The position numbers and the translations under genes were made by a program. DNA of 64,000 nucleotides from Myxococcaceae bacterium (GTDB lineage: Bacteria > Myxococcota > Myxococcia > Myxococcales > Myxococcaceae): positions 62,001 through 126,000 of the forward strand of contig JAEUJQ010000061.1 of the NCBI GenBank assembly GCA_016793095.1, given 5' to 3'. Below, in pieces: positions 1 through 64,000 of this stretch. Position 1 is the first letter of the stretch. Each line of letters opens with the position of its first letter. The notes below the pieces were generated by a model that had not been told where the DNA came from, did not search any database, and saw nothing but the letters and a program-made list of their open reading frames with translations.

Positions 1-682
1 CCGACACCGGGTAGATGGAGGAGCCCTTCAGCAGCGAGTCGGGCTCGGCGTGGCGCAGCGAGGTGGTGCCGTAGAGCACGTAGTTGGCCTTCGTGAGATC
101 GCCGACGGCCTTCGCGCCCGCAGCCCCGACGGAGGGGTCGAGCTTGAGCGACTTGTTCACCGCCTGCGGGTCCTTGATCTCCCAGCCGTCGGCCTTGAAC
201 GCCTCGGTCAGCACGGTCGCGGTCACCTCGGAGTTCAGCGTCGTCTTGTCACCGATGGGGATCGTCTGCTCCTGGATGACGATGACGATGCTCGGCCGGC
301 CCATGCGCTTGACGAGGTCGCGGGCGGCCTGAATGTCCTTGTCGAGGTTGTCGGTGATGACGTTGGCCTTGACCGTCACCGTCATCACGTTCTTCTCGAC
401 CTTCTTCGAGACCACGTCGAACGACTTCACGTAGCCGCCGGTGTTCGCGAACACCTGATCGCGAACGAGCTGGTTGTTCACCACCAGGGTGTCGGCGTCC
501 ACGCGCACGCCTGCGGCCTGTTCGACGGCGGCTCGCAGCGCAGCGCCCTTCGCCTCCTCGAAGGCGCGGCCCTCGTCTTTGTTGATGACGGCGGCTTCGC
601 CGGTACCTTCCTTCGTGACGACGTTGGCCTGGGCGAGGGCGACGGCGCTGGACGCGATCAGGGCGAGTGAGAGAGTTCTCAT
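1..682 (-). CDS. LPP20/FlgT-N-like exported protein (partial, C-terminus beyond window)
   Basis: The reading frame opens with ATG at 682 on the minus strand and runs without a stop off the left edge, so about 227 codons are visible. It begins with a short signal peptide (MRTLSLALIASSAVALAQA) and continues into an alpha/beta domain with the AFEEAKGAALRAAVEQAAG helix seen in LPP20 lipoproteins and in the N-terminal domain of FlgT-like proteins. Further on it has a segment reading SIVIVIQEQ and then an ANYVLYGTT strand, as in proteins that resemble periplasmic adaptor domains. It lies 14 nt behind another gene of the same general type, so the two are probably cotranscribed. No flagellar gene is visible, so a flagellar role is not implied. 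Family assignment is from recognition of the pattern only; function unknown. Confidence 0.75.
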   Translation of the reverse strand, partial: MRTLSLALIASSAVALAQANVVTKEGTGEAAVINKDEGRAFEEAKGAALRAAVEQAAGVRVDADTLVVNNQLVRDQVFANTGGYVKSFDVVSKKVEKNVMTVTVKANVITDNLDKDIQAARDLVKRMGRPSIVIVIQEQTIPIGDKTTLNSEVTATVLTEAFKADGWEIKDPQAVNKSLKLDPSVGAAGAKAVGDLTKANYVLYGTTSLRHAEPDSLLKGSSIYPVS

Positions 683-696
683 GGGCGCGGTGTCCT

Positions 697-1548
697 TCAG
701 TTGAAGACGATGACGACCTTGCCCTGCGCGAGGAAGGGCGGGTTCATGGAGACCAGCTTCTTCGCCTCGTCCTGGGGCAGCAGCACGTCGGCGCCGCTCG
801 CCTTGGCGGCCTTCACCACCAGCGGCTTGTCACCGGCCTTCATGCTCTTGCGCGCCTCCTCGAGGGTCTGCACGTAGGCCGCCACGCCCGTCGTCTTGCG
901 AGCCTCGGCGGACAGCGAGTCCACCGAGTAGAGCGGCTTTCCGGTCTCGTCGAGCACGCGGGGCATGAGCGCCGGCATCAACTTCAGGCCACGGGCGTCG
1001 ATGACGAGGCCCGTCCCCGGGTCGGCCTTCGCCACGGCCTCCGGGGCCTTCTCGGGCGTCTTCTCAGGGGTCTTCTCGGGCGCCTTCTCGGCGGGCTTCG
1101 TCTCGCCCTTCGCCGGCACGGCGAGCAGCTGGGTCGCGTCGGGGTCGAGGATGTCAGTCAGGAACGCCACCGGCACCTCGACGTCGATCTCGACGCCGTT
1201 GTCCGAGAAGTAGCGCTTGTTGCTGACCTTGTACCCCTTGATCACGCCCTCGACGCGCGCGCGAACCTCGTTCGACTGCATCACGTCGTCCATCTTGCGG
1301 GTGCCGTCCACCTGCACGCCCTTCACCTGCGAGAGCAGGTTGCGGAAGGCGTCGAGCAGGGCGGCGCGTTCGGCGCCCAGTCGGGCCTGCGCGGGGCTCG
1401 AGGCCTTCATGTCGGGCGCGCCCGACCCGGTCGCGCGAATGACCTGGCCTTCCCAGCTCACTCCCTGCGGCGGACGCTGCTCCTTCGTTCCCTGTCCGAT
1501 GGCCGACACGGCCACCGCCAGGATCACTGCACACACCAGACGCTTCAC
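697..1548 (-). CDS. LPP20-like exported protein with Pro-Glu-Lys linker
   Basis: This 283-residue protein starts at a GTG (1548) preceded by an AGGGGGAG ribosome binding site. A signal peptide covers about residues 1-20. Residues 30-130 form an LPP20/FlgT-N-like domain, including ARLGAERAALLDAFRNLLSQ, where exported proteins of this type carry the same AL-dAfr helix. Residues 150-175 are a low-complexity linker with repeated EK(T/A)PEK units, and the rest is a second alpha/beta domain ending in KVVIVFN. The gene sits just upstream of the partial LPP20/FlgT-like gene and probably forms an operon with it. It likely acts in the periplasm or at the envelope. No catalytic motif is visible and the exact function is unknown. 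Confidence 0.75.
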   Translation of the reverse strand: MKRLVCAVILAVAVSAIGQGTKEQRPPQGVSWEGQVIRATGSGAPDMKASSPAQARLGAERAALLDAFRNLLSQVKGVQVDGTRKMDDVMQSNEVRARVEGVIKGYKVSNKRYFSDNGVEIDVEVPVAFLTDILDPDATQLLAVPAKGETKPAEKAPEKTPEKTPEKAPEAVAKADPGTGLVIDARGLKLMPALMPRVLDETGKPLYSVDSLSAEARKTTGVAAYVQTLEEARKSMKAGDKPLVVKAAKASGADVLLPQDEAKKLVSMNPPFLAQGKVVIVFN

Positions 1549-1638
1549 GGGCTCCCCCTTGGGTTCCAGCGACTCGAGTAGACGATGCAGTCCACTCTAC
1601 GGACGAATCGCGCGGACCTTCAAGGGCAGCGACACGCG

Positions 1639-1974
1639 TCACTGCTCGACGTTGCGCGCGACGAACTGGTCGATCAGGCGGCGGTGGCGCTCGGTGAGCA
1701 GCGTGAACCGAACGCCCGACCCCTCCTCGACGCGATCCAGATCAGCCCACTCGCGAACCACCTCGCCTTCCGCGTAGATGACCTCTTCCGAGCCCGGCAG
1801 CTGGAACTGGAGCCCCACCCGCTTGCCCGCCATCTGCGGCTCGATGAGGTGCGACAGGCCCACACCCTCTCGCGAGATGTCCGACGTCCGCGCCATGTAA
1901 GGCACGCCGGCCACGTACTTGTTGAGGTAGATGTCGAGGGAGACCCGGTCGTTCTTCCGCTTGTTGTTGGGCAT
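1639..1974 (-). CDS. PilZ domain protein (putative c-di-GMP receptor)
   Basis: The protein has 111 residues. I chose the ATG at 1974 because AGGAGC lies 7 nt upstream; a longer frame to 2049 adds residues that do not look like a PilZ N-terminus. The PilZ c-di-GMP-binding signature is present as KRKNDRVSLDIYLN (RxxxR-like element) and DISREGVGL (D/NxSxxG), followed by the beta-barrel strands GKRVGLQFQLPG and AEGEVVREW. Single-domain PilZ proteins are common in myxobacteria and act as effectors for motility or development. A diguanylate cyclase is encoded at 11037-13007 in the same window, but no direct link is shown. Confidence 0.88.
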   Translation of the reverse strand: MPNNKRKNDRVSLDIYLNKYVAGVPYMARTSDISREGVGLSHLIEPQMAGKRVGLQFQLPGSEEVIYAEGEVVREWADLDRVEEGSGVRFTLLTERHRRLIDQFVARNVEQ

Positions 1975-2088
1975 GCACGCTCCTGTTGAGTCCGCTGCAG
2001 TGCTGCAGCGAACTGTTGCGAAGCGTACGGACCTGATCAGCCGGGTCAAAAAAGTCGCCAGAACGACTGAGAACTTGCGCGCCGCGGA

Positions 2089-4155
2089 TCAGCGCCGGGG
2101 CGGCCTGCCCTCCTGCTTCTGGGGCGTCGCGAGGGCCGCGTCGGTCGCGCGCAGGAGCGGCTCCGCGCTGACCGGCCCACCGGCAGCGTTCGTCATCCAC
2201 ACATCTGGCGTCACCGCGCCCTGCTTCGCCATGCGCTCGAGCTCGGGGCCGACGACGCCCTGCTTGTTCACCTGCTCCTCGATCTGGAACGCGATCAGGT
2301 GGCCCAGCGGGTAATTGAAGAGGTACAGCGGGTAGCTGATCATGTGCGAGTAGATGCCGAGCAGCGGCGTGTCTTTCCCGCCCAGCACCGGCGCGTAGTG
2401 CTGGTTCCAGACGCGCTTCGAGATCGAGACGGTCGCGTCGCGCAGCTCGGCCGGCTTCGCGTTCGGGTGATCGTACATCCAGTGCCAGACCTCGAGATCG
2501 ACGAGGGCGACACCTGCGATCTCCCAGGTGGACCAGAAGTCGTTCAACACCCGCAACCGCTCCTGCTCGGCCGACGGCTTGCCGAGGCCGAGGAGCTCGA
2601 GATCGCGCGCCTGGAAGACGAACGCGATCGCCTCGGTGAAGGCCGTGTTGGGCACCCCGGCGAGCAGCGTGTGATCGACGTCGTAGAGCGAGAAGACCTG
2701 CTCGACGTTGTGACCGAGCTCATGGACCGCGATGTTGTAGCCCTTGTAGTTCATCCCCTCTTTCTCGACGCGCGTGCGCAGGCGGGGGAAGTCGCCGCGG
2801 CGGGCGGACTGCATGGCGTGCCCGGCGCCGCGGGAGGCGTCCACCTTGATGCGCTCGGCGAGGTACTTCGCGCGCTCCGCGGGGAAACCGAGCGCGGTGA
2901 GGATGCGCGGAATGTCCTTCGCGAACGCTTCGGCGGTCGGGTAGCGGGCGCGCGTCTTCGCGTCGAGCTCGGCCTCAGGCACGGCGCCGCGCGGGAGGAA
3001 GCCGTTGAACCAGAGATCGGTGGGCTCGAGCGGCCGCCCGAGGCGCTGCTGGATCTCCTGCGCCACCTTCGGCACCTGCGGCGACTGGAGCACCGACTCG
3101 AGCAGCTGCTTGACGCGGGCTTCGGGCATCTCCGCGCCGAGCGCGAACGCGCGATCGATGGCCGTGGGCGCGACCGGCGAGAACGGATCGGCCTTCCGCT
3201 GCGCCGTGTAGTTCGCCCAGAGCCGCTGGTAGCGCACGTCAGCCTCGGGCGCGTTCGACGGCGTCGTGGTGCGCTTCGGGGCATCGCCTTCGACGGTGTC
3301 AGCCGGCGCGACCGTCACGGCGTTGGTGAAGGGGTTCCAGTCGAGGCGCGGGTTGTCGATGACCGCGGCGGGGATCGTCTGCGTGACGATGCGCTCCATG
3401 ATCCGGATGATGGTGCGCTGGCGCGCGAGCCCCTTCGGGTCCGCGTACTGCGCCTTGAGCTCGTCGCGCAGGTTCCAGTGGGTGATGAGGCGCTTGCCTT
3501 TCGGGAACAGGCGTTCGCCCGACTCCGAGAGCACGTGGTGCATCCACACGTTGTACTCGGCGATGTAGAGGTCGGCGGCCGCCTGCGACGCGCTGATGCC
3601 CTGCTGCACCTCGGCTGGGACCCGGCGCGAGAACCGCCCCGTCAGCCGCGCCTCGGCCCACTGGCGCCTCGTCCACGAAGGGCCCCTGGTGAGGCGCTCG
3701 TCGAGGGTCGTCAGCGGGAAGTTGAGCAGCGCGACGAAGGCGAGCTTCGACGAGAAGAGATCGTCGGTGAGGTGCGCCGATGGGTCCCACGCGGCGAAGA
3801 GCGGGTCGAGCTTCTCGAGCGGGCCGAGGTCGAGCTCGGTGGGCCGCCGCAGCTCGCGGCCAATCTCCAGCAGGTGGCCATCGACCTGCTCGAGGTTCGT
3901 CTGAAACCGCTGGAACGTCGCGTCGAGGCGGGCGGGATCGGCGAGGAAGTGCTCGGTGACGAAGGCGCCGAGGTCGCCGTCCTCTTTGCGCCACAGGGAA
4001 GCCACCTGCCGGACGCCCTGCTCGATGCGCGCCTTCTGCGCCTCTCCGTGGGTGGCGAGCAGCTTCGCTTCGAGGGTGGCGGGGTCGATCTTCACGGGAG
4101 CCTTCGCGGGAGCCCCGGCTGTCACGGCCGCGGCGAGCAGGAGGAGGAGGTGCAT
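2089..4155 (-). CDS. Secreted HEXXH metallopeptidase (gluzincin, M3-like)
   Basis: This 688-residue protein starts at ATG 4155, which directly precedes a signal peptide (MHLLLLLAAAVTAGAPAKA); an upstream extension to 4284 is low-complexity and unlikely. GAGG lies about 9 nt upstream. The active site is H478-E-L-G-H482, and FTEAIAF about 25 residues later could supply the third zinc-binding glutamate, as in gluzincins. The body is mostly helical, as in M2/M3-type dipeptidases. It is probably exported to the periplasm or outside and cleaves peptides. The gene stands alone between the PilZ and M23 genes. The exact MEROPS family is not certain from sequence reading. Confidence 0.8.
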   Translation of the reverse strand: MHLLLLLAAAVTAGAPAKAPVKIDPATLEAKLLATHGEAQKARIEQGVRQVASLWRKEDGDLGAFVTEHFLADPARLDATFQRFQTNLEQVDGHLLEIGRELRRPTELDLGPLEKLDPLFAAWDPSAHLTDDLFSSKLAFVALLNFPLTTLDERLTRGPSWTRRQWAEARLTGRFSRRVPAEVQQGISASQAAADLYIAEYNVWMHHVLSESGERLFPKGKRLITHWNLRDELKAQYADPKGLARQRTIIRIMERIVTQTIPAAVIDNPRLDWNPFTNAVTVAPADTVEGDAPKRTTTPSNAPEADVRYQRLWANYTAQRKADPFSPVAPTAIDRAFALGAEMPEARVKQLLESVLQSPQVPKVAQEIQQRLGRPLEPTDLWFNGFLPRGAVPEAELDAKTRARYPTAEAFAKDIPRILTALGFPAERAKYLAERIKVDASRGAGHAMQSARRGDFPRLRTRVEKEGMNYKGYNIAVHELGHNVEQVFSLYDVDHTLLAGVPNTAFTEAIAFVFQARDLELLGLGKPSAEQERLRVLNDFWSTWEIAGVALVDLEVWHWMYDHPNAKPAELRDATVSISKRVWNQHYAPVLGGKDTPLLGIYSHMISYPLYLFNYPLGHLIAFQIEEQVNKQGVVGPELERMAKQGAVTPDVWMTNAAGGPVSAEPLLRATDAALATPQKQEGRPPRR

Positions 4156-4260
4156 GTGGCGCACCCTCGTGAACTGCCGCGATCGATTCAAGGAAGAAAG
4201 CCGCCGCCGGCCTGGTCGAGCGCAGGCACGACGGTCGAACCTCGGAAGCTGGGGAGTGCG

Positions 4261-4314
4261 GCTCGGCTCGCGGCTCGTCGCCAACCACGCCGCAGCTCGG
4301 CTCGCGGCTCGTCG
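4261..4314. repeat. 20-bp direct repeat in the gap between the M23 and HEXXH peptidase genes
   Basis: The sequence GCTCGGCTCGCGGCTCGTCG occurs at 4261-4280 and again at 4295-4314, with a period of 34 bp. It lies just behind the M23 gene. No function is apparent. Confidence 0.7.
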
Positions 4315-4328
4315 GCGGCGCGGGCCGC

Positions 4329-5279
4329 TCAGTCGTCGAGGATGAACTTGCGCGGGTTCTGCGCGATGCCGTTCACACGGACTTCGTAGTGCAGGTGCGG
4401 TCCCGTGGACCGGCCGGTGTTCCCCATCGCGGCCACCAGGTCCCCACGCTTCACGCGCTCACCGGGCTTCACCTTCACGGACGCGAGGTGCCCATAGCGC
4501 GTCTTGATGCCATAGCCGTGGTCGATCACCACCACGTTGCCGTACCCTCCCTCGAGGCCGGCGAACACCACCGTGCCATCCGAAGGCGCGATGATCTCCT
4601 TGCCGTGCGGACCCGCGATGTCGATGCCCGCGTGCATCACGCGTTCGCTCGTGTAGGGATCGACGCGGGAGCCGAAATCGGACGTCACCCAGCCCCGTGT
4701 CGGCCAGACGGAGGGCACCGAGGCCAGCAGGGACTTCTGGCCAGAGAAGTAGGCCTGGAGCTCCTGCAGGCTCTGCTCCTGACGAGTGGCCTCAGCCGAG
4801 AGCTTGTCGAGTCGCGCGACCAGCGCCTGCGGCGACTCCTGACCCGAGGAGCGCACGAACTGGTTGTCACCGGTGCCCTGGGCCGGCGCCGGCTCCGTGG
4901 GACCCATCGCCAGGTTGCGCTGGGGGTCCGAGAGGAGCGTGATCGCGCGCAGCTTCTGATCGAAGCGCTCGACGCGGTCGAGCGTGCCCTGCACGTGGGC
5001 GAGCTGCTCTCGGATGACCGCAATCTCGCTCTTGAGCTTGAGGTTCTCGTCCCGCAGCGCCGGGTTCTCGGTCGCCTCGCCGACGACCGACGTGTAGTGC
5101 ACGAAGAGCGCGGCCGCGATCACGCCGAGCGTGATCAGCCCGGCGAGCGCCTGGATCACCCATGCGCGGCGGAGACGGAACCGGCGGACCTCGGACTGGC
5201 GATCCGGAACGACGATGAGGGTGAAGCTCTCGTTGGCCAACGCGCTGCCCTCGACAAAGAGGTGAAAACGGCGCAGCAC
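4329..5279 (-). CDS. M23/LytM-family cell-wall metallopeptidase with coiled coil
   Basis: The protein has 316 residues. A cytoplasmic N-terminus with basic residues (FRLRRAW) is followed by one membrane helix (about residues 45-66) and a periplasmic coiled coil (about 75-125). The C-terminal LytM domain has the zinc-binding motifs HAGIDIAG (HxxxD) and GPHLHYEV (HxH), so it should be an active peptidoglycan endopeptidase rather than a degenerate LytM factor. The layout matches membrane-anchored M23 proteins of the NlpD/MepM type. It acts in cell-wall remodelling or division. It follows the PP2C phosphatase gene on the same strand, separated by 200 nt. Confidence 0.93.
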   Translation of the reverse strand: MLRRFHLFVEGSALANESFTLIVVPDRQSEVRRFRLRRAWVIQALAGLITLGVIAAALFVHYTSVVGEATENPALRDENLKLKSEIAVIREQLAHVQGTLDRVERFDQKLRAITLLSDPQRNLAMGPTEPAPAQGTGDNQFVRSSGQESPQALVARLDKLSAEATRQEQSLQELQAYFSGQKSLLASVPSVWPTRGWVTSDFGSRVDPYTSERVMHAGIDIAGPHGKEIIAPSDGTVVFAGLEGGYGNVVVIDHGYGIKTRYGHLASVKVKPGERVKRGDLVAAMGNTGRSTGPHLHYEVRVNGIAQNPRKFILDD

Positions 5280-5479
5280 CTTCTCCGAAGCGCCTGTTCA
5301 GTGCAACAGGAATTCGACGAACTGATCAACTCCGTGAGCGTGCGCGTGATCAGGCCAGTCCGCCAGTTCTGCGACGCCTGCTCGTGAGGTTACGCCCAAG
5401 GCAGAAAACGCCACCCTCATCGAACGAACGCTGACGGAGTGAACGATGACAGAGTGGTGACGCGACGCGCGGGCGGTGC

Positions 5480-6316
5480 TCAGGCCGGCGCCACGCGCAC
5501 GACGATGACCGTGATGTTGTCGTCGCCGCCGCGCTCGTTGGCGAGGTCGACCAGCTTGCGGGGGGCGTCCTTCAGCTCGGCTCCCGACACCACCTCGCGA
5601 ATCTCCTTGTCCTCCACGAGGTTGGCGAGGCCGTCGGAGCACAGCACGAACGCGTCTCCCGGCTGCAGCATGATGCCCATGACGTCGACCTGGACTTCCT
5701 CTTCGAAGCCGACGGAGCGGGTGATGATGTTCTTGTAGCGCGAGTGGCGCGCCTCGTCGGGCGTGATCATGCCCGCCTTGATCTGCTCGTTGACGAGGCT
5801 GTGGTCCTCGCTGATCTGCTGAATGAGCTCGCCGCGGATCAGGTAGGCCCGCGAGTCGCCGACGTGAGCGAAGAGCGCGTGCTCGTGCTGAACGCACAGG
5901 CTGATGACGGTCGTGCCCATGCCAGCGAGGCGGGGGTCTTCCTGGGCAGCGCGATAGATCTCGAAGCAGGCCTTCTCCACCGCCGCGCGCAGGAAGTCGG
6001 GCAGCGGGGAGTCCTGCAGCGCGGTCTCAGCCTTGAACGGGCTGGTGGGCGAGGTGCGTACAGAGCGAAGCTCTTTGTCGATCGTCTCGACGGCGATGCG
6101 GCTGGCGGTGCCACCGCCAGCATGGCCGCCCATGCCGTCGGCGACCACGAACAGCTGCAGTTCCTCGTCGATGAGGTAGCTGTCCTCGTTGTGGGATCGC
6201 TTGCGGCCGACATCCGTGAGTCCGGCCGACAACGCCTTCAATCGCACCCCAGCGGTCTTCGACACGCGGCGCAGGTTAGGCGCATGAAACGCACCGGGCA
6301 AGGAAGCAATGCTCAC
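5480..6316 (-). CDS. PP2C-family Ser/Thr protein phosphatase
   Basis: The frame has 278 residues if it begins at GTG 6316, which overlaps the recN stop as GTGA and suggests translational coupling. A second GTG at 6265 is possible because the PP2C core starts only at LSAGLTDVGRKRSHNEDS. All PP2C metal-binding motifs are present: NEDS, ADGMGGHAGG, GDSRAYL, SDGL and GGDDNITV. Such enzymes remove phosphate from Hanks-type kinase targets, and two such kinases are encoded in this window (16130-18316, 44009-45529), though neither is adjacent. It is cytoplasmic, with no membrane segment. It would be called Stp/PrpC-type. Confidence 0.93.
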   Translation of the reverse strand: MSIASLPGAFHAPNLRRVSKTAGVRLKALSAGLTDVGRKRSHNEDSYLIDEELQLFVVADGMGGHAGGGTASRIAVETIDKELRSVRTSPTSPFKAETALQDSPLPDFLRAAVEKACFEIYRAAQEDPRLAGMGTTVISLCVQHEHALFAHVGDSRAYLIRGELIQQISEDHSLVNEQIKAGMITPDEARHSRYKNIITRSVGFEEEVQVDVMGIMLQPGDAFVLCSDGLANLVEDKEIREVVSGAELKDAPRKLVDLANERGGDDNITVIVVRVAPA

Positions 6317-8049
6317 GCAGTGCGGCGTTCGGCTGCGGTCCGCACATGGCGCTTGCCACGGCCCGGCCGCGGTGCTTCGGCGCGTGCGGCCCCCGCGAGC
6401 AGCACCTGCGCTGCCGCCCTGGCTTCCCTCGACACCTCGGCGCCGGAGAGCATGCGGGCAAGCTCCTCGGAGCGCGCCTCGACGGACCCGAGCACCTCGA
6501 CGGACGAGTGCACCCGCCCCTGCGAGAGCCGCTTCTCGATGCGCAGATGGCGGTTGGCGTGAGCGGCCACCTGCGGCAGGTGCGTGATGCAGAGCACCTG
6601 GCGGTGCGCGCTGACGTCTCTGATGAGCCGGCCCACCACGTCGGCCACCGCGCCACCGACGCCCGTGTCCACTTCGTCCAGCACCGAGACGGTGACGCGC
6701 TCGGTGGAGGCGAGCACTGCCTTGATGGCCAGCATGACCCGCGAGGCTTCTCCACCAGACGCGATGCGCTCGAGCGGGCGGGGTGGCTCGCCGGGGTTGG
6801 CGCTGAAGAGGAAGCGCACCTGATCAGCGCCCGATGGGCCGGGCGCAGCGGGAGCGAGCTCCACCGAGAAGCGCGCGTTCTTGAGCGCGAGGCGTCCCAG
6901 GCACTCGCTGATGCGCCGCTCCAGCGCCCTGGCTGCCGTGTGGCGGGCCGAGCTCAGGGCCGCAGCGTCACGGGCCAGCGCCTCGTCCGCGGCGCCGAGC
7001 GCCCGCTCGACCTCTCCCCGCAGCTCGCCCCGGCGCTCGAGCTGATCGAGTTCCCGGGCCAGCTCGTCCCGACGCGCCGCGAGCGAGTCGCTCGAGACCC
7101 CATGCTTGCGCGCGAGGGTGCGGGAGAGATCGAGTCGCTCCTCGAGCTCGCGCAGCTGAGCGGGATCGTGATCGATCGCCGAGAGATAGCGGGACAAGGT
7201 GCGGCACCCTTCGTCCAGCTCGGCGATGGCGGCGGTGAGCCGTTCCCGCACAGCACCGACCTGCGCGTCGATCTTCTCCATCTCCGCGACGCGCTGGCAG
7301 GCCTCCTGCAGCAGGTCGCTCGCGCTCCCGTCTCGGGACGACAGCACGTCGTCGGCTGCGGTCGCCAGGCTCTGAAGGCGAGCCGCGCCGGCGAGACGCC
7401 GACGGGTGGCCTCGAGCTGTCCCTCTTCTCCCGGCTTGATGGCCGCGGCGTCGAGCTCCTTCACCTGGAACCGGAGAAACTCGACTCTCGACCGCGCCTC
7501 GCGCTCGTCGCCGCCCAGCTCGGCCAGCTGCGCCAGCACCTGCCGGCGCTCGTCGAATCGCCGGGCGTAGGCGGCGCGCGGTCCCTCCTCCGCATCGAGC
7601 CCGCCGAACCGATCGACGAGCGCACGGTGGTTGTCCTCGTCGTAGAGCGACGCATGCTCGAGCTGTCCTGCGATGTCGACGAAGCCCCGCATGACCTGCT
7701 GGAGCACCGAGACCGTCACCAGGCAGCCGTTCACCCAGGCCCGGCCACGCCCCTGCGCGCTGATGGTCCGCCTGACGAGCACCTCATCGCCGACCGACCC
7801 CAGCCCGCTCTCCTCGAGGCGGGTCCCAAGACCTGCGGACAGAGCGAAGACCCCCTCCACTGAGGCCTCGTCGCACCCCGCTCGCAGCATCGTCGAGTCG
7901 GCCCGCCCGCCGGCCAGCAGCAGCAGCGCGTCGAGCAGCATGGACTTGCCTGCCCCGGTCTCGCCGGTCACCACCGTGAGCCCGGGGCCCAGCTCGACCT
8001 CGATCTCCTCGATCACCCCGAAGTTCCGCACCCGCAACGAACGAATCAT
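6313..8049 (-). CDS. recN: DNA repair protein RecN
   Basis: RecN is an SMC-like ATPase acting early in double-strand break repair. The 578-residue protein has a Walker A motif G29-E-T-G-A-G-K-S36 near the N-terminus, a long coiled-coil middle, a signature-type segment (RIASGGEASRVMLA) and Walker B (VSVLDEVDTGVGG). Length and order match RecN of other bacteria. The gene begins at ATG 8049 and overlaps the PP2C gene by 4 nt. In many bacteria recN is LexA-controlled; I did not find a convincing SOS box in the 90 nt upstream. Confidence 0.96.
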   Translation of the reverse strand: MIRSLRVRNFGVIEEIEVELGPGLTVVTGETGAGKSMLLDALLLLAGGRADSTMLRAGCDEASVEGVFALSAGLGTRLEESGLGSVGDEVLVRRTISAQGRGRAWVNGCLVTVSVLQQVMRGFVDIAGQLEHASLYDEDNHRALVDRFGGLDAEEGPRAAYARRFDERRQVLAQLAELGGDEREARSRVEFLRFQVKELDAAAIKPGEEGQLEATRRRLAGAARLQSLATAADDVLSSRDGSASDLLQEACQRVAEMEKIDAQVGAVRERLTAAIAELDEGCRTLSRYLSAIDHDPAQLRELEERLDLSRTLARKHGVSSDSLAARRDELARELDQLERRGELRGEVERALGAADEALARDAAALSSARHTAARALERRISECLGRLALKNARFSVELAPAAPGPSGADQVRFLFSANPGEPPRPLERIASGGEASRVMLAIKAVLASTERVTVSVLDEVDTGVGGAVADVVGRLIRDVSAHRQVLCITHLPQVAAHANRHLRIEKRLSQGRVHSSVEVLGSVEARSEELARMLSGAEVSREARAAAQVLLAGAARAEAPRPGRGKRHVRTAAERRTA

Positions 8050-8099
8050 GCCTTCCTCCTGACACTGAACACCCTATCAGGTCAGGCTGACATGCACGA

Positions 8100-8120
8100 G
8101 AGGGCTCGTCTCAGGCCCTC
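8100..8120 (-). terminator. Possible hairpin between lysM-type gene and recN
   Basis: Six-base complementary arms GAGGGC and GCCCTC are separated by nine bases. The hairpin lies 20 nt behind the LysM gene stop on the minus strand. No run of T follows, so it may be a transcript-end stabiliser rather than an intrinsic terminator. Confidence 0.25.
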
Positions 8121-8140
8121 GCAATCACGGGGAAAAGGGG

Positions 8141-9274
8141 TCAGCGAGCAGCGGTGCGCGGAGCAGACAACAGCATGTCCGCGACGTCGCCGGGCACCAG
8201 CTCTCGGATCGTCCGCAGCAGCACGCAGCTCGACGCCTTCGACTTGACGTCCACCACCATGCACTGCCCAACGACCTCCCGCGGGAACGCGTCGTCACTC
8301 TCCGCGGGGTTGAGGTGGCGTTCGATGGACGAGGTGTCACCCGAGCGGAAGAAGGTGAACGTGTTGCCCAGCTTGACCCCGTCGTCGGCCCCACGGTCGA
8401 CGATCACCATGAACGTCTCGGCCTGGAAGACGGCGTAGCGCCGTGCACCGTTGATCAGCGTTGCGCCCTTGATCTCCTTGTCGTTGGCGCGAGGGGCGAC
8501 GGTTCGAACGAAGGACTCACCAGCCGGGCTCACCGAGTCACCGCGGTGCACTTCGTCGTTGCTCAGCCCGATGGCGACGGTCGCGATGTTCTTCTTCGTG
8601 TCGACCGCGGTCACCTTCCCCTCGGCGACGATGCGGGTGAGGTACCCGACGAACTCACGCGTGCGGGGGTGCTGCACGTCGCCGGCGTCGCGGTAGATGA
8701 CGACCGAGTCACCGGTCTTGAGGCTCTTCTTATTCGAGATGTCCACGTAGACCGAGTACGGGTAGCTCAGCATCTCGTTCTCGGAGAACGAGCCGACGAT
8801 GCGAGCGGTCTGCTCGAGCTCCTTGGTCGTCACGAACGCCTGGATGGGGACCCGCACCGCGTTCTTCGGCCGGTAGCCGATCTGACCCGAGGCGCTCACC
8901 TCCCCCTCCTCCACGAGCGCGCCCTCTTCGACGTCGGGCACTTCGGCGCCCACCTCGACCTGCGTCGGCTGCTCCTCGGCGCCGTAGAAGCGCACGTTGT
9001 TGCCCGGGTAGATCCAGTGGGGGTTGGCGATGTCGGGGTTGTACGACCAGACCTTTGGCCAGTACCACGGGCTGCCGAGGTACTTGCGGGAGAGATCCCA
9101 CAGCGTGTCACCCCGCTCGACCGTGTGAGACGCGTTCGGCGCTGCGTCGGTCTTCTTGTCGCTCGGGCTCACCGTCGCGCTGCCCTCGGGGGCTCCTCCG
9201 CTGGCCTCTTCCTCTTCCTGGGCCCAGACAGGCGCGGCGACGGTGACGGCGGCGATGAGGATCAGGTGGCGCAT
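8141..9274 (-). CDS. LysM-domain exported protein
   Basis: The protein has 377 residues with a clear signal peptide (MRHLILIAAVTVAAPVWAQ). AAGGAATG-like AAGGA lies 8 nt before ATG 9274. One LysM motif spans about residues 50-97 (HTVERGDTLWDLSRKYLGS, then NPHWIYPGNNVRF), expected to bind peptidoglycan. The remaining 270 residues form beta-rich domains with no recognised enzyme motif. Myxobacteria carry a conserved gene of this form next to a CpoB-like gene, and here it lies 4 nt behind one. A role in envelope or cell-wall maintenance is likely. The specific function is unknown. Confidence 0.9.
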   Translation of the reverse strand: MRHLILIAAVTVAAPVWAQEEEEASGGAPEGSATVSPSDKKTDAAPNASHTVERGDTLWDLSRKYLGSPWYWPKVWSYNPDIANPHWIYPGNNVRFYGAEEQPTQVEVGAEVPDVEEGALVEEGEVSASGQIGYRPKNAVRVPIQAFVTTKELEQTARIVGSFSENEMLSYPYSVYVDISNKKSLKTGDSVVIYRDAGDVQHPRTREFVGYLTRIVAEGKVTAVDTKKNIATVAIGLSNDEVHRGDSVSPAGESFVRTVAPRANDKEIKGATLINGARRYAVFQAETFMVIVDRGADDGVKLGNTFTFFRSGDTSSIERHLNPAESDDAFPREVVGQCMVVDVKSKASSCVLLRTIRELVPGDVADMLLSAPRTAAR

Positions 9275-9278
9275 GAGT

Positions 9279-10094
9279 TCATTCCTTCTTCTGTGGCGCT
9301 GCGGCGAGACGTGACTGGGCGAGGGTTGCGGCCTGCGTGCCCGGGTAGTTGGTGACGATCTTCTCCCAGGTCGCGCGCGCGTCGGCCTGGCGGTTCAAGC
9401 GGGTGCGGCACTCGGCGAGCTTCACCAGCGCGTCCAGCGTGGCGTCGCCGGCCGGGTACTGGCGCAAGGCCTGCTCCAGCACGGTCTCGGCCTCCTTGTA
9501 CTCCCGAGCGGCCATCAGGCCGACCGCCGCGTAGAAGAGCGCGTTGTCGGCCCTGGGGTGTCGCGGCCAGTCGCGCGCGAACTGCTGGAGCACCGCGATA
9601 CCGCCCTCGGGGTTCCCGGTCTTCAGCAGCTCCACACCCGAGGCGTACTGCTGCTCGACGGCGGCGGCCTCGGCCTCGTCCGTCGGCTCAGCCGCGTCTG
9701 GTGCGTTCAGGGCGACCGCCGGCGGGGGCTCCACGACCTCGATCTCGGTCGAGATCCGGGGCGGGGCCTCCTTCTTCGGCTTCAGCTTCACGACGGTGAG
9801 CGCGGGCACCTCCTGCAGCGTGGGCACGGCCACGGGCGCAGCGACGGACGGCGTTGAGGCGGCCGCCGTCTCACCAGGCGCCTCGACCTTCTTCGCGGGA
9901 GCCGCCGGCGCGAGTCGCGCGACCTTCAGCTCGTGCTCGACACGCTCGAGTCGCCCCTCGAGCCGCGCGTTCTCGGCCCGCAGCGCCCGCACGGACGCCA
10001 TCAACTCGGAGTGCTCCGCACGGGAAACCTGATCAGTCGCGCACGCGCAGAGCGCAGCGGACATGCTGGCGACGAAGAGTCGAATGGTGAGCAC
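9279..10094 (-). CDS. CpoB/YbgF-like TPR lipoprotein
   Basis: The 271-residue protein has a signal with a lipobox-like LCAC at about residues 16-19. A coiled coil follows (VRALRAENARLEGRLERVEH), then a Pro/Ala/Glu-rich linker, and a C-terminal tetratricopeptide domain (about 150-265) with a YASGVELLKTGNPEGGIAVL repeat and others. This is the arrangement of CpoB (YbgF) of the Tol-Pal system: coiled coil plus TPR. No tol or pal gene is visible here, so the name is by architecture only. The gene is first in a run with lysM-type gene (4 nt gap) and probably recN. Confidence 0.78.
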   Translation of the reverse strand: MLTIRLFVASMSAALCACATDQVSRAEHSELMASVRALRAENARLEGRLERVEHELKVARLAPAAPAKKVEAPGETAAASTPSVAAPVAVPTLQEVPALTVVKLKPKKEAPPRISTEIEVVEPPPAVALNAPDAAEPTDEAEAAAVEQQYASGVELLKTGNPEGGIAVLQQFARDWPRHPRADNALFYAAVGLMAAREYKEAETVLEQALRQYPAGDATLDALVKLAECRTRLNRQADARATWEKIVTNYPGTQAATLAQSRLAAAPQKKE

Positions 10095-10150
10095 GAGTGT
10101 ACGGACCGCGCTCTCGGAGGGTCAAGAAATCGCCCCCCGCGGCCGTGCTG

Positions 10151-10912
10151 CTACAGCGCTGTGTCAACGGCAGGCGGCGCACATCGGATCACCGAGAGGT
10201 GTCGCCCCGTGACCCCGCGATCACGACGATGCGAGAAGAAGCGCTCGTCGCAGCGGGTGCACTGCGGCAACACGTCCACGTGGCTCGCGGCCAGCCCTGC
10301 CCGTTCGAGCGAGCGCCGCACTCCGAGGCCGAGGTCGAGGTGCGCGCGCGCCTTGCCGGGCAGCGACCTCACGATCTCCGGCCCGAACGTACTGGCGAAC
10401 CTGGCGGGCAGATCTCCGTCGACCTCGAAGCAGCAGGCCTGAATCGCCGGGCCGACCGCGACGAACAGGCTGTCCAGAGCTGCGCCCGCGCTGATCAACT
10501 GCTCCAGCGCCCGCAAGACGATCTCGCCCATCACCCCCCGCCAACCCGCGTGAACGGCGGCGACGGCGCCAGAGCGTCGATCCTCGATGAGGATCGGCAG
10601 GCAGTCGGCCGTCTTCACCCCGACGATCAGCCCCCCCGTCCTGGTCACCAACGCGTCGGCCTCGCCCACGACGCCCTCGCCCGCGCGCAGCCCCTCGAGG
10701 ACCCTCGTGCCGTGCACCTGGTGCACGGTGAGCACCTGAGCCGGCGTGGCCTCGAGGGCAGCGGAGAGCCGGCGAACGTTCTCCGCGACGTCGTCTGCCA
10801 CGTCCCCCACCGTGAGCGACGTGTTGAGCGACGCGAACGGCCCCTTCGACACCCCGCCCTCCCGGGTCGGGAACCCGTGCGGTGAGCGCAGCAGAGTCGA
10901 GCGGAGCAACAT
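10151..10912 (-). CDS. pgeF: Laccase-domain purine nucleoside phosphorylase / polyphenol oxidase family (YfiH/PgeF)
   Basis: The 253-residue protein is read from ATG 10912, where the conserved N-terminus HGFPTREGGVS follows closely; the frame is open further upstream but without matching residues. Catalytic-site motifs are HQVHGTRV, KTADCLPI and VHAGWRG, giving the His-Cys-His zinc site of the family. Members cleave purine nucleosides and also correct misloaded peptidoglycan precursors (PgeF). It is divergently arranged with the diguanylate cyclase at 11037, with 124 nt between starts. Confidence 0.93.
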   Translation of the reverse strand: MLLRSTLLRSPHGFPTREGGVSKGPFASLNTSLTVGDVADDVAENVRRLSAALEATPAQVLTVHQVHGTRVLEGLRAGEGVVGEADALVTRTGGLIVGVKTADCLPILIEDRRSGAVAAVHAGWRGVMGEIVLRALEQLISAGAALDSLFVAVGPAIQACCFEVDGDLPARFASTFGPEIVRSLPGKARAHLDLGLGVRRSLERAGLAASHVDVLPQCTRCDERFFSHRRDRGVTGRHLSVIRCAPPAVDTAL

Positions 10913-11036
10913 CACGAGGCGCACGCTATCGCACCCGGGCTGGCTTCGGCCTCGCCGGCGCGTCCACCTGATCGACGAACTGCCCCGTTCGCACCTTGAC
11001 GACGCCCCCTGAACGGGAGACAGCACGGTCTGTGGG

Positions 11037-13007
11037 GTGCACGTGCTGAGATCGATCGGGCGGAAGCTCTTCGTCGCGATCGCGCTCCCGACGGCGCTGG
11101 TCGCGGTCGTCGGCGTGGGACTCGTGTGGCGTCAGACCGACCTCGCAGTCCGCGAGGAGAGCCGGCGACAGGCGCTCGGTCTGGCCGGGTTCATCGCCAC
11201 CAGCTTCGGCACGGTCGAGCGGACCCAGCCCGGCACCACCGCACGGGTCGCGCACCGGAGCGTCACCGCCATCGTGCGCAGCGACTGGTCGGGGCTCCAG
11301 GTGGCCAGCGGGATTCGCATCGTCGGTGGTGACGGCACGGTGCGGTGGTCGCGTCGCATCGAAGAAGAGGACAAGGCCTTCGCAGACGCCGCCCGCGTGA
11401 AGCACGTCACCGAGGGCCAGGCGGTCTTCACGGCGCCACCGGTCCTCTGGCCGTGGGGCGCAGGCGGTGGCGGCGAGGTGCTCTACCCGCTCGGTGGGGT
11501 CTCGTGTGGTGGCTGTCACACGGGCGACGCGACCCTGCGCACGGGAGTGCTGCAGCTGACCGTCGAAGAGCCCAGCCTGCGGCGCCACGTCTCCGACGTC
11601 TTCGCGCAGGCGCTGTGGAGCGTGCTGATCTTCACGATCGTGCTCGTGGCCGCCGTGGCGCTCTCGCTCCGCCTCGTGCTGACCCGGAAGCTGAAGCGGC
11701 TCGCGCGCGTGATGCAGCGGGCCGAAGGCGGCGACCTCGTCGTGCGAGCACCTGATCTCGGCGCTGACGAGCTGGGTTCGCTGGCGCAGTCCTTCAACCG
11801 CATGCTCGCCCGCATCACCGAGCTCAAGGTGACCGAGATCGACACCCAGCGTGATCTCGCGCACGCGCGGGCCGAGCTCGAGCTCAAGGCCGAGCTGGGC
11901 TCGGTCAACAAGCGCCTCGAGACCCGCGTCGGAGAGCTCGAGGTGCTCTTCGATCTCGCGCGCACCATCGCCTCGACGCTCGATCTGAACGAGGTGCTCA
12001 CGCGCCTGACCACGCTCTTGCCGTCGCGCCTCAAGGTCGATCGCTTCTCGGTGATGTTGCTCAACCAGGAAGGCAAGCTCGAGGTGCAGAAGGCCTTCCC
12101 CGTCTCCGAGGGCTCCGAGGGGTTGGTGTTCGAGCTCGGCGAGGGCATCGCCGGCCATGGCGCGCTCACCCGCAAGTCCGTCTACGTGCCCGACCTCGAG
12201 GTCGAGAAGCGCTTCAAGCTGCTGAACCCGGCGGCCATGCGTGGCCGCGGCTGTCTGCTGTCGATCCCGATGCTGCACGGCCCCGAGCTGCTCGGCGTGC
12301 TCAACTTCGAGCGCCGGGAGAAGGCCGACTTCGACCGCGAGGAGATCGAGTACTTCACCGCGGTCGCCGACCAGGCGGCCATCGCCGTGCAGAACGCCCG
12401 GCTGCACGAACAGACGGTCGCCCTGTCGATCACCGACCCGCTCACCGGCGTGCCGAACCGCCGACACCTGTTCCAGCAGCTCGAGGCGGAGGTGAACCGT
12501 GCCCTGCGCTACGGCACGCCCGTGTCGCTGGTGATGATCGACATCGATCACTTCAAGCACCTCAACGACGCGGCGGGCCACCGCGCCGGCGACGTCGCGC
12601 TCAAGCAGGTCTGCCAGGCGCTCAAGCGCATCGTCCGCAAGGTGGACACCCTGGCGCGCTACGGCGGCGAGGAGTTCGTCGTGCTGCTCCCGCAGGTCGG
12701 GCGCGACGAGGCGCTCGAGGTGGCCGAGAAGCTGCGGCACGTGGTCGAGGAGACGGCGTTCGACAACGGCGCGCTGCAGCCCGGCGGCCGCGTCACCATC
12801 TCGCTGGGCGTCGCCACCCTGCCGACCGACGCAGCGGATCAGGCCCGGCTGATCGACGCCGCGGACTCGGCCCTCTACGCCTCGAAGCGCGGGGGGCGGA
12901 ACAAGGTGACCGGCTACACGCCCGGCATGGAGCAGCACCCCGGGCGGGAGCGCGGCCCGTACGCCCAGCGACGGCGGACCGGCGAGGTACCCGCCGTGAA
13001 AGCGTGA
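11037..13007 (+). CDS. Membrane diguanylate cyclase with periplasmic haem-c motif, HAMP and GAF
   Basis: The 656-residue protein would make c-di-GMP. Membrane helix 1 covers about residues 11-31 and helix 2 about 193-213; between them is a periplasmic sensor of 160 residues containing C157-G-G-C-H161, a CxxCH covalent haem motif. A HAMP domain follows (about 213-265), then a coiled coil, a GAF domain (about 300-460) and GGDEF (about 470-640). The active-site loop is G543-G-E-E-F547 and the inhibitory I-site R534-K-V-D537 stands five residues before it, so the enzyme should be active and product-inhibited. The start is GTG at 11037; a second GTG two codons later is possible. The sensor is probably oxidised, reduced or gas-bound haem, by analogy with known haem-c sensor domains. 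Confidence 0.9.
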   Translation: MHVLRSIGRKLFVAIALPTALVAVVGVGLVWRQTDLAVREESRRQALGLAGFIATSFGTVERTQPGTTARVAHRSVTAIVRSDWSGLQVASGIRIVGGDGTVRWSRRIEEEDKAFADAARVKHVTEGQAVFTAPPVLWPWGAGGGGEVLYPLGGVSCGGCHTGDATLRTGVLQLTVEEPSLRRHVSDVFAQALWSVLIFTIVLVAAVALSLRLVLTRKLKRLARVMQRAEGGDLVVRAPDLGADELGSLAQSFNRMLARITELKVTEIDTQRDLAHARAELELKAELGSVNKRLETRVGELEVLFDLARTIASTLDLNEVLTRLTTLLPSRLKVDRFSVMLLNQEGKLEVQKAFPVSEGSEGLVFELGEGIAGHGALTRKSVYVPDLEVEKRFKLLNPAAMRGRGCLLSIPMLHGPELLGVLNFERREKADFDREEIEYFTAVADQAAIAVQNARLHEQTVALSITDPLTGVPNRRHLFQQLEAEVNRALRYGTPVSLVMIDIDHFKHLNDAAGHRAGDVALKQVCQALKRIVRKVDTLARYGGEEFVVLLPQVGRDEALEVAEKLRHVVEETAFDNGALQPGGRVTISLGVATLPTDAADQARLIDAADSALYASKRGGRNKVTGYTPGMEQHPGRERGPYAQRRRTGEVPAVKA

Positions 13008-13120
13008 GCAGACCGGGGAACTGGTCCGAAGGTGCCGTCAACGCGCGGAGCTGCACGCGGCCACTGTGGACGCGTGGGAAGCGCCACCGTGAATCCGGCG
13101 AGGGCGCCCTTCGCGAGCCG

Positions 13121-13723
13121 TCAGCGCTTCCGGGAGAGCCCGACCAGGTAGATCTCCATCGACGCGCCGCGGGTGGCCTCTGGCCGTACGACCTTCACCT
13201 CGGCGTAGGCCTGGCGGACCTCGCCGCGGAACGCCTCGAAGTCACGGCCCATGAAGAGCTTGGCGACGAAGTGGCCTCCCGCGCGGCCGCGGAGCAGCGA
13301 CACCTCGAGGGCTTTGCCCGCCAGCGCGAGAGACCGCGCCTCGTCGGTGTCCTTGATGCCCGTCGTCTTCGGCGCGAGGTCGGACACCACGACGTCGAAG
13401 GCGCCGGGGTGGAGCGAGGTGAGGAGCGCGTCGAAGCCGGGGTCGAGCACGTCGGCGACCGCGGTCTTCACGTTCGGCCGGTTGAGCGGACGAATGGGCG
13501 CGAGGTCGACGCCGATCACCAGGCCCTTCGGCCCCACCTCGTCGAGGAGGATCTGCAGGAAGCCCCCGGGCGCGGCGCCGAGATCGAGCACGGTCTGGCC
13601 CTTCTCGAAGATGCGGAAGCGACGGGCGATCTCGTCGATCTTGAACGCCGAGCGCGCGCGCAGCCCCGACGCCTTCGCCTGCTTGAAGAACCGATCCTTC
13701 GGCTGGTACGGCCGGTTCGCCAT
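13121..13723 (-). CDS. rlmE: 23S rRNA (uridine-2'-O)-methyltransferase RlmE/FtsJ
   Basis: The 200-residue protein matches RlmE in length and order. It begins RPYQPKDRFFKQAKASGLRA with a catalytic-type lysine in the RSAFKIDEI segment; the SAM-binding motif is VLDLGAAPGGFLQIL; the catalytic aspartate lies in DVVVSDLAPKTTG, and the later lysine and glutamate in FVAKLF and ASMEIY complete the K-D-K-E set. It methylates U2552 of 23S rRNA in E. coli. Start ATG 13723 overlaps the stop of the upstream gene by one base (TGATG), so the two are coupled. Confidence 0.96.
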   Translation of the reverse strand: MANRPYQPKDRFFKQAKASGLRARSAFKIDEIARRFRIFEKGQTVLDLGAAPGGFLQILLDEVGPKGLVIGVDLAPIRPLNRPNVKTAVADVLDPGFDALLTSLHPGAFDVVVSDLAPKTTGIKDTDEARSLALAGKALEVSLLRGRAGGHFVAKLFMGRDFEAFRGEVRQAYAEVKVVRPEATRGASMEIYLVGLSRKR

Positions 13724-14370
13724 CAGTGTTGAGCGGCGGCCGTGCCGTTCTCGGCCGAGAGATCGTCACCGTTGGCGACGCTCTTCACCTTCTCGAAGAG
13801 CTTCATGTAGCGGGTCTCGGCGTAGTCCTTCACCTTCTCCTTGTTGATGCGGCGCGCGCCCTCGGGGCTGATCAGGGCCTGGAAGACGCGCACCTTCGGG
13901 GCCGCCTTGTCGTTGGCGTAGACCGAGATGGTCGAGGCGATCGGGCACGCGCTGGCGACGGCGGCCGCGGCCGTGCAGGCCTGAACGGGCAGGTCCTTCG
14001 CCTCCTCGTTGAACCACTGCACGTAGATGACGGCGTGGGCGGCGTCGGTGTCGACCTCGAGCCGGCCGAGCTGGCTCTTGAGCTCGCTGGCCGCGAGCGC
14101 CTCCTTCACGTTCGCCTCGCAGCGGGCCTTGAAGTCACCGGCCGCCTCGGCGCGCTCCATGGCCTTCTGCAGGTCCTTCAGCTTGAAGCCGGCGTCCTTC
14201 GCGATGGCTGGCAGCCGGGCCTCGGGCTTCATCGCCACCACCCGGGGATCCTCGAGGGCGAGGCGGGTGTGCCGGAACATCTTGAACTCGGCCTCGGTGA
14301 GGTCGATCTTCTCTTCCGAGAAGGCAGCGGACGACGAGAGCGCGACGACGACGAAGACGGACCAGCGCAT
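13723..14370 (-). CDS. Exported protein of unknown function
   Basis: The 215-residue protein is taken from ATG 14370, where a GGAGG site lies about 11 nt upstream and a signal peptide follows (MRWSVFVVVALSSSAAFSE). The longer frame to 14529 is antisense to the zinc-ribbon gene and unlikely. The mature part has charged helices (residues about 20-110) and two cysteines that could form a disulphide. I do not recognise the family. Its stop overlaps the start of rlmE and its start is 42 nt from the divergent zinc-ribbon gene. Confidence 0.78.
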   Translation of the reverse strand: MRWSVFVVVALSSSAAFSEEKIDLTEAEFKMFRHTRLALEDPRVVAMKPEARLPAIAKDAGFKLKDLQKAMERAEAAGDFKARCEANVKEALAASELKSQLGRLEVDTDAAHAVIYVQWFNEEAKDLPVQACTAAAAVASACPIASTISVYANDKAAPKVRVFQALISPEGARRINKEKVKDYAETRYMKLFEKVKSVANGDDLSAENGTAAAQH

Positions 14371-14412
14371 CGGCAAGAGACCTCCAGCGGGGGCCTGCGG
14401 TATACCCGAACC

Positions 14413-14703
14413 ATGGCGGGCTGTGGGAAGTGCGGAGCGAAGCTGGACATCGGGATCGCCGCGGTCGGCCGCCGCGACACCTGCCCCTCGTGCGGGGCTG
14501 ATCTGCACGCCTGTGTGCATTGCCGGCACTACGACGAGAACGTCGCGAAGGAATGCAAGGAGCCCTTCGCCGAGGTCCCCAACGACAAGGAATCCGCCAA
14601 CTTCTGCGATCTCTACCAGATCGGCGACGGCGCTGACCGGGGCGGAAAGACCGAAAAGTCAGCGGCGCTGTCGGCGGCGGAGGCCCTGTTCAAGAAGAAG
14701 TAG
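14413..14703 (+). CDS. Small zinc-ribbon protein
   Basis: The 96-residue protein begins at ATG 14413. It carries eight cysteines as CGKCG, CPSCG, CVHC and two single cysteines (KECKEP, NFCDLY), suggesting one zinc ribbon plus a second site. The tail is lysine- and alanine-rich (ALFKKK). Small proteins of this kind are frequent in myxobacteria and their role is not known. The last 45 nt overlap the 3' end of the protease gene on the opposite strand. Confidence 0.85.
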   Translation: MAGCGKCGAKLDIGIAAVGRRDTCPSCGADLHACVHCRHYDENVAKECKEPFAEVPNDKESANFCDLYQIGDGADRGGKTEKSAALSAAEALFKKK

Positions 14704-16122
14704 CAGCAGCGCGGCAGCGGCCGGCTCGACACCCGCGGCGGCGCACCCGGTCTTCGGCGGCGGCTCCCCGCATTGCACCGGCGCGCAGGCCTCCCCTTCA
14801 GGGCACAGCCGCTCCTCGCACTGGCCGGCGGGGGGCGCGTCGAGGGTGACCTCGATGCTCCCGTCGCTCAGCAGCCGCACGTCGTTGAGCGCGAAGCCCG
14901 ACGGCTGACCCGAGTAGAGGTTCGACGCGTTCACCGGGTTGGACGGGCTGCGGATCGAGCTCGACGGATCGTTCAAGAGCGACGTGCCCGGGCGGAACAG
15001 ATCGTCGGCCGCGCGGAACGGCTTGTAGGCCTCGAGCTCGAAGGCGCCATCGGCCTGCACCAGGCGCGTGTAGGGGTGCCAGGCGTCGCAGTTCACGCAG
15101 TCGAGGGTGCGGTTGACGAAGTCGCCCTCCTTCGCCCCCAGCTTCGGGAAGCTGCCCTGGGCAGTGACGGACTTCACGCCGCGATCGATGTGGAAGACGG
15201 CGAGCCCCCGCACGCCGAGGTGCTGGTCGAACTCACCGGGGCCGCGGTTCTCGACGAGAAAGTACTCGTCCCCGACGCCGACGCGCGCGATCTGCCCGCT
15301 CGTCTCCACCGGCTTCAGCGTCAGCCGTTGCCGGCCCTGCACCTGGATCCAGTTCGCCCACCGCAGGCGCCAGCGGGTCTCGGCGTCAGGCAGCACCACC
15401 TTCGGGTCGTAGCCCCACGAGCCCATGAACGACAGGTGCAGCCCGGCGTACCTCTGCGTCTCGTCGTAGAGATCCGTGAGCCCGAGCAGGTGGCCGAACT
15501 CGTGGATCATGACGAAGAGATCGGAGTCGCCCGCGATCGCGAGGTGCGGGATCCGAACGCCGTCGGCGACGATCGGGGTGCCCTGGTTGAAGTACGCGAA
15601 GGGGAACGCGATGCCGCCAAAGGGAACGTTGGTGAGCAACATCACGCCGTCGGCCCAGCGATCGGGGGCGCCCGCGCGGCCGTTGACGTCGAAGGCGGTG
15701 AAGTCCACGCCTGCCTCGTCGGTCTTCCGCACCGCCTCGCGCAGCATGTCCATGCCGCCGGTGAGGGCGTTGATGTCACCGCGGGCGATGCGACAGCCGG
15801 GGAACTGCGCCTCGGGCAGCGGGCAGCGCTCGTAGCTCAGCGTCGGCCCCACGGTGACGCGCGGGCGATAGCGGCCGAGGCTGGCGACCTCGAAGTAGTG
15901 CACGAAGCCGTTCGCGTCGTCGGGCGAGAAGAACTGCTCGAGCCGCGCCCGATCGAACGGAGGGAAGCCCTTCACCTCGACGGGGATCAGCAGCAGGCGG
16001 GCGTCGCCCAGGTACGGCACCTTGCGCGGGCCCACGTCATCGCGCTGCGCGAAGTGATCCATGTAGTCCCCCAGCGCGAGCGCGGGGACCAGCACCAGCA
16101 GGACGGAGACGGGACGAAGCAC
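14659..16122 (-). CDS. M6-like secreted metalloprotease with MYXO-CTERM-like tail
   Basis: The 487-residue protein has a signal peptide (residues 1-18) and the zinc site H207-E-F-G-H211 followed by LLGLTDLYD, the pattern of M6 (immune-inhibitor-A-like) peptidases. After the protease domain come beta-rich segments and cysteine-rich CEERLCPEGEACAP. The C-terminus is GCAAAG, a hydrophobic AAAALLLLLL stretch and RRRQRR, matching the MYXO-CTERM sorting signal architecture of Myxococcota, in which the protein is transiently membrane-held and then released or anchored at the surface. It ends in antisense overlap with the zinc-ribbon gene. Substrate unknown. Confidence 0.88.
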   Translation of the reverse strand: MLRPVSVLLVLVPALALGDYMDHFAQRDDVGPRKVPYLGDARLLLIPVEVKGFPPFDRARLEQFFSPDDANGFVHYFEVASLGRYRPRVTVGPTLSYERCPLPEAQFPGCRIARGDINALTGGMDMLREAVRKTDEAGVDFTAFDVNGRAGAPDRWADGVMLLTNVPFGGIAFPFAYFNQGTPIVADGVRIPHLAIAGDSDLFVMIHEFGHLLGLTDLYDETQRYAGLHLSFMGSWGYDPKVVLPDAETRWRLRWANWIQVQGRQRLTLKPVETSGQIARVGVGDEYFLVENRGPGEFDQHLGVRGLAVFHIDRGVKSVTAQGSFPKLGAKEGDFVNRTLDCVNCDAWHPYTRLVQADGAFELEAYKPFRAADDLFRPGTSLLNDPSSSIRSPSNPVNASNLYSGQPSGFALNDVRLLSDGSIEVTLDAPPAGQCEERLCPEGEACAPVQCGEPPPKTGCAAAGVEPAAAALLLLLLEQGLRRRQRR

Positions 16123-16129
16123 GACGACC

Positions 16130-18316
16130 TCACTTCTTCTCGGGCGCCCGCTCGATCACCGAGGAGAGATCGAGGGCGATCTTCTTGAACTCGCGGGCCT
16201 TGAGCGTCACCTCGAAGGGGAACGGCTTGTCGAGGCTGTCCGCGCGGATCTCGAGATCGTGCCGGCCCTCCATGAGCTTGATGTTCATGCCGACCTGCCC
16301 GAGCTTCTGCGCGAGCCCCCCGGGCACCACGCGCCACACCGTCGCGCCTTTGAGGGGCGGGTTGATCGACACGAAGATCGTGCCTTCTTCGAAGGTCTTG
16401 TTGATCGTCTTGACCTGGTTCGGCTCTCCGTACTCGAACTTCTCCTCGTAGCGGATCGCGCGGTCGTCGTTGATGAGCAGGATCGTGTCGTTGACGAAGG
16501 CCCCGCTCACGCGCTCGAGCGGCGTCTCTCCGAGCTCGAGGCGCTGTCGGCCCACCGCGTCGGCCGGCGGGATGACCTGCACGTGCACCCGGGGCTTCGA
16601 GACCACGGTGAGCTGAATGGGCGTGCCGGTGGTGACCGCGCGCGCGCCGAGCAGGTGCCCGAGCTGATCCCTGAAGAGCAGCAGCATCACCGCGGTCACG
16701 GCGATCGCGAGCACGCCGACCATCACCTTGAGCCGGCCCGCCTGGCGCGCCTTCATCTCGCGCACGTCCACCAGCTTCGAGACCTCGCTCTTGTCGAAGA
16801 GCTTCGACTTGCGCGGCCCCTGTGACGGCTCCTTCGCGGCAGGCACGGCGGAGCGGGACTTGCGCGGGGGCGCCTCGGGCATCGCGGACGAGGTCTGCTT
16901 CCGCTTCGGCTTCGGCCTGGGCTCGTCGGCGACCTCGGGCAGCTCCTCGGCCGTCAGGTCATTGCGGGGCGGGACCCGCGTCGCGCGGCGGGGAGCCCTG
17001 GCCGCCTCCATCTCGGGCGCAGAGGGCCTCCGCGCCACCGAGGTCGCGTACGAGCGCGAGGGCACCACCGTCCCCGCGGGGAGCTGGAAGCCTCCGATGC
17101 TGGGGCCGTCGTCGTCGTCCGGCAGCATCGTGGCCTGCTCTCCGGATTCGGAGTCGGGCTCCGAGAGCTCGGGCATGACCTCGTCTTCGTCGCGCGTCAT
17201 CGACGGCCTGTCGGGCGCACGCGGCGGTCGTGGCGGCTCGGGCGGCAGCTGCGGCTCGATGGGACGCGGGCCGGGGTTCGACGCGAGCTGGGTGCTCGAT
17301 GGCTTGTCTTCGTAGAGCGGCTGCGCGGGCTCGGCGATGGGGTTCGAGACGCTGCTCTCGGTCGAGGGCGCCGGCGCCCCGAGGCGGGCCTCTTCGCGCA
17401 GCCGGTCGGCGAAGATCGTCTCCATCAGCTCGCTCACCTGCACGCTGGTGGCGACGGTGCCCTCCTGCACGAGGTACTGCTCGAGGGCCATCTGGAACTG
17501 GCGGGCGTCGCGGTAGCGATCCTCGGGGTCCTTCGCGAGCGCGCGCATCACCACGTCGTCGAGGCTCGCCGGCACCTCAGCCACCTGCGAGGGCTTCTCG
17601 ATGGCGCACTCGAGGGCTGCCTGCAGCGTGGCGATCTCGCTGTCACGCTTGAGGGGCCGCACGCCGGTGATGAGCTCGTACAGCACCAGCCCCAGCGCGA
17701 AGATGTCGGTGCGCGCGTCGAGGGGCTTTCCGCCCGCCTGCTCGGGCGCCATGTACGCGAACTTGCCCTTGATGGCGCCGGACTTGGTGTTCGACACCTG
17801 GTCCGCGGCCTTCGCGATGCCGAAGTCCACCAGCTTCACCGAGCCGTCGAAGCTGACGAGGATGTTCTGCGGCGAGATGTCGCGGTGGACGATGCGCAGC
17901 GGCCGGCCCTGCTCGTCCATGCGCGAGTGCGCGTAGTAGAGGCCGGCGGCGGAGTCGGCGACGATGCGGATCGCCAGCGGGCGCGCGACCCACTGCCCGG
18001 TGCTCCAGGCGCGGCGCATGACGCGGCCCAGGTCCTCACCGTGGATGAACTCCATGGCGATGAAGTAGGTGCCGGCCTGCTCACCGAGGTCGTAGATCTG
18101 CGCGATGTTCGGGTGGTTGAAGCGGGAGGCGATGCGGGCCTCCTGCAAGAACATGGCGACGAACTCGGGGTCCTCGGCGAGGTGCGCGAGGATGCGCTTG
18201 ACGACGATGTGCCGGTTGAAGCCCTCGATGCCTGTCTGGCGCGCGAGCCAGACCTCGGCCATGCCGCCGGTGGCGAGCTTCTTCACCAGCTGGTATTTGC
18301 CGAACGACTGAGTCAC
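16130..18316 (-). CDS. Membrane Ser/Thr protein kinase (Hanks type)
   Basis: The 728-residue protein has an N-terminal kinase domain (about 6-285) with the glycine loop ([12 protein letters not shown]), catalytic lysine K40 in VVKRIL, the loop H144-R-D-I-S-P-Q-N with D146 and DFG at 164-166, then APEQ. The HRDISPQN form is typical of myxobacterial kinases. A long Pro/Glu/Arg-rich linker (about 310-550) leads to one membrane helix ([18 protein letters not shown]) and an extracytoplasmic C-terminal region with PEGA-like strands ([20 protein letters not shown]). The C-terminus likely senses envelope conditions. It lies 7 nt upstream of the protease gene and may be coexpressed with it. Confidence 0.95.
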
Positions 18317-18360
18317 GAGCGGGGCGGAAGCTTAGCGGGAGATCGTCGTATCCAACCACA

Positions 18361-18930
18361 ATGTTCCTGAGCGCTTACCTCGCCGTTGTCCTGAGCCAGC
18401 CGGTGCCGGAGGGCTTCGTGCCCGAAAACACCGCCGACAAGACGACGTTTCAGCTCGTCTCGGACCGCGCCGGCTGGAGCTTCGACTGGTCGGATCAGGA
18501 GGATCGGGTGCGCGGCACGCTGCAGCCCGTCGAGCTGTCCTCCGGTGATCCGTTCACGGTCTCGGTGGCCGTCGGGGCCTTCCAGGGCGCCGAGTACGAC
18601 GGGCCGGTGACGCTGGGGCTCGAGCAGGTGGGCGGCGACTTCAAGGTGCTCGAGACGGTGCCCCCGTCGAAGGAGGCGCCGCGGGTGTGGAAGGCCGTCT
18701 TCACGCCGCCGGCGACGGGGCAGTACCTGCTCAAGGTGACCTGGCGCTCGAGCCGGCAGAAGTCCGTGCGCGGGGCCATCGAGGTGGGCATGGGCAGGGT
18801 GTCGCGCGAGCTCGGGCTCGCCGTCGGAATCGGAGCCATTCTCCTCGCAGTGGTGTACGGGCTCTTCATTCTCTTCGGGAAGAAAGACGGAGCCACCAGT
18901 GAAACCCCAGGGCCCCCGCCGGCTGCGTGA
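18361..18930 (+). CDS. Exported membrane-anchored protein of unknown function
   Basis: The 189-residue protein has a short N-terminal signal (MFLSAYLAVVLSQPV), a beta-rich extracytoplasmic domain (about 20-150) of immunoglobulin-like appearance (FTVSVAVGAF, GQYLLKVTW), and one C-terminal membrane helix (AVGIGAILLAVVYGLFILFG). The final 32 nt overlap the start of the methyltransferase gene in another frame. It is divergent from the kinase gene at 18316, with starts 44 nt apart. I do not recognise the family. An association with that kinase is possible but not shown. Confidence 0.72.
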   Translation: MFLSAYLAVVLSQPVPEGFVPENTADKTTFQLVSDRAGWSFDWSDQEDRVRGTLQPVELSSGDPFTVSVAVGAFQGAEYDGPVTLGLEQVGGDFKVLETVPPSKEAPRVWKAVFTPPATGQYLLKVTWRSSRQKSVRGAIEVGMGRVSRELGLAVGIGAILLAVVYGLFILFGKKDGATSETPGPPPAA

Positions 18931-20233
18931 AGACCTCGTCGCGCAAGCGTGCCTCGAGGCGTACGGCAGCATTCGTCACGACAGCCGCCTGTCGGATCGC
19001 GCCCTCGACTCCGTGCTGAGGCAGAAGAAGCAGCTCTACTCGAACGAGCGGCGCGCGGTCGCCGAGCGCGTCTACGCCCTGCTCCGCCGCCAGCGCCTCG
19101 TCGACTTCCTGGCCGAGCGCGGCTGGAAGGGGTTCGGCGCCCTGCCCGTCACCAACAAGGACCTCGTCCGCCTGGCGATCTCGCGCATGCTCGAGGGGGA
19201 AGCCGCGGACACGGTGGCCGACGCGCTCTCGTTCAAGGGCGAGGGGGCGCGGGCGCTCAAGCACGTCTTCGACGCGCGGGCGAAGCTCGAGAAGCTCGAC
19301 TCGCTCGAGCGCTTCGCCATCGAGGCCTCGCTGCCCGACTTCGCCGCGAAGAAGCTCGTCGAAGAGGTCGGCGACGAGGCGCTCGACGCGGCCGAGGCGA
19401 TGAACCGGCGCGGCCCGCTGTGCGGCCGGGTCAACACCTTGAAGTGCACGCGCGAGCAGCTGATCGCCGCGCTCGAGAAGGAAGACGTGAAGGTGACGCC
19501 GACGGCCCTCTCTCCGCTCGGGGTGATCCTCGAGACGCGCACGAACGTGTACGCGCTCGAGGCCTTCAAGCAGGGGCTCTTCGAGGTGCAGGACGAGGGC
19601 AGCCAGCTGCTCGGCATGCTGGTGGACGCGCCGCCGAAGAAGGCGGTGGACGCGTGCGCGGGTGCGGGCGGCAAGACGCTGCAGCTCGCGGCGCAGATGA
19701 AGAACCGCGGCGATCTCTACGCGCTCGACGTGGACGAGCGCCGCCTCGAGGAGCTGCGCCAGCGCACGCGGCGCGCCGACGTGCACAACGTGCGGGTGAA
19801 GGCGATCACCGACGACGCCGAGGCCCTGAAGCCGCTGGCAGCGCTGGTGGGCCAGGCCGATCGCGTGCTGATCGACGCGCCGTGCAGCGGCTCCGGCACG
19901 TTCCGGCGCAAGCCCGACGCGCGCTACCGGCTGACCCCCGAGTCGCTGGCCGAGCACGTGGGCATTCAGGAGGCGCTGCTCGAGCGCTTTCACCCGCTGG
20001 TCAAGCCCGAGGGCCTGCTGATCTACGGCACGTGCAGCTTCTTCCGTGACGAGAACGAGGAGGTGGTCGAGCGGTTCCTCGAGAAGCACCCGGCGTTCTC
20101 CCTGGTGCCCGCCGAGCGCTCGCTGGGCAAGGAGCTGGCCGAGAAGACCTGCCGCGACGGCATGCTGCGGCTCTTCCCGCACCGCCATGGCACCGACGCG
20201 TTCTTCGGGGTGATCCTCAAGCGGGCGAAGTAG
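18899..20233 (+). CDS. RsmB-type RNA (cytosine-5)-methyltransferase
   Basis: The 444-residue protein starts at GTG 18899. The N-terminal NusB-like helical domain covers about residues 12-150 (YSNERRAVAERVYALL), and the C-terminal catalytic domain about 190-440. Motif I is DACAGAGGKTLQLA, motif IV with the first cysteine is DAPCSGSGTFRR, and motif VI with the catalytic cysteine is YGTCSFFRDENE. This is the RsmB (Fmu/NOL1/NOP2/sun) layout, which makes m5C967 in 16S rRNA in E. coli; other members act on different sites, so the target is inferred. It overlaps the upstream gene by 32 nt and the next gene follows after 12 nt. Confidence 0.92.
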   Translation: MKPQGPRRLREDLVAQACLEAYGSIRHDSRLSDRALDSVLRQKKQLYSNERRAVAERVYALLRRQRLVDFLAERGWKGFGALPVTNKDLVRLAISRMLEGEAADTVADALSFKGEGARALKHVFDARAKLEKLDSLERFAIEASLPDFAAKKLVEEVGDEALDAAEAMNRRGPLCGRVNTLKCTREQLIAALEKEDVKVTPTALSPLGVILETRTNVYALEAFKQGLFEVQDEGSQLLGMLVDAPPKKAVDACAGAGGKTLQLAAQMKNRGDLYALDVDERRLEELRQRTRRADVHNVRVKAITDDAEALKPLAALVGQADRVLIDAPCSGSGTFRRKPDARYRLTPESLAEHVGIQEALLERFHPLVKPEGLLIYGTCSFFRDENEEVVERFLEKHPAFSLVPAERSLGKELAEKTCRDGMLRLFPHRHGTDAFFGVILKRAK

Positions 20234-20245
20234 CCTCTGGCGGCG

Positions 20246-21949
20246 GTGAGCGAGCTCGTCCCCTCCATCGACGTCGCGACCCCCGAGCGGGTCTCGGTGG
20301 AGCTGCCGGTCGCGGGCATCGGGTTCCGCGCGCTCGCCTACGCCATCGACGTGGGCATGCTGTTCGGCTCGACGATCGTCCTCTACTTCCTCTACTCGCT
20401 CGTCGGGCCCAGCGCGATCGAGGTCTACAACGGGCTCTCGAGCGTCGAGCGGGCCGCCGGCCTGGCGCTGCTCTTCGCCATCATCTGGGGCTACTGGACC
20501 GGCCTCGAGGTGTTGTGGCGGGGGCAGACCCTCGGCAAGCGGCTGATGCGGATTCGCGTCGTGCGCTTCGACGGCTCGCCGGTGGGGCCGTTCGAGAGCG
20601 CAGTGCGGAACCTGTTGCGCCTCGTCGACTTCCTGCCCGGCTGCTACCCGGTCGGGGTGATCACGATGCTGATCGATCGCCGGCACCGGCGGCTCGGCGA
20701 CCTCGTGGCCGGCACGATCCTGGTGCGCGAGGAGGACTTCGACCTGTCGCGCTACGAGAAGGCGCCGGCGAAGAGCGTGCGCACGCTGGGCACGGCCGAG
20801 CTCGAGGTGGTGACGTCGTTCCTGAGCCGCCTGGCGCTGCTCGACGCGGACGCGCGACTGCGGCTGGGGCGGCAGCTCTGCGAGCGGTTCGGCGCGAAGC
20901 CCGACGAGGCGCGGGCGATGGACGAAGCCGCCGTGCGGGCGTTCCTCGAGTCTTTCGGCAGCGGGGATCAGCCCGGCGGCCTCAACGCGTTCGTGCTGAA
21001 GCGGGTCGCCGACTGGAGAAAGCTCGAGGCCCTGGTCAGCGGGTTGCGGAGCCGCTCGGTGCGGCTCGACGAGCTCTCGCTGGTGGATCGGCTCTACCGG
21101 CGCGCGACCGCCGATCTCGCCCACGCGCAGGCGTTCTTCGGGGGCACCGACGTGCACCGGTACCTGAACCAGCTCTGCGGCCAGGCGTACGGAGCGATCT
21201 ATCGGCGCTCAGGCGGGCGGGCGGCGGGGGTGGCGCAGTTCTTCAAGCGCACGTTCCCCGAGGTGGCGCGCGAGACCCTGGGCTACACGAAGGTGGCGGC
21301 CGCGCTGATGGCGGCGGGCGCGGTGATGGGCGCGACGACGGTGTGGCTGTCTCCTGGCGGCGCCGAGCTGATCCTCGATCCGCTCCTGCTCGATCACATC
21401 CGCCGGCAGGAGCTGTGGACCGATCTCCTGCTCTCGCAGATGCACCCGGCCGAGGCGGCGACGGCGATCTTCACCAACAACCTGCGCGTGTCGTTCTCCG
21501 CGTTCGCGACGGGCCTCGCGGCGGGCACGGGCACGGTGGTACTGCTGGTGTACAACGGGGTGCACGTCGGGGCGATCCTCGCGGCCTGCGCGCAGCACGA
21601 GGTGGCGGGCACGATGTTGTCGTTCATGTCGGCGCACGGCCCGGTGGAGCTGTCGATCATCGCCATCACGGGCGCGGCAGGCCTGGTGATCGGCCACGCG
21701 CTGATCGAGCCCGGCGAGCGGCGGCGCGGGGTGGTGCTGCGCGAGCGGGCAACGAAGGCCGTGCAGCTCGTGCTCGGGTGCAGTCCGTTCCTCGTGGCCA
21801 TCGGCGTCGTCGAGGGCTTCGTCAGCCCCGGGTCGTATGTCCCGTGGCCGGTGAAGCTGCTGCTGGGCGCCGCGACCGGCTTCGCGTTCTGGCGCTACCT
21901 GTTGCGCGCTGGGCTGCCGACCTCGTCCGAGGCGCGGCAGCCGCGCTGA
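20246..21949 (+). CDS. RDD domain - SpoIIM (stage II sporulation M) fusion membrane protein
   Basis: The 567-residue protein starts at GTG 20246. Residues about 22-165 form an RDD domain with membrane helices and the diagnostic RGQTLGKRLMRIRVVR and RRHRRLGDLVAG motifs. A soluble helical region follows (about 175-330), then a SpoIIM-type domain (about 335-560) with several membrane helices and the conserved TNNLRVSFSAFATG and SAHGPVELSII motifs. In many bacteria RDD and SpoIIM proteins are separate neighbours in the MoxR-DUF58 cluster; here they are one chain and no MoxR or DUF58 gene is present. Function is unknown; a membrane complex role is likely. Confidence 0.88.
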   Translation: MSELVPSIDVATPERVSVELPVAGIGFRALAYAIDVGMLFGSTIVLYFLYSLVGPSAIEVYNGLSSVERAAGLALLFAIIWGYWTGLEVLWRGQTLGKRLMRIRVVRFDGSPVGPFESAVRNLLRLVDFLPGCYPVGVITMLIDRRHRRLGDLVAGTILVREEDFDLSRYEKAPAKSVRTLGTAELEVVTSFLSRLALLDADARLRLGRQLCERFGAKPDEARAMDEAAVRAFLESFGSGDQPGGLNAFVLKRVADWRKLEALVSGLRSRSVRLDELSLVDRLYRRATADLAHAQAFFGGTDVHRYLNQLCGQAYGAIYRRSGGRAAGVAQFFKRTFPEVARETLGYTKVAAALMAAGAVMGATTVWLSPGGAELILDPLLLDHIRRQELWTDLLLSQMHPAEAATAIFTNNLRVSFSAFATGLAAGTGTVVLLVYNGVHVGAILAACAQHEVAGTMLSFMSAHGPVELSIIAITGAAGLVIGHALIEPGERRRGVVLRERATKAVQLVLGCSPFLVAIGVVEGFVSPGSYVPWPVKLLLGAATGFAFWRYLLRAGLPTSSEARQPR

Positions 21950-22021
21950 CGTCGCGCAGATGCTGACTCAGGCCGAGCGGCTCGCTTCGGGTGCGGCTCG
22001 TTCGCGCACGATGAACGGCGC

Positions 22022-22765
22022 TCACGCCGCGCCGTCGATGAACGCGCAGAGCTCGGGCCACGCCCTCCGCAAGCCGTCCCCGCCCGTCTCGCCGTAGACG
22101 GCGACGCGGTCGACAGCGCCGCCGGTGCCTTTGGTGCGCTGAACTGCCCAGACCTCCAGCACTCGCGCCAACGCTCCGAGGGTGCCCGGAAGCTGCTTCA
22201 CGTCATGGCCGCTGAGCCTGTCGAGGGCGGTCGCGAAGTCCCCCGCGCGCGTGGCGAGGATCGCTTCGACCAGCGGACGCACGCGAGGGTCAGCTTTCGG
22301 TGTCGAGAGTTCGCCAAGAAGGGGCCTCGCCGCATCAGTGTCGCCAAGGAGCGAGAGTGTGAGCGCGAGCCAGCCTGCGATCTCGGGCGTCCCGCCGCGG
22401 CGTCGGGCGTACTCGAGATCGTCACGTGCTTCGAGCAGCCGCCAGAGGAGCAACTTCGTGTAGCCCGTTCGAAGCGAGGCGACCGACCAGGTCGGCAGTT
22501 GCCTCCTCAACGCCTCGAAGTGAGTGAGGGCCTCTGCGACGCGGCCCTGCTGGAGCGAGAGGCTCGCATGCTCCAGCGCCGCTCGAGTCTGCCTGGACGG
22601 TCGATAGATGAGGAAGATGAAGCAGAGGAACAGAACCAGCATCGCGACGAACTGCCGCGCCATCTGCAAGGACTCGGACCCCGGCTCTGGGAGCAAGCGC
22701 GAAGCGCCTCCGACACCTGCAACCACCAACGCGTAGAGCACCAGTATTCGACGCCGGACGAGCAT
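22022..22765 (-). CDS. Membrane protein with TPR-like repeats
   Basis: The 247-residue protein has two N-terminal membrane helices (about 9-24 and 38-55) and a cytoplasmic helical-repeat domain (about 60-200) with TPR-like pattern (HASLSLQQGRVAEALTHFEA, then similar repeats). No enzyme motif is seen. It starts at ATG 22765 and stands alone, convergent with the RDD-SpoIIM gene (72 nt between stops) and divergent from 22946. Function unknown. Confidence 0.72.
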   Translation of the reverse strand: MLVRRRILVLYALVVAGVGGASRLLPEPGSESLQMARQFVAMLVLFLCFIFLIYRPSRQTRAALEHASLSLQQGRVAEALTHFEALRRQLPTWSVASLRTGYTKLLLWRLLEARDDLEYARRRGGTPEIAGWLALTLSLLGDTDAARPLLGELSTPKADPRVRPLVEAILATRAGDFATALDRLSGHDVKQLPGTLGALARVLEVWAVQRTKGTGGAVDRVAVYGETGGDGLRRAWPELCAFIDGAA

Positions 22766-22945
22766 GCCCGAGGCTCTCGTGATGCCTGACCGGATTCCAG
22801 CGGTTCGTGCTGCGATCGGGCGCTCACAGCACCTTCAGAGGACGAACGGGCAACGGTTGAGTCCCGGCCTGGCCACTCACCGATGGCGACCTCTGGTACG
22901 CAGACGTCGGGCCGGTCAACGTGCATCACGCCCCTGGGACTCCAC

Positions 22946-23581
22946 ATGATTGGACTCGTTACCCTCAGCCTCCTCACTGCCGACCCCACTTTCGTCGGCG
23001 AGCACCTCGAGACGAGTCGAGCCGAAGGCAGGTTGCGTGGCGGAATCGCGCTCTCAGGTTCGGCCGCGCTCGGGTTCGCGACGGGCGCGCGCGGGTTCGG
23101 CCCAGGTCTCTCTGCCGAGTTCGGGGGGTCGTGGGCAGACCGCTACTCTCTCGCCGCGAGGCTCACCATCGGCACGATCCTGGTGGTGGGCTACCTCTCC
23201 GCTGGCCTCGAGTTCGACCTCGCCTTGTCTGAGCACGTGATGCTCGGGGCCGGCGCCGTCTGGGGCATGATCTCCGGTTTCGATGGGCCCCAGTCCGGCT
23301 TCATCGGAGTCCCCATCAAGGTGAGCTGGATGCCGAAGGCGCGGGGCCCGCGCGAGCTCGGGCGATCAGGCTTCGTCCTCTTCGCTGAGGCGACTCCCGG
23401 CCTCGCGTACGCGAGTGGCTGGGGCTTCGGAGGAGCGAGTGGGCGAACGCCAGGCGCTCCCTTCACCATCGCAGGGACTGTGGGCATGGTGGTGACCGCG
23501 CCGCGCGCCCCTCAGCGAACGGGGTGGGTTGCGCGCGGCCGTGAGAAGATGGGGGAATGCCGATCCGCTTCTTCGTCGTGA
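22946..23581 (+). CDS. Exported protein, possible outer-membrane barrel
   Basis: The 211-residue protein is read from ATG 22946, placing a short hydrophobic start ([14 protein letters not shown]). Glycine-rich alternating strands follow ([42 protein letters not shown]-type segments), as expected of a small beta barrel. It ends without the terminal aromatic residue typical of BAM substrates, so the assignment is tentative. The end overlaps the next gene by 25 nt in another frame. Family not recognised. Confidence 0.6.
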
Positions 23582-25437
23582 GCATGAGCGCAGCCATCGC
23601 CCTCGGTGCGTGCAGCCCGGTCGCGCTCGGACCGGACGGTGGGACAGCAGGCGGCTCTGCGGCAGGCGGCTCTGCGGCAGGCGGCTCTGCGGCGGGCGGC
23701 TCGACGGCAGGCGGCTCGACGGCAGGCGGCTCGACGGCGGGCGGCTCTGTGGCGGGCGGCTCTGTGGCGGGCGGCTCGACGGCAGGCGGCTCTGCGGCAG
23801 GCGGCTCCGCGGCAGGCGGCTCCGCGGCAGGCGGCTCTGCGGCGGGCGGCTCCGCGGCAGGCGGCTCCGCGGCAGGCGGCTCCGCGGCGGGCGGCTCGAC
23901 GGCGGGCGGGTCCACGGCAGGCGGCTCCACGTCAGGCGGTTCCACGGCAGGCGGCTCGACGGCGGGCGGGTCCACGGCAGGCGGCTCTGCGGCAGGCGGC
24001 ACCGCGACGCCGATGAGCGTCACCGTCACCCTGAGCCGCGCGAACGGCGTCACGGGCACCCAGCGCGTCAACCTGGGGCTGCCGCTCGCCGACGGCATCG
24101 CGCCCACGACGCCCATCGGCGTGCGGGTCGGCGGCGCCGTCGTCGCGACGTACTCGCGCTCGCTCGCGACGTACCCCAGCGGCAACACCCGCAGCTTCCA
24201 GGTGCAGTTCGACGCACCTCCGACCGCGCTGAGCGCCGACCTCGAGCTCGGCACGACCGCGCCGGCGTTGACACCGGCGGCCGTCGATTCGCTGCTGCAG
24301 GACGAGCCGCTCGGCACGGCCATGGTGCGGACGCCGCGCGTGTGGGCGACCCTGCCCGCCTCGTGGCTCGTGACGAGCACCGTCGCCGGCCGCCTCGTGA
24401 CGAACGCCTCGCTCACGACGATGCCGCTCAACGCCTGGCGGCTGCGCTGCGACCACGTCGGGTTCGGCTCCTCGGCCTTCGCGCCGCTGATGGGCACCGC
24501 CGGCTCGTGGCTGTACGACCGCGGCACCGCGCTCTACCGGGGCTATGTGGTGACCGGCGGGACGGGCCCGCTCCAGAGTGCGTACCGCGAGACCGATCTC
24601 TACCGGCAGCGCCTGCTCGCGAGCTCGACGACGCCGCCGAGCACCGACCTCAAGTACAACTACACGCAGAACCTCGCGCTGCACTACCTGCTCACGGGAG
24701 ACGACCGCTTCCGCGAGGCCGCCGAGACGATCGCCAACCGCACCACCGTCAGCGGGTACACGGGCGCCATCAGCCCCTCGTTCTGGACGGAGCGGCACGC
24801 CGGCTTCGGCCTGCTCGCGAACGTCTACGCCGCGCGGGTGAGCGACGATCAAGCCGCCTCGTTCCGCACACGCGCCGACACGATCCTCACCAACCTCGTC
24901 GCCATTCAGAACACCCCGCTCAGCCTCTCGTCAGCGCCGGCCGCCAAGATGCTCGACGCGACGTACCGCTGTTTCGCGCACACGCCACAGGCGCACGACC
25001 TCTCCGAGTACGTCAACCTCGACGGCGCACCGGCCACGCTCGTCTGCAGCCCGTGGATGAGCGCGATCGTCGCCGAGGGACTCGAGGCCTGGGCCGACGA
25101 CGCCCCGGCGCCACGTCGCACGCTCGCGCTCGAGGCCATCGTCCGCCTCGGGCGGCGACTGGTGAACCCCGACAACCGCAACGTCTCGGGCGGCCGGCCG
25201 CACTACCTGCTCGGGATCGACGGAGCGAACGCACCGGACGCCTGGGACGAACACTGGGGCGAGGTGGCGTACGTCGGAGCGATGGCGTGGCACTACTCGG
25301 GCCGCACCGACACGACCCTGCGCACCAACACGATGCACTACGTCACGGGCTTCGCGGCCGACGGGGTGATCGGCCAGCTGCGCAGCTTCAACTGGCAGTG
25401 CCGGGCCGCGATCGCGACGCCGTACTACCTGCAGTGA
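23557..25437 (+). CDS. Lipoprotein with AGGSx repeat linker and an alpha-toroid-like domain
   Basis: The 626-residue protein has a lipobox (ALGAC) at about residues 15-19, then about 24 five-residue AGGSx units where x is A, T or V (residues about 29-149). From about 150 on, a beta domain resembles the N-terminal part of PcRGLX/YetA-type proteins ([11 protein letters not shown], then SFQVQFDA), followed by a helical domain ([40 protein letters not shown]) as in alpha/alpha-toroid polysaccharide-active enzymes. The activity is not established. The repeat is probably a flexible tether holding the domain away from the membrane. Confidence 0.75.
23644..24003 (+). repeat. 15-bp in-frame tandem repeat encoding AGGSx
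   Basis: About 24 copies of a 15-base unit (consensus GCAGGCGGCTCTGCG with variation at the third positions and the x codon) lie inside the lipoprotein gene. Because the unit length is a multiple of three, copy-number change keeps the frame. Blocks of identical x (SA, ST, SV) indicate recent local duplication. Confidence 0.9.
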
Positions 25438-25458
25438 CGTCGAATAGAGTGCACGGCC

Positions 25459-25791
25459 ATGCCCCCAGCGCCCTCCTCCGATCCCACGTTCAACGCCGAA
25501 GCGCTCAAGCTGCTCCTCCAGGTCGCGTGGTCCGATGACGTGCTCGAGCCGCAGGAGCGGGACTTCGTGGCGAAGCTCGGGCCCGCCTGGCACGTGCCCG
25601 ACCTCGTGATGTCGGTGCTGCTCGATCACCTCGATCGCGGCAAGCCCCTGCCGCAGCCCAACCTCGCCCTGCTGCGCACGAAGCCGGACGCGGTGATCGC
25701 CGCCGCCGAAGCGCTGATGGCTGCCGACGGGGTGATCGACGGCGTCGAGATGGACTTCATGGATCAGGTGCGCCAGCTGCTCGGCCGGTGA
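25459..25791 (+). CDS. TerB-like small protein
   Basis: The 110-residue protein consists of helices with acidic segments [13 protein letters not shown] and [13 protein letters not shown], resembling the two metal-binding acidic sites of TerB/DjlA N-terminal-like proteins. No membrane segment or signal peptide. It lies 21 nt behind the AGGS lipoprotein gene and is convergent with the next gene at 25793. Members of this superfamily have diverse roles; a tellurite function should not be assumed. Confidence 0.75.
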
Positions 25792-25792
25792 G

Positions 25793-26785
25793 TCAGGGCG
25801 TCACCTCGACCTCGCCGCACACGCCGTTCAGGTTGCCACACGCGCGCGCGCGCCCGGGCCCGTAGACGAAGAGCAGAAACTGGTTGGTCGGGTGGTTGTC
25901 GCAGTTCCCCGGCCCCTGCGGCCCGCAGCGCTCGCCGTTGAACGTCCACGTCGGCCCGACGCGACCCGTGTCCCGGGCGCGCCCGACGATCGCCTCGTTG
26001 CAGGGCTCCACGTCTGGGTGGCCCTCGGGCCGGGGCGGACAACACGAGCGCCCGTCCGTGAAGCCGATGCGTGAGCAGTACGTGCGGTCGCAGACCTTCG
26101 GCGTCGAGTCGAGCGTGATCCGCGTCGGCCCGCGAATGTGCACCACCGCCGCCATCTGGTCGAGCCGAGGGGGCGCCGGCGCGAGGCACTGGCCGGTGGC
26201 GCGCGCCGCGTCCACCACGATCGGCACCCGCAGCCGGTCGCCGAACCAGCAGACGTGCTCCTGCACGAGCTGCCACTCGGTCTCGTAGACGCCCGCGTCC
26301 TCAGGCGCGCGCAGGTCGAACGTCCACGTGTGCGTGGCGCCCGGCGGCACCTCGGCGCGCTCGAGCTCGACCCGCGAGTTCGCCGCGAAGGGATCGGCGT
26401 TCGACGGGCTGCCGAGGCGGTGCTCGGCGCGGCGCGACCACGGTCGGGCGCCTGTGTTCTGCGTGGTGACGCTCACCTCGACGGCCATGCGCGCCTCGAT
26501 GCGCGGCGGGATCGAGAACGACACGATGCGCGCGTCGGCGTCGGGGCAGGCTGGCGAAGGCTCTCCTCGGGTGACGAAGCCCGGGCCCGCGTCAGGCTGC
26601 ATGGCCGGAGCCCCCGCGTCGGCAGCCACCCCCGCATCGCCCTGCCCTGCGTCGGCTCCGGCGTCCACCACCACGAGGCCCGCGTCCGCCGTCACGCCTC
26701 CGACGGGCGCTGCTGGCGCGTCGGGCCGACCACAGCCGGGCAGCAGCGTGAGCAGCAGCAGCAGGAGCGAGCGCACGACGCCCAC
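25793..26785 (-). CDS. Lipoprotein with NBR1-like Ig domain
   Basis: The 330-residue protein has a lipobox (LLPGC) at residues 14-18, then a linker rich in DAG repeats (about 30-67) typical of Myxococcota surface lipoproteins. Residues about 90-190 look like an NBR1-type immunoglobulin domain (SVTTQNTGARPWSR, then DAGVYETEWQLVQ with the tryptophan pattern). The C-terminal part has ten or so cysteines, including SCCPP, suggesting disulphides. Its exact role is unknown. It ends two bases beyond the TerB-like gene on the other strand. Confidence 0.78.
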   Translation of the reverse strand: MGVVRSLLLLLLTLLPGCGRPDAPAAPVGGVTADAGLVVVDAGADAGQGDAGVAADAGAPAMQPDAGPGFVTRGEPSPACPDADARIVSFSIPPRIEARMAVEVSVTTQNTGARPWSRRAEHRLGSPSNADPFAANSRVELERAEVPPGATHTWTFDLRAPEDAGVYETEWQLVQEHVCWFGDRLRVPIVVDAARATGQCLAPAPPRLDQMAAVVHIRGPTRITLDSTPKVCDRTYCSRIGFTDGRSCCPPRPEGHPDVEPCNEAIVGRARDTGRVGPTWTFNGERCGPQGPGNCDNHPTNQFLLFVYGPGRARACGNLNGVCGEVEVTP

Positions 26786-26915
26786 ACCAGCAACCCACGC
26801 GCCAACGAGCAGCGCCGTGCCCCTGCCAGCTTGCGCGGTGCGGCTGGAGCGTCGGCCGGCCGCTGTTGTCCCGGCCGCTACACCCTCGAGTGCACGGTCG
26901 CGCTACAAGGTGTCC

Positions 26916-27392
26916 ATGACGCTCTCTCTGACCGCGCTGATCGTCCTGTCCGCCACCCCGACGTACGAGCTCGACGGCCACACCCTCAAGGTGCCCACGC
27001 CCATCGTCTTCGAGACGGGCAAGGCGACGCTGGCGCCAGAGAGCGACGCGGCGATCGAGTTCGTCAAGCGCTACCTCGACGACAAGCCGTCGATCTCCAC
27101 GCTCAGGGTCGAGGTGCACAGCGACGAGCAGGCAGACGAGAAGGCCGCGCAGACGCTGTCGGAGGCGCGCGCTGCCGCGGTGGTGAACGCGCTCACGAAG
27201 AAGGGCGCCGATTGCCGCCGCCTCATCGCCGTCGGCTTCGGCAGCTCGAAGCCTGTCGCGCCCAACGACACGCCCGAGAACCGCGCTCGCAACCGCCGCA
27301 CCGCGTTCGTCAACGCCGCGCTCCGCAACCGGCTCATCGGCGGAATGCCGCTCGACGGCGGAGGCGTGGCGGCCCCGACGCCCTGTCCCTGA
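26916..27392 (+). CDS. Small OmpA-domain exported protein
   Basis: The 158-residue protein begins at ATG 26916 with a short hydrophobic signal (MTLSLTALIVLSATPT). The remainder is an OmpA/MotB-like peptidoglycan-binding domain: IVFETGKATLAPES at the start, VEVHSDEQ in place of the usual VEGHTD, LSEARAAAVVNAL helix and the DTPENRARNRRTAF terminal motif. The binding arginine is kept while the aspartate site is modified. A periplasmic peptidoglycan anchor is likely. It is convergent with the Nudix gene, with no gap between stops. Confidence 0.85.
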   Translation: MTLSLTALIVLSATPTYELDGHTLKVPTPIVFETGKATLAPESDAAIEFVKRYLDDKPSISTLRVEVHSDEQADEKAAQTLSEARAAAVVNALTKKGADCRRLIAVGFGSSKPVAPNDTPENRARNRRTAFVNAALRNRLIGGMPLDGGGVAAPTPCP

Positions 27393-28061
27393 TCACCGCT
27401 GCGACGCGAGGAAGCGATTGAGGGCCAGCTCGGTCTTCGCGTCCTGGATCTCTCCGGCGGCGAAGGCGGCGTGCAGCGACTCGAGGCTGCGCCACGTCAG
27501 CCGCCCACCCTCCTCGAGCGGGCTGCCGTCTCCAGCCGGCGCCTGCGCCTCGAGGCCCGTCACCTCGACGTGCGTGAGGAAGATCTTCTCGCTGATGATG
27601 CCTGGCGCGACGAAGAACGGGTTCCCGAGGTGCTTCACGGCGTCGACCTCGACCCGCAGCCCGGCCTCCTCGAGGACCTCCTCGGCGGCGCGCGCGCGAA
27701 TTGCCCGCTCGCCAGAGTCCGACGGCTCGAGCAGCCCTGCGACGATCTCCTCGCAGAAGAGCCAGTCTTTCAGGTCGGGCACCACCGGCGTCTTCTGCGC
27801 GCGGAAGTACGCCGCAGGCCGCAGGTTCTGCCTCGTCAGGAACTCGAGGCCTGCCTCGCCCCGCCGCCACACCAGCACCGCCACGGCGTCGAGCTTGGGC
27901 CGATCGACGACGTCGATGCGGTAGACGGCGGAGTGCGTACCGTCGCTGCGCAGGTTCCGGGCCCGGAGCCGGCGGATCTGCAGGAACCCCTCGTCACACC
28001 TCGCGGTTGACGAGAAGTCCTCGACGATCTCGATGGCGGTGACTGGGGTGATCGCGCTCAC
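27393..28061 (-). CDS. Nudix hydrolase
   Basis: A 222-residue protein is read from GTG 28061, chosen because AAAGG lies 8 nt upstream; an ATG at 28094 would add 11 residues. The Nudix box is GLLEPSDSGERAIRA followed by AAEEVLEEAGL, with the usual arginine of the REUxEExGU core replaced by glutamate. The N-terminal part (AVYRIDVVDRPKLDAVAVLV) resembles ADP-ribose/sugar-nucleotide pyrophosphatases. It probably hydrolyses a nucleoside diphosphate derivative; substrate not known. Confidence 0.85.
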   Translation of the reverse strand: MSAITPVTAIEIVEDFSSTARCDEGFLQIRRLRARNLRSDGTHSAVYRIDVVDRPKLDAVAVLVWRRGEAGLEFLTRQNLRPAAYFRAQKTPVVPDLKDWLFCEEIVAGLLEPSDSGERAIRARAAEEVLEEAGLRVEVDAVKHLGNPFFVAPGIISEKIFLTHVEVTGLEAQAPAGDGSPLEEGGRLTWRSLESLHAAFAAGEIQDAKTELALNRFLASQR

Positions 28062-28135
28062 AGACACGCCTTTACCAGACCGGGCCCGTTGCATACGGTG
28101 CCCCGCGCGTCCCGACGGCCCCGAACGACCCCCCC

Positions 28136-30559
28136 ATGCGCTTCCTCCGCTGCCTCGCTTTCCTCGCCCTGGGCCTGTTGCACGGGTCCTGCCTGCCCGT
28201 CGTGGAGGGGCGCGATCTCGATCTCGCCGGCCAGCAGGTCCGCCTGACGATCCTCCACACGTCGGACCTGCACTCGCGCCTGCTGCCGTACGACTTCCGC
28301 CCGCTGCGCACCGATGTCGATCTCGGCCTCATCCCCGAAGCCGGGCCCTTCGGTGGCGCGGCGCGCATGGCGGCGATCCTCAAGCGCGAACGCACGAAGG
28401 CTGATCGGGTGCTGCACCTCGACTCCGGTGACAGCTTCCAGGGCGCGCCCATCTTCAACCTCAACTCCGGCGAGGTGGAGTACAGGTTCCTCTCGCTCGC
28501 CGGCCTCGACGCCGCCGTCATCGGCAACCACGAGTTCGACTCGGGCGCCTTCAGCTTCACGAAGCAGGCGAAGGAGGCGGCGAAGTTCCCCGTGCTCGTC
28601 GCGAACTACGAATGGGAGGACTACCGCAGCCCCGTGGCCAACGGCCCCTCGAACACCACGGCGCTCTACACCCAGCCGTACACCATCAGAAACGTCGGCG
28701 GCCTGCGCGTCGCGGTGATCGGGCTCGGCAACATCGGCTCGCTCAACTCCATCGTCGAGCAGGGCAACTCGCTGCAGGCCATTCCCCTCGAGCAGAACGA
28801 GGTGGTGCGCGGCTACGTCGAGTTCCTGCGACCGGCGGTCGATCTCATCATGATCACCAGCCACGCGGGGCTCACCGAGGATCAGGATCTGGTCGAGGGC
28901 TACGAGGCCTTCTACGAGTGGGGCATCGCGAAGAAGTTCGTGCACCGCGCCAGCTGGCCGTGGAGGCTGGTCGAGGCGTTCGGCGCGACCGACACGAACG
29001 GCGAGCCCACGAGTGACTCCGTGATCGTCCGCGTCCAGATCCCCGGCGTCGAGGGCATCGACGCCATCGTCGGCGGGCACCTGCACATCGTGCTGAACCC
29101 GCCGCAGCTGCTGCGCGACCCGAACGGGCGCCGCGTCATCTTGAGCCACGGCGGCGCGTTCTCGAAGTACGTCAATCGCCTCGACCTCGTCATCCAGATG
29201 CCGCCGCGCCTGAGCGACCCCACCGAGGGCGGCGAGATCCTCTCGCACGACTTCAAGGTGTTCCCGATCGACTCGGTCTGGTGCTCCGAGGCCCTCCACC
29301 AGCTCTACCGCGAGCAGTTCTGGGCGCCGGGCTCGTTCATCCGTGATCCGCGCGTGCTGGCCGGCATCGAGGAGTGCAAGGCGCAGGAGGACAAGGACAC
29401 CGCGCAGCTGCTGCTGAGCTACATCACCGATCTCGACGCCCGCATCGCGTTGACGACGCTCTTCGCCTTCGCGCCCACCGACATCGCCCGCCGCAACAAC
29501 TCCACCGGCGGTGACAGCCCGCTCGGCAACATGACCTCGGACTCCATGCGCAAGCGCCGTGGCATCGAGGCCGAGGTCGCGATCACGAACTCGCTGGGTA
29601 TTCGCGACAACCTGTACGCCGGCCCGGTGAGCATCGAGTCGATGTTCAACGTGTTCCCGTTCGAGAACACCATCAACGTCATGTTCCTCTCGGGCCGCGA
29701 GATGCAGGAGCTCTTCGACTTCATCACCGAGCGCTCCACCAGCCGTGGCTGCGTGAGCCAGGCCCAGGTGTCGGGCGCCCGCTTCACGATGGACTGCGCG
29801 CAGGCCCAGCTCAACCAGGTGCGGCTGCCGTGCGACCCCAACGGCGACGCCTCGGAGTGCCCCAACGACGGCCGCACCGGCGGACGCCTGCCCTGGCAAT
29901 GCCTCGCCGATGCGCAGACCGGCTCTGGGCGCTGCTGGTCGAGCCCCGCGACCAACCTCACCATCAACGGCGCGCCGGTGCAGCTCAACGAGAGCTACCG
30001 GATCGCGGTGAACGACTACATCGCGCGCGGCGGCTCCGGCTTCCTCGTGCTCAAGCGCAACACCACCCGCGTCGAGTCGGGCATCCCGCTGCGCGACTCG
30101 CTCATCGGCTTCATGCAGACGTTCTGCACGTGCGACGATCTGCTCGCGGCGAAGACGGACACCTTCGGCAACCTCATCGGCGCGAACCAACAGCCCTGCG
30201 GCACCCGCTCGGCGACCGAGCCCAGCCGGTGGGAAGTGGACCCCGTGCAGCTCACCTTCTGCCAGCAGGCGAAGGACTACGCGGACAAGCTCAAGGCCGG
30301 CGCCCCCGGGTGCACCTGCCTCGACGCGTTTCGTGGCAACGACGCGCAGTGCGGCTCTGCGAAGGACGTGGCCGCGCAGTGCCAGCGCGACCTGCCGCCC
30401 GGGCCGTACACCGGCAAGTGCAACTGCCGCGACGCGCTCGCGGGCGATCCCATCTGCGGTTCCGTCACGCGGGCCGCGCAGAGCTTCTGCGAGAACCCGA
30501 CGCGCATCCCCATCGCCACCGGCGTCGAAGACGGCCGCATCTCGCGGAGGGTGAAGTGA
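28136..30559 (+). CDS. 5'-nucleotidase/metallophosphatase family lipoprotein with Cys-rich tail
   Basis: The 807-residue lipoprotein (LLHGSC lipobox near residue 19) has the metallophosphatase core of UshA-type 5'-nucleotidases: LHTSDLHSR (DxH), LDSGDSFQG, GNHEFD, SHAG and GGHLHI, then a C-terminal substrate-binding domain with NNSTGGDSPLGNMTSD and NDYIARGGSGF. The final 150 residues are an unusual cysteine-rich extension (CTCDD, CTCLDAF, CNCRDALAGDPIC). It would hydrolyse nucleotides outside the inner membrane and release phosphate or nucleosides. Its stop overlaps the next gene as GTGA, so the two are coupled. Confidence 0.92.
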   Translation: MRFLRCLAFLALGLLHGSCLPVVEGRDLDLAGQQVRLTILHTSDLHSRLLPYDFRPLRTDVDLGLIPEAGPFGGAARMAAILKRERTKADRVLHLDSGDSFQGAPIFNLNSGEVEYRFLSLAGLDAAVIGNHEFDSGAFSFTKQAKEAAKFPVLVANYEWEDYRSPVANGPSNTTALYTQPYTIRNVGGLRVAVIGLGNIGSLNSIVEQGNSLQAIPLEQNEVVRGYVEFLRPAVDLIMITSHAGLTEDQDLVEGYEAFYEWGIAKKFVHRASWPWRLVEAFGATDTNGEPTSDSVIVRVQIPGVEGIDAIVGGHLHIVLNPPQLLRDPNGRRVILSHGGAFSKYVNRLDLVIQMPPRLSDPTEGGEILSHDFKVFPIDSVWCSEALHQLYREQFWAPGSFIRDPRVLAGIEECKAQEDKDTAQLLLSYITDLDARIALTTLFAFAPTDIARRNNSTGGDSPLGNMTSDSMRKRRGIEAEVAITNSLGIRDNLYAGPVSIESMFNVFPFENTINVMFLSGREMQELFDFITERSTSRGCVSQAQVSGARFTMDCAQAQLNQVRLPCDPNGDASECPNDGRTGGRLPWQCLADAQTGSGRCWSSPATNLTINGAPVQLNESYRIAVNDYIARGGSGFLVLKRNTTRVESGIPLRDSLIGFMQTFCTCDDLLAAKTDTFGNLIGANQQPCGTRSATEPSRWEVDPVQLTFCQQAKDYADKLKAGAPGCTCLDAFRGNDAQCGSAKDVAAQCQRDLPPGPYTGKCNCRDALAGDPICGSVTRAAQSFCENPTRIPIATGVEDGRISRRVK

Positions 30560-33500
30560 GCCGGCGGCTCCTCGCGCTGGCGGCCCTCGGCCTCGCGGCC
30601 TGCCCGAACATCGCTCCGCCGCCGCGCAGCGAGGTGGCGTCGTTCGAGGTCGGCGTCGAGGGGGTCTTCACGTCGTCCGGTGGCCAGCGGCGCCCGCTCG
30701 ACGTGGTCGCGACCTGCGCAGCCCGCTACGACGGCGGGCAGGCCGCCGTGCCCACCGCCGCTCGTGGCAAGGAGGGCTGCCGCTACGTCATCCCGCGCGG
30801 CGCCGTCGAGATCGACTACGTCGGCCGCGCGCTGAACGCCGAGGGGAACACCGTCGAGTCGTTCTCGGGGCCCGTCTCGGTGCGCGTCATCCCCGGCGAC
30901 TTCGCCGACCCGGTCGAGTGGACGAGCGCGGTCGCCGGCGCCGCGCACGTCGCGTCGATCCGCACCGACGGCACCCTGTGGACGTGGGGCGCGAACTCGA
31001 GCGGCCAGCTCGGCGACGGCTCCAACACGCCGCAGCTCACCCCCCTGCCCGTCGCGCCTGAAGGTCGGTGGCAGGCCCTCGCCGCCGGCTCGTCGTTCAC
31101 GGCTGGCATTCGCAGCGACGGCTCGCTCTGGGCCTTCGGGACGATCAACGGCCAGCTGAGCGCCGACACCGACTTCACGGCCGTGGCCGCGGGCGCTGGC
31201 CACCTGCTGGCGCTCAAGCGCGACGGGACCCTCTGGGCGACAGGCCAGAACGAGTCGGGGCAGCTCGGCGACGGCACCACCTCGCCCCGCGCGTCGTTGG
31301 TCCTCATCGGCGGCGGACCTTTCAAGGCGATCTCGGCAGGTGCTCGCCACTCCCTGGCGGTGCACACCGATGGAACGCTCTGGGCGTGGGGCTCGAACGA
31401 CGAAGGCCAGCTCGCGTTGATGGCGAGCGGCACCACGACCCCGACGCAGGCCGACGCGAACCCGGTGTGGCGCGCGGTCTCGGCTGGCCACGGGCACTCG
31501 CTGGCCATCCGCACCGATGGGACGCTCTGGGCCTGGGGCCGCAACGATCAGGCGCAGCTGGGGCTCGGTTCGATCGCGCCGGCGCGGGTGCCGACACGCG
31601 TGGGCACGCTGAACGGCTGGGAGAGCGTCGCAGCGGGCTTCACCCACTCGCTGGGCCTCAGACAGCCCGGCGTGCTCTACAGCTGGGGCCGCAACGCCGA
31701 GGGCGAGCTCGGTGACGGCACCGTCACCCAGCGCACCACCCCGCAGCCGGTCGGGCAGGCGAGCGATTGGGCGCAGGTGTCGGCGGGTGACGCCTTCTCG
31801 GTCGCCGTGCGCGACGACGGGGCCGCGTTCACCTGGGGCCGCAATCTGTCTGGTCAGCTCGGCTACCCGCTGCCGCTGCTCCGCGACGGAGGCGTCGACC
31901 CCTTCCGCCGCAGCGCCGGCCGCGTGCGCACCGCGGGGTATGAGAACCGGTGGCGCGAGGCGGTGGCTGGCGTCGTGCGCGGCGTCACCCGCGTCACGCA
32001 CCAGTACGGGCAGGCGCGGCTGTGGCTCGAGAACGCTCCGCCGAAGCAGCTCTTCGACGGCGGCGCCCTCATCGCCCCCGATCGGCTGCCGCCCGCCGAC
32101 ACGACCTTCTCGTTCGCCGTGGGCAGCTCGCCCATCGTCTGGTTCGAGGAGCAGACGCTCGCCACGCTGAACACGCCCGACACCCTGGACAACCGCTCCT
32201 CCCCCTTCGTCGGAGAGTTCGTGCGCGTGGGGACGCCGCCGGAGATGGGCGAGGTGCTGCGGCAGACCTGCCCCGACGATCCTGAGCGGAACGGTCAACC
32301 CATGGCGATGGTGGTGACGGGCGTCGAGCCGACCGGCTTCTACGTGTCGGACATCACCGCCTGTCGTCAGCGCGAGCTGCTTCAGGCCGGCGGGCTGCGC
32401 GTGCGCACCCCCGAGCCGCCCGAGCCCTGTGTGGTGGGGCTGTCCGACGGCGGGCTCGCCAACATCGAGGACGTCCCCGGCGCGCGTGACGGAGGCTGCG
32501 CGATCTCGAAGGGGCGGTGCACCCGGCGATCGGAGTGCCTCAGCTACGCCCCCGGCACCTTCGCGAACCTCTTCGTCTTCAACTTCTCGTTCCCTGAGGG
32601 GCTCAACGAGGGCGACCTGCTGTTCAGCCTGTCGGGCGCGGTGCAGGAGTTCACCTCGACGACGCAGATGACGTTCCCCGCGTGGACGATCGCCGAGCGC
32701 GTGCGCCTGCTGCCTCCCAGCCAGTGGAACAAGTGGCTCAACCTGGTGCCGCCCGTCGAGGTGAACTACCGCACCTGCGGCAGCGACAACGTCTTCTCAC
32801 CCTTCATCACCGACGCGCTCTGCGGGCAGTCTTCGACGAACCTCAAGCTCGAGAGCCTCGAGGCCGCGCTGGTGAAGCTGCGGGGCGTGAAGTTCCCCGA
32901 TCGGTTCGTCAGCTGTGACTTCGACGCCAACGGCTCGGTGCCCTTCTTCTGCAACCGCACCGATCTGGATCCGATGGGCAACTCGGTGCGCTCGTGGGGC
33001 AACTGCGACTTCGACACGCCCCCCGCGCCAGAGGCCGAGAACGATCGCCTCGAGCGCGTCTGCACGCAGAACTGCACCCTGGGGCGCGGGCCGAACGCCG
33101 AGACCGTGTGCGCCGAAGAGTCCACCTTCATCGGCTTCGGCCAGTACTCCGTCGAGCTGGCGCCGCCCGGGCCAGCGTGGGCGAACCTCGACGACTCGAG
33201 CCCCGCGCGGATCGCGACCGCCAACGTGACGCTGGCCATGGCGGATGGCGGCGTCGTCGCCATGCCTGGCCGGGTGAGCGGGCTGTACCTGCCCGTCGAG
33301 AGCGGCTTCGAGGCCGGCACGTGGGTCGCCGCGGTGTGCGACGTGCCGGTGCGCTGGAAGGCTGGCGAGCCCGGCGTCGTCCCGACCGACGCCGACCCCC
33401 TGCTCGAGGCGCGCACCGTGCTGAAGACGCGCATGCCGGTGAGCGCGCCGATGATGCCCATCCAGGACACGTTGAGCTTCCTGCCGACGACCGCGTCGGG

Positions 33501-33786
33501 CCGCTGCTACGCGTCGATCAACCCGCGCATGCGGTTCAACCTGGACACGAAAGACGCGATCCCCGAGCTGAACCCCGACTGCCGCAGCGACGACCCCGAC
33601 CCCGAGGTCGCGCGGCAGTGCCGGTTCACGAAGGGCGCCACGTACGACGTCATCGGGCACCTCAAGCAGGTGCAGCCGGCGCGGCCGAGGTGGATCGTGC
33701 TTCCCCGTGCCCCCGACGACGTGTGCTGCTACCCGGGGCCGGGCCTCGAGTGCCCGAGGCCGCTGCAGGCGTGCCCGGCGAAGTGA
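30556..33786 (+). CDS. RCC1-repeat lipoprotein
   Basis: The 1076-residue protein begins at GTG 30556, which overlaps the previous stop, and has a lipobox (LGLAAC). About seven RCC1-type repeats lie between residues about 130 and 440, for example WTWGANSSGQLGDG, WAWGRNDQAQLGLG and YSWGRNAEGELGDG, enough for a seven-bladed beta propeller. The remaining 600 residues are Cys-containing beta-rich segments with no motif I recognise. RCC1-repeat surface proteins are frequent in myxobacteria, with unknown ligands. Probably outer-membrane-attached. Confidence 0.88.
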   Translation: MSRRLLALAALGLAACPNIAPPPRSEVASFEVGVEGVFTSSGGQRRPLDVVATCAARYDGGQAAVPTAARGKEGCRYVIPRGAVEIDYVGRALNAEGNTVESFSGPVSVRVIPGDFADPVEWTSAVAGAAHVASIRTDGTLWTWGANSSGQLGDGSNTPQLTPLPVAPEGRWQALAAGSSFTAGIRSDGSLWAFGTINGQLSADTDFTAVAAGAGHLLALKRDGTLWATGQNESGQLGDGTTSPRASLVLIGGGPFKAISAGARHSLAVHTDGTLWAWGSNDEGQLALMASGTTTPTQADANPVWRAVSAGHGHSLAIRTDGTLWAWGRNDQAQLGLGSIAPARVPTRVGTLNGWESVAAGFTHSLGLRQPGVLYSWGRNAEGELGDGTVTQRTTPQPVGQASDWAQVSAGDAFSVAVRDDGAAFTWGRNLSGQLGYPLPLLRDGGVDPFRRSAGRVRTAGYENRWREAVAGVVRGVTRVTHQYGQARLWLENAPPKQLFDGGALIAPDRLPPADTTFSFAVGSSPIVWFEEQTLATLNTPDTLDNRSSPFVGEFVRVGTPPEMGEVLRQTCPDDPERNGQPMAMVVTGVEPTGFYVSDITACRQRELLQAGGLRVRTPEPPEPCVVGLSDGGLANIEDVPGARDGGCAISKGRCTRRSECLSYAPGTFANLFVFNFSFPEGLNEGDLLFSLSGAVQEFTSTTQMTFPAWTIAERVRLLPPSQWNKWLNLVPPVEVNYRTCGSDNVFSPFITDALCGQSSTNLKLESLEAALVKLRGVKFPDRFVSCDFDANGSVPFFCNRTDLDPMGNSVRSWGNCDFDTPPAPEAENDRLERVCTQNCTLGRGPNAETVCAEESTFIGFGQYSVELAPPGPAWANLDDSSPARIATANVTLAMADGGVVAMPGRVSGLYLPVESGFEAGTWVAAVCDVPVRWKAGEPGVVPTDADPLLEARTVLKTRMPVSAPMMPIQDTLSFLPTTASGRCYASINPRMRFNLDTKDAIPELNPDCRSDDPDPEVARQCRFTKGATYDVIGHLKQVQPARPRWIVLPRAPDDVCCYPGPGLECPRPLQACPAK

Positions 33787-33845
33787 TGTGAGTTGAGAGC
33801 GCAGTGTGGGCGCGCCGGTCTTCGGCGTGCGGGAGAGGAGAGGTC

Positions 33846-35408
33846 GTGAGAGCTGCAACCATCTGGTCGTTGGCCCTGTCCGTGTCGAGCGCCGCCTGGG
33901 CCGGCGACTTCATCGACACGCGCGTGACGTTCGCCTTCGCGCACGACAACGTCTTCGTGCGGCCCGGCGAGACGACGCCCAACAGCCCGGGCGTCGGCTT
34001 CGGCGCCTCGCGGCAGAACACGCAGTTCTTCGACAACTTCAACACCCGCTTCTCGGGCTTCGAGACGCTGTCGAACCTGACGCTCTACAAGAAGGCCTTC
34101 AGCTTCTTCGAGGGCTTCGAGGGCGAGGCCGCGCTGTCGGTGCTGCTGCTCACGCAGCCGAACGGGCAGATCACGCTCTTCGACAACTCCAGCTACATCA
34201 AGCTCAACTTCAAGCCGCTCGGCTGGGGCGCGCGCGAGGACATCTCGCTCACGGGCTTCCCGGTGTCGTCCGACCGCTTCCGCCTCGGGTACAACTGGCG
34301 CGTGACGTGGGGCGGCGACTCGGCCTTCACGTACCAGCAGGGCTCGGGCCTGTCGGCCACTGGACGACCCAGCGCGGCGCCAGGGGGCAAGCTGCAGGTG
34401 ACGAAGGACTGGGGCTACGCCTTCGTGGGCCTCAAGACGGGCCTGCTCCTCAACAACCTGCTCAACGTGCAGGAGCGCGTGTACGGCTACCTCGGCGGCG
34501 CGGGCATCGATCTGTACAAGGGCGAGAAGCGGTCGCTGCGCTTCGAGGTGAACGGTGGGTATTTCAACCGGGGCATCGCGCCGTCGCTGGCGCTGCAGGG
34601 CGTCCGCGCGCCGATCAACTCCCTCGGGGGCTCGGCCCGGCTCTCGTTCCAGCAGGGCGCCGAGATCCAGCAGTCCATCGACATTCGGCTCTACAAGAAC
34701 GACCCCGACGTCCTCGCGCGGTTCTTCCGGCCCGAGACCTACCCCGGCGGGTTCTCGATCACCGCCGAGCTCGAGGGCTCGGTGCTCGCGCAGACGCTGA
34801 TCGACCCCGATCGCTTCGCGGCGACGAAGCCGCAGCTCGCCGGCGCCCTGGCCCTCAACACGCGGGCGAAGATCGACTTCTGGCGCATCACGCTGCTGGG
34901 CCTCATGCGAACGCTGTCGTTCATCCAGTTCGACGTGCCCGGCTTCCCGCCCTTCTTCGACTTCTCGAGGGGCAGCACGGTGAACCCGGAGACGTGGTTT
35001 GCCCTCGGCGTCGATCGCTACTTCCCGCGCATTCACTCGACCTTCGGCCTCATCGGCGGCCTGCAGTTCCCCGCGTCGCTGACGGCCCCACGCTTCGACT
35101 TCGGCGGCAACGCACCGCCTCCGGGGCTCACCGGCCCGCGGGTGGTGGTGGTGCGCGACGTGAACCTCTTCAACATCCTGCCGTCGCAGGACGCGAACGG
35201 GAACCCGGTCGCGGTGCTGCCGATCATCTCGGTGAAGGGCACCTACCGGCTCGACCTCTCCGAGTACTTCGCGATCATCGGCGAGGTCTTCTACACGCGG
35301 GACGACAACCGGGTGACGTTCCGCGACTCGACGGCGAGCATCTCGCAGCCCACCTTCGAGCAGCCGAACCAGCTGGGCTTCAACGCGGTGATGCAGGCGC
35401 GCTTCTGA
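33846..35408 (+). CDS. Outer-membrane beta-barrel protein
   Basis: The 520-residue protein starts at GTG 33846 behind a strong GGAGAGGAGAGG site; the ATG at 33804 lacks one. The signal peptide is VRAATIWSLALSVSSAAWA. The mature protein shows alternating strands throughout (LYKKAFSFFEGFEGEAALSV, FRLGYNWRVTWGG) and ends NAVMQARF, whose terminal phenylalanine fits a BAM-inserted barrel. It follows the RCC1 lipoprotein by 59 nt and probably completes one operon. Ligand or transport function unknown. Confidence 0.82.
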   Translation: MRAATIWSLALSVSSAAWAGDFIDTRVTFAFAHDNVFVRPGETTPNSPGVGFGASRQNTQFFDNFNTRFSGFETLSNLTLYKKAFSFFEGFEGEAALSVLLLTQPNGQITLFDNSSYIKLNFKPLGWGAREDISLTGFPVSSDRFRLGYNWRVTWGGDSAFTYQQGSGLSATGRPSAAPGGKLQVTKDWGYAFVGLKTGLLLNNLLNVQERVYGYLGGAGIDLYKGEKRSLRFEVNGGYFNRGIAPSLALQGVRAPINSLGGSARLSFQQGAEIQQSIDIRLYKNDPDVLARFFRPETYPGGFSITAELEGSVLAQTLIDPDRFAATKPQLAGALALNTRAKIDFWRITLLGLMRTLSFIQFDVPGFPPFFDFSRGSTVNPETWFALGVDRYFPRIHSTFGLIGGLQFPASLTAPRFDFGGNAPPPGLTGPRVVVVRDVNLFNILPSQDANGNPVAVLPIISVKGTYRLDLSEYFAIIGEVFYTRDDNRVTFRDSTASISQPTFEQPNQLGFNAVMQARF

Positions 35409-35718
35409 GCGGGGCAGCGCTGCGCTCCGAGCTGGCCTGACACCTCAACCGGGGAGCGGCGGGGCTCGGGCACCCGGGCGCCTGCCCGTCCTCGGCAGCA
35501 CCACGACCGCGAGGCGGCGTGTACCAGCACCGCTTGCCGGCGCGTTTGAGGCACACCGACACGCTCATCGGCGACAGCGCCGCGAGCAGCCGCGGCACGC
35601 CTGGGCACCCGCTCGCGTCGTTCCCGCGCCCGTCCCCTGGCTGGCGCCTGGACGAGTGGAGGCTTCCATCGACGAGCGCGCGCTCACAGCCACTGGAGCA
35701 CGTTGAATCCAGCGCGGT
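35409..35718. other. 310-nt intergenic stretch between convergent genes
   Basis: No supported gene is seen. It separates the barrel gene (plus) from ccoG (minus). A hairpin with arms CGGGCA and TGCCCG lies at 35467-35488, with no T run. A minus-strand 72-codon frame (35380-35598) contains LSPMSV, the same six residues as the end of CcoG; the shared 18-bp sequence lies at 35560-35577 and 35728-35745. Confidence 0.6.
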
Positions 35719-37167
35719 TCAGCGCCCCACGCTCATCGGCGACAGGAACTTCAGCGGCTGCTTCTTCACCGTCCCGGAGCGGGAGTCGGTGATCTCGATC
35801 GTCAGCTCGAGCGGCCCCGTCACCAGCTCCTTCTTGATCGACACCACCACCGGCACGCGCGTGTTCGCCAGTGACGCCAGCTCGACATCGGGCGTGCCGA
35901 TCACCGCGTCGATGGCCACCGGGCCGGAGATGCTGACGTGGAAGGTCGAGGGCTCGGGGTTCTTGTTGACGAGGTGGATCTCGAACGGGTTCCGCACCAC
36001 CTCGCCATCGACGATGAAGGGGTTCGAGCCCTTCGTGCGGATCACGTTGGACTCGAAGGGCGTGCGGGTCACGAGGCTGACGCCGAGGGTCGTCAGCGCG
36101 AGGCCGGTGATCGCCGTGTAGACCATCAGGCGGGGCCTCACGATCTTCCGCTTCTTGCCGAGCAGCTCGTTGTGGGACGCGAAGCCGATGAGGCCGGTGG
36201 GCTTCTTCACCTTCGTCATCACGTCGTCGCAGGCGTCGATGCACTGCAGGCAGGCGAGGCACTCCATCTGCAGCCCGTTGCGAATGTCGATGCCCGTGGG
36301 GCAGACGGCGACGCAGCGGTTGCAGTCGACACAGTCGCCGCGCGGCTGGCCGGCGCCCTTCGCGAGCCGGCCCCGGGGCTCACCGCGCTGCTCGAAGTAC
36401 GAGACGGTCACCGAGTCCTTGTCGTGCAGCACCGACTGGAGCCGACCGTAGGGGCACAACACGACGCAGAACTGCTCCCGGAACCAGGTGAAGTTGAACA
36501 TCAAGATGCCGGTGAAGCCCATCACCAGGAAGAAGGCCTCGACGTGCTTCGAGGGCCCTTCGACGATCATGTCGAGGAACTCGCGCGGCCCCACGAAGAT
36601 CGCCGCCGCGGCGTGCGCGATGTTCAGCGAGACGAAGAGGAAGACGGTGTACTTGGCGAGCCGGAGCGCGACCTTCTTCGCGGTCCACGGGGCGGCGTCG
36701 AGCTTGAGGCGCTGCTCGCGGCCGCCCTCGAGGAAGCGCTCGATGGGTCGGTAGACGCCTTCGAGGAAGACGGTCTGCGGGCACGCCCACCCGCACCACA
36801 CCCGGCCGCGCCACGCCGTCACCGCCAGCAGGCCGAAGACGAAGGCCAGCGCGAGCAGCAGCACCATCCAGAAGTCCTGCGCGTTGAACGTCTCGCCGAA
36901 CAGGTAGAACCGGCGCGTCGAGACCTCGAGCTGGATGGCGGGCTTCCCGCCGATCTTCACCAGCGGCATCAACACGTAGAAGGCGACGAGCACGGCGAAG
37001 ACGATCCGCCTCCACGTCAGCCACCGCCCCTTCACGTCGGCGGGGTGCACCTTGATCCGCGACCCATCGGCCCTCATCGTCGCCAGGGTCGACGGGGGCA
37101 CGTGGAACGGCAGCTCGGGTTCCGGGGGGCCAGGATCGTTCGGCTGAACGGGCGGAGTTGGCGTCAT
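35719..37167 (-). CDS. ccoG: CcoG, cbb3 oxidase assembly ferredoxin/copper-reducing protein
   Basis: The 482-residue protein is read from ATG 37167; the longer frame is low-complexity. It has membrane helices (about 55-70, 95-115, 165-185, 210-230, 355-375), the motif WRGRVWCGWACPQTVF, two 4Fe-4S-type clusters CVDCNRCVAVCPTGI and ECLACLQCIDACDDV, and a C-terminal FixG_C/Ig-like domain. CcoG (FixG/RdxA) reduces copper for insertion into the CcoN subunit. It is the last gene of the cco cluster, about 150 nt behind ccoP, with a hairpin in the gap. Confidence 0.95.
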   Translation of the reverse strand: MTPTPPVQPNDPGPPEPELPFHVPPSTLATMRADGSRIKVHPADVKGRWLTWRRIVFAVLVAFYVLMPLVKIGGKPAIQLEVSTRRFYLFGETFNAQDFWMVLLLALAFVFGLLAVTAWRGRVWCGWACPQTVFLEGVYRPIERFLEGGREQRLKLDAAPWTAKKVALRLAKYTVFLFVSLNIAHAAAAIFVGPREFLDMIVEGPSKHVEAFFLVMGFTGILMFNFTWFREQFCVVLCPYGRLQSVLHDKDSVTVSYFEQRGEPRGRLAKGAGQPRGDCVDCNRCVAVCPTGIDIRNGLQMECLACLQCIDACDDVMTKVKKPTGLIGFASHNELLGKKRKIVRPRLMVYTAITGLALTTLGVSLVTRTPFESNVIRTKGSNPFIVDGEVVRNPFEIHLVNKNPEPSTFHVSISGPVAIDAVIGTPDVELASLANTRVPVVVSIKKELVTGPLELTIEITDSRSGTVKKQPLKFLSPMSVGR

Positions 37168-37247
37168 GGCTGATCCCGAGCGGGAGTGGACTTCACGAGA
37201 CCCAGATGCGGCAAGGGGGCAACACGGTTCGCTGCTGAAAACACCAC

Positions 37248-37286
37248 GAGCGCACGGGGCGATAAGGCCACCTCCCACGTGCGCTC
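37248..37286 (-). terminator. 9-bp inverted repeat between ccoP and ccoG
   Basis: Arms GAGCGCACG and CGTGCGCTC, perfect over nine bases, enclose 21 bases that can form a smaller inner stem. On the minus strand the hairpin follows the ccoP stop and is itself followed by GTGGTGTTTT. It could be a partial terminator that lowers ccoG expression, or an mRNA processing site. Confidence 0.4.
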
Positions 37287-37314
37287 GTCTCGATGAGGGG
37301 CAGCCGCGAGTGCT

Positions 37315-37857
37315 CTACTCGACCGGGTTGCCCTGGGGCTCCTTGCCGGGCAGGTTCTTCCCGCGAATCGACAGCACGTAGGCCGTCACGTTGCGGGCCT
37401 TGGTGTCGCCGATGACGGCGCCCCAGGCGGGCATGCCCTTGTCGGGGAAGCCCTCGTTCACCGCCTTGAGAATGTCGGTGCCGGTGTTGCCGTGGATCCA
37501 GAACTTGTCGGTGAGGTTCGGCCCGACGAGGCCCTCTCCATTCGGTCCATGGCAGGAGGCGCAGGTCGTCGCGTAGACCTTCTGGCCTTCAGTCACCGAC
37601 TCGGTGTTCGCGGCGAGCGCCACCAGGGCGTCTTCTGAGGTGGGGTTCGCCGCGGCGCGCGCCTTCTTCAGCGCCTCGACGTCGGCCTGGTACTCCTCGG
37701 GCGGGCTCTTGAACGTGTCGGTGGTGTGGTACGCGATCCAGTAGCCGAAGCCGAAGACGATGGTGCCGAAGAGGATCGCCAGCCACCAGTTGGGCAGGTG
37801 GTTGTCCTCTTCGAGAATGTCGTCGTACTTGCGCAGGTTGGGGTTCTCGGAGCTCAC
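37315..37857 (-). CDS. ccoP: CcoP-like cbb3 oxidase subunit III, single haem c
   Basis: The 180-residue protein has an N-terminal CcoP-type segment (YDDILEEDNHLPNWW), one membrane helix (about 25-45) and one cytochrome c domain with C99-type CASCH motif and the methionine ligand in KGMPAWG. Typical CcoP carries two haems and is about 300 residues; this is a short, mono-haem form. It delivers electrons to CcoO. It overlaps ccoQ by four bases. Confidence 0.9.
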   Translation of the reverse strand: MSSENPNLRKYDDILEEDNHLPNWWLAILFGTIVFGFGYWIAYHTTDTFKSPPEEYQADVEALKKARAAANPTSEDALVALAANTESVTEGQKVYATTCASCHGPNGEGLVGPNLTDKFWIHGNTGTDILKAVNEGFPDKGMPAWGAVIGDTKARNVTAYVLSIRGKNLPGKEPQGNPVE

Positions 37858-38036
37858 GGCTTCACCTCCCTTGTCTCATCGTTCACGAGCGGTAGCTGGG
37901 CCATCGGGTCGAAGTCGCCCTTTCGCTTCCAGGCGAACGTTCGCAGCAGCATGAGCGCGAAGGCCGCGAAGAAGAGGCCGAACGCGAACATCGGCAGCGC
38001 GATGGAGTCCATGTTGGCGAAGAACTGCTTGTACAT
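37854..38036 (-). CDS. ccoQ: CcoQ-like small subunit of cbb3 oxidase
   Basis: A 60-residue protein with one membrane helix (about 12-32, SIALPMFAFGLFFAAFALML) and a charged C-terminus. Size, position between ccoNO and ccoP, and topology identify CcoQ (FixQ), which stabilises the complex. Its start ATG 38036 is 2 nt from the ccoNO stop and its end overlaps the ccoP start (ATGA). Confidence 0.88.
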   Translation of the reverse strand: MYKQFFANMDSIALPMFAFGLFFAAFALMLLRTFAWKRKGDFDPMAQLPLVNDETREVKP

Positions 38037-38038
38037 GG

Positions 38039-40462
38039 TCAGCGACCTCCCCCGGTCGCCGCTGGCTGGGCCTCTGGTGCGGCGGCAGGTGCTGGAGGAG
38101 CTGGAGCAGCCGCAGGCGGGGCCTCTGGCGCGGGCGCGGGCGGCGCGACCTCGGTCGTCTTGACGGGCTCGACGCCGTACTTCACGCCCTGATCCCGACC
38201 GAGGCGCTGCAGGTACGCGATGAGCGCGACCATCTCGCTGTCCCATGCCACCGTGACGCCCTGGGCGGCGAGGTCTTTCGAGATCACCTCGCCCTGCAGC
38301 TGCTGGTCGGCCTTCGCGTTCGTGATCTGCTCAGGCGTGTACGGCACGCCCAGCGTCGTCATCAGCTCGAGCTTCTTCGAGCCCAGCTCGACGTCGATCT
38401 TCCCGTCGGCGAGCCACGGGTAGCCGGGCATGTTCGAGCCGGCGCTGGTCGCGCGCGGATCCATCAGGTGCGTGTAGTGCCAGAGGTTCGGGTAGCGGCC
38501 GCCGATGCGGTGCAGATCCGGTCCGGTGCGCTTGGAGCCCCACTGGAACGGGTGGTCGTAGATGAACTCCTCGGCGCGCGAGGCTTCGCCGTAGCGCTGG
38601 TACTCGTCGATCATCGGCCGGATCATCTGCGAGTGACAGACGTAGCAGCCCTCGCGCGTGTAGACGTCACGGCCCTGCTGCTCGAGCGCGGTGTACGGCT
38701 TCTGCGCGCTGCCGGTCGCCGGCACGGCCTGCTTGACGAAGATGGTGGGGAGCAGCTCGGCGACGCCGCCGATCAACACCGAGAGGAGCACGAGCACGGT
38801 GAAGGCCATCGGTCGCCGCTCGATGATGCCGAACCACGAGGGCTTGCCGGCGGCGCGCTCCTTCTTGTTGATGACGTACGCGACCTCACCGATCACCAGC
38901 ACGGCGACGGCGAGGACGATCGCCGGCACGAGGGAGACGAAGACGAAGGCGGTCGCCGCGACGAAGGCGACGATGCTGAACCACATCGGCCGACCGGTGA
39001 CGACGTCAACCACCGTCCCGGCGTCCGGGTCCGGCTTCTCGTCTTCCTTCACGACCTCGGTGCTCGCGACGAGCGCGGTCTTCCCGGCCATCGTCTTGAT
39101 CAGGTTCCAGATCATGATGATGAAGCCCGTGAGGTAGAGCGTGCCGCCGAGGAAGCGCACGATGTACATCGGGCGGATCGCGATCAGCGTCTCGACGAAG
39201 CTCGGGTACGTCAGCGTGCCGTCGGGGTTCCGGGCCTGCCACATGAGGCCCTGGTTGACGCCCGAGATCCACATCGACACCATGTAGAGAACGATGCCGG
39301 CGGTGGCGATCCAGAAGTGGACGTCAGCGGCCTTCTTCGAGGCGAGCTGGGTGCCGTACATCCTGGGAACGAGCCAGTAGAACATGCCGGCCGCCATCAG
39401 GCCGTTCCAGCCGAGCGCGCCGCCGTGCGCGTGGCCGACGATCCAGTCGGTGTAGTGGCCCAGCGCCGACACCGACTTGATGCTGAGCAGCGGGCCCTCG
39501 AAGGTGGACATGCCGTAGAACGTGACGCCGGCGACGAAGAACTTGAGCACCGGATCTTCGCGCACCTTGTTCCACGCGCCGCGCAAGGTGAGCAGGCCGT
39601 TCAGCATGCCGCCCCAGGAAGGCGCCCACAGCATCAGCGAGAACAGCATGCCCAGTGACTGCGCCCAGTCGGGCAGCGCGGTGTAGAGCAGGTGGTGCGG
39701 GCCGGCCCAGATGTACATGAACACCAGGGCCCAGAAGTGCACGATGGAGAGGCGGTACGAGTACACCGGCCGCTCGGCCACCTTCGGCATGAAGTAGTAC
39801 ATGATGCCGAGGATGGGGGTGGTGAGGAAGAAGGCGACGGCGTTGTGGCCGTACCACCACTGCACCAGCGCATCCTGCACGCCCGCGAAGACCGAGTAGC
39901 TCTTGAGCGCGGTGAGCGGCAGCTCGAACGAGTTGACGATGTGCAGCACCGCGACGGTGAGGATCGTCGCGATGTAGAACCAGAGCGCGACGTACAGGTG
40001 CTTCTCGTTCCGCTTCGCGAGCGTCCAGAAGAAGTTGATCGCGAACACCACCCACACGAGCGCGATGGCGATGTCGATGGGCCACTCGAGCTCGGCGTAC
40101 TCCTTCGAGGTGGTGATCCCGAGCGGGAGCGTGATCGCGGCGGCGACGATGATGAGCTGCCAGCCCCAGAAGTGGATCTTCGAGAGCAGGTCCGACGCCA
40201 TGCGCGCGCGGGTCAACCGCTGCGTCGAGTAGTAGACGCCAGCGAACATCATGTTGCCGACGAACGCGAAGATCACCGCGTTGGTGTGGAGCGGGCGCAG
40301 ACGCGAGAAGGTGAGCCACGGCAGGTTGAAGTTCAGCTGCCACCACGCCAGCTGGCTCGCGATGGTGACGCCCACCAGCAGGCCGACGGCGCCGAACAGG
40401 ACCGAGGCGAAGATGAACTGGCGGACGATCTTGTCGTCGTACTCGATGCGTTGGGTCTGCAT
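38039..40462 (-). CDS. ccoNO: CcoN-CcoO fusion, catalytic and mono-haem subunits of cbb3 oxidase
   Basis: The 807-residue protein joins CcoN (about 1-470) and CcoO (about 490-770). CcoN ligands are visible as [12 protein letters not shown] (low-spin haem), [10 protein letters not shown] (CuB), GPHHLLYT, and [13 protein letters not shown] (high-spin haem). CcoO carries [14 protein letters not shown] (haem c) and SNMPGYPW (methionine ligand), with the usual [17 protein letters not shown]. The C-terminus ends in a Pro/Ala-rich stretch. cbb3 oxidase reduces oxygen to water at low oxygen and pumps protons. Fused CcoNO is known in several deltaproteobacterial and Bacteroidetes lineages. It overlaps ccoS by one base. 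Confidence 0.96.
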
Positions 40463-40665
40463 CAGCGGGACTCCCTTGGTGGCGGTGACGGACTGTCGGG
40501 GGTGGACGAAGACGCGGGTGGCGCGAGCTGATCGTCTTCCAGCGGCGCGAGCGAGAGCCGCTCGGTGTGCTCGAAGGTCCGCGATTTCACGGTGAAGACG
40601 AACAGCACCACGGAGCCGAGGACGAGCATCAGGCTCACGAAGACCTGCAGCACCATCACGTTCAT
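40462..40665 (-). CDS. ccoS: CcoS-like cbb3 maturation protein
   Basis: A 67-residue protein with an N-terminal membrane helix ([20 protein letters not shown]) followed by a polar segment with acidic and proline-rich residues. Position between ccoI and ccoNO and the size fit CcoS, needed for insertion of redox cofactors in the oxidase. The tail is longer and more proline-rich than usual. It overlaps ccoI by four bases. Confidence 0.8.
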
Positions 40666-43127
40666 GGCTGTGCTCCCACCGCGAGGCGCGAGTTCTGCGT
40701 CACCGCTTTGTCAGCTGCAGATGCTGCGCGCGCGGAGGCCTTGAGACCGACAATGGTGATGACAAGGAGTGTCAAAGTGCTCGCTGGCATCGTGATCGCC
40801 GCCAGCAGGGGCGACATCTTCCCCAGCAGGGCGAGGCCGATGGCGAAGGCGTTGTAGGTCAGGCTCACGGTCAGCACCTTTTTGACGACGGCGCGCAGGT
40901 GCGTCGCGCGTGCCAGCGACTCCTTGATCGGTGCCAGCCCCTCGCCGATGAGGAAGAAGTCGCTGCGGGCGGGCATGACGGGCCGGTCGATGGCGGGCGT
41001 GCCGGCAATCAGCGCGCGCTCGAAGGCCAGGGCGTCGTTCACACCATCTCCGAGATAGAGGGTGTCGCGCGCGTCGAGCTTCGCCACCAGGTCCGCCTTC
41101 TGCTCAGGGCGCTGTCCGCCGATCGCGCGCTCGCGGGGGACTCCGAGGGTTGCGGCGAGGGCCTCGACCTTCGCGGGCTGGTCGCCGCTGATGAGCCACA
41201 CCTCGTGTCCCTGCTCGGCAAGGCCGGTGAGCTCTCGCGCGGCGTCGGGACGAAGGGCCTCGCGGGTCTCGAGGCGAACGACGAGCCTGCCCTCGCACGA
41301 CAGCAGCGTGGCGGAGTCGGTCGATCCCTCGACAGCCCAGCTCGCGCGACCCAGCCGCCACACGCCGTCAGGCCGGCGCCACTCCATGCCCTGCCCGCGC
41401 ACCTCCTCGACCCTCGCGAGCAGCTGGTAGCGGGGGCCGGAGCGCTCGAGCGCGCGGGTGATGGCGCCCGCGACCGGGTGGCTGGAGCGGACGGCGAGGT
41501 TCCACGCCACGTCACGCGCGGCCTCGTTCAAGCCGTCGAGCACACGCAGGTCGGCGAGCTCGAGGCGGCCGAGCGTGAGGGTCCCCGTCTTGTCGAACAG
41601 CACCTTCTTCACGCGCAGGAGCCGATCGAGCAGATCCGGCGAGCGCACGAAGAACCCCGCCCGTCGCAGGTGGGTCTGGGTGATCTCGTACGCGAGCGGA
41701 ATCGCGATGCCGATGGCGCACGGGCAGGTGATCACCAGCAGCGACGCGGCGACGTTCACCGCCTCGTCGAAGCTCGACGGCAGCCACACGATGAAGCCGG
41801 CCGACGACACCAGCAGCACCTTGACGACCCAGCGTCGCGCGAGGTCGTTCCAGAGCTGGTGGTGCTCGGGTGCCTTCCCTTCCCGCGCCGGGGGTTGGCG
41901 GAGCAGCTGCACCAGCGGCGAGGCGGTGAAGTCGGTGCGGGCGCTGACGTGGAAGGCGGTGTGCCCGGCGTTGAAGCTCCCGGCAGGCACCTCGGCCCCC
42001 TTCGCGAGCACGCGCGCCTTCGACTCACCGGTGATCCAGTCGGTGCTGACGTGGGCGCCCTCGTCGAGCAGCAGCGCGTCGACCGGCACGACGTCGCCAG
42101 GCGCAACCAGCAGGACGTCGTCGGTGACGATGAGCGGAGCCTTCACCGGCACCAGACGCTCCCCGACGATCTTCCGCACCACCAGCCCGTCGGCGCCGTC
42201 GTCGTCGAGCAGGAAGCGGCGGTTCCGCTCGAGCAGGCGCTCCTGGAGGAAGCGCCCGAGCAGCATCAGGGTGATGAAGGTGTTGAGGGTGTCGAAGTAC
42301 GTGAGATCGCCGCGGCCGGTGCGCATCTGCACCAGTGACATCGCGTAGACGAGCGCGATGCCGACGGCGATGGGCAGATCGAGGTGCAGCATCCCGCTCT
42401 TGAGGCCGCGCCAGGCCGCGTTGAAGAACGGCCAGCCGCCCACCAGCACCGTCACCGTCGAGAGCGCGAGCGACAGCCGCGAGAAGAGCTGGAAGATGCC
42501 TTCAGCGTCCGGGGCGAGCCCGAAGTAGAAGCTCACTGAGAAAAGCATCACGTTGATGGTGATGGCCGCCGAGATGCCCAGGCGGAGCGGCAGCTCGATG
42601 GACCTCTTCGACGCCTCCTTCCGCGCGGGGCCGAACTGGTACCCGAAGGCCTCGACGTCCTTCAGCCACTGGACGAGGCCCTGGCTGCCCTTCTTGAAGT
42701 GGAGGCGCACCTTCCCGAGGGCGGGGTTCACCACGATGTCAGCGGCGCCCGGTTGGCGCTTCCACGTCTCGTTCATCAACCACACACAGGCCGCGCAGTG
42801 GACGCCCTGGACGTCGAGGTTGAGGGTGCACACCTCTCCAGCGCTCGCCTCCGCCTGAGCGAGGAGCGGCTCCAGCCAGGTGTGCGAACGGGCCGTCGGG
42901 GTCGTCGCGACGGGCGACACGTCGCCTCGCGCGAGCTCGTAGTACCGGCCCAGCCCCTGCTCGAGCAGCAAATCGTGCACGGCCTCGCAGCCGCGACAGC
43001 AGAAGCGTGCATTTACTGCGTCGGGCGGAACGGCCGTACCGCAATGCAGGCACTTCTGCGCTTGAGGAGGGACAAGTGCTTGGCCTGAGGCGGAGTTCAC
43101 GCGGGCGCGGCGTGCTGCAGACGGCAT
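40662..43127 (-). CDS. ccoI: CcoI, copper-exporting P-type ATPase for cbb3 assembly
   Basis: The 821-residue protein is read from ATG 43127. It begins with a CLHCG...FCCRGC cysteine cluster and a heavy-metal-associated domain ([13 protein letters not shown]), followed by eight or so membrane helices, the copper-site TCPCAIG, the phosphorylation motif [18 protein letters not shown] and HP in SSHPVAGA. This is the FixI/CcoI type of Cu ATPase that supplies copper for cbb3 oxidase. It is first in the cluster. The first codon lies next to the divergent transporter, so the true start could be an alternative GTG at 43100. Confidence 0.93.
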
Positions 43128-43149
43128 GCCCGTTGAACGAGGCGGCGGG

Positions 43150-43818
43150 GTGGACTCTCCGCTGCTGATCGCCGGTGCCTCGAGCGCGCTGATCGCGGGC
43201 GCGACCGGGAGCCTGCACTGCGCGCTCATGTGTGGGCCGCTGGCGTGCGCGAGCCTGCCCTCGGCGGGAACCTCTCGTCGCGTCGCCGCGGTGAGCTGGA
43301 ACGTGGGTCGGCTGGCAGGCTACGTCGCGGTCGGCGCCGCGCTCGGGCTCGCCGGCAGCGGCGTGTCGCGCGCCCTCACCTTCTCCATCGCCTCCTGGCT
43401 CCCCTGGGTGATGGCGGCGGGGCTGATCGCGACCGCCCTCGAGCTCGGCCGACATCTCCAGCCGCTACCGGGCGTCGTCCAGGTGTCGAGGGCATTGGTG
43501 CGCGCAGGAGCGCGGCTGGGCCCCGCCCGTCGCAGCTTCGTGATGGGCCTCGCGACGCCGTTCCTGCCGTGCGGGTTGCTGTACGGCGTCTTCCTCGCGG
43601 CGATCGCCACCTCGAGCGTCACCGGCGGCGCTGCGCTCATGGGCGCGTTTGCCCTCGGCGCCATGCCTGCGCTGGGCCTCACGCAGGCGGGCGCTCACCT
43701 CGGGGCGCGGTGGCCGAACCTCGCCTGGGCGCTGCGCAAGGCGGTGCCCCTCGCCGCCGCTGCGGTCCTCATCTGGCGCGCGGTGCTCGCCGCGACCCAG
43801 GGCCCCGCCTGCGACTGA
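43150..43818 (+). CDS. TauE/SafE-like (COG2836) membrane protein linked to cbb3 oxidase
   Basis: A 222-residue protein with about six membrane helices and the motifs GSLHCALMCGP and ATPFLPCGLLYG, whose cysteines and histidine are conserved in COG2836 proteins that accompany cbb3 genes and are suggested to handle copper or thiols. I place the start at GTG 43150 because GAGG lies 7 nt upstream; an ATG at 43126 overlaps the ccoI start codon on the other strand. It is divergently oriented from the cco operon. Confidence 0.85.
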   Translation: MDSPLLIAGASSALIAGATGSLHCALMCGPLACASLPSAGTSRRVAAVSWNVGRLAGYVAVGAALGLAGSGVSRALTFSIASWLPWVMAAGLIATALELGRHLQPLPGVVQVSRALVRAGARLGPARRSFVMGLATPFLPCGLLYGVFLAAIATSSVTGGAALMGAFALGAMPALGLTQAGAHLGARWPNLAWALRKAVPLAAAAVLIWRAVLAATQGPACD

Positions 43819-43827
43819 GCCTGGCGA

Positions 43828-43853
43828 GGGAGCCGGATTGCCCGGACGCTCCC
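43828..43853 (+). terminator. Hairpin behind the SafE-like gene
   Basis: Arms GGGAGC and GCTCCC flank a smaller inner CGG/CCG stem, ten bases behind the stop codon. No T run follows, so it may act as a transcript-end stabiliser or a factor-dependent terminator. Confidence 0.3.
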
Positions 43854-44008
43854 CCGCAACCGGTGCCCGGTGATCGGCTCGTCATCGGGTGGCGAGGCCC
43901 AGCGGAGGCTCAGCGGCGGAGGCGGGCGGAGGCCGGGAGACACGCGACCTCGTGGCGTCGCCAGCCGGCGCGCACCCGCGCGCTTTGGGGGTAGAGTCGC
44001 AGCCCTTC

Positions 44009-45529
44009 ATGGAGGGCCACCTCGACCCTGCGCAGTTCCACGGCTTCGTCAGCGGCACGCTGAGCCTCGTCGAGCGCGACGCCGCGGTGCTTCACCTCGA
44101 CCGCTGCGCACGCTGCCGGCAGCTCCTCTCCGCGCTGGCGAGCGGGCCCGGCGACGAGGACCCCGCCAGGACGCTCGACGGGAGCCCGCCCGAGGGGCTC
44201 GAGGCCGTGCTGCCTCCGCGTCGGGCTGAGCCAGGACGGAAGCTCCTCGACATCTCCGACACCACCGCGCCCGACGCGAGTCACCTCGTGCCCACCCAGG
44301 AGAGCGCGCCGGTGAAGCGCCAGGCGCCGCTCGACGCCCCGCCGCTCCCTCCGTCCGATCGGCTCATCGGCCAGCGCCTCGGCGACTACGTGGTGCAGGA
44401 GCTGATCGCCAAAGGCGGCATGGGCGCCGTCTACCGCGGCGTGCAGCCGCTGATCGGCAAGCAGGTGGCCATCAAGGTGCTGCTCACACCCGGTCCCGAG
44501 GAGCTCCAGTACGCGCAGCGCATGCTCGAGGAGGCCCGCACCGTCAACGCCATCGGCCACCCGAACATCATCGACATCTTCAACTTCGGTGAGCTGCCCG
44601 ACGGCCGGCCCTGGCTGGTGATGGAGTACCTCGACGGCCTGTCGGTGAGCCAATGGGTCCGCGCACGCACCGAGCCGGAGCCGCCCACCGGCCGCATCAT
44701 CCAGATCCTCGAGCAGATCTGCGCGGCGCTCGAGGCGGTGCACGCGGTCGGCGTGGTCCACCGCGATCTGAAGCCGGCGAACGTCATGCTCATGAACCTG
44801 GCGGCGCCGCTGCCACGCGTGAAGGTGCTCGACTTCGGCTTCGCGAAGAGCCGCGACGCGACGCTGCGAACCTCGCCGGACATGGTGCTGGGAACGCCGG
44901 GCTACATGTCTCCCGAGCAGATCCAGGCGCACGGCGCCACCGCGCAGAGCGATCTCTACGCGCTGGGCCTCGTCGCGTACTTCATGCTCACCGGCCTCGA
45001 CGCCTACGCAGACAAGAGCCCCATCGCCGTGCTGCAGCTGCAGCTCCAGAAGGAGCCGGCCTCGCTCCGCGGCCGACCGGGAATCCCCGACGCGCTGGCG
45101 CAGCTGGTCGCGGACCTCACGCGCATCTCGCCTTCCTTGAGACCCCCGACGGCGAGGGCTGTCCGGGAGCGCCTCGAGGCCATCGCGGCGGGCGTCGTGC
45201 CCTCGACGGCCCCCTCAGACGTGATCACCGTGAAGGACGAGCCGCCAGCGCCGCCGCCCTCGGTGGCCGAGGCGAAGCGTCCCACGCACAAGGACCGCCC
45301 CCAGCGTCCACCCGACCTGGACAAGACCGAGCCCGAGCGGGAAGCCTTCGTGCCGGGCGCGCCGACGGCGCTCGAGAGCGCGGTGGACGAGGCGCTCGCC
45401 GCGGCGTCGCGATCGCCGGACCTCTCGAAGTCGCAGCTCCACTCGGTGCGCTCGACGCGCTGGCCGTACGTGCTGGCCGTGGTCCTCGCCTCCGCGCTCG
45501 GCGTCGGGGCGTGGCTCGCGCTACGGTGA
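44009..45529 (+). CDS. Ser/Thr protein kinase with N-terminal zinc-finger (ZAS-like) domain
   Basis: The 506-residue protein is read from ATG 44009. The N-terminal 45 residues contain H29-L-D-R-C33-A-R-C36 (HxxxCxxC), the zinc-binding motif of putative anti-sigma factor domains. The kinase domain (about 120-385) has AKGGMGAVYRG, catalytic lysine K156 (VAIKVL), HRDLKPANV with D253, DFG and SPEQ. A Pro-rich stretch precedes a C-terminal membrane helix (VLAVVLASALGVGAWLAL). Its 3' end overlaps that of the sigma-factor gene on the other strand by nine bases. A zinc-finger kinase beside a sigma factor suggests, but does not prove, a regulatory pair. Confidence 0.93.
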   Translation: MEGHLDPAQFHGFVSGTLSLVERDAAVLHLDRCARCRQLLSALASGPGDEDPARTLDGSPPEGLEAVLPPRRAEPGRKLLDISDTTAPDASHLVPTQESAPVKRQAPLDAPPLPPSDRLIGQRLGDYVVQELIAKGGMGAVYRGVQPLIGKQVAIKVLLTPGPEELQYAQRMLEEARTVNAIGHPNIIDIFNFGELPDGRPWLVMEYLDGLSVSQWVRARTEPEPPTGRIIQILEQICAALEAVHAVGVVHRDLKPANVMLMNLAAPLPRVKVLDFGFAKSRDATLRTSPDMVLGTPGYMSPEQIQAHGATAQSDLYALGLVAYFMLTGLDAYADKSPIAVLQLQLQKEPASLRGRPGIPDALAQLVADLTRISPSLRPPTARAVRERLEAIAAGVVPSTAPSDVITVKDEPPAPPPSVAEAKRPTHKDRPQRPPDLDKTEPEREAFVPGAPTALESAVDEALAAASRSPDLSKSQLHSVRSTRWPYVLAVVLASALGVGAWLALR

Positions 45530-46327
45530 GAACTCGTCGCGGCGCAGCACCTGCGACAGGCGGAGGGAGATTGACTGCGCGACCTCTCCGACCAGGGCGT
45601 CGATCTCACCGTCCTTGAGCCGGGCCTCGTGGGCGAGGCGCGCCCGCATGGCCGCCATGATCTTCGCCTGCGCGGCCTCGATCCACCGCTGGGCCGTGGT
45701 GCGGTGCACCTGGAACATGCGCCCCAGCTCCTCGGTCGACACGCCGTCCACGAAGCGCATGCGCAGCAGGGTACGCTCCTTCGGCTCGAGCACCTCGAGC
45801 GCGGCCTGCAGCGCATCTGAGACGAGCTTCGTGTCCTTCTTCGAGCGCGCGGCCGCTTCGGGTGACCGATCGGTGGCGGCGAGGTGCCCCAGCTCGTCGA
45901 TGTCGTCGGCGGGAGCCTGGCCCATGCCGCGAGTCGCCTGGAGCAGCTCGAGGCGCGTCGCGGTCCACAGCCAGCTCTTCAGCTTGCCGCGGCCGTCGTA
46001 GGTCGCGAGGCGGGGCTCCTTGCCCTTCGGCGCGACGAGGAGCCGCGTGCGCACCCGCTGGGCGAGCTCTGCCGGCTCGATGGCGCGACCGGCCGCACGG
46101 CGGGCGTGGGCTTCGATCAGCTCGTCGACGATCTTCAGCGCGCGCGGATGCCCCTGGAGCACCGCCCAGACGAGGGCGACGTCGCCTGGCGCGGCCTCGG
46201 CCGTCACCTGCTTCACCCGCGCCTCGACCCACGCGCGGCAACGGGCGCGGTCGGCGGGCGCGAGCGCGAGCTCGTCGAGCTGCCGGTCGAGGGCCTCGGA
46301 GGTCGTCACGCGGCCGAGGTCTACCAC
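45521..46327 (-). CDS. ECF/sigma-70 family sigma factor resembling Sig-70_gmx1
   Basis: The 268-residue protein has a sigma region 2-like segment (about 80-125, RGKLKSWLWTATRLELL) and a region 4-like helix-turn-helix (about 175-225, LEPKERTLLRMRFVDGVSTE then HRTTAQRWIEAA). Length, the long N-terminal extension and the wording of region 4 fit the Myxococcales-specific Sig-70_gmx1 group. It starts at GTG 46327; a second GTG at 46309 is possible. It is convergent with the zinc-finger kinase gene. Promoter specificity unknown. Confidence 0.82.
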   Translation of the reverse strand: MVDLGRVTTSEALDRQLDELALAPADRARCRAWVEARVKQVTAEAAPGDVALVWAVLQGHPRALKIVDELIEAHARRAAGRAIEPAELAQRVRTRLLVAPKGKEPRLATYDGRGKLKSWLWTATRLELLQATRGMGQAPADDIDELGHLAATDRSPEAAARSKKDTKLVSDALQAALEVLEPKERTLLRMRFVDGVSTEELGRMFQVHRTTAQRWIEAAQAKIMAAMRARLAHEARLKDGEIDALVGEVAQSISLRLSQVLRRDEFSP

Positions 46328-46375
46328 GGGTTTTCACACCCACCGCGTGCACCGTTTCGATACCGTGCGGGGGTG

Positions 46376-47911
46376 ATGCGCTTCCTCGAAACGCTGGTGG
46401 CAGAAGGGGCGACCGCGCGAACCCTGTGGGTGCTGGGGATCCTGCTCGTCACGCTGCCCCTCACCCGCCGGTTCGCCCACGACAAGCCGCGGTTCAAGGC
46501 GGTGGTCGTGTTCGCCTTCCTCCACCTCACCGCGCTCCTCACCAGCGCGGTGCTCCACGCGCTGGGCAGCACCTTCGACGACTTCTTCCGCACCCCGTGC
46601 TGGATCTTCGGCGGGGTCGCGGCCGTCGGCGCGCTGACGACCTTCCTCTTCTCGGTCGTCTTGCCGAAGGTGGGGCTCCCGCTCCCGCAGATCGTCCACG
46701 ACGTCGCGGGCGGCCTCATCTCGGTGATCGCTGCCGTCACCATCGCCGGGCGCGCGGGCGTCAACCTGTCGGGTCTCATCGCCACCAGCGCCGTGTTGAC
46801 GGCCGTGCTGGGCTTCTCGCTGCAGGACACCATCGGCAACATCGCGGGCGGCCTCGGCCTGCAGACGGACAACTCGATCGAGGTGGGTGACTGGATTCGC
46901 ATCGGCACCCAGCCCAACGACGTGAACGGGCGGGTGGTGCGGATCCGCTGGCGGTACACCGCCATCGAGACGCGCAACTGGGAGACGGTGCTGGTGCCCA
47001 ACCGCGTGTTGATGAACTCGCCCGTCATGGTGCTCGGCCGACGTGACGGGCAACCGCGACAGTGGCGCCGGTGGGTCCACTTCCTCGTCGATTACCGGCA
47101 CCCGCCGGCGCGCGTCATCGAGGTGGTGCAGACGGCGGTGCGCGGCGCCATGCTCATGCGCGTCGCGAAGGACCCTCAGCCCAACTGCGTGATGATGGAT
47201 CTCGCGGACTCGGTGGGCCGCTACGCCGTCCGCTACTGGCTCACCGACCTCGCCGCCGACGATCCCACCGACAGCGAGGTGCGACAGGTCGTCTACTCCG
47301 CCCTCGAGCGCGCGGGCATGAAGCTGGCCATGCCAGCGCACGCCGTCTTCCTCACCGAAGAGTCGGAGGATCGTGAAGCCAGGAAGGCCCAGCGCCGCCT
47401 CGCCCGCCGCCGCGCGCTGCTCGACGGCCTGTCGCTGTTCAGCCCGCTGTCGAATGACGAGAAGGACGAGCTGGCCCGGGGCATCGTCGAGGCGCCCTTC
47501 GCGCACGGCGAGGTGATCACCCGCCAGGGCGCCGAGGCCCACTGGCTCTACCTGCTCGACGAAGGCCGGGCGACGGTGAAGGTCAGCGACGGCTACACCG
47601 ATCGCGACGTCGCTCACCTCGAGGGCGGCTCGGTCTTCGGAGAGATGTCGCTGCTCACCGGAGAGCCTCGCTCAGCCACCGTGATCGCCGACGCCGACGT
47701 GAAGTGCTACCGCCTCGACAAGGAGACCTTCAAGCGCGTCGTCGCGAAGCGGCCCGAGGTCATGGGCGAGGTCGCCGCGATGCTCTCGAAGCGCACCACC
47801 GAGCTGCAGGCTGCCCGCGAAGACCTCGACGCCGAGACGGCGCGCCAGCGCCAGAAGCGCCAGGAAGTGGACCTGCTGGACAAGATGAAGCGCTTCTTCG
47901 GCATCGACTGA
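46376..47911 (+). CDS. MscS-type mechanosensitive channel with cyclic-nucleotide-binding domain
   Basis: The 511-residue protein starts at ATG 46376 (GTG 46373 also in frame). Several N-terminal membrane helices lead to a MscS pore and beta domain (TAVLGFSLQDTIGNIAGGL, then VGDWIRIGTQPNDVNGRVVR). Residues about 345-470 form a cyclic-nucleotide-binding fold (GEVITRQGAEAHWLYLLDEG, FGEMSLLTGEPRSATV), and a C-terminal coiled coil follows. Such bacterial CNG channels respond to cAMP/cGMP and weakly to tension. It is transcribed divergently from the sigma-factor gene with 48 nt between starts. Confidence 0.92.
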   Translation: MRFLETLVAEGATARTLWVLGILLVTLPLTRRFAHDKPRFKAVVVFAFLHLTALLTSAVLHALGSTFDDFFRTPCWIFGGVAAVGALTTFLFSVVLPKVGLPLPQIVHDVAGGLISVIAAVTIAGRAGVNLSGLIATSAVLTAVLGFSLQDTIGNIAGGLGLQTDNSIEVGDWIRIGTQPNDVNGRVVRIRWRYTAIETRNWETVLVPNRVLMNSPVMVLGRRDGQPRQWRRWVHFLVDYRHPPARVIEVVQTAVRGAMLMRVAKDPQPNCVMMDLADSVGRYAVRYWLTDLAADDPTDSEVRQVVYSALERAGMKLAMPAHAVFLTEESEDREARKAQRRLARRRALLDGLSLFSPLSNDEKDELARGIVEAPFAHGEVITRQGAEAHWLYLLDEGRATVKVSDGYTDRDVAHLEGGSVFGEMSLLTGEPRSATVIADADVKCYRLDKETFKRVVAKRPEVMGEVAAMLSKRTTELQAAREDLDAETARQRQKRQEVDLLDKMKRFFGID

Positions 47912-47956
47912 TCGCCCACCGTTGCCAGGGCTGGTGCTCCATGCTTCGACAGCGTC

Positions 47957-48811
47957 GTGTCCCTGCCCGGCCTCCTCCGCCCTGCGCGCCGCCCTCGCGG
48001 CTGGGTGGCGCCCGGGCCTGCCCCGGCGGGCGACCAGGGACGCCCCGAGCTACGGCCGGGGCCCGACGAGGATCTCTGCTACCTGTCGGGCGACTGGCGG
48101 CTGTTCCAGAAACGTCGCGGCCACCGCTGGAGCGTCGATGATCTCGTCACCGCGCACGCCGCCAGCGAGCAGCTCGAGCACCTCAGGGCGCACGGCCCCA
48201 TCGAGGCGCTCGATCTGGGGTGCGGCCTCGGCAGCGTCCTGTTGATGGTGGCGTGGAGGGCGCCCGACTGCTCGATCACCGGGGTCGAGGCGCAACCCGA
48301 GCGGGCGGCCATGGCGCGCCGCTCCATCGGGTTCAACGGCGTCACCGCCCGGTGCCGCGTCATCGACGGCGACCTGCGCACGCTCGAGCTGGGCGCTCGC
48401 TTCGGGCTCATCACCGGCACCCCGCCCTACTTCCCGCTGGGCACAGGCACGCAAACCGACGCCGAGCACATCAACGCCTGCCGCTTCGAGCACCGGGGCG
48501 GCGTCGAGGCGTACCTCGCGACTGCGGAGCGCCACCTCGCCGCTCACGGCCGCTTCGTCATGTGCGCCGCGAGCCTGGAAGACCAGCGGGTTCTCGAGAG
48601 CGAGACGCGGCTCAGGCCGACGAACGTCCGCCACCTCGTCCCTCGCGAGGGCAAGGCCGCGCTCGTCACGGTATGGACGTTCGCCTTCGACGCGCCGACG
48701 GAGCCCGCGCGCGACCAGCTGACCGTTCGCGACGGCCACGGCCAGTGGACCGAGCCCTTTCGCGCGGTCCGCACGGCGATGGGGATGCCCACGGCGCCGC
48801 CGGACCGCTGA
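47957..48811 (+). CDS. TrmN6/YfiC-like SAM-dependent methyltransferase
   Basis: The 284-residue protein starts at GTG 47957. SAM-binding motif DLGCGLGSVLLMVA is followed by GVEAQPERAAMARRS and the N6-adenine catalytic motif TGTPPYFPLG (NPPY type). These features match tRNA1(Val) adenine-37 N6-methyltransferase and related enzymes. The N-terminal 45 residues are Pro/Arg-rich and may not be real; no later strong start is seen. It follows the channel gene by 45 nt. Confidence 0.82.
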   Translation: MSLPGLLRPARRPRGWVAPGPAPAGDQGRPELRPGPDEDLCYLSGDWRLFQKRRGHRWSVDDLVTAHAASEQLEHLRAHGPIEALDLGCGLGSVLLMVAWRAPDCSITGVEAQPERAAMARRSIGFNGVTARCRVIDGDLRTLELGARFGLITGTPPYFPLGTGTQTDAEHINACRFEHRGGVEAYLATAERHLAAHGRFVMCAASLEDQRVLESETRLRPTNVRHLVPREGKAALVTVWTFAFDAPTEPARDQLTVRDGHGQWTEPFRAVRTAMGMPTAPPDR

Positions 48812-48817
48812 GCCGGG

Positions 48818-49246
48818 CTACGCCAGCTTCACCTCGACGCTGCGGGGCAGCGCCTTCGGCGACTTCGGCATGCGGACGGTCAGCAACCCGTCCTTGAACT
48901 CGGCTTTCACCTTCTCGGGCTCCACCCCCTCGGGCAGCGCGAAGGACCGCATGAACGAGCCGTAGAAGCGCTCGACCCTGTGGTACCTCTTCGTCTTGTC
49001 CTCTTTGTCGAACTTCCGCTCACCCTCGATGCGGAGCAGGCCGTCAGCCACGTTCACCTTGACGTCCTCCCTCCTCACCTCGGGCAGCTCGCACTTCACC
49101 TGGAAGTCCTCGGCCGTCTCGAGGATGTCAACGGACGGACTCCAGTCGTAGTTCGACAGCTCCTTCTCGTTCCTTCCAAGGACGCGGTTCAAGCGGGTGC
49201 TCATCTGGTCCAGCTCACGGAACGGATCCCAGGTCGAGAGGTTCAT
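48818..49246 (-). CDS. Hsp20 small heat-shock protein
   Basis: The 142-residue protein is read from ATG 49246, with GGAG 7 nt upstream. The alpha-crystallin domain covers about residues 37-137 with DILETAEDFQVKCELPEVR, ERFYGSFMRSFALPEGV and DGLLTVRMPK (GxLxxxxPK), and a conserved basic C-terminus. It holds unfolding proteins against aggregation. It is convergent with the TrmN6-like gene and divergent from the monooxygenase gene. Confidence 0.95.
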   Translation of the reverse strand: MNLSTWDPFRELDQMSTRLNRVLGRNEKELSNYDWSPSVDILETAEDFQVKCELPEVRREDVKVNVADGLLRIEGERKFDKEDKTKRYHRVERFYGSFMRSFALPEGVEPEKVKAEFKDGLLTVRMPKSPKALPRSVEVKLA

Positions 49247-49317
49247 AAACGCTCCGGGTGCGGCGGGTTGACGGATCGGCGCGGGGTGGCCGCGAGCACC
49301 ACGGGCCGGCGACCTGA

Positions 49318-49345
49318 ACATGAGCATTTCCTCTGCCAGCGCAAG
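49318..49345 (-). promoter_or_regulatory. Possible heat-shock sigma-32-type promoter for hsp20
   Basis: On the minus strand CTTGCGC and GCTCATGT are separated by 13 bases, resembling the sigma-32 pattern CTTGAAA-N13-17-CCCCATNT (4 of 7 and 6 of 8 matches). It lies about 72 nt upstream of the hsp20 start. Weak match; no CIRCE element is seen. Confidence 0.25.
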
Positions 49346-49463
49346 CCGCTCGGTTCTCGCGGGGTTCCGCGCGCTGGCCCCTGCAAGGCGTGCGGGACGG
49401 CGTGCCACCGACCTGCCTTTCGTGCGCATGGCGTCGATCAACCCGTTTCCGTAGAAGGCACGC

Positions 49464-50936
49464 GTGAGCACGGTCGTCGAGGTCGAGTCGGTCATCATCG
49501 GCAGCGGGTTCGCCGGCCTCGGGGCCGGGGTCGAGCTGCTCCGGCGAGGCGCGCGGGACTTCGTGATCCTCGAGCAGGCGAGCCGCGTCGGGGGCGTCTG
49601 GCGCGACAACGTGTACCCTGGCTGTGCGTGCGACGTGCGGGTGCACCTCTACTCGTTCTCGTTCTTCCCGAACCCTGACTGGAGCCACACCTACGCGCGC
49701 CAGGACGAGCTCCTCGCCTATCTGGAGCGGACGGCGACCACGTTCGGGCTGACGCCGCATCTGCGCTTCGGCCGCAAGGTGGTGGAGGCGCGCTGGAGCG
49801 AGGCCGACGCGAAGTGGCTCGTGCGCTGTGACAACGGAGAGACGTATCGCGCGCGCTTCCTCGTCGCTGGCCTCGGCGGGCTGAGCCGCCCCGCCCTGCC
49901 CGACGTGCCCGGCCTGTCGTCTTTCGCCGGCCCGGTCTTCCACTCCGCACGATGGGATCACGCCGTGCCCCTCGCCGGGAAGCGGGTGGGCGTCATCGGC
50001 ACCGGGGCGAGCGCGATCCAGTTCGTTCCGCCGCTGGTCGAGGTGGCGAAGCAGGTCCTCGTGTTCCAACGAACGCCAGCCTGGATCATCCCGCGACGGG
50101 ACAAGCCCATCGCCGGGTGGGTTCGCGCCCTCTTCCGCGCGGCGCCGTTCGTCCAACAGGCGCTGCGCTGGCTGATCTACTGGCTCCACGAGGCGCGCGT
50201 CCCCGCCTTCACCACCAGCACGTGGTTGATGGGCCTCGCGAGCCGCCTGGCCCGCAAACACCTCGAGCGCCAGGTCCCGGATCCAACGCTGCGCCAGAAG
50301 CTGGCGCCCGCCTACGCGATGGGCTGCAAGCGCGTGCTGATCTCCGACGACTTCTACCCCGCCGTCAGCAAGCCCTCCTGCGAGGTGATCACCACGGCGA
50401 TCGCGCGCGTCGTCGAAGGGGGCGTCGAGACCACCGACGGTGTGGTGCACCCCTGCGACGTGCTCGTCTTCGGCACGGGCTTTCAGGTGACCGACGTCGT
50501 CGGCGCGCTCGAGATCGTCGGGCGCGGCGGCCGCCGGCTGGCCGAGGTGTGGCGCGACGGAGCGAAGGCGTGGTTCGGCACCGCCGTGCACGGCTTCCCG
50601 AACCTCTTCCTGATGACGGGCCCCAACACCGGCCTCGGCCACTCGTCGATGGTGTTCATGATCGAGGCCCAGCTCGCCTTCGTCGGCAAGGCGATCGACA
50701 TCGTCACCAACACGGGCGCGCGGTGGTGGGAGGTGCGGGACGACGCCGAGGCGCGCTTCAACGAGCACCTCGCGCGCAAGCTCCCGAAGACGATCTGGCT
50801 CAGCGGCTGCCGCAGCTGGTACCTCGACGAGCGCGGGCAGAACGTCACGCTCTGGCCTGGCTTCACCTTCACCTTCCGGGCCGGGCTCTCCCGCTTCGAC
50901 AAACGGCAGCACCACCTCGAAGGAGTCTCGGCATGA
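49464..50936 (+). CDS. FAD-dependent monooxygenase, Baeyer-Villiger type
   Basis: The 490-residue protein starts at GTG 49464. FAD-binding GSGFAGLGAGVEL lies at the N-terminus, an NADPH-binding GVIGTGASAIQFVP about residues 175-190, and the Baeyer-Villiger fingerprint FAGPVFHSARW (FxGxxxHxxxW) just before it. A second signature, GTGFQVTD, is in the C-terminal half. The enzyme would insert oxygen into a ketone to give an ester or lactone, or oxidise a heteroatom. It overlaps the SDR gene by four bases (ATGA). No substrate can be named. Confidence 0.93.
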   Translation: MSTVVEVESVIIGSGFAGLGAGVELLRRGARDFVILEQASRVGGVWRDNVYPGCACDVRVHLYSFSFFPNPDWSHTYARQDELLAYLERTATTFGLTPHLRFGRKVVEARWSEADAKWLVRCDNGETYRARFLVAGLGGLSRPALPDVPGLSSFAGPVFHSARWDHAVPLAGKRVGVIGTGASAIQFVPPLVEVAKQVLVFQRTPAWIIPRRDKPIAGWVRALFRAAPFVQQALRWLIYWLHEARVPAFTTSTWLMGLASRLARKHLERQVPDPTLRQKLAPAYAMGCKRVLISDDFYPAVSKPSCEVITTAIARVVEGGVETTDGVVHPCDVLVFGTGFQVTDVVGALEIVGRGGRRLAEVWRDGAKAWFGTAVHGFPNLFLMTGPNTGLGHSSMVFMIEAQLAFVGKAIDIVTNTGARWWEVRDDAEARFNEHLARKLPKTIWLSGCRSWYLDERGQNVTLWPGFTFTFRAGLSRFDKRQHHLEGVSA

Positions 50937-51784
50937 CGGACGGACAGGTCGCGGTGATCACCGGCGCCGGCTCGGGCATCGGCCGGGCCCTCGCGCAACA
51001 GCTCGGCGCACGCGGCGCGACCCTGGTGCTCGTGGACGTGAACCGCGAAGGCCTGACCGAGACGGCCGGCTCGCTCGAGCGCCCCTGCCAGCTCGAGGTC
51101 GTGGACGTGTCGAAGCGCGACCAGGTCGAGGCGCTCGCCGCGAAGGTGCTCGAGGCGCACGGGCGCGTCGATCTCCTCGTCAACAACGCGGGCGTGACGG
51201 TGCACGACACGGTGATGCACGTCTCGTACGAGGATCTCGAGTGGGTGATGAACGTGAACTTCTGGGGCGTGGTGTACGGCACCAAGGCGTTCCTGCCTCA
51301 CATGGTCGAGCGGAGGTCCGGCGTGATCGCGAACGTGTCGAGCGTCTTCGGCATCGTCGGCTGGCCGTTCCAGGCTGCGTACAACGCGTCGAAGTTCGCG
51401 GTGCGCGGCTTCACCGAGGTGCTGTGGCGGGAGCTTGACGGCACCGGCGTGCGAGCGGTGACGGTTCACCCCGGAGGCATCAAGACGAACATCGTCCGTT
51501 CGATGCGGTTCCGCCGGGGCGCGGGGCTCGGGAAGAGCCACGCGAGTATGGTGCGGGTGTTCGACGCGGTCGCGCAGACGACGCCTGAGGTCTGCGCGGC
51601 CACCATCCTCCGCGGTCTCGAGCGCGGCGACCGGCGCATCTTGATCGGCAGGGACGCGACGTTCCTCGACACGCTCCAGCGGGTGCTGCCGACCCGGTAC
51701 TCCACGGTGCTCGACTACTTCGAGAGGCGCGCCGCGGCGAAGCGCGCGAAGGCCCGCGCCACCGCCGCGAAGGAGGCGGAGTGA
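50933..51784 (+). CDS. Short-chain dehydrogenase/reductase
   Basis: The 283-residue protein has the classical SDR motifs: TGAGSGIGRALA (Rossmann GxxxGxG), VNNAGVT (NNAG), NVSSVFGIVGWPFQAAYNAS (catalytic S, Y) with YNASK (YxxxK), and PGGIKT. It would interconvert an alcohol and a ketone with NAD(P)H. Start ATG 50933 overlaps the monooxygenase stop, and the end overlaps the next gene by GTGA. The tail is Arg/Ala-rich. Confidence 0.93.
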   Translation: MTDGQVAVITGAGSGIGRALAQQLGARGATLVLVDVNREGLTETAGSLERPCQLEVVDVSKRDQVEALAAKVLEAHGRVDLLVNNAGVTVHDTVMHVSYEDLEWVMNVNFWGVVYGTKAFLPHMVERRSGVIANVSSVFGIVGWPFQAAYNASKFAVRGFTEVLWRELDGTGVRAVTVHPGGIKTNIVRSMRFRRGAGLGKSHASMVRVFDAVAQTTPEVCAATILRGLERGDRRILIGRDATFLDTLQRVLPTRYSTVLDYFERRAAAKRAKARATAAKEAE

Positions 51785-52863
51785 AGCGCATCGTGCTCGC
51801 CGCGATCGGGCTGCTGTTCCTGTCGCTCCTGGGGCTTGGGCTCGCGCCGTCGCCGATCGAGCCAGCCGAGTGGGATCCACCACCTCCGACCCCGCTCGAG
51901 GGCCCGTGGGCGAGGAACGAACGGCTCAAGCCCGTCGAGTGGTGGGCGAAGCAGGTGGTGGGCCCCGAGGCGATGTTCATCGACGCCGACGGCAGCGTCG
52001 TGACGGGCCTCAAGGACGGGCGGATCGTGCGGCTGCGCCCGGGCGTGGATGAACCCACGGTGCTGGCCGACACGCATGGGCGTCCGCTGGCGATCGCGCG
52101 CCACCCGGACGGGCGCATCGTGATCTGCGACGCCTTCCGGGGCCTGCTGGCGCTCGACGCCGCGGGCCTCCTCGAGGTGCTCGCCTCGGAGCACGGAGGC
52201 ACGCCCTTCCGCTTCACCGACGATCTCGACATCGCGCGCGACGGCACCGTGTTCTTCACCGACGCTTCAGCGCGTCACTCGATCGATCGCTTCACGATGG
52301 ATCTCCTCGAGCACCAGACGACCGGCCGGGTGCTCCGCTGGGACCCCGCGACCCGTCGCACCGCGCTCGTCGCGAGCGGCTTCAGCTTCGCGAACGGCAT
52401 CGCGCTCGCTCCGGACGAGTCGTTCCTCGTGGTGGCCGAGACAGGAGGCTATCGGCTCTGGCGCGTCTGGCTCACCGGCGCGAGGGCTGGAGAGAGAGAG
52501 CCCTTCGGCGATCCCCTGCCCGGCTTCCCCGACAACGTGCGGCTGTCGAGATCTCGCGGCGCGTTCTGGGTCGCCATCGGCTCACCACGCAACGCGGTGG
52601 TGGACGCGCTGGCTCACGCGCCGTCGCTGCGCTCGTTCATCGCGAAGCTGCCGAGGTGGCTCCAGCCCGCGCCGGCGCGCTTTGCCCACGTGGCCGCCAT
52701 CGGGCTCGATGGGCGGGTGCTCGAGTCGCTGCAGTACGACGCGCCCGACAGCTACTCACCCATCACGTCTGGCCTCGAGCATGATGGCTGGCTCTACCTC
52801 GGCAGCTTCGCGCGGGAGGGCGTGGCGCGCTTGAAGCTCGAGCCCCAGGCGGGCGGACGATGA
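51781..52863 (+). CDS. SMP-30/strictosidine-synthase-like beta-propeller protein
   Basis: The 360-residue protein starts at GTG 51781. A hydrophobic N-terminal helix (IVLAAIGLLFLSLLGLGLA) suggests membrane anchoring or export. The rest shows six propeller-like repeats, e.g. RFTDDLDIARDGTVFFTDAS and FANGIALAPDESFLVVAETG, as in adipocyte-plasma-membrane-associated, strictosidine-synthase-like and gluconolactonase-like proteins. Such proteins are often lactone hydrolases, which would fit a product of the monooxygenase. The three genes form a clear operon. Function is inferred. Confidence 0.85.
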   Translation: MKRIVLAAIGLLFLSLLGLGLAPSPIEPAEWDPPPPTPLEGPWARNERLKPVEWWAKQVVGPEAMFIDADGSVVTGLKDGRIVRLRPGVDEPTVLADTHGRPLAIARHPDGRIVICDAFRGLLALDAAGLLEVLASEHGGTPFRFTDDLDIARDGTVFFTDASARHSIDRFTMDLLEHQTTGRVLRWDPATRRTALVASGFSFANGIALAPDESFLVVAETGGYRLWRVWLTGARAGEREPFGDPLPGFPDNVRLSRSRGAFWVAIGSPRNAVVDALAHAPSLRSFIAKLPRWLQPAPARFAHVAAIGLDGRVLESLQYDAPDSYSPITSGLEHDGWLYLGSFAREGVARLKLEPQAGGR

Positions 52864-53352
52864 CGGCCACGCAACCGGCGGGGCGTGCGGGCTGACCGAC
52901 CTCGAGCGCCCGACCCCGTGGCGTCGGAAGGACTGGCGGAGCCCGAACGCCTGCACCGGGAACCTGAGAGCACGGGTCGCGGCGTTCACCTTCTTCGCTG
53001 CTGTGTCTGAGCCATCGGGAGCTCCTTCGGGCCGGGGAGCGGCCGTCGGCCGCATCACCCTCTCGTCGTCGCGGGGCATCGGATGACGCGAACTCCGGAC
53101 TGTCGTTGCGGCAGCGTCGTTCCTGCGAGCGCGGCGTCGGGGCATGGTCGCAGCAGTCGCGACGCCACCGTCATCCAGCACGGGCGCCGATACGCGTCAT
53201 CGCGGGCGTGGACATGCGCTCGTCGGACCAGCCGAGCACGCCGGTGTCCCAGCGCGCGGAGACGTCTCCGGCAGTCCCCGAGCCCAAACTGTCCAGGCAG
53301 GCGGTCGAGGTCCCCGGCGCCCAGCTCCAGCGCAGTGAGGTAGGCTCGCGAC
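52864..53352. other. 489-nt stretch without a supported gene
   Basis: Nothing I recognise lies here. Several overlapping short frames exist on both strands but none has a convincing start or family features. The minus-strand frames between 53171 and 53435 look somewhat protein-like but have no supporting site, so this may be a decayed gene. No hairpin with a T run is seen. Confidence 0.5.
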
Positions 53353-53793
53353 ATGCTCGTCGGCGTCGTCGCGCTGGTCCTCTCACAAGCCATGATCCGG
53401 GTCGCCGTGCTCGACGTGTCGGCGCCCGACGCCATCTACGAAGACGTCTCGCGAGGGCTCGCCGAGCGCGTATCGGACGAGCTGCTCAAGAAGGGGTTCT
53501 TCTCGAAGCGGGTCGACGAGTCCGAGCTCCCGGTCGAGAACTGCCGAGTGGGGCCATGCCTCGGCGTCATCGCGAAGGCGCGGGGCGCTGACGTGCTGTT
53601 GCTCCTCGACGCGACCGAGGACGACAAGGGGCGCGTGGCTGTCTCGTTGAGCGCGATGCGCGGCCGTGACGGGCTCCCGCTCGCCGTGGGCCGCTGGACG
53701 ACGACGAGTGAGGGCAAGCCGAACAAGCAGCTGACGAAGTTCCTCGAGGCGACGCAGAAGGCTGTCGCGAAGCACGTCGGAGAGGCACGGTGA
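53353..53793 (+). CDS. Small exported protein of unknown function
   Basis: The 146-residue protein begins with a hydrophobic stretch (MLVGVVALVLSQAMIRVAVL) followed by an alpha/beta part with SRGLAERVSDELLKKGFF and GADVLLLLDATED, resembling small extracytoplasmic domains found in myxobacterial lipoprotein neighbours. No enzyme motif. It overlaps the next gene by four bases (GTGA), so they form one operon. Family not recognised. Confidence 0.65.
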   Translation: MLVGVVALVLSQAMIRVAVLDVSAPDAIYEDVSRGLAERVSDELLKKGFFSKRVDESELPVENCRVGPCLGVIAKARGADVLLLLDATEDDKGRVAVSLSAMRGRDGLPLAVGRWTTTSEGKPNKQLTKFLEATQKAVAKHVGEAR

Positions 53794-54017
53794 GGTGGGC
53801 GTGGGCGTTGTTCCCGCTGGCCGCAGCCTGCGCCACGCTGAACACCGCAGGAATGAGTGAGCCGTGCAAGCGGCTGTACGACGCGTGCCTCAACACCTGT
53901 CCGACCGCACAGCAGCCTCTCGACCACACCCGCAGCAGCTCGGGCTCGAGCATTCAGATCGAGGTCGCTGCCTGCACCAACGACTGCAACGAACGCGCAC
54001 GGCGCTGTGGGCTGTGA
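53790..54017 (+). CDS. Small Cys-rich lipoprotein
   Basis: A 75-residue protein starting at GTG 53790 with a lipobox (LAAAC) at residues 10-14 and six further cysteines in two CxxxC clusters (CLNTC, CTNDC), likely disulphide-bonded. Its stop codon lies inside the first unit of the minisatellite that follows. Family not recognised. Confidence 0.65.
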   Translation: MRWAWALFPLAAACATLNTAGMSEPCKRLYDACLNTCPTAQQPLDHTRSSSGSSIQIEVAACTNDCNERARRCGL

Positions 54018-54791
54018 GGCGTCCTCTCTCGTGGGCCAGTACCCGGCCATGGACTGGGCCGCGCGCCACCGTGCGCTGTGAGGCGCCCTCTCTCGTGGAC
54101 CAGGACCTGCCATGGCCCGGGCCGCTCCGCACCGTGGGCTGTGAGGCGTCCTCTCTCGTGGGCCAGTACCCGGCCATGGACTGGGCCGCGCGCCACCGTG
54201 CGCTGTGAGGCGCCCTCTCTCGTGGACCAGGACCGGCCGTGGCCCGGGCCGTGCGGCACCGTAGCTGTGAGTCGTCGCTCGTGGGCCGTGGCCCGGGCCC
54301 CGCGGCACCGTGGCTGTGAGACGTCCTCTCTCGTCCAGTGACCTCCCGTGGCCCGGGCCGCGCGGCACCGTGGGCTGTGAGACGTCCTCCTTGTGGGCCA
54401 GTGACCGGCCGTGGCGCGGGCCGCGCGGCACCGTGGCTGTGAGACGTCCTCTCTCGTCCAGTGACCGCCCGTGGCCCGGGCGCGCGGCACCGTGGCTGTG
54501 AGCCATCCTCCTTGTGGGACCGGCCGTGGCGCGGGCCGCGCGGCACCGTGGCTGTGAGACGTCCTCTCTCGTCCAGGGACCGGCGGTGGCCCGGGCCGCG
54601 CGGCACCGTGGCTGTGAGACGTCCTTCGTGGGCCAGTGACCGGCCGTGGCGCGGGCCGCGCGGCACCGTGGCTGTGAGACGTCCTCTCTCGTCCGGTGAC
54701 CGGCCGTGGCCCGGGCCGCGCGGCACCGTGGCTGGGAGGCGAGTCGTCTTTCGTCGGCCAGCGACCGGGCGCGGCTCGGGCCGGCACGGCG
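54009..54791. repeat. GC-rich minisatellite, about 13 units of 49-64 bp
   Basis: Tandem units each begin GCTGTGAG and are spaced at 54011, 54075, 54138, 54202, 54264, 54313, 54374, 54436, 54495, 54551, 54611, 54671 and 54731. Units 1 and 3 (64 bp) are identical and units 2 and 4 are nearly so, giving a 127-bp higher-order repeat; units 6-12 alternate between a CTCTCTCGTCCAG form and a CGTGGGCCAG form. Units include the self-complementary 10-mers GGCCCGGGCC and GCCGCGCGGC. No coding potential on the plus strand. Unit 1 overlaps the end of the preceding gene. The 78 bp after the array, before 54870, hold nothing else. Confidence 0.95.
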
Positions 54792-54869
54792 CCCTGGCCG
54801 ACATGAAGCACCGGAGTCGAACGAGTCCGCCGAGGGTGGTCGGCGCGCGGCCGTGGTAGACGTCTCGAC

Positions 54870-55466
54870 GTGCGGAAGCTCCTCATCGCCGTGATCCTGC
54901 TGCTCGCGCTGGCCTTCTTCGCCCGCAACTCGCCTCACTACTCCGTGCTCCGCCTGCAGCAGGGCCTCGAGCAGGGCGACCTGAACGTCGTGATGCGGTA
55001 CGCCGATCTCGGCCGGTTCGCCGAGTTGCCGGTCGAGCTGTCGGTGGCGATGGCTGCCGCCGGCATGAAGGAAGCGGCCGGCGGCCTGGGCGAGGCCCTC
55101 GCGAACGCCTTCGGCACCGCCATCGGCGCCGCGGTGAAGCAGGTCGGCGGGCAGGTCGCGACCCAGGAGCTGCGCAGCCGCATCGAGAAGCGCGACCTGA
55201 TCCGGTTGCTCGGTGGGTTCCGGCCGAACGAGGGGCTGAGCTGGTACGGCGGCATCGAGTCAATCGGCGGCGACGCGGCGATCCTCACCGTCGTCGGCAC
55301 GTGCGACTCCCGCGAGTCGAAGGGCGAGCGCATCGGGTCGCGTCTGGGCATCGAGCTCATCAAGGTGCGCGGCGCGCTGCTCGGGCTTCCGTACGACTGG
55401 CGCGCCAACGGCGTCGAGGCGAACTCGCTCAGGGGCCTCGTGAGGGACTGCGTGCTCAAGTTCTGA
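54870..55466 (+). CDS. Membrane-anchored DUF2939-like protein
   Basis: The 198-residue protein starts at GTG 54870. An N-terminal helix (LLIAVILLLALAFFARNSP) precedes a soluble domain with SVLRLQQGLEQGDLNVVMRYADLGRF, recalling DUF2939 proteins, where alternating short-helix repeats describe a charged patch. A single cysteine pair lies near residues 143 and 195. Function unknown. It is the first gene behind the minisatellite. Confidence 0.65.
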   Translation: MRKLLIAVILLLALAFFARNSPHYSVLRLQQGLEQGDLNVVMRYADLGRFAELPVELSVAMAAAGMKEAAGGLGEALANAFGTAIGAAVKQVGGQVATQELRSRIEKRDLIRLLGGFRPNEGLSWYGGIESIGGDAAILTVVGTCDSRESKGERIGSRLGIELIKVRGALLGLPYDWRANGVEANSLRGLVRDCVLKF

Positions 55467-55497
55467 GCTGTGTGGGCGTCGGTTGGCGCACTCCAGT

Positions 55498-56349
55498 ATG
55501 CTCTTCAGAATGCGTCTGGCGCTCACCGTCGCGGTGGTGCTGTGCGGGTGTCCTCCCCCGGATTTGCCGGCGCAGTTGTCCCTGCGCCCCATGCCTCCGG
55601 TGATCGACGGCGTAGGGCAGACGAGCACGATCATCATCGAGGCGCGGCTCGAGTCGGGTGCGCCCGGAAGTGGAGTGGTGAGCTTCGCCTCGCCGGCGCA
55701 CGGCGCGATCGATCCAGCGAGCGTGACGCTCGACCCGGCCGGCGCTGGCACTGCGCTCTTCAGCTGCGTGGGCGGCGCTGATCCCGGGTGCTTCGGAAGA
55801 CGCACGATCAGGGCGACCTGGAGCGGGCTCACCCGTGACACGACCGTTCAGGTTGGCGTGGTCGATGGCGGGCTGATCGACGGGGGCACCGGGGCGATGC
55901 TGGACGGCGGCTGCAGGCGAGCGCTCAGATCGTTCGGCGCGCGACAGGAATGCCCTCTCGAAGACGGAGGCGTCTGCGTCACCGACCACTTCTATGACGG
56001 CGGCAGCACGAGCCCCAGCTGCGAGGGGCGTGAGGGCGACCCGTGCTTCAGCGACCTGGCATGCCGCGCGAGCCGCTGCCATTGGGACGGCCGTGACGAC
56101 CGCTGCGCGTGCACCCGGCTGACAGCCTGCGGCGACGGCGGTCTTTGCATCGACCTTGGCGCGAACGAGCTCATCTGCTCGACACGAACGCCCGGGGGTC
56201 GCTGCTCGGACAACAGCCACTGTGCAGGCGGGACCTGTGTCCTCGTGCCCTTCGGCAGCCGGGTCTGCACGCAGGGGCGTCTGGGGCAGCCCTGCGCTAT
56301 TCAAGCCGACTGCGTCGAGGGCACGTGCGTTCAGGGCGCCTGCCGCTGA
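55498..56349 (+). CDS. Lipoprotein with Cys-rich repeats
   Basis: The 283-residue protein starts at ATG 55498 (or 55510), with a lipobox (VVLCGC). An Ig-like beta segment (about 20-120) is followed by repeated motifs of the form GDPCFSDLACRASRC and GRCSDNSHCAGGTC, then GQPCAIQADCVEGTC. Such cysteine-spaced repeats are common in Myxococcota surface proteins and are probably disulphide-bonded. No enzyme motif. It follows the DUF2939-like gene by 31 nt. Function unknown. Confidence 0.72.
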   Translation: MLFRMRLALTVAVVLCGCPPPDLPAQLSLRPMPPVIDGVGQTSTIIIEARLESGAPGSGVVSFASPAHGAIDPASVTLDPAGAGTALFSCVGGADPGCFGRRTIRATWSGLTRDTTVQVGVVDGGLIDGGTGAMLDGGCRRALRSFGARQECPLEDGGVCVTDHFYDGGSTSPSCEGREGDPCFSDLACRASRCHWDGRDDRCACTRLTACGDGGLCIDLGANELICSTRTPGGRCSDNSHCAGGTCVLVPFGSRVCTQGRLGQPCAIQADCVEGTCVQGACR

Positions 56350-56365
56350 CGTGCGCGGCGGAGCC

Positions 56366-57229
56366 TCATGCTGACTTCGATGCGCGCATGAGGCCTCGAA
56401 TGAGCCGGCCCACGCCGACGCCGATGAAGCCCGTCGCGATGAGGTACCGCCCACCGCCCGAGGACGAGGCGGCGGCGTAGGACATCACCGTCACCCCGAT
56501 GCCGACCGCGAGCAGGACGCTGCCGATGGCGAAGTCGGCGCCGGGGCTCGCACGTTCGCCCTCGACCGGGGCCGCGACGACTGCCGGCGCGGCAGAGCCG
56601 TCGGCGAGGACGGAGCCGTCAGCGATGGCCCCCCTCGCCCCCAGCGTCACCGCGAGAGTCGTCCCCATCGTCAGCAGCCCCACCGCGCCCAGGACCCACG
56701 GGTACAGGGGGCTCCCGAGGAAGCCAGTGCCGCCCACGAAGGGGAGCGCGAGGAAGAACAGGCTCCTCACCACGACGAGGCTGCCACCGATCAGCGCGAC
56801 GATCAGCGCCCACGGTCGCCGTGGGCCGCAGAGTGAGACGAAGAACCACAGGAAGACGACCCGCTCCGCGAGGCCAACGACGCTCGACGGCACCGACAAC
56901 GCCGACCACCACCGGAACTCGCCCGCCGCGAAGATCCTGCTCAGCGTGAAGCCCAGCGAGAACAGCTCGCTCACGGCAATCAGCGCGACCAGCGCCCACG
57001 CGAAGCCCGGCCGATCGCTCGCCGTCCCGATCATGATGACGCCGACGCCGAGGAGCACCGAGAGCCCCAGCCACAGCAGGGTCATGAGGCCTTCGACGGA
57101 CTCTGGCCTCGCGTCACCGAGCAGCCGGAAGACGACGCTGTTCAGCCCCCAGAGGACGGCCGCGATGGAGGCCCAGGCGACGACGAGCGTGGCGCCACGC
57201 AGGGCTGCCGACTGGTTGGTGATCCTCAC
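56366..57229 (-). CDS. Polytopic membrane protein of unknown function
   Basis: The 287-residue protein starts at GTG 57229 and has about seven membrane helices (for example TLVVAWASIAAVLWGLNSVV, LLWLGLSVLLGVGVIMIG, AWALVALIAVSELFSLGF, ALIVALIGGSLVVVRSLFFL). A soluble loop of about 35 residues precedes the last helices. No transporter or enzyme signature. It lies 39 nt behind the hemerythrin gene on the same strand and may be read with it. Not recognised. Confidence 0.7.
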   Translation of the reverse strand: MRITNQSAALRGATLVVAWASIAAVLWGLNSVVFRLLGDARPESVEGLMTLLWLGLSVLLGVGVIMIGTASDRPGFAWALVALIAVSELFSLGFTLSRIFAAGEFRWWSALSVPSSVVGLAERVVFLWFFVSLCGPRRPWALIVALIGGSLVVVRSLFFLALPFVGGTGFLGSPLYPWVLGAVGLLTMGTTLAVTLGARGAIADGSVLADGSAAPAVVAAPVEGERASPGADFAIGSVLLAVGIGVTVMSYAAASSSGGGRYLIATGFIGVGVGRLIRGLMRASKSA

Positions 57230-57268
57230 GCGCAGATGACCCCACGACGCAGGCCGGCGCGCAAGCGA

Positions 57269-57724
57269 TCACTCGCTCGAGTCGACGTGCACCGCGATGA
57301 TGTCGTCGCGCAGCACGTCCGGCGACAGGCAGGTCTTCTCTTCGTCAGCCATGTCGGCGAGCAGCGCCGCCTCGAACAGGCGCACCTCCTTCGCCCACTT
57401 CGCCGGGTCGGTGATGGCGTCCAGCGCCGCCAGGCGGGAGACCTCTTTGCGTTGAGCCGCGTGCTCTTCGTCCATCGAGTCGACGCGGGCCTTGCCCCAC
57501 GCGTCGATCGTCGCCAGCACCGGCCGCAGGATCCGCTCCTCGTGCTCGATGTGCCGCACGAAGGTGTCGAGCAGCTGCGTGAACTGCTGGTGGGCGTCCT
57601 TGAGCGCCGCGACGTCGCCCTTCGCCACCCGATCGAGCAGCGCCTCGATCGATCGCAGGCCGATCCGCAGGCCCTCGTGTTCCACGAGGACGATGCGCCG
57701 GATCTTCGAGTTGTCGAGGGTCAT
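57269..57724 (-). CDS. Hemerythrin-like HHE-domain protein
   Basis: The 151-residue protein starts at ATG 57724 with GGAGG upstream. The HHE pattern is visible as VEHEGLRIGLR, FVRHIEHEERILRPVL (HxxHE) and MDEEHAAQRKE, giving the His/Glu ligands of a di-iron oxygen-binding site; the final ligand region AALLADMADEEKTC has no histidine, so the site may be incomplete. It starts 10 nt after the nuoN stop, so it is likely part of the nuo transcript. A role in oxygen binding or sensing is possible. Confidence 0.82.
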   Translation of the reverse strand: MTLDNSKIRRIVLVEHEGLRIGLRSIEALLDRVAKGDVAALKDAHQQFTQLLDTFVRHIEHEERILRPVLATIDAWGKARVDSMDEEHAAQRKEVSRLAALDAITDPAKWAKEVRLFEAALLADMADEEKTCLSPDVLRDDIIAVHVDSSE

Positions 57725-57734
57725 GGCCGCCTCC

Positions 57735-59171
57735 TCAGCGTTTCTGCAGGAATGAACTCGCCGCCTTGTTCGCCTCGTCTACCAGCGGACGCGGCCACAG
57801 GCCCAGCCCCACGACGGCGGCGAGGCACACCGCGATGGACACTTTGAGCCCCATGGGCGCGCGCACCGGCTCCGCGGTGTGGCCCTCGGCCATGAACGTC
57901 GAGCGCGCGACCGTGAGATAGTAGAAGAGCCCCAACACCGCGACGACGACGCCCAGGACCACGAGGCCCGACAGGCCCGCGCGCCACGCAGCGACGAAGA
58001 CGAACAGCTTGGCCCAGAAGCCCAGCACGAAGGGGATGCCCGCCAGCGAGAGCAGGAACACCAGCAGCGACGCACCCAGCCACGGGGTGCGTCGCGACAG
58101 CCCCGCCAGCTTCACCGTCTCGTGCCCTCCGCTGGCCTGCGCGGCCGCGTGCACGACGAGGAAGGCGCCGAGGTTGGTGAAGACGTAGGTGGCGATGAAG
58201 AAGAGCGCCATCGCGACCCCCTCCTGCGAGCCCGCGCCCAGGGCGATCAGCACGTAGCCGATCTGCGCGACCCCGGAGAAGCCGAGCAGCCGTCGCACGT
58301 CCGTCTGCGGCAACGCGAACAGGTTGCCCACCAGCATGCTGGCGGCCGCGATCACCGCGATCGCCGTCGCCCAGAGCCCCTGGTGCGCGCTCCACCCCGT
58401 GAGCGTCACCACGCTCAGCGCCGCGAGGCCGCCGGCCTTGGGCGCGACCGAGAGGAAGGCCACGAAGGGGGTCGGCGCGCCCTGGTACGTGTCGGGCACC
58501 CACATGTGGAAGGGCACCGCGCCCAGCTTGAAGCCGAGCCCGGCGATCACCATCAGCATGCCCACGAAGGTGAGCTGGGTGGGCTGTGCGGGCAGCGCCG
58601 AGATCGCCGTCGAGCCCGTCTCGCCGATGACGAGGCCGAGCCCGAAGATGGTGAAGGCCGAGCTCGCGGCGCCGGTGACGAAGAGCTTGAGGCCCGCCTC
58701 GGGGCCCAGCTTCTCGTCCTGCGGCTGCCCGTCGGTCTTCGCCCAGGCCGCCAGCACGTAGAGCGGAATGCCCATCAGCTCGAACGCGACCAGCAGCAGC
58801 ACCCAGTCCCGCGCGCCCGGCACCACCATCATGCCCGTGAGGCTGAAGAGCGTGAGCGCGTAGTACTCGGCCTGGCGGCGGGGCGTGCGCTCGGCCAGCC
58901 AGTCGATGCTGCCCAGCACCGCGAGCATGCCGGCGATGAGGAAGACCCGCTTGAAGAAGAGCACCCAGTCGCCCGAGACGTAGACGCCATGGGGCACCGT
59001 GCCCGAGACGTCCACCACGAAGCTGGCGCCCAGCACGGCGGCGAGCAGCCCCGCGGTCAGCCAGCCCAGCGCGCGACCCGACACCGTGCCGATCGCGTCG
59101 AGGATCAGCACCACCGCGGCCCCGGCGGCGACCGCGAGATCGAGCGTCAGCACCTGCAGCCAGGTATTCAT
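57735..59171 (-). CDS. nuoN: NADH-quinone oxidoreductase subunit N
   Basis: The 478-residue protein is read from ATG 59171. It is an antiporter-like membrane subunit with about 14 helices; conserved LMGIPLYVLAAW, GFKLGAVPFHMWVPDTYQGA and LGFSGVAQIGYVLIAL are seen. It forms part of the proton-pumping arm of complex I. The start overlaps the nuoM stop by four bases. Confidence 0.95.
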   Translation of the reverse strand: MNTWLQVLTLDLAVAAGAAVVLILDAIGTVSGRALGWLTAGLLAAVLGASFVVDVSGTVPHGVYVSGDWVLFFKRVFLIAGMLAVLGSIDWLAERTPRRQAEYYALTLFSLTGMMVVPGARDWVLLLVAFELMGIPLYVLAAWAKTDGQPQDEKLGPEAGLKLFVTGAASSAFTIFGLGLVIGETGSTAISALPAQPTQLTFVGMLMVIAGLGFKLGAVPFHMWVPDTYQGAPTPFVAFLSVAPKAGGLAALSVVTLTGWSAHQGLWATAIAVIAAASMLVGNLFALPQTDVRRLLGFSGVAQIGYVLIALGAGSQEGVAMALFFIATYVFTNLGAFLVVHAAAQASGGHETVKLAGLSRRTPWLGASLLVFLLSLAGIPFVLGFWAKLFVFVAAWRAGLSGLVVLGVVVAVLGLFYYLTVARSTFMAEGHTAEPVRAPMGLKVSIAVCLAAVVGLGLWPRPLVDEANKAASSFLQKR

Positions 59172-60718
59172 GGCGTCACCACCTGGGCGAGCGCGACGAG
59201 CGGGAGGCGTCCCAGGTAGCCCTGGCTCGCGACGTCGATGAAGTCGAGCAGGAGCCGCGGCCAGAAGCCGAAGACGACGAGGAGCGAGCCGAGCACGAGG
59301 GGCGCCGCCCACTCCGTGCGACGTACGTCCTCGAGGTGGCTGTACTCACCCGCCGGCGCCGGCCCCCAGAAGATCGCCTTGCACGCGCGGAGCACGTAGA
59401 CGGCGGTGACGAACGCGCCCAGCACGCCAGGCACTGCCCACCAGGCGTTCGCGCCCTTCGCCGCGCCGGCGAACACCATGAACTCGGCGATGAAGCCCGC
59501 CGTGCCGGGCAGGCCCAGCGACGAGAGGCAGGCCAGCGTGAAGAAGCCGGCCACCACGGGCATCACGTGGGCGAAGCCGCCCATCTTCGCGATCGCCCGC
59601 GTATGCGCCCGCTCATAGACGAGGCCGACGAGGGCGAAGAAGAGGCCCGTCATGATGCCGTGGGCGACCATCTGGTAGACGGCGCCGTTCCACCCGGCGG
59701 CGTTCAGGGTGGCGATGCCTAGCATCACCACGCCCATGTGGCTCACCGACGAGTAGGCGACGATGTACTTGAGGTCCTTCTGGCTCGCCGCGCAGAGCGC
59801 GCCGTAGAGCACGTTCACCACCGCCACGCCGCCGACGATCGGCGCCCACCAGGCCGCCGCGTCCGGCACCAGCACCATGCCGATGCGCAGCACTCCGAAG
59901 GCGCCCAGCTTCATCAGCACGCCTGCGTGAAGCATCGACACGGCCGTCGGCGCCGAGGCGTGGCCGTCGGGTGACCAGGTGTGGAAGGGGAAGACGCCGG
60001 CCAGCGTGCCGAAGCCGAGCCACACGAGCGGGAAGACGACGTGCTGCACCCCGATGGGGAACTTCGTCGCCTCGAGCACCTGCAGATCGAACGTGCGCGC
60101 GCCCGAGTTGCCCCACAAGAGGAACATCGCCACGAGGATGGCGGCGGAGCCGACGAGGAGCATCAACGTCAGCTTCATCGCGGCGTACTCCTTGCTGCCG
60201 ACCGCGAACCGCCTCCACGCGAACTTGAACGGGCCCGACGCGGGCACCTCGTGCGATGAGCCCCAGATGCCGATGAGCAGGTACATCGGCAGCACGGCGA
60301 TCTCGTAGAAGAGGAAGAAGACGAAGAGATCCTGCGAGACGAAGACGCCGAACACCCCGGCGACGAGGACCAGCAGCAGCAGGAAGAACTCCTTGTCGCG
60401 CCGCTCGACCGACCAGCTCGCGAGCACGCCGGTGACGATGATGACGCCCGTGAGGAGGAGCAGCGCCACGCCCCACCCGTCCACGGCCAGCTTCAGGTGA
60501 ATGCCCAGCGACGGCACCAGCGGCACGGTCTCGAGCAGCTGGAGGCCGCCGGTCGCGCGATCGTACTGCAGCGCGATCTGAATCGAGGCGCCCAGGGACA
60601 CGAGCGCGCCCAGCAGCGACACCACGCGAATGGCGAGCCGCTGCGTCGACGGAACCACGAGCAGCACGGCGCCCGCGATGGCTGGCGCGGCGACGATGGT
60701 CGCGAGCAGGTGGTTCAT
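59168..60718 (-). CDS. nuoM: NADH-quinone oxidoreductase subunit M
   Basis: The 516-residue antiporter-like subunit has about 14 helices and the motifs YEIAVLPMYLLIGIWG, FHTWSPDGHASAPTA and YSSVSHMGVVML. Length and order are normal. It belongs to the membrane arm of complex I. It overlaps nuoL and nuoN by four bases each. Confidence 0.96.
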   Translation of the reverse strand: MNHLLATIVAAPAIAGAVLLVVPSTQRLAIRVVSLLGALVSLGASIQIALQYDRATGGLQLLETVPLVPSLGIHLKLAVDGWGVALLLLTGVIIVTGVLASWSVERRDKEFFLLLLVLVAGVFGVFVSQDLFVFFLFYEIAVLPMYLLIGIWGSSHEVPASGPFKFAWRRFAVGSKEYAAMKLTLMLLVGSAAILVAMFLLWGNSGARTFDLQVLEATKFPIGVQHVVFPLVWLGFGTLAGVFPFHTWSPDGHASAPTAVSMLHAGVLMKLGAFGVLRIGMVLVPDAAAWWAPIVGGVAVVNVLYGALCAASQKDLKYIVAYSSVSHMGVVMLGIATLNAAGWNGAVYQMVAHGIMTGLFFALVGLVYERAHTRAIAKMGGFAHVMPVVAGFFTLACLSSLGLPGTAGFIAEFMVFAGAAKGANAWWAVPGVLGAFVTAVYVLRACKAIFWGPAPAGEYSHLEDVRRTEWAAPLVLGSLLVVFGFWPRLLLDFIDVASQGYLGRLPLVALAQVVTP

Positions 60719-62514
60719 CGCAGCACTCCGATCAGCACCAGCACGAGGACGCCCACCACCACCAGCATCGCGTAGTCACGGACGAGGCCCGTCTGGAGCT
60801 TCCGCGCCGACGCGCCGCCCTCGAGGGCCGCCCAGCCGGTGAAGTTCATCAGCCCGTCGATGAGGTAGCGGTCGATCCACCCGGCGAGCGAGCTGACGCC
60901 CAGCAGGCCGATGCGGTAGGCGCCCGCCCAGGTCTTGTCCACCAGCGAGAAGGCGTCGAGCTTCTCCAACGTCCCCACCAGTGGAGCCTGGCCGCCCTTC
61001 CCGAAGACCATGATGGCCGCGCCGATGCCGAGGAGCGCCATCGCGGAGGCGGCGATGGGCGTGAGGCCGAGGTGCAGGTGGTACTCGGCGCGCACCTGCG
61101 TGGCGAGCCACCCGCCGAGGAAGCCCGCGCCGAGCGACGGGAGCGCCAACGCGACCAGCGGGCCAGTCATCGCCAGGCCACCCTCGTGCGCGTGCGCCGC
61201 CTTCTCGGACTCGGCGCCCCAGAACGCCTTGATGACGACGCGCCCCATGTAGAACGCCGTGAGGAACGCCGAGCCCATCAGCATCGCCCACGGCACCCAG
61301 CTCGCCTTGCCTTCGAGCGCGCCGAGCACGAGATCCTTGCTGAAGAAGCCCGCGAAGCCCGGCACGCCCGCGAGCGACAGAGCGCCGATCACGAAGGCCG
61401 CCGTGGTGAGCGGCAGCTTCTTGCGCAGCCCGCCCATGTCGTCGAGCGAGTTGGAGTGCACCGCGTGAATGACGCTGCCGGCGGCGAGGAAGAGCAGCGC
61501 CTTGAAGAAGGCGTGGGTGCCGAGGTGGAAGAAGCCGGCGAACGCCTGCCCCGCGCCGAGCGCCGCCACCATGTAGCCGAGCTGGGAGCAGGTCGAGAAG
61601 GCGAGCACCTTCTTGATGTCCTTCTGGACGAGGGCGAGGCCGGCGGCGAAGACCGCGGTCGAGGCGCCGATCCACAACATCACCTCGCGCGTGGCGGGCG
61701 CCTGGGCGAAGAGCGGGTCGGCCCGCACCACGAGGAAGACGCCGGCCGCCACCATCGTGGCCGCGTGCAGGAGCGCGGACACCGGGGTGGGGCCCTCCAT
61801 CGCGTCGGGCAGCCAGATGTGCAGGGGGAACTGCGCCGACTTGCCCACCACCGCGAGGAAGAGCAGCGCGGTGACCCACGTCGCGATCGCCGTGCCGGGC
61901 ACCGCCGTCCACTCGAAGCCGCCAGTGTTGACGTAGAGCACCAGCAACCCGAAGAGGAAGCCCATGTCGGCGAGCTTCGTCATCCAGAACGCCTTCACCG
62001 CGGCCTGCGCTGCCGACGGCTTCGCGAAGTAGAAGCCGATCAACAGGTAGCTCGTCAGGCCGACCAGCTCCCAGCCCGCGAAGAGCTGGAGCAGGTTGGG
62101 CGACACCACCACCACGTTCATCGAGAACAGGAAGAGCGCGTGCAGGGTGAAGTAGCGGCCGAAGGCGCGCGGCGGCTCGTCGTGCATGTACGCCACCGAG
62201 AACAGCTGCACGCACAAAGCGACGAGGCAGACGATCACGAGCATGGGCACCGAGACGCCGTCGAGCTGCACGCCCAGCTCAGCCATGGCGCGGCCACGCT
62301 CTTCGATCCAGGGGATCGTGGTGCGGACGTCCGGCGCGCCGCCCAGCCGATCGATCACGAGCTTCACCGACGCGGCCAGGGCGATCACACTGCCAAGCAG
62401 CGTCACCCAGGCAGCGGGGGCGCCCCGGTGCCGCAGGGGAACGAGCGCCCACAGCAGCAGCGCCGCCGCGAGAGGGGCGAACGTCGCGATCAGGCCAAGG
62501 GTCACGGCGCTCAT
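60715..62514 (-). CDS. nuoL: NADH-quinone oxidoreductase subunit L
   Basis: The 599-residue subunit has the motifs GWELVGLTSYLLIGFYF, GKSAQFPLHIWLPDAMEGP, TPVSALLHAATMV and FSTCSQLGYMVAALG, and a C-terminal extension with a final membrane helix. Its length is normal for NuoL. It is the distal proton-translocating subunit of complex I. It overlaps nuoK and nuoM. Confidence 0.96.
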   Translation of the reverse strand: MSAVTLGLIATFAPLAAALLLWALVPLRHRGAPAAWVTLLGSVIALAASVKLVIDRLGGAPDVRTTIPWIEERGRAMAELGVQLDGVSVPMLVIVCLVALCVQLFSVAYMHDEPPRAFGRYFTLHALFLFSMNVVVVSPNLLQLFAGWELVGLTSYLLIGFYFAKPSAAQAAVKAFWMTKLADMGFLFGLLVLYVNTGGFEWTAVPGTAIATWVTALLFLAVVGKSAQFPLHIWLPDAMEGPTPVSALLHAATMVAAGVFLVVRADPLFAQAPATREVMLWIGASTAVFAAGLALVQKDIKKVLAFSTCSQLGYMVAALGAGQAFAGFFHLGTHAFFKALLFLAAGSVIHAVHSNSLDDMGGLRKKLPLTTAAFVIGALSLAGVPGFAGFFSKDLVLGALEGKASWVPWAMLMGSAFLTAFYMGRVVIKAFWGAESEKAAHAHEGGLAMTGPLVALALPSLGAGFLGGWLATQVRAEYHLHLGLTPIAASAMALLGIGAAIMVFGKGGQAPLVGTLEKLDAFSLVDKTWAGAYRIGLLGVSSLAGWIDRYLIDGLMNFTGWAALEGGASARKLQTGLVRDYAMLVVVGVLVLVLIGVLR

Positions 62515-62810
62515 TGACGGGCCTCGCTGGCGAGATCGAGCGCGGTGTCGCCGTGCCGCCGGTACAGCAGCATCACGAGGGCGAGCCCCACCGCCACCTC
62601 AGCGACGGTGATGGCCAGCGCGAAGAGGACGAAGACCTGCGCCGAAGGGCCGCCGCGGAAGTGGCCGTACGACGCGAAGACCATGTTGGCCGAGTTCGCC
62701 ATCAGCTCGATGGAGAGGAGCATCGCCACCGCCTGCTTGCGCGTGAGGAGCCCGTAGATGCCGACGCAGAGCACGGCCGCTGAGAGGATGAGGCAGGAAG
62801 CGAGCGTCAT
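62511..62810 (-). CDS. nuoK: NADH-quinone oxidoreductase subunit K
   Basis: The 99-residue subunit has three helices with the conserved glutamates of MLLSIELMANSANMVF and FALAITVAEVAVGLAL. Size and position identify NuoK of the membrane arm. It overlaps nuoJ and nuoL by four bases. Confidence 0.96.
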   Translation of the reverse strand: MTLASCLILSAAVLCVGIYGLLTRKQAVAMLLSIELMANSANMVFASYGHFRGGPSAQVFVLFALAITVAEVAVGLALVMLLYRRHGDTALDLASEARQ

Positions 62811-63358
62811 GGCTGGACCTCGGTGGCCTGCGGCACGACCGGCCCCTGGGGGCTCGTCTCGAGATCACGGCGGCGGGCGAGCACCACGGCGCCGACGATG
62901 GCCGCGAGCAACAAGAGCGAGAGCGCTTCGAAGGCGATCAGGTACTCGTTCAGCAGCACGCGCGCGAGATCAGCCGAGGACGCGACCGGAGCCGGTGAGG
63001 GGATGGTGGCCGCGCTCCTCCACATCACGACCGAGAGCATGACGAAGATCGCGGACGCGAAGATCAGCCCCCGCTCGGGCGCCACGGTGGCGGCTTCCGC
63101 CTCGAGGCTCTCGTGACGGCGCGTCACCATCACCCCGAAGATCATCAGCGTCACGATGCCGCCGACGTAGGTGAGCACCTGCACACCCGCGAGGAACGGA
63201 GCGTTGAGGCGCGCGTAGAACGCCGCCGTGCCGAGCAGCGTCAAGCCCAGCCACAACACCGCGTGGATCATGTTCTGCGCGCGCACCACGAAGAACGCGC
63301 TCACGACGACGATGAGCGAGATCAGCGTGAAGCCCGGGTCGAAGTCGGCCCAGGTCAT
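62807..63358 (-). CDS. nuoJ: NADH-quinone oxidoreductase subunit J
   Basis: The 183-residue subunit has five helices, with the conserved VQVLTYVGGIVTLMIFGVMV segment and a more variable C-terminus. It lies between nuoI and nuoK, overlapping each by four bases. It is part of the membrane arm of complex I. Confidence 0.95.
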   Translation of the reverse strand: MTWADFDPGFTLISLIVVVSAFFVVRAQNMIHAVLWLGLTLLGTAAFYARLNAPFLAGVQVLTYVGGIVTLMIFGVMVTRRHESLEAEAATVAPERGLIFASAIFVMLSVVMWRSAATIPSPAPVASSADLARVLLNEYLIAFEALSLLLLAAIVGAVVLARRRDLETSPQGPVVPQATEVQP

Positions 63359-64000
63359 GACGTCCCTCCATTCGGACCGGCTGGGCCGTCAGCCTTCACC
63401 TCGGGCTTCGGCGCGTTTGCCGTGCCTGCGGGCTCTGCCCCGACCGGCTTCGGGGCGTCGGGAGGCGGCGTCGCTGCGGCCATTGCCTCCACCGGCTTCG
63501 GCGCTTCGGGAGGCGGCGTCGCTGCGGTCTTTGCCTCCACCGGCTTCGTGGCTTCGGCGGGCTTCGCCTCCACCGGCTTCGGCGCGTCCGCCGGCTTCGC
63601 CTCGGCCGGCGGCTTCGGCGGCACCTGCATGCCCATCAGCTTCGTGCCGTCGCCCCACGCGCGCGTCTTGCTCTTCTCGTTCTCGTACAGCTTCGCCATC
63701 GTCAGCACGAGGGTCTCGCGGCCGTAGGCCGGCTCCTCCTGCTCGCGCGTCATCACGATCGCGTCGGTCGGGCACACCTGCACGCAGAGCTCACAGAAGA
63801 TGCACGCCGAGAGATCGAGCGTGAAGTCATCGGCGTAGCTGCGCTTCTTGCCGGTGATGGGCGAGTCGCGCTTCACGGGCCCCTTGATGGCGATGACCTT
63901 CGAGGGGCAGATGCGCTCGCACTGCAGACAGCCGATGCAGGCTTCGTCGCCGTCGGCCTCGTGGAGCAGCGCGAAGCTGGCGCGGTACCGCTCGGCGCGC
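63355..64000 (-). CDS. nuoI: NADH-quinone oxidoreductase subunit I (partial), with Pro/Ala-rich repeat tail
   Basis: The frame continues past the right edge, so the N-terminus is missing. Two 4Fe-4S motifs are seen: CIGCLQCERICP and CIFCELCVQVCP, as in NuoI, with the expected TREQEEPAYGRE-like segment between. The C-terminal 75 residues (63355-63610) are an unusual extension rich in KPVEAK/PPPEAPKPVEA repeats not found in ordinary NuoI. NuoI carries electrons in the peripheral arm of complex I. It overlaps nuoJ by four bases. Confidence 0.93.
   Translation of the reverse strand, partial: RAERYRASFALLHEADGDEACIGCLQCERICPSKVIAIKGPVKRDSPITGKKRSYADDFTLDLSACIFCELCVQVCPTDAIVMTREQEEPAYGRETLVLTMAKLYENEKSKTRAWGDGTKLMGMQVPPKPPAEAKPADAPKPVEAKPAEATKPVEAKTAATPPPEAPKPVEAMAAATPPPDAPKPVGAEPAGTANAPKPEVKADGPAGPNGGTS

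Follow-up and report, generated by a model that had tools for sequence, protein, structure and literature searches.

A GC-rich tandem array lies in the intergenic spacer between a 75-aa and a 198-aa gene in a 64,000-nucleotide stretch of a Myxococcaceae genome (the window). With a probability of roughly 0.8, we read this array as a non-coding minisatellite confined to a single locus, in which a dimeric unit was amplified by slippage or unequal recombination within a spacer free of constraint. The array is ordinary in kind and not exceptional in its own genome; its mild interest lies in the relocation of a gene pair away from the spacer and in an apparent genome-wide excess of comparable arrays.

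Array units and flanking genes

TRF delimited the array at 54007-54798, with periods of 60, 120, 127, and 235 (scores 508-946). Splitting the sequence at GCTG[T/G]GAG, with unit 13 cut by hand, gave 13 units of 64, 63, 64, 62, 49, 61, 62, 59, 56, 60, 60, 60, and 64 bp (Table 1). An earlier note on this DNA had described a repeat array with a dimeric higher-order period and about 13 units sharing one start. TRF, the unit split, and the alignment bear out the array, its period, and the number of units, but the common start GCTGTGAG opens 12 of the 13, unit 13 beginning with GCTGGGAG instead. The note had also seen a 127-bp period, with unit 1 repeated exactly in unit 3 and unit 2 nearly so in unit 4; the aligned pairs share 100% and 89% identity, respectively, and on these grounds the 127-bp segment at the upstream end (units 1 and 2, then 3 and 4) is read as a recent dimer duplication, which would be the latest step in the growth of the array.

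Table 1. Features of the array locus and of the relocated gene pair (window positions unless a contig is named).
Feature	Position	Strand	Basis
Tandem array of two alternating unit forms (13 units, 49-64 bp)	54011..54794	.	TRF, unit split and alignment
Units 1-4, 127-bp dimer duplication, probably recent	54011..54263	.	Unit split and alignment
Unit 5, shortened (49 bp), poor fit to both forms	54264..54312	.	Unit split and alignment
Units 6-12, form A (6, 8, 10, 12) alternating with form B (7, 9, 11)	54313..54730	.	Unit split and alignment
Unit 13, degenerate, terminal, 55-71% identity to other units	54731..54794	.	Unit split and alignment
146-aa gene, upstream	53353..53793	+	Syntenic in 6/6 congeners, 67-77% identity
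75-aa Cys-rich gene, lipobox-like N-terminus (LAAAC)	53790..54017	+	Orthologues at the same place in three congeners, 52-64% identity
198-aa gene, downstream, weak DUF2939 resemblance	54870..55466	+	53-68% identity in 6/6 congeners
Esterase and OMP-like gene pair, relocated	G000:C57:38725-40229 (L048:8726-10230)		

The alternation of two forms that had been noticed among the later units holds for units 6-12 and breaks down at unit 5, which fits neither form well, and at the degenerate unit 13. Form A units (CTCTCGTCCAG...GGCCCGGGCC) share 92-95% identity with one another, while form B (GTGGGCCAG...GGCGCGGGCC) is represented by units 7 and 11, which are 95% identical to each other and 84-88% identical to form A, and by the shortened unit 9. 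This alternation produces the 120/127-bp dimer period, and because the two forms alternate we infer that a unit of ~60 bp was duplicated, that the copies diverged, and that slippage during replication or unequal recombination then amplified the resulting ~120-bp dimer. Across the array, the ~30 nt at the end of each unit (its 3' half) are better conserved than the unit middle, a pattern that could hint at constraint and that exchange between units would equally give.

The last codon and the stop of the 75-aa gene (54015-54017) lie inside unit 1, as the earlier note had observed, and the gene has no Pfam match. From this overlap the note had suggested that the array could have grown out of the gene's 3' end. 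The 15 nt immediately 5' of unit 1 do resemble the unit ends (an equally good match arose in 0.6% of controls), but the resemblance fades at 20 nt or more, and such an origin is only weakly suggested by the sequence. Homology of the unit to the end of the gene beyond ~15 nt was considered and rejected as not significant. The note's DUF2939-like label for the 198-aa gene likewise stands as a weak resemblance, with a match below the cut-off (E=0.13, 13.0 bits vs 24.8). Further upstream, window positions 52864-53352 form a spacer of ~490 bp with no called gene, where the same two genes lie less than 60 bp apart in congeners; the locus has two gains of non-coding DNA, this spacer and the array.

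Coding and folding tests

All three minus-strand frames stay open across the array for 300-500 codons, which is the observation in favor of a repetitive protein encoded on that strand. These frames do not count as independent evidence, because they follow from a single GC-rich ~60-mer that lacks TCA, CTA, and TTA and was copied 13 times. Most unit lengths are not multiples of three and so shift the frame from unit to unit, a codon-usage gene finder written for this analysis called no gene within the array, the minus-strand frame matched no protein family beyond noise, and the repeat is absent from relatives. On the frame shifts, the gene finder, and the lack of a family match, we reject coding on either strand, in agreement with the earlier reading that coding content is unsupported, and a minus-strand protein is the least probable of the explanations considered here.

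Hairpins had also been proposed, on the strength of the self-complementary 10-mers GGCCCGGGCC and GCCGCGCGGC that can be read in the units, and these would suit an array that works as a terminator cluster or gives rise to a structured transcript. Predicted RNA folding of the whole array is no stronger than that of shuffled sequences (z=-0.21 on the plus strand and z=-0.37 on the minus strand), and single units and dimers behave in the same way (z=-1.1 to +1.5). The form A palindrome GGCCCGGGCC reads GGCGCGGGCC in form B, and is thus not maintained. No Rfam model for a structured RNA family matched the array, and a search for terminator- or promoter-like sites found none, although the promoter scan is weak in DNA this rich in GC. 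Because folding does not exceed that of shuffles and the palindrome is broken in one form, the hairpin proposal is unsupported; with the Rfam result, the folding scores led us to reject structured RNA, and we regard an RNA- or DNA-hairpin array as highly improbable.

The gene pair missing from the spacer

In all six congeners, the gap where the array lies here is instead occupied by an esterase gene and a gene for an outer-membrane-protein-like (OMP-like) product, names that were read from translated sequences rather than from family matches. The congener order is a Str_synth/SGL-domain gene, the 146-aa gene, the 75-aa gene (in three), the esterase gene, the OMP-like gene, and the 198-aa gene, and none of the six loci carries a tandem array. 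In the present genome, the esterase and OMP-like genes are absent from the gap, and contig C57 carries them side by side, intact, single-copy, and in unchanged order (Table 1). Their products share 76% and 68% identity with the proteins of one congener, G006, similar to the divergence of the flanking genes, and each congener has only one OMP-like match, at the ancestral site; this search used an opposite-strand translation, as its minus-strand hits show, which still found the site of the gene itself in all genomes. On C57 the pair adjoins a glycosyltransferase gene that has no match in congeners at E<=1e-60. Trees of the conserved neighbors place this genome inside the genus and G002 and G004 outside (support 99/98), and since these two fall outside the group that includes this genome, both the relocation and the array are taken as derived here.

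In our reading the ancestor carried the esterase and OMP-like genes between the 75-aa and 198-aa genes, as the six congeners do, and departure of the pair freed the spacer of coding constraint; the array may have arisen before, during, or after that departure. The freed spacer would then have taken up and amplified a private GC-rich sequence. No remnants of the two genes or of the congener spacer were found in or around the array, no homology was found between the unit and the relocated genes or congener spacers, and around the pair's new place on C57 the unit meets chance matches of 12-13 bp only.

The relocation also bears on a regulatory role for the array, in which the conserved ~30-bp, GC-rich, dyad-rich block of each unit would bind a factor and control the downstream gene, which would have lost its operon partners with the move of the pair. 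In congeners a gap of 12 to about 100 bp separates the end of the OMP-like gene from the 198-aa gene, which in this genome follows the array; the unit 3' halves are the best conserved; and a length-dependent effect of an intergenic repeat on its neighbor has been reported for fpg1 of M. tuberculosis (PMC2734929). Against this role stand the lack of a promoter- or terminator-like site in a scan of little power in GC-rich DNA, the broken GGCCCGGGCC palindrome in form B, and the confinement of the unit to one place in the genome, and we consider a protein-binding array unlikely. Nothing indicates that the array itself is under selection, and if the minisatellite does affect the downstream gene, the effect would be a by-product, as has been reported for a mycobacterial VNTR.

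Other arrays and known repeat systems

The search for the unit in the genome and in relatives that the earlier note had proposed was run, and it confines the unit to one locus. The genome, at 8.8 Mb, yielded no second copy (the next-best match had E=0.02), 39 relatives gave no meaningful match (fragments of 28-64 bp, E>=8e-5), and a plasmid collection gave none. The nearest genomes come from other species, with a flanking protein no more than 68% identical, and lack the array. Membership in a dispersed REP- or MIRU-like intergenic family that was amplified locally is therefore very unlikely: the genome does carry one such family, in 31 places, as well as a separate group of related arrays, but at the sensitivity used the unit of the window array occurs nowhere else in the genome.

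The family found in 31 places is a ~63-bp intergenic repeat with inverted repeats, present singly or in tandem; among the six congeners, a single weak match came from one genome. Two copies were examined, L097:2871-3061 (G000:C51:42871-43061) and L084:6181-6330; in each case the stop codons of two convergent genes are both no more than about 10 bp away, and the family is REP/terminator-like. The separate group comprises four non-coding arrays at distant loci (L058:5-582, L084:12134-12502, L057:4028-4230, and L064:19415-19679) whose units are related to one another (72-83% over 50-250 bp) and unlike the window array, which suggests that a unit has spread between loci. Elsewhere in the window, positions 23647-24006 hold 24 copies of a 15-bp-period repeat (GCAGGCGGCTCCGCG) that is open in several frames, and repeats like it with the same period turn up again across the genome.

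A sample of 1.65 Mb, or 19% of this genome, contains 18 arrays whose period is 40 or more and not divisible by three, and none was found in 1.18 Mb of relatives (0.58 Mb of congeners plus 0.60 Mb of two near-finished genomes from the family). If arrays are independent and rates equal, the probability that all 18 fall in this genome is ~0.583^18 = 6e-5, for a sample that was taken by contig rather than at random and that includes the window which prompted the question. The congener sample consists partly of contig starts from fragmented assemblies that may lose repeats, an excuse that does not apply to the two near-finished genomes. The sampled arrays have mostly private units, with a few sharing units between loci, and extrapolate to roughly 100 genome-wide, again mostly private. 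Apart from a 35-bp match (77%, E=0.008), the window array is unrelated to the other arrays of the genome; the largest non-coding one in the sample, L075:14475-15558, has a 97-bp period and 11.3 copies and lies between convergent genes. We entertain, at less than even odds, a genome-wide burst of non-coding intergenic tandem repeats in this species that would reflect a lineage-specific property of replication or repair, with the window array as one product at a rearranged place.

Among known repeats, MIRUs resemble the array in unit length (about 40-100 bp) and in being tandem and intergenic, and they adjoin or overlap the stop codons of flanking genes, as the array does here. The H37Rv chromosome carries them in 41 places (PMC2734929), whereas the array's unit is private to one locus and MIRUs are defined over several. 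REP/BIME elements are likewise GC-rich intergenic repeats with dyads, but the array is not dispersed and shows no excess structure (z near 0), and no Y1_Tnp (RAYT) gene was found in the genome. The array is comparable to mycobacterial ETR/VNTR loci such as the rnc-fpg1 intergenic repeat of M. tuberculosis (ETR-F/VNTR3239), which measures 279-358 bp, varies in length, and correlates with expression, while the same spacer in species outside the complex is a few bp (PMC2734929). Both repeats are intergenic, non-coding, of mixed unit lengths, and lineage-restricted, with a repeat-free spacer in related species. Unlike at rnc-fpg1, where copy-number variation and an expression effect have been shown, the array is known from one genome sequence, and its spacer formerly held two genes.

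With its head-to-tail, non-coding units in the range of about 10-100 bp, the array falls among bacterial intergenic minisatellites and is a reasonable candidate for a variable-number locus. Taken alone, it matters little beyond being a candidate locus for typing and a clear example of how spacer DNA grew at a place that two genes had left. Taken together, the arrays suggest that this myxobacterial lineage carries unusually many non-coding minisatellites, and such a lineage would permit asking what makes a genome prone to them.
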